Shown here one piece after another: positions 1-40,517 of a stretch of 40,517 nt of DNA; positions within the stretch are counted from its first letter, which is position 1, and each line of letters opens with the position of its first letter. Origin of the DNA: Muribaculaceae bacterium (GTDB lineage: Bacteria > Bacteroidota > Bacteroidia > Bacteroidales > Muribaculaceae); the NCBI GenBank assembly GCA_029051525.1, contig JAIDKG010000001.1, forward strand, positions 1 through 40,517. The letters run 5' to 3'. Both the position numbers and the translations under genes were made by a program. Below the pieces are notes generated by a model, which saw only the letters and a program-made list of their open reading frames with translations, made no database searches and had not been told where the DNA came from.

Positions 1-73
1 CCTTGCAGCAAGTGACAAAATCCACTCCAAGGCTGCGACCCCTACGGCCCCGAAATTTTAAGGAACGCGCTCT
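1..73 (-). repeat. Truncated copy of the AGAGCGCG-ended dispersed repeat
   Basis: Read on the minus strand from 73 down, this begins with the 22-base terminal arm (AGAGCGCGTTCC...; plus-strand 52-73) followed by GGGGCCGTAGGGGTCGCAG and a GAGTGGATTTTG segment. It matches the left arm of the complete element at 27755-28181 almost base for base until the window edge cuts it. It belongs to the family also seen at 21580, 26908, 27755 and 28160. It is non-coding; a small plus-strand reading frame across it is spurious. Confidence 0.85.
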
Positions 74-141
74 AAACGGATTTTCAAATATATTTTGGTT
101 GAGTTGCGGGGTGAGGAGGGTGAGTGCTTGGAATGGATATG

Positions 142-182
142 AAAAGTCGCAGGGAGAAGCGGTGTGGATGCTTCTCCCTGCG
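142..182 (-). terminator. Rho-independent terminator of the small terminase-like gene
   Basis: A perfect 13-bp stem (148-160 with 170-182, loop of 9 bases) lies just past the stop codon at 187. On the minus strand it is followed by a short U-rich run (complement of the A-run at 142-145). Confidence 0.75.
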
Positions 183-186
183 AGGG

Positions 187-471
187 TTATGGGGTGTCCG
201 GCGGATTTAGTTTGCCGGTGAATAGGGTGGCGATGCCGCCTGAGGCTATCGGACGCTCCATGTTGAGGTCTACGCTTTTCAGGTGCGGCAACAGGTATGC
301 CATCAGGCGCATTATGGCCTGCAGGCGTTGCAGCGGTGTGAGGCTCTCAAGATCGGCCGAGCAACGGTTTTGCAGATAGTCCTCGACAATCTGCTTTACC
401 GCTTCCGCCGCCCCTTGGGAAGGGGCGGAGCCGGGAGAGTGGGAATTGTATGCTGTTTTCTGTGAAGCCAT
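187..471 (-). CDS. Small soluble protein, terminase-small-subunit-like segment
   Basis: A 94-residue protein. A TTG nine bases upstream (480) could add three residues, but the ATG at 471 is preferred. The N-terminal 30 residues are polar and probably disordered. Residues about 35-65 hold a helical segment with SLTPLQRLQAIMRLMAYLLP. This resembles the 'L.P..RL..M..LM.Y..PK' stretch of small proteins annotated as phage terminase small subunits in Bacteroidales; the resemblance is from memory and weak. No phage genes are adjacent. The gene stands alone, with its own terminator (142-182), a candidate promoter at 680-687 and a roughly 200-base leader made of an inverted repeat (484-671). The function is unknown. 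It could be a stray phage remnant or a cargo gene of the repeat element. Confidence 0.6.
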   Translation of the reverse strand: MASQKTAYNSHSPGSAPSQGAAEAVKQIVEDYLQNRCSADLESLTPLQRLQAIMRLMAYLLPHLKSVDLNMERPIASGGIATLFTGKLNPPDTP

Positions 472-483
472 ATGAATCAATTT

Positions 484-671
484 ATAAGTAGCTCTTAGAA
501 ATTAGTTTTTATTGAAGTAGTTCTTAGGAACTATGCTTATTTTCGGTCTTTTTTGTTGTCTTTGAAATTGTTCATCAGTCGTTTAGCCCGCTAAACTCCT
601 TCTTCACAATTCCAAATCCAATCAAAAAATCCTCGAAAATAAGGCATAGCTAATTTCTAAGAGCTACTTAT
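484..671 (-). repeat. Long inverted repeat (giant hairpin), MITE-like
   Basis: The outer arms at 484-505 and 650-671 are perfect 22-base inverted repeats (minus-strand start ATAAGTAGCTCTTAG). A second, imperfect copy of the arm starts near 514 (GAAGTAGTTCTTAGGAAC) and aligns better with the inner part of the right arm (both continue TATGC.TTATTTTCG). Further inward the two sides stay partly complementary up to a terminal hairpin at 572-605. The whole can fold into one imperfect stem of about 70 bp. It is AT-richer than the neighbouring genes and has no coding frame. It lies between a candidate -7 box and the start of the 94-residue gene, so it may form that gene's mRNA leader. Confidence 0.75.
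566..611 (-). other. Conserved G-A hairpin motif, copy A
   Basis: On the minus strand: outer stem AATTGT (611-606), GAAGAAGGA (605-597), GTTTAGC/GCTAAAC hairpin with a GG loop (596-581), GACTGATGA (580-572), outer stem ACAATT (571-566). The two 9-base flanks align antiparallel as G-A, A-G, A-U, G-A, A-G, A-U, G-C, G-A, A-G, giving three tandem G-A steps in a continuous helix. Only this strand can form G-A pairs; the plus strand would give T-C mismatches. The same flanks with a different stem recur at 28071-28129. Confidence 0.7.
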
Positions 672-679
672 TGACTCCA

Positions 680-687
680 CAAAGTTA
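680..687 (-). promoter_or_regulatory. Candidate -7 box (TAACTTTG)
   Basis: The minus strand matches TAnnTTTG exactly. It lies just beyond the FKBP operon's last stop and would start a transcript near 675, running through the inverted repeat into the 94-residue gene. No TTTG box is seen 19-21 bases upstream. Confidence 0.4.
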
Positions 688-711
688 AGCACTCACACCC
701 GCTGCGGCATA

Positions 712-1647
712 TTATCGGTTGACTTTTACAGGAGCCGACGGCTTGATGGCGGCACGGGCTTCGGAGGCTGCATTGTCGTCGCTCTTCTTCTCTACGGCCG
801 GCATTGTGGTGATGGTGAATGTGATGACCTGGGTGGGTTTCACATTATAGCGCTCCGTGAAGCGGCCGAACATCTCCGGACCGGTGGTGTAGAACTTGCG
901 TGTCTCACCGACCTTCATCGTGAGCAGAGCCTCGGTGACAGGACCGGGGAAGCCCTGTCCCACGCGGAGACTGTCCATATTGCGGCGGTCGAGCTCCTTG
1001 CCGTCGGTATTGCTGATTTCCACCTTCACGCCGATATTGTCGCCGGTTTTGATGGGGGCACCATCGGCATTGCCTGTGGCCGGAGCGGCATAGAGAGACT
1101 CCGAAAGTTTCTGCCATTTGCCCGCCTTAGCGGCCTCGGCCAGAGTCTCGATGGCAACGGCGCGGTCGGCCTCCTCCTTCTGCATGTTGAGTTGATTGAG
1201 GATACGACGGAACTCCTGATTAGCTTCGCCCGGATTCACAGCCGAATCATTCTTCAGACCATCCTCAATGGCATTGAGCATAATCTGACGGTTATAGCTC
1301 ACCTTATAATCATCGGCGAAATCCTTCATATTGATGGAGATCTGCACACCGGCGGCGAGGCCGAGAGTATAAGCGCGGCTTTCGCGGGCGGCATCCATTC
1401 CGGCGCGGAGACCCTTCAAGAATTCATCGCGACTTTCGCGAGAGGCCATGGTGGAGTCGGCCGAAGCCTGCTGCCAATAGTCCACGGCGCGGAGCTGACC
1501 GTAATAATAGAGGAGTGAATCGGCAGTAGTCACATTCTCATAGTCGGAGAGAGTACGCATGTCGCCACTCTTGCCATTATCGGAAGAGCAAGCCGACAGC
1601 ATCAGCATCGATGCACCGGCTGCAAAAAGTAAGTTCTTAAGTTTCAT
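712..1647 (-). CDS. FKBP-type peptidyl-prolyl isomerase, lipoprotein
   Basis: A 311-residue protein with a lipoprotein signal (MKLKNLL..., Cys20 in LSAC), so probably envelope-anchored on the periplasmic side. Residues about 25-180 are an alpha-helical FKBP_N-like dimerisation region (YYYGQLRAVDYWQQ..., GLAAGVQISINMKDF). A C-terminal FKBP fold follows (DNIGVKVEISNTDGKELDRRNMDS, then FPGPVTEALLTMKVGETRKFY). The FKBP core is diverged: the usual FDSS and the aromatic pocket residues are only partly kept, so isomerase activity may be weak and chaperone function more likely. A charged tail (about 285-311) is probably disordered. It is the last gene of the four-gene operon that starts at 3126; the preceding small lipoprotein ends 19 bases upstream. 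Confidence 0.85.
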   Translation of the reverse strand: MKLKNLLFAAGASMLMLSACSSDNGKSGDMRTLSDYENVTTADSLLYYYGQLRAVDYWQQASADSTMASRESRDEFLKGLRAGMDAARESRAYTLGLAAGVQISINMKDFADDYKVSYNRQIMLNAIEDGLKNDSAVNPGEANQEFRRILNQLNMQKEEADRAVAIETLAEAAKAGKWQKLSESLYAAPATGNADGAPIKTGDNIGVKVEISNTDGKELDRRNMDSLRVGQGFPGPVTEALLTMKVGETRKFYTTGPEMFGRFTERYNVKPTQVITFTITTMPAVEKKSDDNAASEARAAIKPSAPVKVNR

Positions 1648-1666
1648 AATAATATAATTGATCTGC

Positions 1667-1900
1667 TTAGAGCACCTCGATTCCCGGCTGCTCCTCCGGA
1701 GAGGCCACGGAGTCGGCTCCGGTGTCGCCGGCTGCTACAGCCGAATCGATTGCCTCATCCTGCGGGGCAATCTTTACCTCGACAGTCTCATTCAGAGGCA
1801 CCATATTGTCGGCTTTGCGACCGGTGCATGCTCCTGCTATAAGTGTCAGGGCTGCGATAGCCGCTGCCATAAGATATCTATGAGTGACGTGGATAGTCAT
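1667..1900 (-). CDS. Small lipoprotein
   Basis: A 77-residue protein. A hydrophobic N-terminus ends in IAGAC (Cys25), so it should be lipidated. Met11 is an alternative start that gives a more typical 15-residue signal. The mature part is about 50 residues, acidic and low in complexity (VEVKIAPQDEAIDSAVAAGDTGADSVASPEEQ), with no recognisable domain. It lies between two FKBP genes, 12 bases after one and 19 before the next, so it is cotranscribed with them. It might be a membrane tether or accessory for the FKBP lipoproteins, but that is inference from position only. Confidence 0.7.
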   Translation of the reverse strand: MTIHVTHRYLMAAAIAALTLIAGACTGRKADNMVPLNETVEVKIAPQDEAIDSAVAAGDTGADSVASPEEQPGIEVL

Positions 1901-1912
1901 AAGCAGCTGATA

Positions 1913-2518
1913 TTACTTGGCGGGGGTATTGATCGAGATAAGCTCCACCTTGAAGAGAAGGGGTGCGTTGGGGGGAATGGGGCCGCCGCCACGCTCGCCA
2001 TAAGCCAGATCGGCCGGGATATAGAACTCATACACAGAGCCCACATTCATAAGCTGCAGACCCTCGGTCCAGCCGCGGATCACGCCATTGAGCGGGAAAC
2101 TTGTCGGTTCGCCACGGCGATATGAGCTGTCAAACTCGGTGGCATCCATATCGGTGAGGCAACCTGCATAATTCACAGTCACCTCATCAGATGCAGCAGG
2201 CTTCGGACCGTTGCCCTGCGAGATGATGGCATATCGCAGACCGGAGGGAGTCTCCACATATGTATTCGCGCCCGGGGTGGTGGTGTCGGCGCGATTCTCC
2301 GGATTGGTGAAGAATGCCGCATCATAGGGCATAGCGCCGGCATAGACCGAATCATTTTCGGCCTCGCGCACGCTCTTCACCATATCTACCACGGCCTGTT
2401 CGGCCTGGGCTGAATCCTCCGATTTCTTATTCTTGTCGCTGCAGGAGGTGAGTGCAGGTGCGACAATTGCGGCGGCGGCAATAGCCGTCGTCGCAATCAT
2501 GCTGAAGTGCTTTTTCAT
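1913..2518 (-). CDS. FKBP-type peptidyl-prolyl isomerase, lipoprotein
   Basis: A 201-residue protein with a lipoprotein signal ending LTSC (Cys26). After a short linker, residues about 85-198 form one FKBP domain. Visible landmarks are VTVNYAG, FDSSYRRGEPTSFPL, VIRGWTEGLQLM, GSVYEFYIPADLAYGERG and a final beta strand LLFKVELISI. These include the active-site aromatic and FD positions, so it is probably an active prolyl isomerase that helps fold exported proteins. It lacks the long N-terminal dimerisation domain of FkpA-like proteins. It is the second gene of the operon, 17 bases after the cytoplasmic FKBP. Confidence 0.93.
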   Translation of the reverse strand: MKKHFSMIATTAIAAAAIVAPALTSCSDKNKKSEDSAQAEQAVVDMVKSVREAENDSVYAGAMPYDAAFFTNPENRADTTTPGANTYVETPSGLRYAIISQGNGPKPAASDEVTVNYAGCLTDMDATEFDSSYRRGEPTSFPLNGVIRGWTEGLQLMNVGSVYEFYIPADLAYGERGGGPIPPNAPLLFKVELISINTPAK

Positions 2519-2535
2519 AAGCGCTGTAGGGGGGA

Positions 2536-3126
2536 TTATTTCTTATTGACTTTTATGAGCTCCACCTCGAATACGAGAGTAGAGTGGGGGGGGATCACAT
2601 TCGGAATACCCTGCGGACCGTAAGCGAGGTCAGAGGGGATAAAGAATTCATACTTCGCACCCTCCTTCATGAGCTGCACACCCTCGGTCCAACCGGGGAT
2701 CACACGGTTGAGGGGGAATGTGGCGGGTTCGCCGCGATTCACCGAGCTGTCGAATACGGTGCCGTTGAGGAGTTTGCCGGTGTAGTGCACAGTCACCTCA
2801 TCCTCAGCGCCGGGCTGAGCGCCCTCGCCCTCCTTGAGCACTTTATACTGCAGACCGGAGGCAGTGACCTTCACACCCTCCTTGTTGGCGTTCTCATCGA
2901 GGAAAGCCTTAGCCTCGGCCTGAGCGGCCTCGGTGGCCTTCTGCTGGAGGTCTTCGAGATAGTCGTTGATGAGTTTCTGAGCCTCTTCGGGTTCCATTTC
3001 GGGTGTGCCGCCATCGAAGGCTACCTTCACACCATCCTTGAATGAATCATACTGGAGTTCCTTGACTCCCATGGCCTTGAGCTGCATGCCCATAGCCAGA
3101 CCCCATGCATAAGATAACTTGTCCAT
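2536..3126 (-). CDS. FKBP-type peptidyl-prolyl isomerase (FklB/FkpA-like)
   Basis: A 196-residue protein without a signal peptide, so predicted cytoplasmic. Residues 1-75 form the FKBP_N helical dimerisation region (KLSYAWGLAMGMQLKAMGV...EEAQKLINDYLEDLQQKA). Residues about 90-195 form a full FKBP domain: VTVHYTGKLLNGTVFDSS, FPLNRVIPGWTEGVQLM, YEFFIPSDLAYG, IPPHSTLVFEVELIKV. All pocket landmarks are present, so cis-trans prolyl isomerase activity is expected. It is the first gene of the FKBP operon. The start at 3126 is short for the family (many homologs carry a signal or extra residues), but no in-frame extension resembling one is visible. Confidence 0.93.
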   Translation of the reverse strand: MDKLSYAWGLAMGMQLKAMGVKELQYDSFKDGVKVAFDGGTPEMEPEEAQKLINDYLEDLQQKATEAAQAEAKAFLDENANKEGVKVTASGLQYKVLKEGEGAQPGAEDEVTVHYTGKLLNGTVFDSSVNRGEPATFPLNRVIPGWTEGVQLMKEGAKYEFFIPSDLAYGPQGIPNVIPPHSTLVFEVELIKVNKK

Positions 3127-3479
3127 AATTTTCTCTTGCCGTCTGCGGCGCCTGTGCGGAGCATAGCGCCCGGAGCCGGCATATTCTTATTGATTAATAA
3201 ATTTATAATCACAGGCACATCCTGTGGCCTTTCCGGTTCCGACAGTATAACTGCAGCCGGGCAAAAGGTCAAAGGAAAGTATAAAATCTACAGGTGCAGG
3301 TGAGCAATCCCACCCACTTCCTTGTTGATATAACAACGATGGCAAACCGCTTTGCCACACTATAAAGTATTTTTAACAAAAACCGCGCCAAATATTCCAT
3401 CCCGGGGATATTTCCCCTTCCCACCGGTGCATCTCCGGTGCCGGAGCCATAGGTGGCGCACATACACACTATAACTATT
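3127..3479. other. Intergenic region between divergent genes
   Basis: No convincing gene. It separates the minus-strand FKBP operon from a plus-strand small gene, so it must hold promoters for both. No exact TAnnTTTG box with a TTTG partner was found in either direction. The stretch 3170-3290 is locally AT-rich, and short inverted repeats (GGCAAA/TTTGCC near 3342-3356; CACCGG/CCGGTG near 3422-3440) are present. Confidence 0.5.
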
Positions 3480-3827
3480 ATGACTATCCAACCATCCACC
3501 ACCACTCATCCCGAAATTACAGCACCTCAAGTAGCTCCCGCTTGTGAAGCCACCTGGGCATCCCCCCTACCGGCCGATGAGATCGGCCGTCATGAGCGGG
3601 TGCGCGCCATGTTGCGCCCCGGCATGCGGGTGACTCTCGCCGACGGTCTCGGCGACTTCATCTACAGCGGCCTGTGGGACACGATGCACTCCTTCTATCC
3701 CGCCGCTTCCCAGAATCTCCCGCTGCTATGGGCAGGGCGCCACGACCGCTACCTGAAGCGCGACCTGCGCGGCGAGCACTACCTCCAGATACCCTACACG
3801 CGTCTGGCCGACTTCGTAGTGGTATAG
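3480..3827 (+). CDS. Hypothetical protein
   Basis: A 115-residue protein from the ATG at 3480; a GTG at 3453 would add nine residues. I do not recognise the family. The N-terminal 30 residues are Thr/Pro/Ala-rich. The rest looks folded, mixed alpha/beta: RVRAMLRPGMRVTLADGLGD, then WDTMHSFYPAASQNLPLLW, ending in YLQIPYTRLADFVVV. No signal peptide and no transmembrane segment. Codon use has the same GC-rich third positions as neighbouring genes, which supports a real gene. It is the only plus-strand gene in the first 20 kb, divergent from the FKBP operon, and is followed by a strong hairpin (3885-3920). Confidence 0.6.
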   Translation: MTIQPSTTTHPEITAPQVAPACEATWASPLPADEIGRHERVRAMLRPGMRVTLADGLGDFIYSGLWDTMHSFYPAASQNLPLLWAGRHDRYLKRDLRGEHYLQIPYTRLADFVVV

Positions 3828-3884
3828 CCTGCCTGCGGCAGCAAATAGAGTGCGCTCCGCCGGCACGCAGCGGCAGATAATAAG

Positions 3885-3920
3885 TAAGGGAGTGCCGCAT
3901 CCGTTTGCGACACTCCCTTA
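3885..3920. terminator. Hairpin terminator
   Basis: The arms TAAGGGAGTG (3885-3894) and CACTCCCTTA (3911-3920) are perfectly complementary, with further pairing (CGCA/TGCG) inside the loop. It lies 58 bases after the plus-strand gene ending at 3827 and about 100 past the minus-strand gene ending at 4023, so it may serve either. The downstream U content is modest. Confidence 0.6.
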
Positions 3921-4022
3921 TGTACTACAGTTTTCATCTAAAACCCTAAAAGGGGAGAGGCTGCTCCTCCCGAGGGCGCCACTATGGTGAGGCTAAGGGG
4001 GCGAGGGGCGGAGCGGTAAATC

Positions 4023-4640
4023 TTAATTGGCAGTGGTAGTGGCTTTGCTCATCTCAGATTTTAGGCGACGGGCTTCACATTTGGCTTTGCGGGCTTCGGC
4101 CTTGGCGGCCTTGCGGGCCTGCATCTCCTTTTGGTTGAGCTCAAACTTGGCATACTGCTCGGCGGTAAGGATCTCCTTCACACTCTTGTCGTAGTCGGCA
4201 CGGGCCTGCTCCCTGACCTTTTTCTGAGCTGCCTTGGCCTCAGCCTTTTTCTGCTCCATTTCCTTGCGGGCCTGCTGGCGCTCGGAGGCCATCTTCCGGT
4301 TGAGCTCATCGAGGCGGCTCTGCTGCTCCGGAGTCAGAGTGATGCCGTTGAAGAGGGTAGTGGTGAGCTTCTGCTGCTTATCGGCCATGTCGACACGAAG
4401 GTGGCGACCATGCATCTTGCCGAATTTGACATCTTTATCCTTCATGCAGTGGCGGCGAGCTTTATCACCCTTGCCCGGGGCGGCTGCTGAATCGCCCGAG
4501 CAGAGGGGCCGGGCGCACTGCTGAGAGGGGCAGCTGCAGGGAGACTGCTGAGTGCAGGCGTTGGTATTGTTGGTCTGGGCTACGGCTGTCATGCCGAATG
4601 CTGCGATCATCATCGAGATGCCGAGAACTACTTTCTTCAT
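4023..4640 (-). CDS. Spy/CpxP-like LTXXQ periplasmic protein, cysteine-rich
   Basis: A 205-residue protein. The start at 4640 (MKKVVLGISMMIAAFGMTAVAQ) gives a clean signal peptide with cleavage after about residue 21; upstream in-frame starts would bury it. The mature N-terminus is cysteine-rich, with five Cys within about 25 residues (NACTQQSPCSCP...CARPLC). A basic region with HCMK and HGRH follows. From about residue 95 comes an LTPEQQSRLDELN motif (LTXXQ family), then a long, highly charged, Ala/Lys/Glu/Arg-rich helix with a second LTAEQYAKFEL motif, probably coiled coil. Such proteins act as periplasmic chaperones or metal/stress sensors. Standing alone between terminators, it has no sigma factor or sensor neighbour. 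The Cys/His cluster hints at metal binding (inference). Confidence 0.8.
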   Translation of the reverse strand: MKKVVLGISMMIAAFGMTAVAQTNNTNACTQQSPCSCPSQQCARPLCSGDSAAAPGKGDKARRHCMKDKDVKFGKMHGRHLRVDMADKQQKLTTTLFNGITLTPEQQSRLDELNRKMASERQQARKEMEQKKAEAKAAQKKVREQARADYDKSVKEILTAEQYAKFELNQKEMQARKAAKAEARKAKCEARRLKSEMSKATTTAN

Positions 4641-4976
4641 AGTCGTAATTTCCTTGTTTTGGTTTTCAATTCCGACTCTGTCGCCGCGTTGCCACTTCAT
4701 GAGAAATCGCGTGGCGGTAGAAATGACAGATGTCAATCGTTTTGTAGAGGTTGCCTATTCTGAATGAGGATTTATTCATGTCAGATTAGCATTTGTAAAC
4801 CATACCGGTCGGTGCCTGTATCATCGGGTTCACGCTTCTTTGACTGAGTAATAACAAAGGGGTTTAATGAGAGGATTTAAGTTTAACATCGCTTAACTAC
4901 CGTTGTAATTCGTTAAGTACATGCTTTTTATGCGCGTGCATAATACGCGTGCGCGTGAGTGTGAAGAAATAAAGAT

Positions 4977-5009
4977 CGGCGCCCTGCGGAGCATATCCGC
5001 GGGGCGCCG
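4977..5009 (-). terminator. Terminator after tyrS
   Basis: A GC-rich 14-bp stem (4977-4990 with 4996-5009, one G-T wobble, loop of 5) lies 28 bases past the tyrS stop. On the minus strand it is followed by CTTTATTTC. Confidence 0.7.
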
Positions 5010-5036
5010 GGGGGGGAATATCGTAATTGATTTTGA

Positions 5037-6329
5037 TTATTCTGCTATCACGAGGAAATAGTTTTTCTTGCCGCGCTGCACGAGTATATAGCGGTCGGCA
5101 ATCAGGTAGGATGAATCTACGGTCATGGCCGGATCGCTGACCTTCTCCTTGTTGAGGCTCACGCCATTGCCCTGCACCATCTTGCGGGCCTCACCCTTGG
5201 AGGCGAACACCTTGGTGGCGGTGGCCAGGAAGTCGAGCAGGGGTATGCCGGCCTCGAGATCGGCCTTGCCGATGGTGAATGTAGGCACACCCTCGAAGAT
5301 ATCGAGCAGTGTCTTCTCATCAAGGCGCATGAGGGCCTCGCGGGCCTCATTGCTGAAGAGGATCGCGCTTGCCTCGACGGCTGCATTGTAATTGGCTTCG
5401 CCATGCACCATTACTGTAACCTCGCGGGCCAGACGCTTCTGGAGCGGACGGGCGCCGGGGTTGGCTGCATGTTCGGCGGCCAATGCCTCGATCTCCTCGC
5501 GGGTGAGGAATGTGAAAATCTTGAGATACTTCTCGGCATCGGCATCGCTCACATTGAGCCAGAACTGATAGAATTTATAGGGGGATGTATAGCGGGCATC
5601 GAGCCAGATGTTGCCGCTCTCGGTCTTGCCGAATTTGCCGCCATCGGCCTTGGTGATGAGCGGGCATGTGAGGGCGAATACCTCACCACCCGATTTGCGG
5701 CGCACGAGTTCCGAACCGGTGGTGATGTTGCCCCACTGGTCGGAGCCGCCGAGCTGCAGCTTGCATCCGCGGGTCTCATAGAGGTGATAGAAGTCGAAGC
5801 CCTGCAGGAGCTGGTAGGTAAACTCCGTGAAGCTCAGGCCGTCGCGGGCCTCGCCGTTAAGGCGCTTCTGCACGCTGTCCTTGGCCATCATATAATTGAC
5901 GGTGATGTGCTTACCCACCTCGCGGGCGAAATCGAGGAAGCTTACATCCTTCATCCAGTCGTAGTTGTTGACGAGTTCGGCACGGTTGGGGGCGTCGCTC
6001 TCAAAATCGAGGAAACGGCTCAGCTGAGCCTTGATAGCCTCCTGATTATGGCGCAGAGTGGCCTCATCGAGGAGATTGCGCTCAGCCGACTTCCCCGAGG
6101 GGTCGCCGATCATACCGGTGGCACCACCCACCAGAGCTATCGGCTTATGTCCGCAGCGCTGGAAATGACGGAGCATCATCACTCCGCAGAGGTGGCCGAT
6201 GTGCAGGGAATCGGCTGTGGGGTCGATTCCGAGATATGCAGTTGTCATCTCCTTGCGGAGCTGTAGGTCGGTTCCGGGCATCATGGTGTGGATCATGCCG
6301 CGCCATGTAAGTTCTTCTATGAAATCCAT
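5037..6329 (-). CDS. tyrS: Tyrosyl-tRNA synthetase
   Basis: A 430-residue cytoplasmic class I aminoacyl-tRNA synthetase that charges tRNA-Tyr. The Rossmann catalytic domain carries HIGH at residues 43-46 (SLHIGHLCG). A KMSKS-equivalent KFGKTESGN lies near residue 232, the form typical of bacterial TyrRS. The tyrosine-binding [11 protein letters not shown] and [12 protein letters not shown] segments are present. The C-terminal about 65 residues form an S4 RNA-binding domain ([19 protein letters not shown]). The length fits the bacterial TyrS type 1 family. It follows the glutaminyl cyclase gene by 49 bases and is probably cotranscribed from the promoter at 7467-7497. Confidence 0.98.
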
Positions 6330-6378
6330 ATTTATTGTATAGTCTTATATTTCAGATTGTAATTGGCTCGGGGAGGAA

Positions 6379-7362
6379 CTAATAGTTGTCGCGCAGGTAG
6401 GTCATCACGACAGTGCCGACCATGCCGAGAGTCTCGGCCGAGATACCCTCCATATTGTCGGCTGTGGTGTGCCATCGCGGATTGAACGGTCCGTCGGGAC
6501 CGGGATAATACTCGATTATGTCCACGGCCGGGATACCCGCCTCTATGAGCATCACATGATCATCGGTAATGGGTGCGCCGTGGCGGTTGGGGAACCGCTC
6601 CGAATATCCCAATGCGGCGGCGGTGCTCCATAGCGCATCATTCAGATGCGGAGCAGCCTGCTCCGAGAAATACTCCCGGCGGAACTGCGCCCCTGTACCC
6701 CCCACCATATCGAGCAGAATAGCCTCCGAGGGCTGATACCCCGCGATTGGCGGATTCGACACGAAATGCTGCGCACCGAGTGCCCAGGAATCTTCAGAAC
6801 CCGAGGAGCCCCAGTCTTCGGCATCCACCAGCAGGATATCTACTCCATGTTTGGGAGGAGCGATCTGCAATTGGCGGGCTATCTCGAGCAATACGCCGGT
6901 GCCGGAGGCACCGTCGTTGGCTCCATCCACGGGGAGCGAATGCTTTGCCGGGTCGGGATCCTCATCGGCCCACGGACGGCAGTCCCAATGAGCCAGCAGG
7001 AGCAGGCGCCGCTCCGCGTCGGGATTGAAGCGGGCCAGGATATTGCGGGCTTTGAGAATGGTGCCATCGAATGCGCGGAGGTCGGCAGTCTGCTCGGTGA
7101 CATCGGCCCCCGAAGCCTTAAGGCGCTCCACGAGCCAGTCGGCCGTGCGTGCATGAGCGGGAGTATTCGGTACCCGAGGCCCCATAGCCACCTGAGCCGC
7201 CACATAAGCATAGGCGGAATCGGCCGAGAAGGGGGGCGGTTGTGCGCCGGCATCAGCCACAGCCGAATCGGCAGCCGCAGCCTTGCCATTGCCGGAGCAA
7301 GCCGCAGCCACCATCATGGCCACGAGCAATCCCGGGAGATATAATAGCTTTGAAATCATCAT
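6379..7362 (-). CDS. Glutaminyl-peptide cyclotransferase-like M28 lipoprotein
   Basis: A 327-residue protein. The start at 7362 gives a lipoprotein signal (VAAAC, Cys22); longer in-frame starts would bury it. The mature part is an M28 alpha/beta fold with AHWDCRPWADEDPDP at about 124-138, GANDGASG with the zinc-binding Asp at about 150, DAED at 180-183 (catalytic Glu plus metal-binding Asp), and a C-terminal TDDH with the third metal ligand. This pattern matches the single-zinc glutaminyl cyclases of Bacteroidetes (PgQC type), which turn N-terminal Gln of exported proteins into pyroglutamate. That step matters in this phylum because signal peptidase often leaves Gln at +1. An aminopeptidase is the alternative, but the motif set favours QC. 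It is the first gene of an operon with tyrS. Confidence 0.87.
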   Translation of the reverse strand: MMISKLLYLPGLLVAMMVAAACSGNGKAAAADSAVADAGAQPPPFSADSAYAYVAAQVAMGPRVPNTPAHARTADWLVERLKASGADVTEQTADLRAFDGTILKARNILARFNPDAERRLLLLAHWDCRPWADEDPDPAKHSLPVDGANDGASGTGVLLEIARQLQIAPPKHGVDILLVDAEDWGSSGSEDSWALGAQHFVSNPPIAGYQPSEAILLDMVGGTGAQFRREYFSEQAAPHLNDALWSTAAALGYSERFPNRHGAPITDDHVMLIEAGIPAVDIIEYYPGPDGPFNPRWHTTADNMEGISAETLGMVGTVVMTYLRDNY

Positions 7363-7466
7363 TACTTTACAAAAAAAACTACGAGCAGAGAGTAAAATTA
7401 ACAGGAATAGAAAAAATTCCTGCACCGGGTGCGGGCGGCACTCCCATAAGAGTGGGAATTATCTTG

Positions 7467-7497
7467 CAAAATTAAGAAAAACCTTTTTCCCTGCAAA
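7467..7497 (-). promoter_or_regulatory. Promoter of the glutaminyl cyclase-tyrS operon
   Basis: The minus strand has TTTG (7497-7494), exactly 19 bases, then TAATTTTG (7474-7467), a full match to the Bacteroides -33/-7 consensus. The predicted start near 7462 leaves a leader of about 100 bases. Confidence 0.75.
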
Positions 7498-7628
7498 GAA
7501 TATCAGCCTCAAAGTTTCATTGCCGAGGCGGCCGGAACATTGATTGCGAGGCAGCTCTCGCGGCTTAGAGGTGAGCCTTGCGGCCTTCCGAATGAGATGA
7601 TGAGCAGTTGGGCCGCGGCGCAGGGCGG

Positions 7629-9173
7629 TCAGTGGAGCTGGCCGTAGGATTCGCGGTCGAGGTTGCGGTAGTTGATGGCTTCGGCCAGGTGGGAGGATTG
7701 GATGGTGGGGGAGCCGGCGAGGTCGGCGATGGTGCGGGCCACGCGCAGGATGCGGTCGAAGGCGCGGGCCGACATGCTGAGGCGCTCCATCCGCTCTTTG
7801 AGGCGTGCCAGGCCTTCGTCGTCGGGCCAGGCGTATTTGTGGAGCAGGCGGGAGTTCATCTGGGCGTTGCAGTGGATGCCGGGTTCATCTTTGTATCGCT
7901 CTTGCTGTATCTGCCGGGCGCGCATCACCCGGGCGCGGATGGCTTCGGAGGGTTCGGCGGGGGTGCGCGAGGCGAGTTCGTCGAATGCTACCGGCTGGAT
8001 CTCTATCTGCAGGTCGATGCGGTCGAGGAGGGGCCCCGAGATACGGCTCATATACTTCGCCACGGCTCCCGGCAGACAGGTGCACCGCTTGGTGGGATGA
8101 CCGTAATATCCACACGGACAAGGATTCATCGAGGCCACCAGCATGAAAGAAGCGGGATAATCTACCGTATATTTGGCTCTCGATACAGTAATCACTCTAT
8201 CCTCGATAGGCTGGCGCATCACCTCGAGCACGGTGCGCGGAAATTCAGGAAATTCATCGAGAAAAAGCACCCCATTATGTGCGAGGGAAATCTCTCCGGG
8301 CATCGGACTGGCACCGCCTCCCACCAGGGCCACGGGTGAGACGGTGTGGTGAGGTGTGCGGAATGGGCGCGAGGTCATGAGCATCGATCCTTTGGATAGT
8401 TTTCCCGCCACGGAATGGATTTTGGTGGTCTCCAGCGCTTCGGCCATGCTGAGCGGTGGAAGAATGGAGGGGATACGCTTGGCGAGCATCGATTTACCGG
8501 CACCCGGGGGACCTACCATCAGGAGATTATGGCCTCCGGCGCAAGCCACCTCGAAAGCTCGTTTCACACCCTCCTGTCCTTTGACTTCCGAGAAATCGAA
8601 GTCAAACTGGCCGGCGCTTGCCGCGAATAGGGCGCGGGTGTCGATCACGGTTGGCTCGAGCGTAGCGGCACCCGAAAGGAATTCCGCCACCTCACGGAGC
8701 GTAGATGCTCCATATACCTCCAGCCGATTCACCACCGCCGCCTCGGTGACATTATCTATAGGCACAATCAGTTTTTTGATTCCCATCTTGCGCGCCATCA
8801 CGGCCACCGGCAGGGCACCTCTCACCGGCAGAATAGTGCCGTCGAGAGCCAGCTCACCCATCATCATCACCGATTGCAGGTCGGGCACCTGAATCTGCGG
8901 CCCCGCTGTGAGGCAGCCTATTGCCATAGGCAGGTCGAAGGCAGCCCCCTCCTTCTTGATATCGGCCGGAGCGAGATTGATCACCGTGTTCATGCGTGGC
9001 GGTTCAAATCCGCTCTCGCGGATGGCACTGATGATACGCTGATGGCTTTCGCGCACAGAGGTGTCGGGCAGTCCCACTATCTGAAAACCGCAACCGCGGT
9101 CGATTAGGGTCTCGACTGTGACCGGGAAGGCCTCGATGCCTTGTATGGCTGCTGTAAGGACTTTGGAAATCAT
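7629..9173 (-). CDS. comM: YifB/ComM family Mg-chelatase-like AAA+ ATPase
   Basis: A 514-residue protein. The start at 9173 (MISKVLTAAIQGIEAFPV) is the conserved family start; longer in-frame readings run into the upstream gene. An N-terminal ChlI/Lon-protease-like domain (about 1-165, GLPDTSVRESHQRI, NLAPADIKKEGAAFDLPMA) is followed by an AAA+ core. That core has Walker A GPPGAGKS near 217, Walker B VLFLDEF near 303, and the Cys-rich NPCPCGYYG...RCTC insert typical of the family. A C-terminal helical lid follows. ComM is a helicase that promotes branch migration of incoming DNA during natural transformation in other bacteria; its role in Bacteroidales is not settled. Its ATG overlaps the TGA of the upstream lipoprotein gene by four bases, which suggests translational coupling. 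Confidence 0.94.
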   Translation of the reverse strand: MISKVLTAAIQGIEAFPVTVETLIDRGCGFQIVGLPDTSVRESHQRIISAIRESGFEPPRMNTVINLAPADIKKEGAAFDLPMAIGCLTAGPQIQVPDLQSVMMMGELALDGTILPVRGALPVAVMARKMGIKKLIVPIDNVTEAAVVNRLEVYGASTLREVAEFLSGAATLEPTVIDTRALFAASAGQFDFDFSEVKGQEGVKRAFEVACAGGHNLLMVGPPGAGKSMLAKRIPSILPPLSMAEALETTKIHSVAGKLSKGSMLMTSRPFRTPHHTVSPVALVGGGASPMPGEISLAHNGVLFLDEFPEFPRTVLEVMRQPIEDRVITVSRAKYTVDYPASFMLVASMNPCPCGYYGHPTKRCTCLPGAVAKYMSRISGPLLDRIDLQIEIQPVAFDELASRTPAEPSEAIRARVMRARQIQQERYKDEPGIHCNAQMNSRLLHKYAWPDDEGLARLKERMERLSMSARAFDRILRVARTIADLAGSPTIQSSHLAEAINYRNLDRESYGQLH

Positions 9174-10330
9174 TGTGTTATTTTTTTGGGGCGAGTGGAG
9201 CGGAATATGCGTGTGGCCTCTGCGAGGTCGGGGCCGGAGTAGAGCAGCCGACCCTTGCCGGCTCCCACCACAAACCAGGGTGTGGCCCGGACTCCAAGCT
9301 GCATGGCGCAGCTGTCGGCCATGCCACGCGGCGAATATGCGCGGATGGTGTGGGATAACGAATCGAGCCTCAGAGAACTGCGCCATTGGGCCGAGTCGGG
9401 AGTCAGTGCCACATCGGCTATCACCATCGAAGCCGAATCCGGCCGCCATTTCTCCAGACGGCGCAGAGAATCGATCAACTCCTTTCGATTCTCATCCGCT
9501 CGCCGCCAATAGCATAGCAGCACCGGAGCCGAGGCCTTGGCAAAGCGGAGAGTGTCGCAGTTGTTATCGGCCGACTGCACTGTGATATCGTTGAGCCGCA
9601 TCTTCTTAGGGTCGGGGGTCATGATCGGTGCTCCGCTCACATCCTGCCGCGACAGCAGAGCCGTCAATTCATCCGTAAGCCCCTTTTCGCGCAGTGATTC
9701 CCGCAGCGAGTTGAAGAGAGTCGGCTGCAGCGCCGCATCGAAATAAGTGAAAAGCAGTAGCGGCGAAGCGGCAGATTCGGGATTCTCCTTTACGAATTTC
9801 TCTACCAGTGCATTGAGCTCCCGGCGCGCCTTGGCGCCGACGGTATCGCCCGGGGTGGAACGGCGAGCCTCCTCGATCGCCTTGCGATGGGTCAGTCGCC
9901 AGGAGGTGAGCAGGGTATTGGTGGAATTGCCGGATATCTCCCACCCCAGCGGATCGGCATTCTGCCCGGAGATAGTAATCTTATCGCCCCGCTCGGCATA
10001 GAAAATGGCAGCCGGAAGATACGCCACTCCGTGACTGATCGTCACCAGAGTGGGATAGCGCGATATGCCCGTCACATCGGCCTTCCCCCCAGCCACCGCC
10101 ACAGCGCTCTCCACCTGTAGGCCGCCTCGCGGATCAGATGCATAATAAGATAAGCGATAGGTGGAATTGACCGATTCCGGCAAGCGGAACTCCATCACAA
10201 ACTCATTCTTCACGCACGATCCGAGCAGGAGGAAAATAGCCGAGATAAGTGCCATCCCGACCGCATTCCGGCCACAACCGCAAAGCGATTGAAGCCAGAC
10301 TCTAATAATATTTGGATATAACCCTGACAT
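9170..10330 (-). CDS. Thioredoxin-like lipoprotein with DUF4369-type N-terminus
   Basis: A 386-residue protein. A lipobox LLGSC (Cys39) follows a long N-terminal leader; Met26 is a possible shorter start. Residues about 40-150 form a beta-rich region like the DUF4369 domain at the front of Bacteroidetes thioredoxin-like lipoproteins (DPRGGLQVESAVAVAGGKADV; FYAERGDKITISG). A helical linker follows, then from about 260 a thioredoxin-like fold (APVLLCYWRRADENRKELIDSLRRLEKW, VIADVALTPDSAQWR, GVRATPWFVVGAGKGRLLYSG). The CxxC active site is absent (CYWRR instead), so classic disulfide exchange is unlikely. The cis-proline context ATPWF is kept. It sits in the envelope and ends in a four-base overlap with comM; functional linkage is unknown. 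Confidence 0.82.
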   Translation of the reverse strand: MSGLYPNIIRVWLQSLCGCGRNAVGMALISAIFLLLGSCVKNEFVMEFRLPESVNSTYRLSYYASDPRGGLQVESAVAVAGGKADVTGISRYPTLVTISHGVAYLPAAIFYAERGDKITISGQNADPLGWEISGNSTNTLLTSWRLTHRKAIEEARRSTPGDTVGAKARRELNALVEKFVKENPESAASPLLLFTYFDAALQPTLFNSLRESLREKGLTDELTALLSRQDVSGAPIMTPDPKKMRLNDITVQSADNNCDTLRFAKASAPVLLCYWRRADENRKELIDSLRRLEKWRPDSASMVIADVALTPDSAQWRSSLRLDSLSHTIRAYSPRGMADSCAMQLGVRATPWFVVGAGKGRLLYSGPDLAEATRIFRSTRPKKITQ

Positions 10331-10334
10331 ATTG

Positions 10335-10342
10335 CAAAGTTA
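10335..10342 (-). promoter_or_regulatory. -7 box (TAACTTTG) abutting a start codon
   Basis: An exact TAnnTTTG on the minus strand ends five bases before the ATG at 10330, so the transcript would begin at or next to the start codon (leaderless) unless a downstream start is used. No TTTG lies at 19-21 bases upstream. Confidence 0.5.
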
Positions 10343-10427
10343 GCAAAAATTACTGAAATAAGCGCATCTCTCGGCTGATTACACCGTAGGGCGGAATGAG
10401 AGCCTGTGGAGAGGTGAAGAATGGCTC

Positions 10428-11354
10428 TCAGGGGGTGGCGTTGCGGTAGTGGGGATGATGCTCCAGAAGCTGGCGGCGCAGATGGGTGGTGTCGAGGTGC
10501 ACATAGATTTCGGTTGTGGCTATCGATTCGTGGCCGAGCATCTGCTGGATGGCGCGAAGGTTGGCACCACCCTCCAGAAGATGGGTGGCGAAGCTATGGC
10601 GCAGTGTGTGGGGTGAGACCCGCTTGGTGATTCCTGCCATTTCGGCTAATTGCTTGACGATCAGGAATACCATCACCCGGGTGAGCCGGGCGCCCCGGCG
10701 GTTGAGAAAGAGGATATCATCCGCTCCCGGTTTCGGCATGGGGCGCAAGGGGAGATATTGATCAATGCGCTGCAACGCTTCGGGCGATATGGGGACGATT
10801 CTCTGTTTTGAACCTTTACCCTCGATAATGGCCAGCCCCTCCTGCGGGGCGATTCTGGAAATGCGCAAGTCGCATAGTTCCGACACACGCAATCCGCTGC
10901 CATACAGCATCTCAATGATGGCATGATTGCGCGGCGACTCCTCCTTCTCGGGGGGGATTGCGGCTATCATGGCATCAATCTCCTCCACGGTCAGCACATC
11001 GGGAAGCATGCGCCCCACCTTGGGCGACTCCAGAAGTGTGGTAGGGTCGGTGGCTATCACCTGTTCATCTACAAGATAGCGGAAGAAAGACCGCAGCGCG
11101 GCCACCACCCGGGCCTGCGACGACGGGGCCAGCCCCAGATCATGAAGCGATGCAAGAAATGCGTGGAGCATATCGGTAGTCACTTCGGCTGCAGGCTCCT
11201 CATCCTCAAGAAACTCGGTGAGATGGTGCAGATCTCTGGTATAACCATCTACGGTATTGGCCGACAGTCCACGCTCCAGCTTCAGCCAGTGATTGAAATC
11301 CGGGAGGAAATCATTGAGCCGTCGCGTCAGGTCGGGATGTTGTGATGCGGTCAT
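10428..11354 (-). CDS. xerD: Tyrosine recombinase XerD
   Basis: A 308-residue site-specific recombinase. The N-terminal SAM-like core-binding domain (about 12-105) contains FNHWLKLERGLSANTVDGYTRDL. The catalytic domain shows the full set: Arg in GSGLRVSEL (near 155), Lys in GKGSKQRIVP, HTLRHSFATHLLEGG (near 255), LGHES, and the nucleophile Tyr in TTEIYVH (near 283). Length, and the absence of an arm-binding domain or excisionase neighbour, indicate chromosome dimer resolution with XerC rather than a phage or ICE integrase. Located three bases after the preceding small gene, it is cotranscribed with it and probably with yfhO. Confidence 0.94.
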   Translation of the reverse strand: MTASQHPDLTRRLNDFLPDFNHWLKLERGLSANTVDGYTRDLHHLTEFLEDEEPAAEVTTDMLHAFLASLHDLGLAPSSQARVVAALRSFFRYLVDEQVIATDPTTLLESPKVGRMLPDVLTVEEIDAMIAAIPPEKEESPRNHAIIEMLYGSGLRVSELCDLRISRIAPQEGLAIIEGKGSKQRIVPISPEALQRIDQYLPLRPMPKPGADDILFLNRRGARLTRVMVFLIVKQLAEMAGITKRVSPHTLRHSFATHLLEGGANLRAIQQMLGHESIATTEIYVHLDTTHLRRQLLEHHPHYRNATP

Positions 11355-11357
11355 GGA

Positions 11358-11807
11358 TCAGGGGATTGTGTAGAACGTCGGGGCCATGCATCGTCCGCGG
11401 ATCAGAATGGATAGCCGTCGGCCGGAAAGCAGGAGTTCGCCATCGGTCGGAGCGGTCGCAGCCTGAGAGGGCCATATGCAGCACTGAGCTTGCAGGGGCG
11501 ATGCGGCGCGCCGCACCCCCGCCAGCCGCATGGCATTATGATAGCACTTCGGGGCATCCGGATGGATATATACCTCGAAAGGATGCGGGATAATGCTGCG
11601 CAGCCTCACGCATAGACGATATATGGCGCGCGCCCGTCGCGACTCCCCCGGATCGGGGGAGCAGAGACGGGCGTCGGTTTCAAGATAGTAGCGATATCCG
11701 GTGCGGGGATAGAGAGCTTCCGTCACGATGGTATAGGCCAGCGGGGAGTGTACTCCGAAGCCACGGGTGTGGCGCCACCGGCGATAGCGGTCGGCTATAT
11801 GGCTCAT
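11358..11807 (-). CDS. Conserved hypothetical protein with methyltransferase-type N-terminus
   Basis: A 149-residue protein from the ATG at 11807; a GTG at 11822 would add five residues. The opening SHIADRYRRWRHTRGFGVHS strongly resembles the N-terminus of a family of Bacteroidetes class I SAM-dependent methyltransferases (usually 'RHTKGFGVHSPF'). The rest does not show a SAM-binding GxGxG motif. It continues with a segment YIHPDAPKCYHNAMRLAG and a Cys/Trp-bearing region, ending near GRCMAPTFYTIP. It may be a shortened relative that has lost catalysis, or a separate family sharing the N-terminal module. It stops three bases before xerD. Confidence 0.62.
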   Translation of the reverse strand: MSHIADRYRRWRHTRGFGVHSPLAYTIVTEALYPRTGYRYYLETDARLCSPDPGESRRARAIYRLCVRLRSIIPHPFEVYIHPDAPKCYHNAMRLAGVRRAASPLQAQCCIWPSQAATAPTDGELLLSGRRLSILIRGRCMAPTFYTIP

Positions 11808-11836
11808 AAATCCCATATGCACGGATAGAATAGGGT

Positions 11837-11850
11837 TAAGTAGCTACTTA
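11837..11850. repeat. Perfect 14-bp palindrome at the yfhO stop
   Basis: TAAGTAGCTACTTA spans the stop codon (TAA at 11850-11848) of the YfhO gene. It equals two copies of the first bases of the 484-671 repeat arm (ATAAGTAGC) joined head to head, so it may be a collapsed remnant. Chance is also possible at this length. Confidence 0.4.
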
Positions 11851-14448
11851 AGAGATTCCTCCGGATCGCTCCGGGTCTTTCGGCTCCTCCTTCCGGTGGC
11901 GCAGCAGGCGCACGATCCATACTGTCAGAGCGGCGCCGCAGAGGATGAAAATCACCACCACGGCCGCCACACCGATATTGTTGGTGACGGTGAGCGAGCG
12001 GGGGTTGAAATAGAACTCCACCTCATGTTGGCCGGCCGGAATCGGGAGTGCGCGCAGGGTATAGTCGGCTCGACCCATCTCCACCTCCTTGCCATCGACG
12101 GTGACCTGCCATCCCCAGGGGAAATATACCTCCGAGAATAGAGCCAGACCACCGGCAGCCGACGAAGCGCGGTATTTCAAGCGGTCGGGGGCATAGGATG
12201 TGAGATAGATGGTGTCGCCCGGTGCCTTGGCGCGTGCCTCCCCCAGAATATTGCGGAAAGAGGCATCGGCCACGGCCTCACGGGCCGGATCGATTGTGGA
12301 GAGCGCCTCCATCTCATGGTTGGCATCGGGCACATATGTGATGCGGTCCACAAACCAGGCATTGCCCAGCGCACCCGGATTCTCCTCGGCGTAATCGCCA
12401 TAGAGATAATACTTGGTGTTGAGCATGTCGAGCACCGGCTCGCGGGCTGTGAAGATACGGGTATCAACCTCCTCCTGATTTACGGTTGAATCCTGCTCAA
12501 GAGCCTGCAGCCGGGCCATATTTTTCTTGGCTTCGGCGTTGAGGCGTGCGATGGCCGGAGAGATCTGATAGGTGATGAGGTCGTTGTAGCGGGTGAGTTT
12601 GGCGGCGTGATAGCCACCGATGGTCTTATGGAAATAGGAGGAACGGGCACCTCCGAATTCTCCGAGATCCAGCACACGGTAGTCGGTAGTGTCCTGAAGT
12701 ATGAATCGGTCGGCCTCATTCTCGGCGAAAGTCTCGGTGCGCGGCATCGGCTCCACGAAATTGTCGGAGTTGACATATCGCTTGTTGATGCTGAAGAGGT
12801 CGATGAGCACCACTGCCGAGAGGGCGCACACGAAGAGGGTGCTGTTGCGGAAAGCTCCTCTCAGATAGAGCCATATCACAAGGAATCCCAGCACGATATA
12901 CATCAGCGAGCGGGCGCAGTCGGCGCTCACCAGGCTGAGGCGTGCATTGCGCACGGTGGCCAGCACATTGGCATAGGCCGGATCGGTGAGGATCCCCTGC
13001 GAGCGGAGCATGGAGAGCTCTTGAGCTGAATAAGGGGAGCCGAATGTGGAGGGTGCGAGCCAACCGAGGATGCAGATGGCCGCGCCGAGGCCGAAGACTG
13101 TGTAGAGAGTCCATCGGTAGCGGCTCAGGAAATCGGGGGTATCGATCATCTTCTTCAGTGCCAGCACAGCCAGCAGCGGCACGCAGAACTCCAGCACCAC
13201 CAGGATGCTCGATGGGGTGCGGAATTTATTGTAGCCCGGCACATGGTCGATGAAGAAATTGGTCAGCGCAGGGAAGTTGTGGCCCCAGGCGAGCATTACC
13301 GAGAGGATCAGGGCTGCGAAGAGGGCCCACTTAAGGGGTGTGGCCTTCGGACCATCGGCCACAAACATGGCCAGGATGGCCAGCATCAGCACCAGCGCCC
13401 CTACGTAGACCGGGCCGTTGGTCATAGGCTGGTCGCCGAAATACTGGCCGAACTGCGCCACTACCTGCATCTCCTGCGGGGAGAGATATGCGGAGTTGGC
13501 GACGTCGGTATCGGCCACGGAGAGGAGGGTGTTCTGTCCGCCCACAGGTTTGATGGTGGCGCCACCCTTCACGTTGGGGATAAGGAGGGTGAGAGTCTCA
13601 TCAATACCATAGCTCCAGGCGGTGATGGCATCGCGGTCCATGCCTCCGGTGTCGTCGTGGGTATCGGTCACAATGTCGGTGGCGCGACCGCGCACCGTCT
13701 CCTTCGAATACTCATAGCTGTTATATAGCGATGCCGAATTGGCTGCCAATGCCAAAGCTCCGGCGCCGATGGCAATCGCAGTGGCCACACACCAGCGCCG
13801 CATCCTCTTCTCACGCCGGGCCATGACACCCCATGCCACGACCATACAGCCGATCGGGATGAGGAAATAGTAGGTCATCTGCGGATGGTTGGCCATGAGC
13901 TGGAGCGAAGCGAAGAGCGAAGTCACCGCCGCTCCTGCCAGATATCGCCCCCGGTAGAGAAGCGCCATACCGCCGATGGTGGGTGGAATATAGGCCAAGG
14001 TGACGAATTTCCAGATATGTCCGGCTCCGATGATGATGATGAAATAGGTGGAGAATCCCCATGCCAGCGCGGCGAAAAGGGCTGTGGTCCAGCGCATCTT
14101 CATGCAGAGGCACATGATGAAGAATCCCAGCATCAGCGCGAATAGCAGATTGGCCGGCGAGGGGAGCCAGAGTGTATACACCGAGAAGATCCATCCCATC
14201 AGCCCCGAAGAGGCATAGGATGGGGAGATCTGGAATGTGGGCATACCGCCGAAGAGGGCGTTGGTCCAGCGCGGGGCATGGCCGGTGGCCTGCTCATATT
14301 GCTGCACCTCCTGGCCATTGGCCAGCCCCTGCATTATGTCGTGCTGCTGCAGCACATTGCCCCGGAAATCATCGGGAGCGAAAAATATAAAGGCCACGAC
14401 TGCTAATAGCAGCGCGACCAATATACTGTATATGGTTTGCTTTTTCAT
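11848..14448 (-). CDS. YfhO family multi-spanning membrane protein
   Basis: An 866-residue integral membrane protein of the YfhO / GT-C-like superfamily. It has an uncleaved N-terminal TM helix (TIYSILVALLLAVVAFIFF), a first periplasmic loop with FGGMPTFQ, then about ten further hydrophobic segments up to residue 560. A large extracytoplasmic C-terminal domain (about 570-820: YRVLDLGEFGGARSSYFHKT, EVYFPWGWQVTVDGKEV) follows, and a last TM helix lies near 835-855. The conserved late segment with FSEVYFPWGW and the beta-sandwich-like tail are typical. In Firmicutes YfhO transfers sugars to lipoteichoic acid; in Bacteroidetes the substrate is unknown. It is probably the first gene of the unit with the 149-residue protein and xerD. 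Confidence 0.9.
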   Translation of the reverse strand: MKKQTIYSILVALLLAVVAFIFFAPDDFRGNVLQQHDIMQGLANGQEVQQYEQATGHAPRWTNALFGGMPTFQISPSYASSGLMGWIFSVYTLWLPSPANLLFALMLGFFIMCLCMKMRWTTALFAALAWGFSTYFIIIIGAGHIWKFVTLAYIPPTIGGMALLYRGRYLAGAAVTSLFASLQLMANHPQMTYYFLIPIGCMVVAWGVMARREKRMRRWCVATAIAIGAGALALAANSASLYNSYEYSKETVRGRATDIVTDTHDDTGGMDRDAITAWSYGIDETLTLLIPNVKGGATIKPVGGQNTLLSVADTDVANSAYLSPQEMQVVAQFGQYFGDQPMTNGPVYVGALVLMLAILAMFVADGPKATPLKWALFAALILSVMLAWGHNFPALTNFFIDHVPGYNKFRTPSSILVVLEFCVPLLAVLALKKMIDTPDFLSRYRWTLYTVFGLGAAICILGWLAPSTFGSPYSAQELSMLRSQGILTDPAYANVLATVRNARLSLVSADCARSLMYIVLGFLVIWLYLRGAFRNSTLFVCALSAVVLIDLFSINKRYVNSDNFVEPMPRTETFAENEADRFILQDTTDYRVLDLGEFGGARSSYFHKTIGGYHAAKLTRYNDLITYQISPAIARLNAEAKKNMARLQALEQDSTVNQEEVDTRIFTAREPVLDMLNTKYYLYGDYAEENPGALGNAWFVDRITYVPDANHEMEALSTIDPAREAVADASFRNILGEARAKAPGDTIYLTSYAPDRLKYRASSAAGGLALFSEVYFPWGWQVTVDGKEVEMGRADYTLRALPIPAGQHEVEFYFNPRSLTVTNNIGVAAVVVIFILCGAALTVWIVRLLRHRKEEPKDPERSGGIS

Positions 14449-14572
14449 ATTCTATTGTGGCGCTCAGAGATAGGAGTGGAATAACTCAGAGCAATCCTAA
14501 CACTTATAGCGCTCAGAGCCAACTGAGATTCTTGAGCTATCTGATAGATTCAGCTGCGCTGTTGGGGCGGCC

Positions 14573-15067
14573 TCAGATTCCCTCTACGCGGTCGTCGTAT
14601 TTCCCCTCTTTGAGCTTGATGGTGATCTGGCGGTTCATGCTCTGCTCGAGCGAGATGAGTGTCTCGGTCTCGGTGACACCCTTGATGTGCTGGATCTTGT
14701 CGTTGAGGAGCTCCATGAGGTGGGAAGTATCATTGGCGTAAACCTTGATGAGCATCGAGTATGGGCCGGTGGTGAAGTGGCACTCCACAACCTCAGGAAT
14801 ATCTTCGAGCTCAGCCACCACATCGCGATACATCGAGCCCTTCTCGAGCTTTACACCCACATAAGTGCAGGTATTGAAGTCGAGCTTGCGGGGATTGACA
14901 GTGTAGCCGGAGCCGGTGATGACACCAATCTCCACGAGTCGGGCGATGCGCTGATGGATAGCTGCACGGCTCACACCGCACTGCACAGCGATATCCTTCG
15001 ACGGCATGCGGGCATTACGCATGATGATGTTGAGGATGCGGCGGTCGAGATTATCAATTTTTTCCAT
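14573..15067 (-). CDS. Lrp/AsnC family transcriptional regulator
   Basis: A 164-residue protein. Residues 1-60 form the winged helix-turn-helix (LDRRILNIIMRNARMPSKDI...CGVSRAAIHQRIARLVEIGVI). The RAM (regulation of amino-acid metabolism) ligand-binding and oligomerisation domain spans about 68-150 (VGVKLEKGSMYRDVVAELEDIPEV, GPYSMLIKVYANDTSHLMELL). The family forms octamers and responds to amino acids. It is monocistronic with its own -7 box at 15120-15127 and lies next to pckA, although each has its own promoter. Whether it regulates pckA is untested inference. Confidence 0.95.
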   Translation of the reverse strand: MEKIDNLDRRILNIIMRNARMPSKDIAVQCGVSRAAIHQRIARLVEIGVITGSGYTVNPRKLDFNTCTYVGVKLEKGSMYRDVVAELEDIPEVVECHFTTGPYSMLIKVYANDTSHLMELLNDKIQHIKGVTETETLISLEQSMNRQITIKLKEGKYDDRVEGI

Positions 15068-15119
15068 GATGTGATGTTTTAAGGTATAAGGTTAAGGATG
15101 ATTGAATCGAAATTCGCCC

Positions 15120-15127
15120 CAAAAGTA
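15120..15127 (-). promoter_or_regulatory. -7 box (TACTTTTG) of the Lrp gene
   Basis: An exact TAnnTTTG on the minus strand, about 52 bases before the ATG at 15067, downstream of an AT-rich tract. No TTTG was found at the consensus spacing. Confidence 0.5.
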
Positions 15128-15192
15128 CTAAATTTTTTTTATATCATCACTATTTGTCGCAAAAAAAGTGAAAAGTGACATCTCAAAATGCT

Positions 15193-15230
15193 AAAAAAAG
15201 ACTTCCGGAGTGTCAGACACTCCGGAAGTC
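15193..15230 (-). terminator. Strong terminator of pckA
   Basis: A perfect 15-bp stem (15200-15214 with 15216-15230) is followed on the minus strand by seven U residues (15199-15193). It lies 41 bases past the pckA stop and separates pckA from the Lrp gene. Confidence 0.93.
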
Positions 15231-15271
15231 GGGTAGAGTTATGATGATTTTCCGCCTGCGCGGAGATCAAA

Positions 15272-16876
15272 TCAGATGTGGGGGCCGGCCTCGGCGAGAC
15301 GCTTGCCAGTCTCGTTGGTCTCAAACTTCTTGAAGTTTGAGATAAACATCTCGGCGAGCTTGATAGCCTTCTCATCCCACTCCTTGGGATCGGCATAAGT
15401 GTCGCGGGGGTCGAGGATGCCGGTGTTTACGCCGGGGAGCTCGGTGGGGATCACGAAGTCGAAGTAGGGGAGCACCTTAGTGGGAGCCTTCTCGATGTCG
15501 CCGTTGAGGATGTCATCGATGATGCCGCGGGTGTCGGGGATAGAGATACGCTTGCCTGTGCCGTTCCAGCCGGTGTTCACGAGGTAAGCCTTTGCGCCGT
15601 TGGCCTTCATCTTCTTCACGAGCTCCTCAGCATATTTAGTGGGGTGCAGTGAGAGGAATGCCTGGCCGAAGCAAGCTGAGAAAGTGGGAGTGGGCTCTGT
15701 GATGCCACGCTCTGTGCCGGCGAGCTTTGCAGTGAAGCCGGAGAGGAAGTAGTACTGAGCCTGCTCATCGTTGAGGATAGCCACGGGGGGCAGCACGCCG
15801 AAGGCATCGGCCGAAAGGAAGATCACCTGCTTTGCAGCGGGGCCCTTCGATACGGGCTTCACGATGTTCTCGATGTGGAAGATGGGGTAAGATACGCGAG
15901 TGTTCTCAGTCACGCTCTTGTCGGCGAAGTCGGGAGTGCCGTCGGCAGCCACAGTCACATTCTCGAGGAGCGCGTCGCGCTTGATGGCACCGTAGATGTC
16001 GGGCTCATTCTCCTTAGAGAGGTTGATTACCTTGGCATAGCAGCCGCCCTCGTAGTTGAAGACGCCCTCGTCGTCCCAGCCGTGCTCGTCGTCGCCGATG
16101 AGTTTGCGCTTCGGGTCGGTAGAGAGGGTAGTCTTACCTGTGCCGGAGAGACCGAAGAAGATAGCTGTCGAAGTCTCATCCATGTTGGTGTTGGCAGAGC
16201 AGTGCATCGAAGCGATGCCGCGGAGGGGGTTGAAGTAGTTCATCATAGAGAACATACCCTTCTTCATCTCACCGCCATACCATGTGTTGAGGATAACCTG
16301 CTGACGCTCCTTGATGTTGAAAGCCACTACAGTCTCAGAGTGGAGGCCGAGCTCCTTGTAGTTCTCAACCTTAGCCTTAGAAGCGTTGAATACCACGAAG
16401 TCGGGCTTGAAGTCCTTGAGCTCCTCCTCAGAGGGACGGATGAACATGTTGGTCACGAAGTGAGCCTGCCATGCCACCTCCATGATGAAGCGCACTGCGA
16501 GACGAGTAGCGGGGTTGGCACCGCAGAATACGTCGACCACGTAGAGAGTCTTGTCGGAGAGCTCATTTACAGCCTTTTCGCGGAGCTCGTCCCAAACCTT
16601 AGTGGTGATGGGCTTGTTGTCGTTCTTATATTCGTCGGAAGTCCACCATACGGTGTCTTCAGTGATTTCGTCTTTAACGATGTATTTGTCTTTGGGCGAG
16701 CGACCGGTGTAGATACCTGTCATCACGTTGACAGCACCGAGGTCGGTGAGTACGCCTTTCTCATAGCCTTCGAGAGCGGGGTTGGTCTCGTCCTTGAAGA
16801 GCTGGTCGTAAGAAGGGTTGTGGATGATTTCCTTCACATCCTTGATCCCATACTGGGCCAAATCGAGTTGTGCCAT
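15272..16876 (-). CDS. pckA: Phosphoenolpyruvate carboxykinase (ATP)
   Basis: A 534-residue cytoplasmic enzyme interconverting oxaloacetate + ATP and PEP + CO2 + ADP. Signature segments are [11 protein letters not shown] near the N-terminus, the P-loop [11 protein letters not shown] near 240, the metal-binding [20 protein letters not shown], and [11 protein letters not shown] in the C-terminal domain. Length fits the ATP-dependent family. In anaerobic Bacteroidales it usually runs toward oxaloacetate, fixing CO2 and making ATP, and feeds malate/fumarate to fumarate reductase, which is also encoded here (35581-39383). It is monocistronic, with a strong terminator and an unusually long structured leader (16877-17173). 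Confidence 0.98.
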
Positions 16877-17173
16877 TTCTTAATGTTGATAATTAATGGG
16901 TTATTGAATTTTGTCTTTTTGCATCTCTGAGGCACCCTGCAGGTCTGCTCCATAGCCTGACGGCTACGGGCGCACGGCGGGAGAGGGCGCAGTTTGACTA
17001 TTGTATCAACAAATGTCCTGTAGAAACAGATTACTCCGGAATGTTAATTTATCCTAATTGCCCGGCAGTGGCTCTCACTGCCATCTCTTACCTTGAGAAG
17101 GTGGCACCCGCGGGTGGGGTACCTGCGTCTGGCCTTTGGAAAATTCCGGCCTCTTTTTTCTGTTGCAAAATTA
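16877..17173 (-). promoter_or_regulatory. pckA promoter and long structured leader (candidate regulatory RNA)
   Basis: A TAATTTTG -7 box lies on the minus strand at 17173-17166; no good TTTG partner is seen. The implied leader is about 285 bases. Reading toward pckA it can form successive hairpins: GGCC...GGCC at 17151-17131, a 7-bp stem GGTACCC/GGGTGCC at 17123-17103, a perfect 7-bp stem GGCAGTG/CACTGCC at 17082-17064, and an 8-bp stem with a GUCA loop at 16969-16950. A U-rich AAAAGACAAAA stretch precedes the ATG. I recognise no known riboswitch class. The region is long, non-coding and carries separate strong stems, which suggests leader-mediated control. Confidence 0.45.
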
Positions 17174-17327
17174 GCAAAAAAAATCGGATTCCCCTAATTG
17201 CCGTCACCCTTTTTCACTGTTGCCGGGTGCTTTTTCACTCTTTTTTGCATTGGTGTATTTCTATAGCCACTATATGTGGTGAGAATGAGGAGGAAAGGGG
17301 GCTGTAGGCTCTGTGGGCGTGTTGCTA

Positions 17328-17339
17328 AGAGCGCGCTCT
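17328..17339. repeat. AGAGCGCGCTCT palindrome (collapsed repeat ends)
   Basis: A perfect 12-bp palindrome, 21 bases beyond the birA stop. It equals the outer eight bases of the dispersed repeat's two ends (AGAGCGCG / CGCGCTCT) merged on the shared CGCG, with flanking TA on both sides. It could be an excision or deletion remnant of the family described at 27755-28181. Confidence 0.5.
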
Positions 17340-17360
17340 AAGATAGGGGGTCGTGTCCGG

Positions 17361-18245
17361 TCAATCATGCAGCCGGGAGGGGAGGATATATGCCACTTCC
17401 TTGAATCGGTAGGAGCGCAATTCGCCATCCGGATGCTCCGGGGTCGGGTCGAGGCGGAGGGTCAGTAGTCCGTCGGGAGCCACATCGGCTATTCGCGCCC
17501 TTATGTCGGTGCCGCAGAGGGAGTCATGGAAGGGGTGGCTCGCGCCGTCGTTGAGATACAGGCGCTGCATGAAGGCCAGATGCAGGCGTTGCCGCCCCAC
17601 GGCGGTGCGCGTCAGCCCTGCCATATGGCAGATGTATTGCTGCAGGCGCCGGGCAATCCCCTCGAGGTCGAATTCAGGTGATCCGGCCGGAAGCAGAGCG
17701 AGCATCGACACCGGATTTGGGGCATCGCTCAGGAATTGGAGCTGATTCACGTTGAGCCCGGCGCTGATGATGCTACGGATGATCCGGTCGGCTTGCAGGG
17801 AGTGGTCGATCAGTATGCCGCATATCTTGCGATGCCCCACATAGATATCGTTGGGCCATTTCACCGATGCCTCAATTCCATACTCCGCGAGAAGGGCCAC
17901 CACGGCGAGCGCCACACACTCGGAGAGAGCGAATTGCATGGCCGGATGCAGCCACTGCGGAGCTGCCGGCATGCTGAATGTGAGATTCTTGAATGGGGCC
18001 GACTCCCAGCTGTTGCCCCGTTGGCCGCGCCCGTGTGTCTGGCGTCGGGCCACGACCATTGTGAATGGTTCGAGTGCGGCATACTGCTCGCTTTTGAGGA
18101 GCATATGGGTTGACTCCGCCTCATCGAGCCAAATGATGCGAGGGGGAGGCAACTGCTCCACCGGCGCTATGCGCTCCGGTGCGGGCACGAGAATCTCCTT
18201 GGGGGGGAGAAAGAGTTGGTCGATCGGCAGGAAGTGATGCTCCAT
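17361..18245 (-). CDS. birA: Biotin-[acetyl-CoA-carboxylase] ligase
   Basis: A 294-residue protein that attaches biotin to carboxylase biotinyl domains through biotinyl-5'-AMP. The catalytic BPL_LplA_LipB domain begins after a roughly 35-residue N-terminal extension (IIWLDEAESTHMLLK). It carries the biotin/ATP loop GRGQRGNSWES at about 71-81, KWPNDIYVGHRKICGILID, and SAGLNVNQ. A small C-terminal SH3-like domain follows (DIRARIADVAPDGLLTLRLD). There is no N-terminal DNA-binding domain, so it is not a repressor of the E. coli BirA type. Last gene of the lpxB-tsaE-birA unit, 24 bases after tsaE. Confidence 0.93.
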   Translation of the reverse strand: MEHHFLPIDQLFLPPKEILVPAPERIAPVEQLPPPRIIWLDEAESTHMLLKSEQYAALEPFTMVVARRQTHGRGQRGNSWESAPFKNLTFSMPAAPQWLHPAMQFALSECVALAVVALLAEYGIEASVKWPNDIYVGHRKICGILIDHSLQADRIIRSIISAGLNVNQLQFLSDAPNPVSMLALLPAGSPEFDLEGIARRLQQYICHMAGLTRTAVGRQRLHLAFMQRLYLNDGASHPFHDSLCGTDIRARIADVAPDGLLTLRLDPTPEHPDGELRSYRFKEVAYILPSRLHD

Positions 18246-18269
18246 GGGGATGAGTGAGGGGGTATGGTA

Positions 18270-18668
18270 TTACTCTCCGCGGGTGATGCGCACCTGCACA
18301 GCATCATCCGGGATGAAATCGGCTATGCGGTCGGGCCATTCTATCATACAGAGTGCGCCCGAATAGAAATAATCCTCCACACCCATATCCTCGGCCTCGG
18401 CCGGGCTCTCGATGCGGTAGCAGTCGAAGTGGTAGATGAGTTCGGCAGTGGTGTCGGAGCGGTATTCGTTGATGATGGCGAATGTGGGTGATGAGATATC
18501 ATCGGTCACACCCAGCTGGCGGCACACCTCGGCGATGAAAGTGGTCTTGCCGCCACCCATGGGGGCATCGAAGATGAATACGGTGTCGTCGCCCATGCGG
18601 CCTATGAAATCGGCGGCCACTGCGGGGAGCTGTTCGAGAGAGGGGATATGTAGATCGATAGTTTTCAT
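18270..18668 (-). CDS. tsaE: tRNA threonylcarbamoyladenosine biosynthesis protein TsaE
   Basis: A 132-residue P-loop ATPase that assists TsaB/TsaD in making t6A37 on ANN-decoding tRNAs. The start at 18668 ([15 protein letters not shown]) gives the usual family length; longer in-frame readings overlap lpxB. The Walker A-like [11 protein letters not shown] is at about 33-43 (most homologs have GDLGAGKTT, so Gly-Gly-Gly is slightly unusual). [11 protein letters not shown] follows, then YHFDCYRI and MIEWPDRI, all family landmarks. It lies 26 bases after lpxB and 24 before birA in one operon. Confidence 0.94.
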
Positions 18669-18694
18669 ATTGATGAGAATCAGTGTTTTGCAGA

Positions 18695-19852
18695 TTATTT
18701 TCCGGAATCGGAGAGAGGGGTGGTGAGGGGGTCGATGATGAGTTCGGCGGCATATTGGGCGGCCACGGTGGTGCCGAGCCGGCGGCGCATGAGGCGGTAG
18801 CCGTTGAGCTGCCATTCGCGGCGCGGACTGGGCTGGAGGAGCGAAGTGAGTTCGCGGGTTATGGCCGGTACGGTGCATTTATGCACCAGCAGTTCCGGCA
18901 CGATAGAATTGCCCGCTATCAGATTCGGGAGCGACACATACTTCACCTTCAGCAGCTTCTCCATCACCTTATAGCTCCATTTCTTGCCGTTGGCGCGATA
19001 GCATACCACCTGCGGAGTGCCCACGAGGGCCGTCTCGAGAGTGGCGGTGCCCGAGGTGACCAGCGCGGCGCGGGAATACTTCACCAGGGTAGGGGTGGCA
19101 CCGAAGGCCACCTTGAGGCCCGGATCCTGCGCCACCTCGCGATAGAATATCTCCGGGATGGCCGGTGCGGCCGCCACCACATATTGGAATTCCGGATATC
19201 TCTTGGCCGCCTCGATCATAAGCGGGAGGTTATTGCGGATCTCCCCCCGGCGCGAACCCGGAAGCAGCGCGATGATGGGGCGCGGGTCGGTGATACCCTG
19301 TCGCTCCAGGAAGTGCTTCAGAGGGGCTATGTGGCCCATGGCGTAGTCAATCTCCTCGACCGAGGGATTGCCCACATAGGTGATCCGGTCATAGCCACGG
19401 CGGCGGTAGAAATCCACCTCGAAGGGGAGTATCGAGTAGAGATGGCTCACATATCGGCGTATCGACTTGATGCGCCACTCCTTCCAGGCCCATATCTTGG
19501 GTGAAATGTAGTAGTCCACCCGTATGCCATGGTTATGGGCGAAGCGGGCCAGTTTCAGATTGAATCCCGGGAAATCCACAAGGATAAGCACATCCGGCTG
19601 CCAGCCGATCAGAATCTCCTTGGCCCGGCGCAGATTGCGGAACAGAGAGGGGAGATGGCGGATCACCTCGCTGAACCCCATCACATTCAGCCGGTCATAA
19701 TGCAGATCGGGGGCTGTGCCGGCCTTGGCCGCCATGAGGTCGCCGCCGAAGAAACGGAACTGCGCCTGCGGATCATTCTTCCGCAGGGCATCGATAAGGC
19801 GCGAGGCATGAAGGTCGCCGGATGCCTCGCCGGCAATCAGCATATATCTCAT
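18695..19852 (-). CDS. lpxB: Lipid-A-disaccharide synthase
   Basis: A 385-residue peripheral membrane GT-B glycosyltransferase (GT19). It joins lipid X and UDP-2,3-diacylglucosamine to form the lipid A disaccharide. The opening [20 protein letters not shown] is the family signature. [61 protein letters not shown] and [20 protein letters not shown] follow in the expected order. Full length. First gene of the lpxB-tsaE-birA operon, with a -7 box about 175 bases upstream. In many Bacteroidetes lpxB follows surE; no surE is seen here. Confidence 0.97.
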
Positions 19853-20022
19853 TTTTTCAATGGCAGAGGGTCATGAAAACGGGGAGCCCCGTGCATCCCG
19901 CATCCCTGACCGGGGCGTAGATGCGATACTAACGGGGTGCCTCCCTGCGTTATATCACCGTGGAGCCTGCGATGAAGTCGCTCCGGCCCCTCTGCGGAAA
20001 ATCCGCAAAGGTGATTGAAATG

Positions 20023-20054
20023 CAAATTTAACAATAAATTCGCCAAGCTCCAAC
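20023..20054 (-). promoter_or_regulatory. Promoter of lpxB-tsaE-birA
   Basis: The minus strand has GTTG (20054-20051), 20 bases, then TAAATTTG (20030-20023), an exact -7 box with a 3-of-4 match at -33. It predicts a leader of about 165 GC-rich bases before lpxB (19853-20018) in which no gene is convincing. Confidence 0.55.
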
Positions 20055-20145
20055 AAGCGGGCTCTAAAACTCCCGCTTCGCCCCATATCTCAGCTCCTCT
20101 CAATATCCTCTCTCTCCTCACTATTGAACCAGAACCATAACCCCC

Positions 20146-21555
20146 ATGCGTTACCTCCTACTGCTCTTTGCCTCGATATTGGCCGTAATCGGTGTGCAGT
20201 CATGCATATCGGATGATTTCACCACCTCCCCGTCGGTCAGACTGCGTTTTTCGACCGATACGGTCACATTCGATACCGTATTCACCAATCTCGGCACCCC
20301 CACCGCCCGCCTCAAGGTCTATAACCCCGACAAGAAAGGGGTGAGTATCTCCTCCATCAGGTTTGCCGACAGCGAAACGGAATTCTCCATGAATGTGGAT
20401 GGTGTGAGCGGTACCGACTTCCATGATGTGGAGATACGCGGCGGCGACTCCATCTTCATCTTCATAGAATGCTACATCCCCGAAAGCCGGCAGGACGAGC
20501 CTTTCCTGGTGGAGGATAAAATTCTCTTCAGCACCAACGGCACCGAGCAGTCGGTGCAGGTGGAAGCCTATGGTCAGAATGTGACACGCCTGCGCAATGT
20601 GGAGGTGACGGCCGATATGACCCTCACGGCCGATCGCCCCTATGTGGTGTTCGACTCACTGACGGTGCGTCCCGGCGCTACACTGCATGTAGAGCCCGGC
20701 ACGAAACTCCTTTTCCACGACAAGGCATCGCTTGTGGTCGAGGGGCGGCTTGAGGCTGTGGGCGAACCCGGCAAACTCATCGACCTCCGTGGCGACCGCC
20801 TCGACAAGGTGCTCCCCGATGTGGGCTACGACATCATGGCCGGACAATGGAAAGGGGTGAGAATCGCCGCCGGATCATTCGACAACCGAATGGAATACTG
20901 CAATATGCGCAGCACCACCGACGGACTCCGCATCGACTCCACCGCCGACCTCACCCGCCAGAAACTCACTCTGGTCAACTCCTGGCTCCACAACTCGCAG
21001 AGCACCGTGCTCAGTTCGCTCTATGCCAAAGTAGATGCCTACGGCTGCATATTCTCCGAGGCTGCCGGAGCTGTGGTGAAGCTCACCGGAGGCCTGCACG
21101 ACTTCTCGCAATGCACACTTGCCAATTACTATCTCTTCAGCGTGATATACGAGCCCCTGCTCACACTGCATCATCTCTTCCCCGAAGACAACATCACCGG
21201 CAATCCCAATCCGCTGATGCGGGCCACATTCTCCAACTCCATCATCTACGGATTGGCCTCCGACATCAACGAAGGCGACCTGGCCGACTCGGAGGTATAT
21301 CTCCGCTACGTGTCGATGAAAGCCGCCGGCAGCGACGATGCCAATTTCATCAACTGCCTATGGGACTGCGACCCGCAGTTTGAGACAATCCGCGAAGACT
21401 ATTACTTCAACTATCGCCTGAAGCCCGACTCCCCCGTGATTGGAGCCGGCGATGCCTCGCTGACCGCCCCGCCGACCCTCACCGACATCGACGGCCTGCG
21501 CCGCGCCACCCCTCCCGCCCTCGGTGCCTACTCCTTCCGCCCGGCTCAGGAGTGA
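20146..21555 (+). CDS. Right-handed beta-helix lipoprotein
   Basis: A 469-residue plus-strand protein. The lipoprotein signal ends VQSC (Cys20). Residues about 30-140 form an Ig-like/ASH-type beta domain (VRLRFSTDTVTFDTVFTNLG, ARLKVYNPDKKGVSIS, SIFIFIECYIP). This recalls choice-of-anchor domains that begin 'DTVFTNLGT' in Bacteroidetes. Residues about 165-450 show right-handed parallel beta-helix features (MTLTADRPYVVFDSLTVRPGA, LLFHDKASLVVEGRLEAVG, MEYCNMRSTTDGLRIDS), ending in the DIDGLRR...ALGAY motif common at the end of such helices. It is surface or periplasmic; a carbohydrate-binding or lyase-like role is possible, but no catalytic residues can be assigned. Confidence 0.87.
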   Translation: MRYLLLLFASILAVIGVQSCISDDFTTSPSVRLRFSTDTVTFDTVFTNLGTPTARLKVYNPDKKGVSISSIRFADSETEFSMNVDGVSGTDFHDVEIRGGDSIFIFIECYIPESRQDEPFLVEDKILFSTNGTEQSVQVEAYGQNVTRLRNVEVTADMTLTADRPYVVFDSLTVRPGATLHVEPGTKLLFHDKASLVVEGRLEAVGEPGKLIDLRGDRLDKVLPDVGYDIMAGQWKGVRIAAGSFDNRMEYCNMRSTTDGLRIDSTADLTRQKLTLVNSWLHNSQSTVLSSLYAKVDAYGCIFSEAAGAVVKLTGGLHDFSQCTLANYYLFSVIYEPLLTLHHLFPEDNITGNPNPLMRATFSNSIIYGLASDINEGDLADSEVYLRYVSMKAAGSDDANFINCLWDCDPQFETIREDYYFNYRLKPDSPVIGAGDASLTAPPTLTDIDGLRRATPPALGAYSFRPAQE

Positions 21556-21579
21556 GCCGGAGGAGCCACACACCTCTTT

Positions 21580-21640
21580 AGAGCGCGTTCCTTAAAATTT
21601 CGGGGCCGTAGGGGCGGTGAAATTTTAAGGAACGCGCTCT
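21580..21640. repeat. Minimal copy of the dispersed repeat (two terminal arms, 17-base loop)
   Basis: Perfect 22-base inverted arms (21580-21601 and 21619-21640) with the spacer GGGGCCGTAGGGGCGGT, which is the sub-terminal sequence of the larger copies. It looks like an element whose interior has been deleted. It lies between the convergent genes ending at 21555 and 21754 and could also act as a bidirectional terminator hairpin. Confidence 0.85.
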
Positions 21641-21680
21641 TATATGCCGTGATGCGGGATCCGGGAATGATATTGGTTTT

Positions 21681-21720
21681 CCGACATGGTCAGCGTCACT
21701 GTGGGCGCTGACCATGTCGG
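21681..21720. terminator. Perfect 15-bp hairpin between convergent genes
   Basis: Arms 21681-21695 and 21706-21720 pair perfectly with a 10-base loop. No U-run follows on the minus strand (AAAACC) or the plus strand, so intrinsic termination is uncertain. Position between convergent stops suits a bidirectional terminator or mRNA 3' stabiliser. Confidence 0.5.
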
Positions 21721-21753
21721 GTATATCCGGGGAGGGGGTATCGGGAGGGGGTA

Positions 21754-22365
21754 TCAGTAGTAGGTGATGGTGCGTGTCTCGGTATAGGTGGGGATGTCCA
21801 TCTTGACGTTGGCGATTTCGGGGAAAATCATCTTGAGGTCGCGTTTCACCCAGTTGCCGTGGGAGTCGTATTCTACATTGGAATACTCAAGGTTGAAGGG
21901 GGGCATTCCGCCGGGAATCATGTCGGCCAGAGCCGGATCCTTAAGCTGTGGAGTGAGGGTTGAATATTCCAGTTTGCCGTCGCGGTATTCGTTGGTGGTG
22001 GTGATTGTCATGGCCATCGGTTTGTCAATCTCCATTACATATCGCGAACATCGGTTGTCGGCTGAATACTCCACCATTACAGTGCCATTGAAATTCGGAT
22101 CGTCAATCTTTACCGACACCGGGTACCCGGCCTCATTGTATCGGCAGGATTCATTCTCCAGCTGACCGTTGGGCTTGAAGCGCATGTCTACAGTTTCCAC
22201 AGTTGAGGCGGAAGCTTCGTCGGAGGGAGAAGTCTTCAGAACCTCCTTGACAGGACCATTCAGGCCGAACATGGCCGGACCATGGTATGAGCGTTCCTCT
22301 GCCTGAGTCATAGAGATGCAGCCGAATGAAAGGATGGCTGCCACCAATGTCTTTATGTGTGCCAT
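21754..22365 (-). CDS. Secreted hypothetical protein with YD-repeat-like motif
   Basis: A 203-residue protein with an N-terminal signal peptide (about 1-22, ending TQAEE). The mature part is beta-rich with repeated 'N..G..E.. ... Y' turns: MRFKPNGQLENESCRYNEAG, VEYSADNRCSRYVME, NEYRDGKLEYSTL, VEYDSHGNWVKRDL. These resemble RHS/YD-type repeats seen in many uncharacterised Bacteroides secreted proteins, and the end ETRTITYY is typical of them. No enzyme motif. It lies downstream of, and overlaps by 13 bases, a broken lipoprotein frame (22353-22583) in the same direction, so the two probably formed one unit. Confidence 0.75.
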   Translation of the reverse strand: MAHIKTLVAAILSFGCISMTQAEERSYHGPAMFGLNGPVKEVLKTSPSDEASASTVETVDMRFKPNGQLENESCRYNEAGYPVSVKIDDPNFNGTVMVEYSADNRCSRYVMEIDKPMAMTITTTNEYRDGKLEYSTLTPQLKDPALADMIPGGMPPFNLEYSNVEYDSHGNWVKRDLKMIFPEIANVKMDIPTYTETRTITYY

Positions 22366-22583
22366 ATGTATTGATGTTTTGGTGTTGTCGTATTATTGGT
22401 GTTGTTGTATTTTTGAAGTGAGATAATCTCGCTGTCCGATAGTTCATGCCACTCATCGGGAAGTGTCATAGAACTATTTGCTATTTCTGGCTCGTCAGTA
22501 ATAGCATCATTCCATCCGGAGCATGCGGTGAATAGCATGAATACTGTTAGGAATAACAGGTTGAAAATTTAAAACTTGCTCAT
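22353..22583 (-). pseudogene. Small lipoprotein frame with a stop at codon 5
   Basis: From the ATG at 22583 the frame reads M-S-K-F-stop-I-F-N-L-L-F-L-T-V-F-M-L-F-T-A-C. The TAA at 22571-22569 interrupts an otherwise perfect lipoprotein signal (charged start, hydrophobic core, lipobox FTAC). Beyond it the frame stays open for 61 residues from the internal ATG at 22538 (CSGWNDAITDEPEIANSSMT... to the TAA at 22355-22353). Starting at 22538 would leave only five residues before Cys, too short for export. Either the gene is inactivated by a point mutation (AAA or CAA to TAA would do), or an unusual ATT start follows the stop. The last 18 residues run into repeats of AACAAC type and may not be original. 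Confidence 0.55.
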
Positions 22584-22975
22584 AATGTTGGGTATTATGA
22601 TTCGATTGCAAATGTAAAAATATATTTTGGAATTTCCAAATGAATAAAGTATTTATTAATATATGTATCTTCTTTACAATAAGAATTGCGAAAAATTGTC
22701 ATACTTGATGGTTTCAGTATAAAAAAGGAGCATTATGCTTCTATTGTGGAGATGTCAATTTGTGAATAGCGTGTTTGAGGTGTCAGTTTTAAAATTATAA
22801 CCGGCCATAATTTCAAAATAAATTCATCCAGATAATCAACAAAGTTTCAGTCCTACTCCAGCGATAAATTGTAGTTACTATATTCTTTTATCATTGAAGA
22901 TGATATCTGGTAGTATGATGTAACAATACATATTGTACGTGTAAAGCAGGTCTTGTTAGGTGTAATTGAGTGGAG
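22584..22975. other. AT-rich intergenic region without a gene
   Basis: About 390 bases, clearly richer in A and T than the surrounding genes. No open frame of useful length on either strand. It should contain the promoter for the minus-strand pair 22583-21754. No exact TAnnTTTG box was found close to 22583. Confidence 0.6.
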
Positions 22976-23017
22976 ATAAAAAGAAGGTCAGCGCCGCCGG
23001 GTGGGGGCGCTGACCTT
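22976..23017 (-). terminator. Terminator after the GH31 gene
   Basis: A perfect 12-bp stem (22984-22995 with 23006-23017), followed on the minus strand by CTTTTTAT. It lies 20 bases past the stop at 23038. Confidence 0.9.
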
Positions 23018-23037
23018 ATGGGTATTGTGGGGGGATA

Positions 23038-25476
23038 TCAGCGGATGGTGAGGGTGGTCACTCCGGGAGGATAGGGGAAGCGGAGATGGGCGGTGCGGGT
23101 GGCGGCATCGTAGACGTAGCCATACTGGCGGATAGCCTTGAGCGACTGTGAGCGGGGAAGCTCAGTGCCGTTCCATACTATCTGCTTCGGCGATGCGATA
23201 CCCATCACCTCAAACTCGATCATCTTCCCTTCAGGCATACCTTTGTAGCCACCTTCGGTGCTGATTTTCACCTCGGTGACGCCATTCTTGCGTTCACCTT
23301 CAAATTTCACCAAAGCATAGTCGCCTTTCTCGAGCGATTCCGGTGATTTGCGGTCATCCTCAAAGAGAGTGTACTCACTCTTGGCATTGGCCGGATAATA
23401 GCGCACGCTGAGATACATCGGGTCATATTCACCCACATTCTCGATCGGGCGCTCATACTGCGGGATGAAAGAGCCGGCCTTTACAAAAAGGGGCATCTTG
23501 TCGAGGGGGGCCGGAACAGTGTAGCTCTTCCCGCCGGCATAGCGCTTCGAGGCATCCCACCAAGAGATCCATTCACCCTCCGGGAACAGCACGGTGCGGC
23601 TGCGGGCCCCTTCGGTCATGACAGGAGCCACAAGTACCTCATCGCCCCAGAGATATTCATCGTCAAGCAGAGAGAAATCGATCCCCGGATTAGCGCCACG
23701 GAAATTGAGCGGGCGCGCCAGCGGCAGACCGTAGCGGGCATTCTCATAGGCGAGAGTATAGTTGTAGGGGAGCCACTCGTAGCGCATTGAGATATAGCGC
23801 TTGAGAATCTTCTCCATCTCGGGGTAGTGGTAGGGCTCGGGCTTTACGGTGGCATGGGTGCGCAGTGTGGGTGTGAAGGCACCCATCTGGAGCCAGCGCA
23901 CATAAAGCTCCGGATCGACCGGGTGCTTCGGGTCGACCGCGAAACCGCCGATGTCGGAACTCATATATCCCAGACCGGAGAGGCCCGAATTGACCATCAG
24001 ATTCACCTGCGGACCGAAGCCGCCCCAGGAGCGCGACACGTCGGTGGTCCAGGGGGCCACGGCATAACGCTGCAGACCCGCAGTGCCGCCGCGCATCATC
24101 AGCAGCGGACGCATCTCCGGGAAATCCTGACGCAGACCCTCATAGAGGATTTTCGACCATTCATTGCCATAGACGTTATGAAACTGTGTGGCTGTCTGGC
24201 CATTGGCATGAACCATCGTTTCGGGGTGCACCTCGGGTTCGCCCAGATCGCCCCACCATCCGGCCAGTCCATCCTGTGTCAGGTCGCGGCAGCGGCTCCA
24301 GAGCCAGTCGCGGGTCTCCGGATTGCTTACATCCAGCATACCGGCCTCGCCCACCCAGGTGCTCACATCATGGGTCTTGCCATCGGCATCGCGCACCAGC
24401 ATGGAGCGCTCGGAGAGGAAATTATAGTTGTCGATCGCACCCTCCTTATTGACATAGGGCTGCGAGATTACCACCATATTCACACCCAGCGACTTGAGCG
24501 AGTCGAGCATCTGCTTGTGGTCAGGCCACTGGTCGGTGTTCCATTCCAGGCGTCCCATATCGCTCTCCTTGCCATACCAGTAGAGGTCGAGCACAATACC
24601 GTCGAGCGGATATCCGGCGCTTTTGATTGAATCCACCACGCCGAGAGTCTCCTGCTGTGTGCGATAGCCATACTTCGAGGTGATATAGCCCAGGCTCCAG
24701 AAAGGGGGGAGGGGCTGCTTGCCGGTGAGAGTGGAGTAATTGGCCACTACTCCGGCCAGATCCTTCTCGGGAGAATTGATGAAGTAGTAGGAGAGGGCGC
24801 GGGGAGTCCGGGAGGTATAAGAGATAGTGTCGCCAATCTCAAGAGCTGCCTTGTTATAGTCGTCGAAGAGTATGCCGAAACCCTTATCGGATGCGAAATA
24901 GGGGATCGAGATACCCATCTGCGAGATGCGCGGATCCCCCTTCGTATATCCGTAGTTCTGACGGTTATACATCGACAGAGAGTCGCCGTTGAGGCTGAGG
25001 CGGTGACCGCGTTCGCCGGCGCCGTAGATGCGACCGGCCTTCGAGCCATCGAGAGTGATGCTCTTCAGCGGGGCTGAATTGTCAACTCCCTCCAGCTCCG
25101 ACAGGATCTCATTACCCTCGGCATCGAGAAATGTCACGGCACCCGTAGTGCGGTCCACGCGCACCTGCACCGTTTTACTGCGCAGGATAGCTGCCTGCGG
25201 GGTGATGATTTCCATAACTCCCGAGGCATCGGGCTGCATTATCGCCGACTGTGAGGGCACATAGGGTGTGGCCGTAGTATCAGCCGGGAGCACTGTCACG
25301 CGGAAAATGTCGGCGGAATAGGGGGTCACCATGACCTCCCCCTTTTGGGTGGCCACATGCATCGAGCCGTCCGGGCGGCGGGTCACCGAGCCCTCCGTAA
25401 GGGCTGCGGCGGCCGAAAGAAGTGATGCGCCGGTGGCCAGAGCCACCAGCGCCGGTATGATCAGGTGATTTCTCAT
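23038..25476 (-). CDS. Glycoside hydrolase family 31 (alpha-glucosidase/alpha-xylosidase type)
   Basis: An 812-residue exported glycosidase with a signal peptide of about 24 residues (ending LLSAAAA). The N-terminal beta-sandwich (about 30-240) is followed by a (beta/alpha)8 barrel: LDGIVLDLYWYG, WWGDLGEPE with the probable nucleophile Asp near 410, MMRGGTAGLQRYAVAPW, and WTTDVSRSWGGF with the probable acid/base Asp near 478. Then come the proximal and distal beta domains and a C-terminal DUF5110-like domain (RYYPANAKSEYTLFEDD). It cleaves terminal alpha-linked glucose or xylose; the sequence alone does not settle which. No SusC/SusD or regulator is adjacent, so it is not in a typical polysaccharide utilisation locus. 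Its ATG overlaps the TGA of the upstream dehydrogenase by four bases. Confidence 0.95.
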   Translation of the reverse strand: MRNHLIIPALVALATGASLLSAAAALTEGSVTRRPDGSMHVATQKGEVMVTPYSADIFRVTVLPADTTATPYVPSQSAIMQPDASGVMEIITPQAAILRSKTVQVRVDRTTGAVTFLDAEGNEILSELEGVDNSAPLKSITLDGSKAGRIYGAGERGHRLSLNGDSLSMYNRQNYGYTKGDPRISQMGISIPYFASDKGFGILFDDYNKAALEIGDTISYTSRTPRALSYYFINSPEKDLAGVVANYSTLTGKQPLPPFWSLGYITSKYGYRTQQETLGVVDSIKSAGYPLDGIVLDLYWYGKESDMGRLEWNTDQWPDHKQMLDSLKSLGVNMVVISQPYVNKEGAIDNYNFLSERSMLVRDADGKTHDVSTWVGEAGMLDVSNPETRDWLWSRCRDLTQDGLAGWWGDLGEPEVHPETMVHANGQTATQFHNVYGNEWSKILYEGLRQDFPEMRPLLMMRGGTAGLQRYAVAPWTTDVSRSWGGFGPQVNLMVNSGLSGLGYMSSDIGGFAVDPKHPVDPELYVRWLQMGAFTPTLRTHATVKPEPYHYPEMEKILKRYISMRYEWLPYNYTLAYENARYGLPLARPLNFRGANPGIDFSLLDDEYLWGDEVLVAPVMTEGARSRTVLFPEGEWISWWDASKRYAGGKSYTVPAPLDKMPLFVKAGSFIPQYERPIENVGEYDPMYLSVRYYPANAKSEYTLFEDDRKSPESLEKGDYALVKFEGERKNGVTEVKISTEGGYKGMPEGKMIEFEVMGIASPKQIVWNGTELPRSQSLKAIRQYGYVYDAATRTAHLRFPYPPGVTTLTIR

Positions 25477-26678
25477 CGGTCGTTGAATTCGATATCTTCG
25501 TCAATTATCACATGCCAGGGTAGACCTGACTCAGCGAGCTTGGCGAGGAAGGGATCGGGGTTGAACTCCTCCACATTGTGCACGCCCGGCTTCACCCACT
25601 CGCCTGAGAGGAACATGTAGGCGCCCACCATTGCCGGCACACCGGTGGTGTAGCTCACAGCCTGAGCGCCCGTCTCGCGATAGGCATCCTGATGCGAGCA
25701 GTTGTTGTAGATGTAATAGGTAGATTCCTTACCCTCCTTGTCGAGTCCGGAGATGCGGCATCCGATAGAGGTCTCACCGGTATAGTTCTCTCCCAGCGAA
25801 CCCGGATCGGGGAGCACAGCTTTGAGGAATTGGATCGGAATAATCTCCTTACCCTCATAGACCACAGGGTCGATACGAGCCATGCCTATATCCTGAATCA
25901 CACGCAGATGTGTGAGATACTCCTGACCGAAAGTCATCCAGAAGCGTGCGCGCTTGATGGTGGGGAAGTTCTGCACGAGCGATTCCAGCTCCTCATGATA
26001 GAGCAGATAGCTCTCGCGCTCGCCGATATTGGGGTAATTGAGCGGACGGTGGATCTCAAGATTCTCCGTCTCCACCCATTTGCCGTCCTGCCAGTATTTA
26101 CCCTTCTGGGTAATCTCGCGGATATTGATTTCGGGATTGAAATTGGTGGCGAAAGCCTTGCCGTGGTTGCCGGCGTTGCAGTCCACGATGTCGAGATACT
26201 CCATCTTTGAGAAATGATGCTTCGCGGCATATGCCACGAATACAGCCGACACACCCGGGTCGAAACCGCAGCCCAATATTGCGGTCAGGCCTGCCTTTTC
26301 GAAACGCTCGCGGTAGGCCCACTGCCAGGAATACTCGAAATGCGCCTCATCCTTCGGCTCATAGTTGGCGGTGTCAAGATAGTTGACGCCGCACTGTAGG
26401 CAGGCCTCCATGATAGTGAGGTCCTGATAGGGGAGAGCCACATTGATGCAGATGTCGGGTTTATGGCGATTGAAGAGCTCCACGATCTGCTCCACATAGT
26501 CGGCATCCACCTGATCGGTAACGATATTGGTCGCACCGATTTTCTTCACCAGTTGGTCACACTTCTCCTTACGCCGTGAAGCCAGCACGATTTCGGAGAA
26601 GACCTCCGGATTCTGGGCGCACTTGGCGGCCACGACAGTGCCGACTCCGCCGGCACCGATAATCAAAACTTTTCCCAT
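25473..26678 (-). CDS. Saccharopine dehydrogenase family, probable carboxynorspermidine/carboxyspermidine dehydrogenase
   Basis: A 401-residue cytoplasmic oxidoreductase. The start at 26678 (MGKVLIIGAGGVGTVVAAKC) begins directly with the Rossmann beta strand and GxGxxG; longer in-frame readings have no domain. Later landmarks are CINVALPYQDLTIMEACLQ, NYLDTANYEP, LGCGFDPGVSAVFVAYA, DIVDCNAGNHGKAFATNF and the C-terminal GVPAMVGAYMFLSGEWVKPG. This set matches the dehydrogenase of the alternative spermidine pathway used by gut Bacteroidales, which condenses aspartate semialdehyde with a diamine. The partner decarboxylase is not in the window. The four-base overlap with the GH31 gene suggests coupled translation despite unrelated functions. 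Confidence 0.88.
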   Translation of the reverse strand: MGKVLIIGAGGVGTVVAAKCAQNPEVFSEIVLASRRKEKCDQLVKKIGATNIVTDQVDADYVEQIVELFNRHKPDICINVALPYQDLTIMEACLQCGVNYLDTANYEPKDEAHFEYSWQWAYRERFEKAGLTAILGCGFDPGVSAVFVAYAAKHHFSKMEYLDIVDCNAGNHGKAFATNFNPEINIREITQKGKYWQDGKWVETENLEIHRPLNYPNIGERESYLLYHEELESLVQNFPTIKRARFWMTFGQEYLTHLRVIQDIGMARIDPVVYEGKEIIPIQFLKAVLPDPGSLGENYTGETSIGCRISGLDKEGKESTYYIYNNCSHQDAYRETGAQAVSYTTGVPAMVGAYMFLSGEWVKPGVHNVEEFNPDPFLAKLAESGLPWHVIIDEDIEFNDR

Positions 26679-26817
26679 TATATTATATAAATTATTTCCT
26701 GAATCCTGCGGTGCGTCACCTGCGATGGGCGCACGTCTATTCAACTTGCGAATTTACAAAAAAAAAACGAGAAACAGGTTGCTTCCCATCATCCAAGGGT
26801 TAAATAATGTGGTCGGA

Positions 26818-26862
26818 AGATAAATGAGGTGTCATCGCCCGGCGATGACACCTCATTTATCT
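26818..26862 (-). terminator. Long perfect hairpin terminator after the toxin gene
   Basis: Arms of 22 bp (26818-26839 and 26841-26862) are perfectly complementary with a one-base centre, so the actual loop is a few bases. It lies 70 bases past the toxin stop, and on the minus strand the hairpin's U-rich end (TTTATCT) is followed by TCC. It insulates the toxin-antitoxin pair from the dehydrogenase gene. Confidence 0.7.
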
Positions 26863-26907
26863 GCGTGCACGGCACCATGTGGCCGGACCGGATTTTGCTA
26901 AGCCCCC

Positions 26908-26929
26908 GAAATTTTAAGGAACGCGCTCT
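26908..26929 (+). repeat. Terminal arm of the dispersed repeat at the toxin 3' end
   Basis: An exact copy of the 22-base arm, ending GGAACGCGCTCT two bases before the toxin stop codon complement at 26932. Upstream only a C-run (CCCCC) resembles the sub-terminal sequence, so the rest of the element is missing or diverged. It is inverted relative to the copy at 27755, so the two bracket the toxin-antitoxin pair with their AGAGCGCG ends facing inward. Confidence 0.8.
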
Positions 26930-26931
26930 TA

Positions 26932-27537
26932 TTATTGAACAGGTATTATATTCTTGGCCCATGCCGGGAGTTCATTGACATACATCTTTTCAATCCTTCC
27001 GTTTGACAGTCGGAACTGAATCTGAGCATCCCGGTCGTTTACCGAATTGTCATAGACATATAGTCGGTCTACCATACGAGCAATAATCTCGCAGTTCTCG
27101 ATTGATTTCGTATATCGAGATATTATTTTTCTAATAGGCACATCATGTCCCCCTTCCATGACTCTCTTTGCTATTCGAGAGGCATTGATGGAAGGATGAC
27201 TTGTGGAGATAAAGAAAACTCGGATAAAAAATCCGGCTTCTTTGGCACGTACAAGGAAGTCGATCTTGTCCTCGGCCGAGAAGACTGTCTCAAACACGAA
27301 ACTGATTTTATCACGAAGACACTTCTCTCGCCATTCAGCACAATAATTGGCAGCTTCAAGCACAGTCTCTTTTGAGTCCCAGTCTCCGAACATGTCTTTT
27401 GCTATCTGGTCGGGATTGATATATACAGTGCCGTCTGCCCATTCATGATGAAGGAATTTTTGGGTAACAGAGGTTTTGCCCGACCCATTGGGTCCGGCAA
27501 TCACTATGAGTTCTGGTTTTCTTCCAGCTTTAGCCAT
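26932..27537 (-). CDS. Zeta-toxin-like P-loop kinase
   Basis: A 201-residue protein. It begins with a beta strand and Walker A, IVIAGPNGSGKT (residues 11-22). NPDQIAKDMFGDWDSKETVLEAANY follows, then FVFETVFSAEDKIDFLVRAKEAG (the substrate/lid region of zeta toxins), IRVFFISTSHPSINASRIAKRV with a catalytic-type Arg cluster, and GGHDVPIRKIISRY. Zeta/PezT toxins phosphorylate UDP-N-acetylglucosamine and block wall synthesis; these short stand-alone relatives are less studied. It overlaps the preceding small gene by eight bases, the usual antitoxin-toxin arrangement. Base composition is more AT-rich than its neighbours and repeat arms flank it, which suggests acquisition. Confidence 0.85.
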   Translation of the reverse strand: MAKAGRKPELIVIAGPNGSGKTSVTQKFLHHEWADGTVYINPDQIAKDMFGDWDSKETVLEAANYCAEWREKCLRDKISFVFETVFSAEDKIDFLVRAKEAGFFIRVFFISTSHPSINASRIAKRVMEGGHDVPIRKIISRYTKSIENCEIIARMVDRLYVYDNSVNDRDAQIQFRLSNGRIEKMYVNELPAWAKNIIPVQ

Positions 27538-27739
27538 TGATTACGCTATTAATACGGTCAGCCCATTTAGCCTTTTTTGCCTCGGCGTTTCGACGCATCT
27601 CAGAAAAATAGGCAGCAGTAGCCTGCTCCTGACGCACTTTGGCATCATGTGCAACCTCCTTCATAAGCTGTGCAAGCATCTCGTCACTCGGTTCCTGACC
27701 CGAAGTGAAGCGGTATGAGTTCATTTCCTGTTCTGACAT
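27530..27739 (-). CDS. Probable antitoxin of the zeta-like toxin
   Basis: A 69-residue acidic-then-basic, all-helical-looking protein (SYRFTSGQEPSDEMLAQLMKEV, then AAYFSEMRRNAEAKKAKWADRI). It has no similarity that I recognise to the Epsilon antitoxin or to ribbon-helix-helix or HTH DNA-binding antitoxins. The antitoxin call rests on size, on lying first in the pair, and on the eight-base overlap with the kinase gene. The start at 27739 is only 16 bases from the repeat arm at 27755, so its promoter must lie within or beyond the repeat element. Confidence 0.65.
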   Translation of the reverse strand: MSEQEMNSYRFTSGQEPSDEMLAQLMKEVAHDAKVRQEQATAAYFSEMRRNAEAKKAKWADRINSVING

Positions 27740-27806
27740 ATTCCGGTATTGTTAAGAGCGCGTTCCTTAAAATTTCGGGGCCGTAGGGGTCGCAGCCTTG
27801 GAGTGG

Positions 27807-27866
27807 ATTTTGTCACTTGCTGTAGGGAGCATACCGAGGTATGCGACTGAAAGCAAGGGGCAAAAT
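27807..27866 (+). other. G-A hairpin motif, copy C (left arm of the element)
   Basis: Plus strand: ATTTTG (27807-27812) pairs with CAAAAT (27861-27866). Inside, CTTGCT pairs with AGCAAG. Flanks GTAGGGAG and CGACTGAA enclose a CATACC/GGTATG hairpin with a GA loop (27830-27843). The flanks keep the inner G-C, G-A/A-G, G-C pattern of copies A and B but are less regular further out. Confidence 0.6.
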
Positions 27867-28070
27867 ACGCCCAAGGATGCGAGACCATAGGTAACTTCTT
27901 CTTACAGCCGGGCCAATGTGTAGGTTAAAAAGCCGTTTATGATTTATAGCTTAGATTTGGATTTATTTACACATTATACAGCTGCTTGATAAAGAAATAT
28001 AATAATTCCTTTATTGGAGTCGGGGTGCCTTCGAGTGTAAAAGTTACCTTTCCCCGGCGCTTTTTGGCGT

Positions 28071-28129
28071 ATTTTGCGAGATCTCATCAGTCACGATGCC
28101 CGCATCGTTCCTTCTTCGACTCGCAAAAT
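28071..28129 (-). other. G-A hairpin motif, copy B (right arm of the element)
   Basis: Minus strand: ATTTTGCGAG (28129-28120) pairs perfectly with CTCGCAAAAT (28080-28071). Inside are GAAGAAGGA (28117-28109), ACGATGC/GCATCGT with a GG loop, and GACTGATGA (28092-28084). The 9-base flanks and loop are identical to copy A at 566-611, whereas both stems differ in sequence yet remain paired. Confidence 0.72.
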
Positions 28130-28315
28130 CCACTCAAAAATCGCCGCCCCTACGACCCCGAAATTTTAAGGAACGCGCTCTATGTGTCTGGCCAATTAAA
28201 AATATTGTAATTGTGGCTGTCTATATTAGTCTTTAATCCGACCGCTGGCGGGCGTGTATTGATTTAATCATCCCCAAAATAAAGGCTAATTTAAATTGAT
28301 CAGCCACTTGGATTA

Positions 28316-28323
28316 CAAAGTTA
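28316..28323 (-). promoter_or_regulatory. Candidate -7 box (TAACTTTG) upstream of the element and toxin-antitoxin pair
   Basis: An exact TAnnTTTG on the minus strand lies in an AT-rich gap. If used, transcription would cross the 427-bp element before reaching the antitoxin at 27739. No TTTG at consensus spacing. Confidence 0.3.
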
Positions 28324-28389
28324 CAACAAATATTTCATATTATGGGGTTTACAACTTCCTTATTTTAGTGGAAAGATAGTGTAGGGTGT

Positions 28390-28459
28390 ATGGGGGTGGT
28401 TGCCGCGACCGTACGTGGGGCCGCGACCGCCTACTTGCGGGCTGCGACCGTATGTGCGG
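28390..28459 (-). repeat. GCGACCGTA(C/T)GTG-type repeats overlapping a gene end
   Basis: Plus strand: GCCGCGACCGTACGTGGGG, CCGCGACCG and CTGCGACCGTATGTGCGG occur in close succession. Related CCGCGACC sequence occurs near 35416-35432 and 40348-40460. The last unit supplies the C-terminal codons of the flippase-like gene (HTVAARK and its stop at 28431). Confidence 0.55.
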
Positions 28460-29474
28460 TTTTGCTGCGGCGCGAGAGGAGGATGTAGGCTATGGTGACG
28501 AGGCCAAGGAGGATGAGCATCACCGTCTGGCCGCTCCATTGGAGCATGGAGAAGGTGGTGCCTTGGGCGTCGGTGACGCCGTAGATGGCGAGGCCGAACA
28601 TGATGGCGATGTTCCAGGGACCGAGGCCTCCGTTGCTCGGGATGCCCATCGCTATCGAGCTGAGCACGAATGCCACGAGGCAGGGTATCAGTCCGTAGCC
28701 GAGCGAGCTTTCAGTGCATAGCCGGGTGGTGAAGGGGAAGGCGAAGAATGCCACGTATAGCTGTGTGAAATAGCAGCCCCAGAGGAGGATGGTGAGGAGC
28801 AGGAACATTCCACGGTTTTTCATCGTCGCCACCGAGGCGAAGCCTTGCCATAGTTCGGCACACCATTGCCGCAGCCGATCCACAATGCGGGTATCACGCC
28901 AGTGCCGGTAGGCAAGCCATAATGCAGCGGCCAGTAATACACCTACGGTCCAGAACCAAGGTGAATAGAGGAGTTCGATGACTCCGCGTCCTACCGGATA
29001 TTTCTCCAGAAAGGCATTGATGGCGGAATTGGCCAGCAGCAGGGTGAGCAGAAATAGCAGGAGCACGGTCGCGGTGTCGGCCAGACGGTCCGAGACCATC
29101 GATCCGAGCACGGTGGTGAACTGTGCTTTCTGACGCTTGGCGATATAAGTGCATCGCCATATGTCGCCAAGGCGGGGAAATACGATGTTGAGCGCATAGC
29201 AGCCGAAAATTGAGCAGCAGAGAGCCATGTAGGGTGGTGTGATGCCGAGGGCGCGGAGCTGGAGCTGCCAGCGGCGTGCGCGGATCATGTGCGAAAGCAC
29301 CGAGAGCGCCATGGCTGCAAGAATCCACTGATAGTCCACCCCGTTGCGAATGATGGCTGTCATCTCGGCAAAATCCACTTTGCGGAAGAGCACCCACAGT
29401 AGCAGCACTGTAAATCCGGCTGCAATACACCATCGCATGGCGGCTGACAGGAATTTTTTAGTGGCGGTATTCAT
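28431..29474 (-). CDS. Flippase-like membrane protein (LPG_synthase_TM / UPF0104 family)
   Basis: A 347-residue inner-membrane protein with about eight hydrophobic segments (first at 12-28, AAGFTVLLLWVLF). Family landmarks are LSHMIRARRWQLQLRALG, the CYALNIVFPRLGDIWRCTYIAKRQ segment with the conserved PxRxGD/E-like turn, SDRLADTATV, and late IPSNGGLGPWNIAI. These proteins share the membrane domain of MprF lysyl-phosphatidylglycerol synthase but lack the synthase part. They are thought to move lipids or lipid-linked sugars across the membrane. No glycosyltransferase partner is adjacent. The last seven residues are encoded by a dispersed repeat, so the native C-terminus may have been altered. 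Confidence 0.87.
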   Translation of the reverse strand: MNTATKKFLSAAMRWCIAAGFTVLLLWVLFRKVDFAEMTAIIRNGVDYQWILAAMALSVLSHMIRARRWQLQLRALGITPPYMALCCSIFGCYALNIVFPRLGDIWRCTYIAKRQKAQFTTVLGSMVSDRLADTATVLLLFLLTLLLANSAINAFLEKYPVGRGVIELLYSPWFWTVGVLLAAALWLAYRHWRDTRIVDRLRQWCAELWQGFASVATMKNRGMFLLLTILLWGCYFTQLYVAFFAFPFTTRLCTESSLGYGLIPCLVAFVLSSIAMGIPSNGGLGPWNIAIMFGLAIYGVTDAQGTTFSMLQWSGQTVMLILLGLVTIAYILLSRRSKTAHTVAARK

Positions 29475-29530
29475 ATTTATGAATCAATTTAGTCGCTCTA
29501 ATATTCTCTATAGAGCCTGCTTGTAATGCG

Positions 29531-29586
29531 ATGACCGCCTGCGCCACCCTCCGGAAGAGATTCCGGAGAGCGGGCAGGCGGTTATC
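29531..29586 (-). terminator. Terminator after secDF
   Basis: A long imperfect stem with outer arms ATGACCGCCTGC and GCAGGCGGTTAT, and an inner TCCGGA pair, starting 24 bases past the secDF stop. The downstream minus strand is only moderately U-rich. Confidence 0.55.
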
Positions 29587-29609
29587 ATTCTTGGATTGGA
29601 ATCAGAGTA

Positions 29610-32579
29610 TTAGTTGAAGCGGCGGTTGCCCTGAAGAGCGGGTTTGCCGTCGGCGGCAATCTGCTTCTTCTGGCTGCGCTTCAGGATAGCGTAGGCTATC
29701 GGAGCTGCGGCGTAGAGGGTGCAGAATGTACCTGCAATCACACCGAAGATCATCGCGAATGTGAATGAGCGGATAGTGTCGCCACCTAGGAAGAAGATGC
29801 AGAGGAGCACCAGAAGGGTGGAGAACGATGTCATCACCGTACGCGACAGTGTGGTGTTAAGACTCTTGTTGATGGTCTGGAAACGATCCTCCTTCGGATA
29901 TACCTTCATCATCTCGCGCACACGGTCGAATACCACCACGGTGTCATTGATCTGATAACCGATAATGGTCAGCACGGCAGCGATAAACGACTGGTCAATC
30001 TCCATCGAGAAGGGGAAGAAGCCCCAGCAGATAGAGTAGAAGCCGATGATGAGGAATGCTGTCAGAGCCACGGCACATACGGCACCTACGGAGAAGGCGA
30101 TGTTGCGGAAGCGGAGCAGGATGTAGAGGAACATGCAGACAAGCGCGATGCCCACAGCCCAATAAGCGTCGGCACGCATATCATCGGCCACGCTCGGACC
30201 TACCTTCTGAATCGAGATGATACCATTGTTCTCGTCAGCCACACGGAAGGCGTTGATGTCCATAGTCTTGCCCTGGGCATCGGTCAGTTCCGACTGGAGG
30301 TTCTTGTAGAGAAGGTCGGTAATCTCATTCTCCACACCTTCGGTTTCGTCGGCAATCTTATAGTTGGTAGAGATACGCACCTTCGAGGGGCCGTCGATAG
30401 TGATTACATTCACCGATACGGTCTTGTCGTTGGCGGCAGTCTGGAATACATCAAGCAGTTTGGCCTCTACCTCTTTCGGCTCCACATCCTTGGCGAGCTG
30501 CACCACATAGTTGCGGCCACCCGAGAAGTCGATGCCCTGGTTCATGCCGCGGATAGCGAGCGAAGCGATTGAGATTACAATCAGAGCCAGCCATACCACC
30601 GATGAAACCTTGGCCTGGCCGAGGAAGTTGATTTTTGTGTCGGTGAGGAAGTTGCGGCTCAGACCGGTAGAGAAGGTCATGCCTGCACAACGACCATTCT
30701 TGGTGATAATCTCAAATGCGATGCGGGTCAGGAATACTGCTGTGAAGAATGAGCAGACCAGACCGATGATAAGAGTGGTGGCGAAGCCCTTGATCGGACC
30801 CGAACCGAATACGAGCAGAATCACACCGGTGATGACCGAAGTGAGGTTGGAGTCGAAGATAGCCGAGAAGGCATTGGAATAACCCTCAGAGATGGCCTGA
30901 CGCAGTTTCTTGCCGGTCTTGAGTTCCTCCTTGGTGCGCTCGAAGATAAGCACATTGGCATCGACCGCCATACCGAGGGCGAGCACGATACCCGCGATAC
31001 CCGACAGCGTGAGCACAGCCTGCAGCGAGGCCAGAATGCCGAGAGTGAAGAAGAGGTTGAGTATCAGACCGATGTTGGCCACCAGACCGGGCACTACGCC
31101 ATAGATGCAGATCATGAAGATCATGAGCAGCACCAGAGCCACGATAAATGAGATGAAGCCCTGCTGGATGGCCTCGGCGCCGAGCGACGGACCGATCACA
31201 TTGTTGCTCACCACCTTAACCTGAGCCGACATCTTGCCCGACTTAAGCACGTTGGCAAGGTCGTTGGCCTCCTCCGGAGTGAAATTGCCGGTAATCTCCG
31301 ACGATCCGCCGGTGATTTCACCATTCACATTCGGGTAGGAATATACACGGTTGTCGAGCACGATGGCGATCGGGCGACCGATGTTGTTGCGTGTCAGAGT
31401 GGCCCATTCGCGTGCGCCACGGTCGTTCATGCGCATATTGACGGTGTTGCCGCGCATGTTGTCATATTCAGAAGTGGCCGAAGTCACGGCATCGCCCTCG
31501 AGGGCTGCCTCACCTTTCAGAGCCACGAGCTGCCAATAGGGGGTGGTGCGGTATTCCTTATCGTTCTTCATCACCGGATTGCCCTTGGCATCGGTGAGGG
31601 GAATCTCCACAGGCTTCACCTCCCATACGAGCGAAAGGTCGCTGGGAAGCTTCGACTTGGCCAGCGGCGAAGCGAAGATGCTGTCGACCATAGCCTGATT
31701 GGCCGGTGATACCAGACCCACCACCGGGCTTCCCTCGCGCATGCGGCCGCCGAGGAGCTCGATTACATTTGTATGGTTCACCGTGTCCTGCGCTGCATAA
31801 GCCTCGGCAAAGGCTGCGAGCTCGGGGAGAATCTCATTGTAGTTGTAGACCTCGTAGAATTCCAGATTGGCCGACGACTTCAGCAGGTCGGTCACACGCT
31901 CCGGCTCCTTCACGCCCGGAAGCTCAAGCAGGATCTGTCCTGTCTTGTCCTGAAGCTTCTGGATATTGGGAGCCACCACGCCAAACTGGTCGATACGAGT
32001 GCGGAAGATATTGAAAGCGGCATCCACCTGGCTCTCCACCTGATGGTTGAGGGCTGTGGTAACTTCCGCATTTGACGAGGAATTCTTGAGTTTACCGAGG
32101 AATTCACCTTCGCGGGTGAAGAGCGAGGCCATAGTGCCCGGCTGGAAGTTAGCGGCCACCTTCTGCACGAAATCCTTGTCGGCGGCCTTGGCGCCATTCT
32201 TCTCGGCAGCAGCGATAGCGGCATTCACCTGCTTGAGAGCGGCATCGCCGTTGGCATACTGACGGAGAATGTCGGGCACCGAGATTTCGAGCACCACGTT
32301 CATGCCTCCCTTGAGGTCAAGACCGAGGCCGATTTCCATCTTGCGCACCTGATTGTAGGTGTACCACAGATAGACCTTCTCTTTGTCGATAGAATCGTTG
32401 AATTGCTTCAGATTTAGCTTGTAGACGTCGTTGGTGACGTCAGAGGTGCCCGATGCCTTAGCCGCGAACTCACGCGCCTGCTTTTCGTAATGGGAAGTCA
32501 CGAAAGAGAAGCTGATGTAGAATCCGCAGATAAGAATCAGGAGCACCGCGATGGTGCTGATAAACCCTTTGTTCTGCAT
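29610..32579 (-). CDS. secDF: Fused protein translocase subunit SecDF
   Basis: A 989-residue inner-membrane protein uniting SecD and SecF. It uses the proton-motive force to pull exported proteins through SecYEG. The SecD half has one N-terminal TM helix, D1 signature GLGLDLKGGMNVVLE (about 86-100), the large periplasmic P1 domain with FGVVAPNIQKLQDKTGQILLELPGV, and a five-TM bundle with GMAVDANVLIFERTKEEL. The SecF half starts after about residue 650 (GMNQGIDFSGGRNYVVQL) and has a second TM bundle with GYQINDTVVVFDRVREMM. P1 carries an insert around residues 270-350 longer than in E. coli SecD. The SecDF fusion is standard in Bacteroidetes. It is monocistronic, with a -7 box at 32732-32739. 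Confidence 0.97.
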   Translation of the reverse strand: MQNKGFISTIAVLLILICGFYISFSFVTSHYEKQAREFAAKASGTSDVTNDVYKLNLKQFNDSIDKEKVYLWYTYNQVRKMEIGLGLDLKGGMNVVLEISVPDILRQYANGDAALKQVNAAIAAAEKNGAKAADKDFVQKVAANFQPGTMASLFTREGEFLGKLKNSSSNAEVTTALNHQVESQVDAAFNIFRTRIDQFGVVAPNIQKLQDKTGQILLELPGVKEPERVTDLLKSSANLEFYEVYNYNEILPELAAFAEAYAAQDTVNHTNVIELLGGRMREGSPVVGLVSPANQAMVDSIFASPLAKSKLPSDLSLVWEVKPVEIPLTDAKGNPVMKNDKEYRTTPYWQLVALKGEAALEGDAVTSATSEYDNMRGNTVNMRMNDRGAREWATLTRNNIGRPIAIVLDNRVYSYPNVNGEITGGSSEITGNFTPEEANDLANVLKSGKMSAQVKVVSNNVIGPSLGAEAIQQGFISFIVALVLLMIFMICIYGVVPGLVANIGLILNLFFTLGILASLQAVLTLSGIAGIVLALGMAVDANVLIFERTKEELKTGKKLRQAISEGYSNAFSAIFDSNLTSVITGVILLVFGSGPIKGFATTLIIGLVCSFFTAVFLTRIAFEIITKNGRCAGMTFSTGLSRNFLTDTKINFLGQAKVSSVVWLALIVISIASLAIRGMNQGIDFSGGRNYVVQLAKDVEPKEVEAKLLDVFQTAANDKTVSVNVITIDGPSKVRISTNYKIADETEGVENEITDLLYKNLQSELTDAQGKTMDINAFRVADENNGIISIQKVGPSVADDMRADAYWAVGIALVCMFLYILLRFRNIAFSVGAVCAVALTAFLIIGFYSICWGFFPFSMEIDQSFIAAVLTIIGYQINDTVVVFDRVREMMKVYPKEDRFQTINKSLNTTLSRTVMTSFSTLLVLLCIFFLGGDTIRSFTFAMIFGVIAGTFCTLYAAAPIAYAILKRSQKKQIAADGKPALQGNRRFN

Positions 32580-32731
32580 TTTGAAGTTAAGATGTTATGT
32601 ATGTTTTAATTTTTCAGTCAGATACCGCCATGCGCGCCGCAGCCTGTGGATAAGGCTCAGACACATACCCGGGAGGGGCGGGAAAAGGGTGCATCCTGCC
32701 TCCACGCGGGAGGGTATGGCGTTTCAACTTG

Positions 32732-32739
32732 CAAATATA
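32732..32739 (-). promoter_or_regulatory. -7 box (TATATTTG) of secDF
   Basis: An exact TAnnTTTG with TTTA at the -33 position (19-base spacing, one mismatch). The predicted leader of about 150 bases (32580-32727) is GC-rich and contains a CATACCC/GGGTATG inverted pair; no gene is seen in it. Confidence 0.55.
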
Positions 32740-32888
32740 GTGCAAATTTTTCAGCTGATAAAAAAGAAAAGGGGGAAATTCGGGATGTTTTGGCATTTTT
32801 ACCCTTTTACACTCCGAAAATCCCTTAAATTTAGTCCGTAACGCCCCCTTCCCGGGACATTTGTCGGTGGAATTTTACATATCAGTTT

Positions 32889-34949
32889 TTATCGGAAGGA
32901 GCCTTGCTGCTGGCGGCCGGAGGGGAAGGTGTTGTAGAAATCCTCTTCATCCTCTTCATCCTCCTCGGGGGTGTTGCTGTTGGTGCGTTCGTTCTTGCGC
33001 GGGGTGGGCTTGTTCTTTAGCAGGGCGGAGGGCTTCATGGTGTCGGCCGGGGTATCGAATACATTCCAGGTCTCCTCCTTGTTCCAGTTCTGTTTCACCG
33101 ATATGGATTTCGGATAGTAGAAAGCCGGTTCAGGCTGACGCCCTGCAATGATGTCGCCCGAATCCCATACACCGTTACCGTTGAGGTCGGCCACGATGCG
33201 GAAATAGAATTTGCCCGGAGTGAGATTGTTGAATCTCACCCGGCCGTTCTCTAATGGCATGCGGCGCGTGGGCTCGTCCGACTGATTCAGGAGTTCTACA
33301 AATGCCGGGAGTCCGGCCGGCCAGTCGGCCACATTCAGAATCAGCGAGCAATACTCCTTCTCCGCCTTGGTCGAAAACTCCTGACTGAAAGGTGCTGTCG
33401 ACAGACCGTAGATATTCTCCATAGCCAGAGTGTCGGCAGAGAGACGATACTTCGTGTCATACTTCCACGGGCGCTCGATGCGGTATATGCGCGGATTTAT
33501 CGAATCGTTGATCAGTTGCACCGGTTCTGTGGCCGTCCATACTGTGTCGCGCAATTCCTCAATGCGGAAGAGGGCTGTGTCGAGTCGGGCCAACGGGGAG
33601 TCGGTCTGTATCAACAGCGGACGGTCCACATCCAGCGAGCTTCCCCCGAGAAGATTGAACTGCATCAGCGGCACAGGAGGAGCCACTGAATCCGCCTGAG
33701 CCGTGTCATCTTTCTTTTTCTTCTTATCATCCTTTTTTGCCTTTGATTTGCGCGGACGGTCGGTGGTGAGGCGCAGAGTGTCGGATGTGGCCACATAGCG
33801 GTTGAGTGAATCCAGTTTCAGATATCCCACGGCGAGCCGCAGTGTGTCGGTGCTTATGATGCGCGGGTTGCTGATCCAGAGTGAGATAGTGTCGGCTCCC
33901 TGCGAGCGTTCCATCGTGTACCAGTCGGTGCCCGGCATCTCCTCACCTACGAGCGAGAATGTGGGTAGCTGACGGTTGGGGGCATTGAAAGTCAGGTTGA
34001 TGCGGGTAGAGTCCTGCCGCGCATAGCTGCTCACGAATTGCTGCTTGCGGCTCGTCAGGAAAGAGCGCAGCAGAATATCATTGGGGAGATAGATGGTGCG
34101 TTGGCGGCTCACCACACTGTCGACGGTGCCAAGTTTGGTGTTGAAAATCGTATCCGAGGCTATGGCCGACTCAGTAGAGGGTGTCACCACGGTTTCATAA
34201 AAAGCCATCTCCTCATCGGGGGAGGAGAAGAGGTAATCGGAATTGGTGTCATCGAGCGCATATACCCGATAGCGTCCCGGCGCGAGACCCTCCACCGAGA
34301 ATCTGCCACGGTCGTCGGTGCGTGCCACACGGTCGAACATCTTATGGAAAATCAGCGGCAGCCGACTTTTATCGGCCAGAGTGTCGGATAGTTCCGGAAG
34401 TCCCTCAAACTCAGGCGTGATAGTCTCCTGTAAAGAATCGATCGGTTCCGGCACACGGTGCACACCCACGATCTTCCCCTGCATCGGTTCCATCGCCCGG
34501 GCCGACAGTACGCGTCCGGCGATTCGGAGCGAGTCCACGGTCGGTCCCGTAGAGAATGTATAAGAGAAATTCACCAACGGATTCGACTCATTATTATCCT
34601 CGATAGCATCGGCAAAATCGATGGTATAGGTGGTGTTGGGGAGCAGCGAATCCTGGAAAGTCACCGTCACGCGATGACCTTGCGCCGCCACACGCGGCAC
34701 ACTCTTCGACGGCGGCGACACCACTACCTTCTGCGAGGCATCGGGCACATTGACCAGTTCGTCGAAATCGAGCGTCACCTTATCGGTTGTCACCGGCACA
34801 TCCGAAGAATTCGGCGCCGGATTGGCGCGCACAAATCTCGGCGGCTGCTCATCGCGGGCACCGCCTGAGGGATTGCCGATACTTGCGCAGGCCACAGCCA
34901 GCAAGGCGATAGCCGCGAAAAACAACAGATGCAAGGGGATTCGCTTCAT
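32889..34949 (-). CDS. Ig-like-domain (Big_5 / SbsA type) lipoprotein
   Basis: A 686-residue protein with lipobox LAVAC (Cys21) and then CASIGNPSGGARDEQPP, the typical opening of this Bacteroidetes family. Residues about 38-135 form an SbsA-like Ig domain (ANPAPNSSDVPVTTDKVTLDF, NTTYTIDFADAIEDNNESNP). A carboxypeptidase-like regulatory fold follows (RFSVEGLAPGRYRVYALDDTN near 225-250). A lysine-rich linker lies near 398-415 (KSKAKKDDKKKKKDD), and a second beta-rich half ends with GKFYFRIVADLNGNGVWDSG. The C-terminus is acidic (EEDEEDEEDF). Homologs are envelope proteins of unknown function. It is monocistronic, with two -7 boxes directly before the start. Confidence 0.85.
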   Translation of the reverse strand: MKRIPLHLLFFAAIALLAVACASIGNPSGGARDEQPPRFVRANPAPNSSDVPVTTDKVTLDFDELVNVPDASQKVVVSPPSKSVPRVAAQGHRVTVTFQDSLLPNTTYTIDFADAIEDNNESNPLVNFSYTFSTGPTVDSLRIAGRVLSARAMEPMQGKIVGVHRVPEPIDSLQETITPEFEGLPELSDTLADKSRLPLIFHKMFDRVARTDDRGRFSVEGLAPGRYRVYALDDTNSDYLFSSPDEEMAFYETVVTPSTESAIASDTIFNTKLGTVDSVVSRQRTIYLPNDILLRSFLTSRKQQFVSSYARQDSTRINLTFNAPNRQLPTFSLVGEEMPGTDWYTMERSQGADTISLWISNPRIISTDTLRLAVGYLKLDSLNRYVATSDTLRLTTDRPRKSKAKKDDKKKKKDDTAQADSVAPPVPLMQFNLLGGSSLDVDRPLLIQTDSPLARLDTALFRIEELRDTVWTATEPVQLINDSINPRIYRIERPWKYDTKYRLSADTLAMENIYGLSTAPFSQEFSTKAEKEYCSLILNVADWPAGLPAFVELLNQSDEPTRRMPLENGRVRFNNLTPGKFYFRIVADLNGNGVWDSGDIIAGRQPEPAFYYPKSISVKQNWNKEETWNVFDTPADTMKPSALLKNKPTPRKNERTNSNTPEEDEEDEEDFYNTFPSGRQQQGSFR

Positions 34950-34954
34950 AACTG

Positions 34955-34970
34955 CAAAATTACAAAATTA
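34955..34970 (-). promoter_or_regulatory. Two adjoining -7 boxes (TAATTTTG twice)
   Basis: Minus-strand TAATTTTG occurs at 34970-34963 and again at 34962-34955, directly abutting. Starts would fall about 0-9 bases before the ATG at 34949, implying an almost leaderless mRNA. No TTTG partner at consensus spacing. Confidence 0.45.
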
Positions 34971-35180
34971 TCGCAGAACCTGCAACTGGCCCGTGACTAT
35001 TCAGCGGGTTCTCAATAGTGCAGTCGCTCCGCGACCGGTGCCGGTGGGGATAGCACTCTCCGGGCACTGCTCGTGCTGTCGCCAGAGCAAGCGGTTAATA
35101 TGCAGTGCAGTCACTCTGCGACTTAGGCTGCGCTTGGGGAGTCGGTATGCCGGTGGGTCGGAGACCCACCAGGACTGAAA
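34971..35180. other. Non-coding region with short direct and inverted repeats
   Basis: No gene. CAGTCGCTCCGCGAC (near 35022) and CAGTCACTCTGCGAC (near 35108) are diverged direct repeats. A perfect 8-bp hairpin GGTGGGTC/GACCCACC is at 35152-35170. Confidence 0.5.
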
Positions 35181-35377
35181 GCTACGGTATTATCCCACGC
35201 AGAGGCGCAAAGACGCAAAGCCCGGACCGGCGCGAAGCTCTCTGCGCCTTTGCGCCTTTGCGTGGTCCACCCGCGCAGCTACGGTGTATTATCTCACGCA
35301 GAGGCGCAAAGGCGCAGAGCCTTGGACCGGCGCGAAGCTCTCTGCGCCTTTGCGGCTCTGCGTGGTAGCCCCGCGCG
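35181..35377. repeat. Tandem duplication of a 97-base CGCAGAGGCGCAAAG unit
   Basis: Two units (35181-35277 and 35278-about 35377), each GCTACGGT..TATTAT..CACGCAGAGGCGCAAAG...GGACCGGCGCGAAGCTC...CTCTGCGCCTTTGCG...TGGT. Each unit is itself an imperfect palindrome (ACGCAGAGGCGCAAAG against CTTTGCGCCTCTGCGT-like sequence). A degenerate third piece (GTCTGCGTGAG...TCTCTGCGTGATC) runs to about 35410. This CGCAGAG/GCAAAG repeat type is known from intergenic DNA of many bacteria and yields spurious translations rich in LCAFAPLR. Confidence 0.85.
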
Positions 35378-35412
35378 TCTGCGTGAGTTCCCTGCTCGTC
35401 TCTGCGTGATCC

Positions 35413-35432
35413 CCGATCGCGGCAGGCCGCGA
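35413..35432. repeat. TCGCGGC-AG-GCCGCGA palindrome
   Basis: The core TCGCGGCAGGCCGCGA is identical to the palindrome at 40441-40460, which borders the second repeat family at the right end of the window. The remaining sequence to the terminator at 35512 is GC-rich and shows no gene. Confidence 0.6.
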
Positions 35433-35511
35433 CGTACGCATCGCAACTGCACACTAATGTGCCGTCGTGGATGGGCGGCGGCGCGCCGTGGGGGCAGAGT
35501 AGGATTTTGAT

Positions 35512-35559
35512 AAAAAAGAATCCGGATGCCGGAATCACAGGGATTCGGGCATCCGGATT
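35512..35559 (-). terminator. Terminator of frdCAB
   Basis: A perfect 12-bp outer stem (35519-35530 with 35548-35559) around further pairing, followed on the minus strand by a six-base U-run (35517-35512). It lies 22 bases past the frdB stop. Confidence 0.92.
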
Positions 35560-35580
35560 TTATCTGTATCTCGCGAGAGA

Positions 35581-36336
35581 TTACTCCTTGCACTTGGCAG
35601 CGATGAAGTGGCGGTTCATGCGGCCGATGTTGTAGAGCTTGATGTTCTTCGGGCACTCAGCCGAGCAGGCACCGGTGTTGGTGCAGTTGCCGAAGCCGAG
35701 TTCGTCCATCTTGGCCACCATAGCGCGCACGCGGCGGTCCTTCTCCACAGCACCCTGCGGGAGCAGAGCGAGCTGGCTGATTTTAGCCGACACGAAGAGC
35801 ATAGCCGAGCCGTTCTTGCAGGCAGCCACGCAGGCGCCGCAACCGATGCAGCTTGCAGAGTCCATCGACTCGTCGGCGTTGACCTTCGAGATGGGGAGGT
35901 CGTTGGCATCCTGTGCGCCACCGCAGTTGAAGCTCACATAGCCACCGGCCTGCTGGATCTTGTCGAATGCGTTGCGGTCTACCATAAGGTCCTTGATCAC
36001 CGGGAACGCAGCCGAACGCCAGGGCTCCACAGTGATAGTCTCGCCATCCTTGAAGCGGCGCATGTAGAGCTGGCAGGTAGTGGCACCGGTAGCCGGGCCG
36101 TGGGGGTGACCGTTGATATAGAGCGAGCACATACCGCAGATACCCTCGCGGCAGTCGTGGTCGAATACGATGGGCTCCTCGTGATTCTCAACGAGCTGCT
36201 CGTTGAGAATGTCGAGAGTCTCCAGGAAGGAAGTGTCAGGGGTGGTCTCGACATTCATATAAGTCTTAAACTCGCCCTTCTCTCGCGGTCCGGCCTGACG
36301 CCACACCTTGAGATTGACTGTCATTTTATCATCCAT
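35581..36336 (-). CDS. frdB: Fumarate reductase/succinate dehydrogenase iron-sulfur subunit
   Basis: A 251-residue electron-transfer subunit. The N-terminal ferredoxin-like domain carries the [2Fe-2S] site in [23 protein letters not shown] (about 58-80) and a later Cys (TTCQLY). The C-terminal domain has [19 protein letters not shown] and [17 protein letters not shown] for the [4Fe-4S] and [3Fe-4S] clusters. It links quinol oxidation in FrdC to flavin in FrdA. Last gene of the operon, 24 bases after frdA, followed by a strong terminator. In anaerobic Bacteroidales the complex works as a menaquinol:fumarate reductase producing succinate. Confidence 0.96.
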
Positions 36337-36360
36337 TGTGTGTTACTTCTTCTTTAAAGT

Positions 36361-38388
36361 TTATGACTTATAGTTACGGGTCTGCACCTTGATAGCCTCA
36401 TAGTGGAGAGGCTCCTTGATGAGTTCGGGTGCTTTGTCGTCGCTGCCCTGATAGTCCCAGCAGCTCACGTAGAAGCAATTCTGGTCATCACGCTTGGCCT
36501 CGCCCTCCTCGGTCTGATACTCCTCGCGGAAGTGGCCGCCGCATGACTCGTTGCGGCTCAGCGCGTCGTAGGCGATAAGCTCACCCATAGTGATGAAGTC
36601 ATTGAGACGGAATGCCTTGTCGAGCTCCACGTTCATACCCTCGGCCGAACCGGGGATATATAGACGAGTGTCAAACTCCTTGCGGAGCTTCTTGATCTTC
36701 TCGATAGCCTCCTCAAGGCTTTGCTTGGTGCGAGCCATGCCGACATCGTCCCAGAGCACACGGCCCAGCTCCTTGTGGATAGAGTCGACACTGCGGTCGC
36801 CCTGGATAGCCATCAGGCGGTCCATCTTGGCCTGACACTCAGCCTCGGCCTTGTCAAACTCGGGGAGGTCGGTCGAGAAGTGGGGCACGGAGATCTGGTC
36901 GCTCAGATAGTTCTGGATAGTGTAGGGGAGCACGAAATAGCCGTCGGCCAGACCCTGCATCAGAGCCGAAGCGCCGAGACGGTTTGCGCCGTGGTCGGAG
37001 AAGTTGCACTCGCCGATTGCGAAGAGACCCTTGATTGAAGTCTGGAGCTCATAGTCCACCCAGATACCACCCATTGTGTAGTGGATAGCGGGGAAGATCA
37101 TCATCGGGTTGTAGTACTTCACGCCATCCTTCTCGCAGGCGAGTTCGCCGGGGTTGACGTCGGTGATCTCCTCATACATGTCGAAGAGGTTGCCGTAGCG
37201 CTGGCGCACCACGTCGATGCCCAGACGGTTGATGGCCTCCGAGAAGTCAAGGAATACGGCCAGGCCGGTGTTGTTGACACCGAAGCCCTTGTCGCAGCGC
37301 TCCTTGGCGGCACGCGAAGCCACGTCGCGCGGCACGAGGTTACCGAAAGCCGGGTAGCGGCGCTCCAGGTAGTAGTCGCGCTCCTCCTCGGGGATGTCGG
37401 AACCCTTGATCTGGCCCGACTGCAGCTTGCGGGCATCCTCGATATTCTTCGGCACCCAGATGCGGCCGTCGTTACGCAGCGACTCCGACATCAGAGTGAG
37501 CTTCGACTGCTTGTCGCCGTGCACCGGGATACAAGTGGGGTGAATCTGCACGAAAGCCGGGTTGGCGAAATATGCGCCCTTACGGTAGCAGGCCATAGCG
37601 GCAGAGCAGTTACAGCCCATTGCATTGGTAGAGAGGAAGTAGGCGTTGCCATAACCGCCGGTGGCGATAACCACGGCATGAGCGGCGAAACGCTCGAACT
37701 TACCTGTCACGAGGTTCTTGGCGATGATGCCGCGTGCGCGGGGCACGCCGTTCTCATCCTTCACCAGCACCACATCGTGCATCTCATAGCGGTTGTAGCT
37801 CTTCACCTTGCCGAGCTGAATCTGGCGGTTGAGCGAAGAGTAGGCACCGAGCAGGAGCTGCTGGCCGGTCTGACCCTTGGCGTAGAAAGTACGGCTCACC
37901 TGAGCGCCACCGAACGAACGGTTGGCCAGCAGACCGCCATATTCACGTGCGAAAGGCACACCCTGAGCCACACACTGGTCGATGATATTATTCGACACCT
38001 CAGCCAGACGATATACGTTGGCCTCACGGGCGCGGTAGTCGCCACCCTTCACAGTGTCGTAGAAAAGACGGTATACAGAGTCGCCGTCGTTCTGATAATT
38101 CTTGGCTGCGTTGATACCACCCTGAGCAGCGATCGAGTGAGCGCGGCGGGGTGAATCCTGAATGCAGAAATTGAGCACATTGAAGCCCAGCTCACCCAGA
38201 GTCGAAGCGGCAGAAGCGCCGGCCAGACCGGTGCCCACCACGATGATGTCGAGCTTACGCTTGTTGGCGGGGTTCACGAGCTTCTGGTGAGCCTTATAAT
38301 TGGTCCATTTCTCAGCGATAGGACCCTCCGGGATTTTGGAATCAGCCGGATTCATTGTTTTTACTTTCGTGATATCAATAGTTTCCAT
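36361..38388 (-). CDS. frdA: Fumarate reductase/succinate dehydrogenase flavoprotein subunit
   Basis: A 675-residue catalytic subunit with covalently bound FAD. The Rossmann [17 protein letters not shown] lies near 52-68. [19 protein letters not shown] follows and includes the His expected to link FAD. Further on come QIHPTCIP with catalytic-region residues, RDVASRA (active-site Arg), [11 protein letters not shown], and GEC...[14 protein letters not shown] in the C-terminal part of the FAD domain. The helical and capping domains reach to the C-terminus. The N-terminus is about 40 residues longer than E. coli FrdA, as in other Bacteroidetes enzymes. It lies 17 bases after frdC and 24 before frdB. 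Confidence 0.97.
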
Positions 38389-38405
38389 ATCGTCGGTGAA
38401 ATGAT

Positions 38406-39383
38406 TTATTTGTTACCTGAAACGCCTGTGGAAGGAGCCGGTACGGCTTCCTCTTCGGCCGGAGCAGCCTCCAGATAGTCAAGGAACTCAACCTGCTGAC
38501 CCAGGACCTCCATCATGCCGTCATACTTCTCGCCGAAGTAAGCCTTGGCCTGCGGATCCTGCATCTGCTGGAACTGACTGCGCACCATGCGGGAATACTC
38601 ATCGAAGCTCAGCATAGAGAGCTGCTGCACAGCGCCGGGACCGAAGTCATCCTCATACTCCGGCACCACCATAGCCTTGTACTGCTCGCGGAGCTCCGGA
38701 TCATTGAGATAGAAATTCTGGTTAGCCTTCACAGTGAATACCACACCCTCGGCGATAAAGAGAGCCACCACGATCGAGCACCACCAAGTGGCGATCTTCT
38801 TCAGGCGCGGGATCCATGCAGTGCTGTCCCAGCCCACCGACTGGAACATCGACCAGATACCGTGGTTGAGGTGGAACCAGAGGGCGATGAAGCCGATGCA
38901 GTACACCACCAGAGTCCAGGGGAGCTGGAAAGCCTCCTGAAGGAAGAGGGTGCCGGCTGCTGCCGGGATAGTGGTGTGGGCGCCGAGCACCTCCACGAGC
39001 TGCATCTTGGCCCAGAACTGAATCATATGCACCACGAGGAATGCCACGATTACGATGCCGAGCACGAGCATATTCTGCGACGACCATTCCACCGACTTCG
39101 GGCGGTGAGCCACGGCATAGCGCTCATGACCGCGTGCGCGACGGTTCTGCACCGTAAGCATCACGGCATAGATGATGTGAACTAAGATAAACGCTGCCAG
39201 ACCGGCCGAGGCGATGAGCGCATACCAGTTAGCCCCAAGGAAGAGGCACACCGAATTGTACGCTGCGGGCCAGACGATGGCGATTGCGTTCATCAAACAG
39301 TGAAAAGTCAGGAACAGGACCAGCACGGCACCTGTAATGGCCATGATGAACTTACGTCCTACTGAAGAGTTTGATAACCACAT
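38406..39383 (-). CDS. frdC: Fumarate reductase/succinate dehydrogenase cytochrome b subunit with C-terminal extension
   Basis: A 325-residue membrane anchor. The start at 39383 ([18 protein letters not shown]) is the conserved family start; a longer in-frame reading covers the promoter and is rejected. Five TM segments are visible (about 13-33, 50-80, 105-122, 155-170, 200-220). Heme-ligand-type His occurs in [25 protein letters not shown] and [14 protein letters not shown], fitting a diheme b-type (Wolinella-like) subunit that oxidises menaquinol. Bacteroides homologs end near residue 230. Here about 95 further residues follow: soluble, acidic, helical ([40 protein letters not shown]), with a Pro/Glu/Ala tail. 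First gene of the operon. Confidence 0.93.
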
Positions 39384-39515
39384 AGCAGTTCTGAAAAATT
39401 TAAGTGTTTTATTTAGTGTTTTATGTTTATTAGATATGGTTGCCTTCCCGCACTGATAGCCGGGATTCCGAAGGTCGGCTGGCCTCAGGTATCTCGGCGC
39501 GTTTGGGAATATCTG

Positions 39516-39546
39516 CAAAATTATCACAAATCCCGCTATCCGCAAA
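39516..39546 (-). promoter_or_regulatory. Promoter of frdCAB
   Basis: The minus strand has TTTG (39546-39543), 19 bases, TAATTTTG (39523-39516), a full match to the Bacteroides consensus. The predicted start near 39510 leaves a leader of about 127 bases before frdC. Confidence 0.8.
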
Positions 39547-39951
39547 ATAAAACCCTTAAAAAATTTGTAATCGGGAAGGATATGGGAGGGCGACAAACAA
39601 AAAAAACGACTTGCGCCCTCTCGGGTTTAGTCGGTTCACTTAAAAAATATCAAATTATAAATTACAAAAATATCTTCGATGCAAAGCCCCTCTCTGCCGC
39701 TGAAGCTTTGGCGCGTATTGGGAGAATGGGCCGCTCCATCATTAGCATTTTTGTGAGAACGCGCTCTAAGTCCGGCTTTTCGGCGGGGGCTGTGATTCGT
39801 GGAGTCCTTTTTAGAGTCCTTTTTTGACTCGGGATGGGCCTAAATGAACCGTTTTGAACCGCTTTTTTGCCGTTTTTTTTAGCTGCAGGCGGGCCGCTTT
39901 TATTGCTAAAATTAAACCCAACGTACTGCAAGACAGTGAGTTGGGTATTCG
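39547..39951. other. Intergenic region between the frd promoter and tRNA-Arg
   Basis: No convincing gene. A minus-strand frame over 39662-39931 is Lys/Arg/Pro-rich without domain features, and is judged spurious. GAACGCGCTCT at 39757-39767 matches the last 11 bases of the dispersed repeat arm and may be a decayed end. Confidence 0.5.
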
Positions 39952-40025
39952 TGAAGCGGCTGGGATTCGAACCCAGGACCGACAGCTTAGAAGGCTGTTG
40001 CTCTATCCAGCTGAGCTACCGCTCC
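39952..40025 (-). tRNA. tRNA-Arg (anticodon UCU)
   Basis: Minus strand: acceptor GGAGCGG pairs with CCGCTTC (one G-U), D arm GCTC...GAGC, anticodon stem ACAGC/GCTGT around the loop CTTCTAA with anticodon TCT, T arm CTGGG-TTCGAAT-CCCAG, discriminator A. No CCA is encoded. It reads AGA codons. Cloverleaf complete. Confidence 0.97.
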
Positions 40026-40158
40026 GATATGTAAGGTCATCTGTCGGGCGAGACCAATCGCTACGGGTATATCCGTTTGCGCCGCAAAGGTAGTGATTTT
40101 CCCGCACATATGCAAATATTCATTACGAAATACACGAAATCACCACGAATAACGACTG

Positions 40159-40190
40159 CGTGCAGCTCGGACAGTAGTCCGAGCTGCACG
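40159..40190. other. Perfect 13-bp hairpin
   Basis: CGTGCAGCTCGGA (40159-40171) and TCCGAGCTGCACG (40178-40190) with a six-base loop. It lies upstream of the tRNA and outside any gene. No U-run on either side, so it may be a repeat rather than a terminator. Confidence 0.5.
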
Positions 40191-40242
40191 CGGAGAGGAC
40201 CCACCCCTCCGCGACAGGTGTGGCGCGTACGTAGGGTCGCGG

Positions 40243-40349
40243 CCCAATGCTATTAACTTAAGCCTAAAAAATAACTTTCGTGCTATTACAAAAGCTTGAT
40301 TTTCAATAGAACTTTGAATGGCAAAATCCCTTAAGTTAACAGCATTGGG
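40243..40349. repeat. 107-bp MITE/IS-end-like element (family 2)
   Basis: The termini CCCAATGCTATTAACTTAAG (40243-40262) and, inverted at 40330-40349, CCCAATGCTGTTAACTTAAG differ by one base in 20. The AT-rich interior has no gene. Both ends are bordered by TCGCGGC sequence (GGTCGCGGC on the left; the palindrome GGTCGCGGC-CT-GCCGCGACC at 40348-40367 on the right), which is probably part of the unit or its preferred target. Confidence 0.65.
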
Positions 40350-40440
40350 TCGCGGCCTGCCGCGACCGGGTCAATGGGAGCGGATGGTGGGGCGCGACTG
40401 AGCGTTGGTGGATGGATTCCGGAGGGGTGCGTTAGAGGTT

Positions 40441-40517
40441 GGTCGCGGCAGGCCGCGACCCAATGCTATTAACTTAAGGCAAAGTTATAAAAAACGGCCA
40501 TGGCCGGTTATGTGTTA
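40441..40517 (+). repeat. Family 2 repeat end running off the window
   Basis: The palindrome GGTCGCGGC-AG-GCCGCGACC (40441-40460) is followed by CCCAATGCTATTAACTTAAG (40459-40478), identical to the left terminus of the 107-bp element. The sequence then differs (GGCAAAGTTATAAAAAACGG, then a CGGCCATGGCCG palindrome), so this may be the end of a larger insertion sequence or another non-autonomous copy. Confidence 0.6.

Follow-up and report, generated by a model that had tools for sequence, protein, structure and literature searches.

The closest described relatives of the repeats reported here are the ERIC elements, which the relevant sections of a 2007 review describe as gene-less imperfect palindromes of 127 bp with TA ends and target duplication (PMC2229807). 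In those sections, movement of ERIC by transposases had no experimental support at the time, and the mover was unknown (PMC2229807). How ERIC-type repeats move has been an open question since their discovery in 1990-91. REP/RAYT and integron attC sites function as folded single strands.

Here, we analyzed a window of 40,517 nucleotides from a Muribaculaceae bacterium (GCA_029051525.1, contig JAIDKG010000001.1, positions 1 to 40,517), in which a first-pass annotation had described three copies of a structured motif with tandem G-A flanks. All three copies were recovered, and the motif is spread far beyond them. The exact core pattern, GAAGAAGGA-stem-GACTGATGA, matches the window twice, against 0 matches expected from 100 shuffles. 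Core A (572 to 605, minus strand) carries the 7-bp stem GTTTAGC and scores 75.5 bits with the covariance model R1, and core B (28084 to 28117, minus strand) carries the stem ACGATGC and scores 68.4 bits; both copies are among the building sequences of R1. Copy C (27808 to 27865, plus strand), previously described as a looser version of the motif, is genuine, scoring 27.4 bits (E 3.2e-05) with R1, a model not built from it. In its alignment, each G-A strand lacks 2 nt, symmetrically, so that the internal loop is 7x7 and not 9x9. No Rfam family reached its gathering score over the window copies and eight element-bearing loci; the sub-threshold matches over elements, where present, are hairpin look-alikes far under that score. 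Two candidate identities were also rejected. A hammerhead ribozyme, which shares the word CUGAUGA, was ruled out by the two-strand internal loop and the absent three-way junction. The rule for the side of the bulge in a k-turn counts against a kink-turn, since the 3-nt bulge, where present, is by eye located opposite to where that rule would put it relative to the G-A pairs.

What had been described as a motif forms just the apex of a longer, gene-less, MITE-like element bearing terminal inverted repeats (TIRs). Complete copies are about 165 to 455 bp long, contain no ORF, carry TIRs, and end in TA or TWA. Element A occupies positions 484 to 671, with its GA strand on the minus strand, and is a complete TIR-bearing hairpin of 188 bp; inverted-repeat comparison places its 22-bp perfect inverted ends at 484 to 505 (TAAGTAGCTC type) and 650 to 671. 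The 188-nt minus strand folds as one long hairpin at -77.6 kcal/mol (z -11.95) versus -65.9 kcal/mol for the plus strand, and a second copy is present in the same genome (G000:C91). Copies B and C sit at opposite ends of a single element of about 425 bp (approximately 27756 to 28180), which has GAGCGCG terminal repeats and a hairpin at each end. A further B/C-type element with a truncated left end lies at 1 to 72 (minus strand) and is 96% complementary to 27751 to 27827; the contig start falls inside its C-type core. Two remnants complete the set, a core-less deletion derivative consisting of just two GAGCGCG ends (21581 to 21639) and a solo GAGCGCG end (26908 to 26928, minus strand). TIR tip and core lie 63 to 65 nt apart, for both end types, in the Muribaculaceae loci with the tip resolved and about 60 to 63 nt apart, by hand count, in four loci from Clostridia and genome G297. 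Frames inside the repeat aside, no ORF cluster within 1.5 kb was shared by more than 2 of 44 loci (L001 to L044).

The stems of copies A and B had been called unrelated. The apical stem does differ, as do the first outer base pairs, but the arms beyond them can be aligned (GATTTTTTGATTGGATTT versus GATTTTTGAGTGGATTTT). Because these inner arms are alignable although the terminal repeats of elements A and B differ, we read the two as homologous elements carrying exchanged ends.

Several other features of the window were observed. A zeta-toxin-like kinase (26932 to 27537, minus strand; PF06414, E 8.7e-14) lies between the solo GAGCGCG end and the B/C element and is perhaps a chance neighbor of the repeats. 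The repeat CCCAATGCTATTAACTTAAG occurs three times, inverted and direct, between 40229 and 40490 (at 40243, 40330 on the minus strand, and 40459); it constitutes another small palindromic family, near tRNA-Arg. At 35187 to 35383, a unit of about 100 bp with the internal inverted repeats CACGCAGAGGCGCAAAGGCGCAGAG is present twice in tandem.

The source genome contains the exact core 14 times, along with 130 GAGCGCG ends (at most 2 mismatches). The inner stem is ACGATGC in 12 of the 14 exact matches and GTTTAGC or GGTTAGC in the other 2, so that the stem variability claimed earlier applies between genomes, where stems are diverse, but hardly within this one. Additional copies are present in related genomes, with the core pattern matching 48 of 297 Muribaculaceae genomes and the reversed-pattern control matching none; the match in at least one genome (G184, locus L030), whose spacer is unpaired, is due to chance. 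A covariance search of Bacteroidales with R1 matched 4 of 198 genomes, using filters that lose weak matches. Among the matches listed from a wide genome scan, 80 of 117 stretches had a stem of at least 6 bp; the phyla represented among those listed were Bacteroidota, Bacillota, Verrucomicrobiota, and Myxococcota, together with unplaced bins, and Bacteroidales predominated. A culturable carrier, Prevotellamassilia timonensis An873, has copies on at least six contigs. The listed matches outside Bacteroidales came from Sarcina sp. DSM 11001, Butyrivibrio, other Lachnospiraceae, a Verrucomicrobiales bin, and a Nannocystineae bin. When an even sample of Bacteroidota was searched, the exact pattern was found in the source genome and five others (6 of 395); these five, whose spacers are noncomplementary by eye, are taken as chance matches. 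The Lachnospiraceae-type pattern was found in 1 of 200 genomes, namely, the center genome itself. The element is thus frequent in Muribaculaceae, with sparse occurrences elsewhere. Among 70 viral stretches, a stem of at least 6 bp was present only in L230 and L257, which are 99.96% identical across 12,618 bases; no similar phage was found. The plasmids searched with element A gave no match. As candidate empty sites, the FKBP-like gene loci of G518, G544, and G542 contained no match to element A, their intergenic DNA being unalignable. Cores outside Bacteroidales (L096, L100, L102, L109, L119, L156, and L175) have additional conserved flanks, GGCG before the core and CAACG(A/C)AG or CAACGCGG after it, which are perhaps a second G-A-rich loop.

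Base pairing was evaluated statistically in 48 representatives of 105 distinct copies, an alignment in which four long-stemmed rows are slightly misaligned. In this set, 87.5% of cells were paired versus 56.9% in shuffled alignments, and the covariation score was 0.785 versus 0.251, with slid controls at or below 0.18. Neither the 11 pairs with two-sided change nor the 35 pair types exceeded the shuffles in number, as 101 and 118 of 500 shuffles, respectively, reached these counts. The earlier proposal of three tandem G-A steps with sheared pairing agrees with the flanking base pairs. Pairs next to sheared G-A pairs follow a rule of orientation, and here the expected sense was found: the pair apical to the G-A run is purine-pyrimidine in 48 of 48 representatives, and the outer pair is pyrimidine-purine in 40 of 48. 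The rows of alignments A1 and A2 were picked by core, and hence the invariant core in those alignments carries no claim.

Covariation of the stems had been put forward as the mark of a selected structure. This argument is weakened by the behavior of the arms in genome G297, where 20 complete 169-bp copies are nearly identical and yet display 12 two-sided paired changes, several of them near the tips. In two other copies of G297, L325 and L316, one arm has been rewritten to the complement of the opposite arm. Template-switch correction of palindromes produces this outcome. Since such rewriting occurs among near-identical copies, covariation by itself says little about selection. The rewriting is also consistent with the interpretation that these are plain MITEs of ordinary DDE transposases, whose hairpin is a passive palindrome perfected by template-switch correction. 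We consider this interpretation unlikely, since correction would erase the noncomplementary G-A core, and yet that core is found in several phyla. Nor does correction predict the two asymmetries described below, an excess of G.T over A.C mismatches and a difference between strands.

G.T wobble is better tolerated than A.C in RNA and DNA alike. Because the changes that produce them are mutually complementary, the two would be expected at equal odds if only the palindrome mattered. Among distinct one-sided changes of Watson-Crick pairs in eight families, 36 gave G.T and 14 gave A.C (binomial p 0.0026). Unpaired sites yielded 21 versus 20 changes of the same transition classes (paired versus unpaired, Fisher p 0.052). 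Genome G297 contributed a ratio of 13:2, and the other seven families together gave 23:12, which is not significant (p 0.09). This within-family test excluded copies less than 85% identical to the consensus (1 of 24 rows in G297, 1 of 7 in G134, 3 of 12 in G182, 2 of 24 in G002, 3 of 13 in G000, 1 of 4 in G115, and none of 5 in either G145 or G032); G108, with 2 copies, was left out. One-sided changes in the eight families broke a pair in 59 cases (14 A.C, 34 transversions, and 11 from G.T pairs) versus 54 that kept one, and two-sided changes broke pairing in 4 cases versus 20 that kept it. Given how often pairs are broken, many individual copies appear to be free of constraint once inserted.

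The same asymmetry was observed between strands. In all 48 representatives, the GA strand folded better than the complementary strand, and with the core excised it did so in 47 of 48 (p 2e-9). G.U pairs made up 186 of 2184 pairs on the GA strand versus 65 of 2056 on the complement (43 representatives for and 5 against, p 7e-8), although these p values overstate independence because the representatives are related by descent. A subset of 44 representatives gave the same result as the full 48. Such strand-specific tolerance of G.U pairs is expected of a selected RNA or single-stranded DNA (ssDNA) structure, and it takes the place of covariation in the argument. The asymmetry indicates that selection sees a folded single strand: selection acts on the fold of one strand, that with GAAGAAGGA and GACTGATGA, as RNA or ssDNA. 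Since wobble tolerance is common to the two, the test is blind to which of them is selected. The selected single-strand structure with covarying stems that the first-pass annotation envisaged is therefore supported across many genomes. As a general approach, comparing G.T with A.C in the stems of repeats distinguishes selection on a fold from mere correction of a palindrome.

Pairing rich in G.U and confined to one strand would also be expected if the structure worked at the RNA level, with copies being co-transcribed with their neighbors and the folded RNA altering mRNA processing or stability. Such an effect is reported for ERIC in Yersinia. According to the ERIC sections of the 2007 review, ERIC is co-transcribed and destabilizes upstream mRNA in an orientation-dependent manner (PMC2229807). 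In addition, the Vibrio RNA V_AS5 of Rfam matches the AGGA strand at positions 359 to 482 of an Escherichia coli ERIC locus (L304), scoring 46.9 bits against a gathering score of 96; V_AS5 may itself be an ERIC-type repeat. We nevertheless regard a role in host mRNA as quite unlikely, because a host would meet the well-folding strand in one orientation only and no bias of gene orientation was found. By crude gene calls, 65 copies comprised 23 tandem in the same direction, 18 tandem in the opposite direction, 9 convergent, and 15 divergent, and an even distribution of this kind would be expected of a structure that benefits the element, not a host gene. Replication-strand bias as judged by GC skew was likewise not significant (6 of 17 and 9 of 24).

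The conservation of the core was assessed in genome G297, which has 108 ends and from which the 20 complete copies were retrieved via the ends and not the core. The core was intact in 19 of the 20 copies. Changed sites numbered 2 of 360 in the core, both in L326, and 71 of 2940 elsewhere. In the source genome, the B-type copies L063 and L068 have the apical G-A step replaced by Watson-Crick pairs, which shows that copies can occur without it. Derivatives that have lost the core but kept their ends intact were found in both the source genome and G297 and favor the passive-palindrome interpretation. When seven short G297 derivatives (L317, L327, L329, L330, L331, L335, and L343) were inspected, the junctions mostly differed; L330 and L331 have one common deletion junction, which points in the same direction. 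The B-type derivatives L046, L080, and L081 of the source genome also look alike, and either recurrent slippage or core-independent movement could explain such likeness. A G297 variant with a 54-bp insert in the G-A loop is present in six copies (L315, L316, L322, L332, L333, and L337), and from this identical insert it appears that an element with an enlarged apex has itself multiplied.

The ends of the elements fall into two target classes. In G297, all 20 complete copies have TA at each end, and the ends read TAG...CTA; the outer base is free, as 5 of the 20 do not have CTAG on both sides. These ends fit duplication of a TA target. Type A copies end in TAA...TTA. Type B copies instead have TWA: among 18 end pairs, A or T is present on both sides in 15, and W is identical in 12 of the 15. 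TA ends are thus found as in ERIC/IRU, with type B as the exception. IS630-like elements prefer TA targets, and IS5/IS1031-like elements prefer TWA, so that the TIRs and target sites together accord with passive mobilization by ordinary transposases. The difference between the TA and TWA classes makes a single common transposase unlikely and suggests that different transposases may serve one kind of hairpin.

The IS630 domain DDE_3 (PF13358) was found in 7 of 27 carrier genomes versus 0 of 17 comparison genomes (Fisher p 0.03), a difference in the direction expected for passive MITEs in which 5 of the 7 positive carriers lie outside Muribaculaceae and all 17 comparison genomes come from within it. 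The comparison genomes were chosen for lacking the exact pattern; one of them, G022, gave 14 matches to R1, which were not recovered as sequences. Against passive mobilization, DDE_3 was present in 2 and absent from 14 of the 16 Muribaculaceae carriers searched, some of whose genomes are incomplete. The transposase loci examined had no inverted ends resembling those of the elements by eye. A search by TIR spacing for an autonomous partner found no match either. In the source genome, facing pairs 2.3 and 5 kb apart, among those listed for about 100 of the 130 ends, enclose ordinary-looking genes, and no facing ends 0.8 to 3 kb apart were present among the G297 ends listed or in seven further genomes.

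A REP/RAYT-type enzyme had also been suggested, in which case a Y1 (HUH) transposase would mobilize the hairpin in the form of ssDNA. Selection on a single strand accords with this idea, and Y1_Tnp is frequent in carriers (21 of 27). It is, however, not clearly commoner there than in the comparison genomes (11 of 17; Fisher p 0.49), and six carriers (G108, G226, G300, G302, G305, and G307) gave no match. Besides lacking an association with Y1, the elements differ from REP/RAYT in bearing TIRs with TA or TWA at both ends, and we hold this mode of movement to be very improbable. The anticipated link to a particular transposase gene did not emerge, since Y1 does not track the carriers and IS630 is absent from 20 of 27. 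Overall, no mobilizing enzyme or autonomous relative was found with the Y1 and IS630 families and the TIR-spacing search.

The elements, whose anatomy, spread, covariation, and strand-specific pairing were directly observed, form a real, selected, and mobile class of hairpin. Our preferred reading, to which we assign a probability of roughly 0.53, is that the motif serves as the apex for recognition in a nonautonomous, MITE-like mobile hairpin of the ERIC kind whose fold is selected. The IS630 counts, the junction common to L330 and L331, and the counts of broken pairs have shifted some weight, slightly, from this reading to passive MITEs. On the preferred reading, a complete element would be a gene-less inverted-repeat unit of about 165 to 455 bp inserted at TA or TWA. 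The G-A strand, as RNA or ssDNA, would fold into one long hairpin with an apical stem of 6 to 8 bp, beneath which three tandem G-A steps would be separated by A-U, A-U, and G-C pairs, followed by a long arm that is largely free in sequence and keeps its pairing. A putative trans-acting factor would bind the folded G-A apex during spread. Folding and not arm sequence would be selected, allowing arms and terminal repeats to drift in pairs, and the terminal repeats would be exchangeable, perhaps for ones suiting different transposases. More tentatively, a phylum-spanning class of hairpins that includes ERIC might spread as a folded single strand by means of an undescribed enzyme recognizing the tandem G-A apex, with all other sequence, the terminal repeats included, drifting while paired. 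The apex common to ERIC and the repeats of four phyla, combined with selection on the fold of one strand, provides a handle, as bait and as mutant control, for finding the factor.

Among known repeats, RUP of pneumococcus is, in the review's account, a gene-less TIR element at TA, as here (PMC2229807); it has a proposed partner, IS630-Spn1, unlike the present elements. YPAL/RU-2 (168 bp) and RU-3 are likewise small palindromic mobile repeats, but the sequences printed in the sections concerned lack by eye the GGA-stem-GAC apex of the elements (PMC2759123). A literature search, run at record level apart from two Delihas papers and excluding subscription ERIC papers, found no report of such elements or of a G-A apex in ERIC. 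The first-pass judgment that no described class matches the motif was nonetheless too strong, since ERIC/IRU has the same apical step and is the same kind of element. Both are gene-less imperfect palindromes that fold as one long hairpin. The apex of ERIC/IRU/RU-1, AGGA-stem-GACT (CCCCAGGA-stem-GACTGGGG in E. coli ERIC), has the same tandem G-A step followed by G-C and A-U as the elements. In the one E. coli copy, the AGGA strand folds better, as in the elements (-48.6 versus -39.1 kcal/mol), and contains three G.U pairs versus none on the complement. The differences are that only the first G-A step of ERIC is placed as in the main family and that ERIC has 127 bp in the review sections (PMC2229807) versus about 165 bp or more here. 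In two other Bacteroidales genomes, G367 and G475, the cores have two tandem G-A steps with a spacing of 7 bp, and ERIC can be drawn by eye with this spacing plus one bulged T; these cores would form a bridge between ERIC and the main family. R1 had no match in the ERIC locus at E values up to 10, and the elements are for this reason filed as the same kind as ERIC and not as ERIC members. By comparison of sequence and fold, then, the elements appear to be of the same kind as ERIC without belonging to it by sequence, and to be new as a cross-phylum variant.
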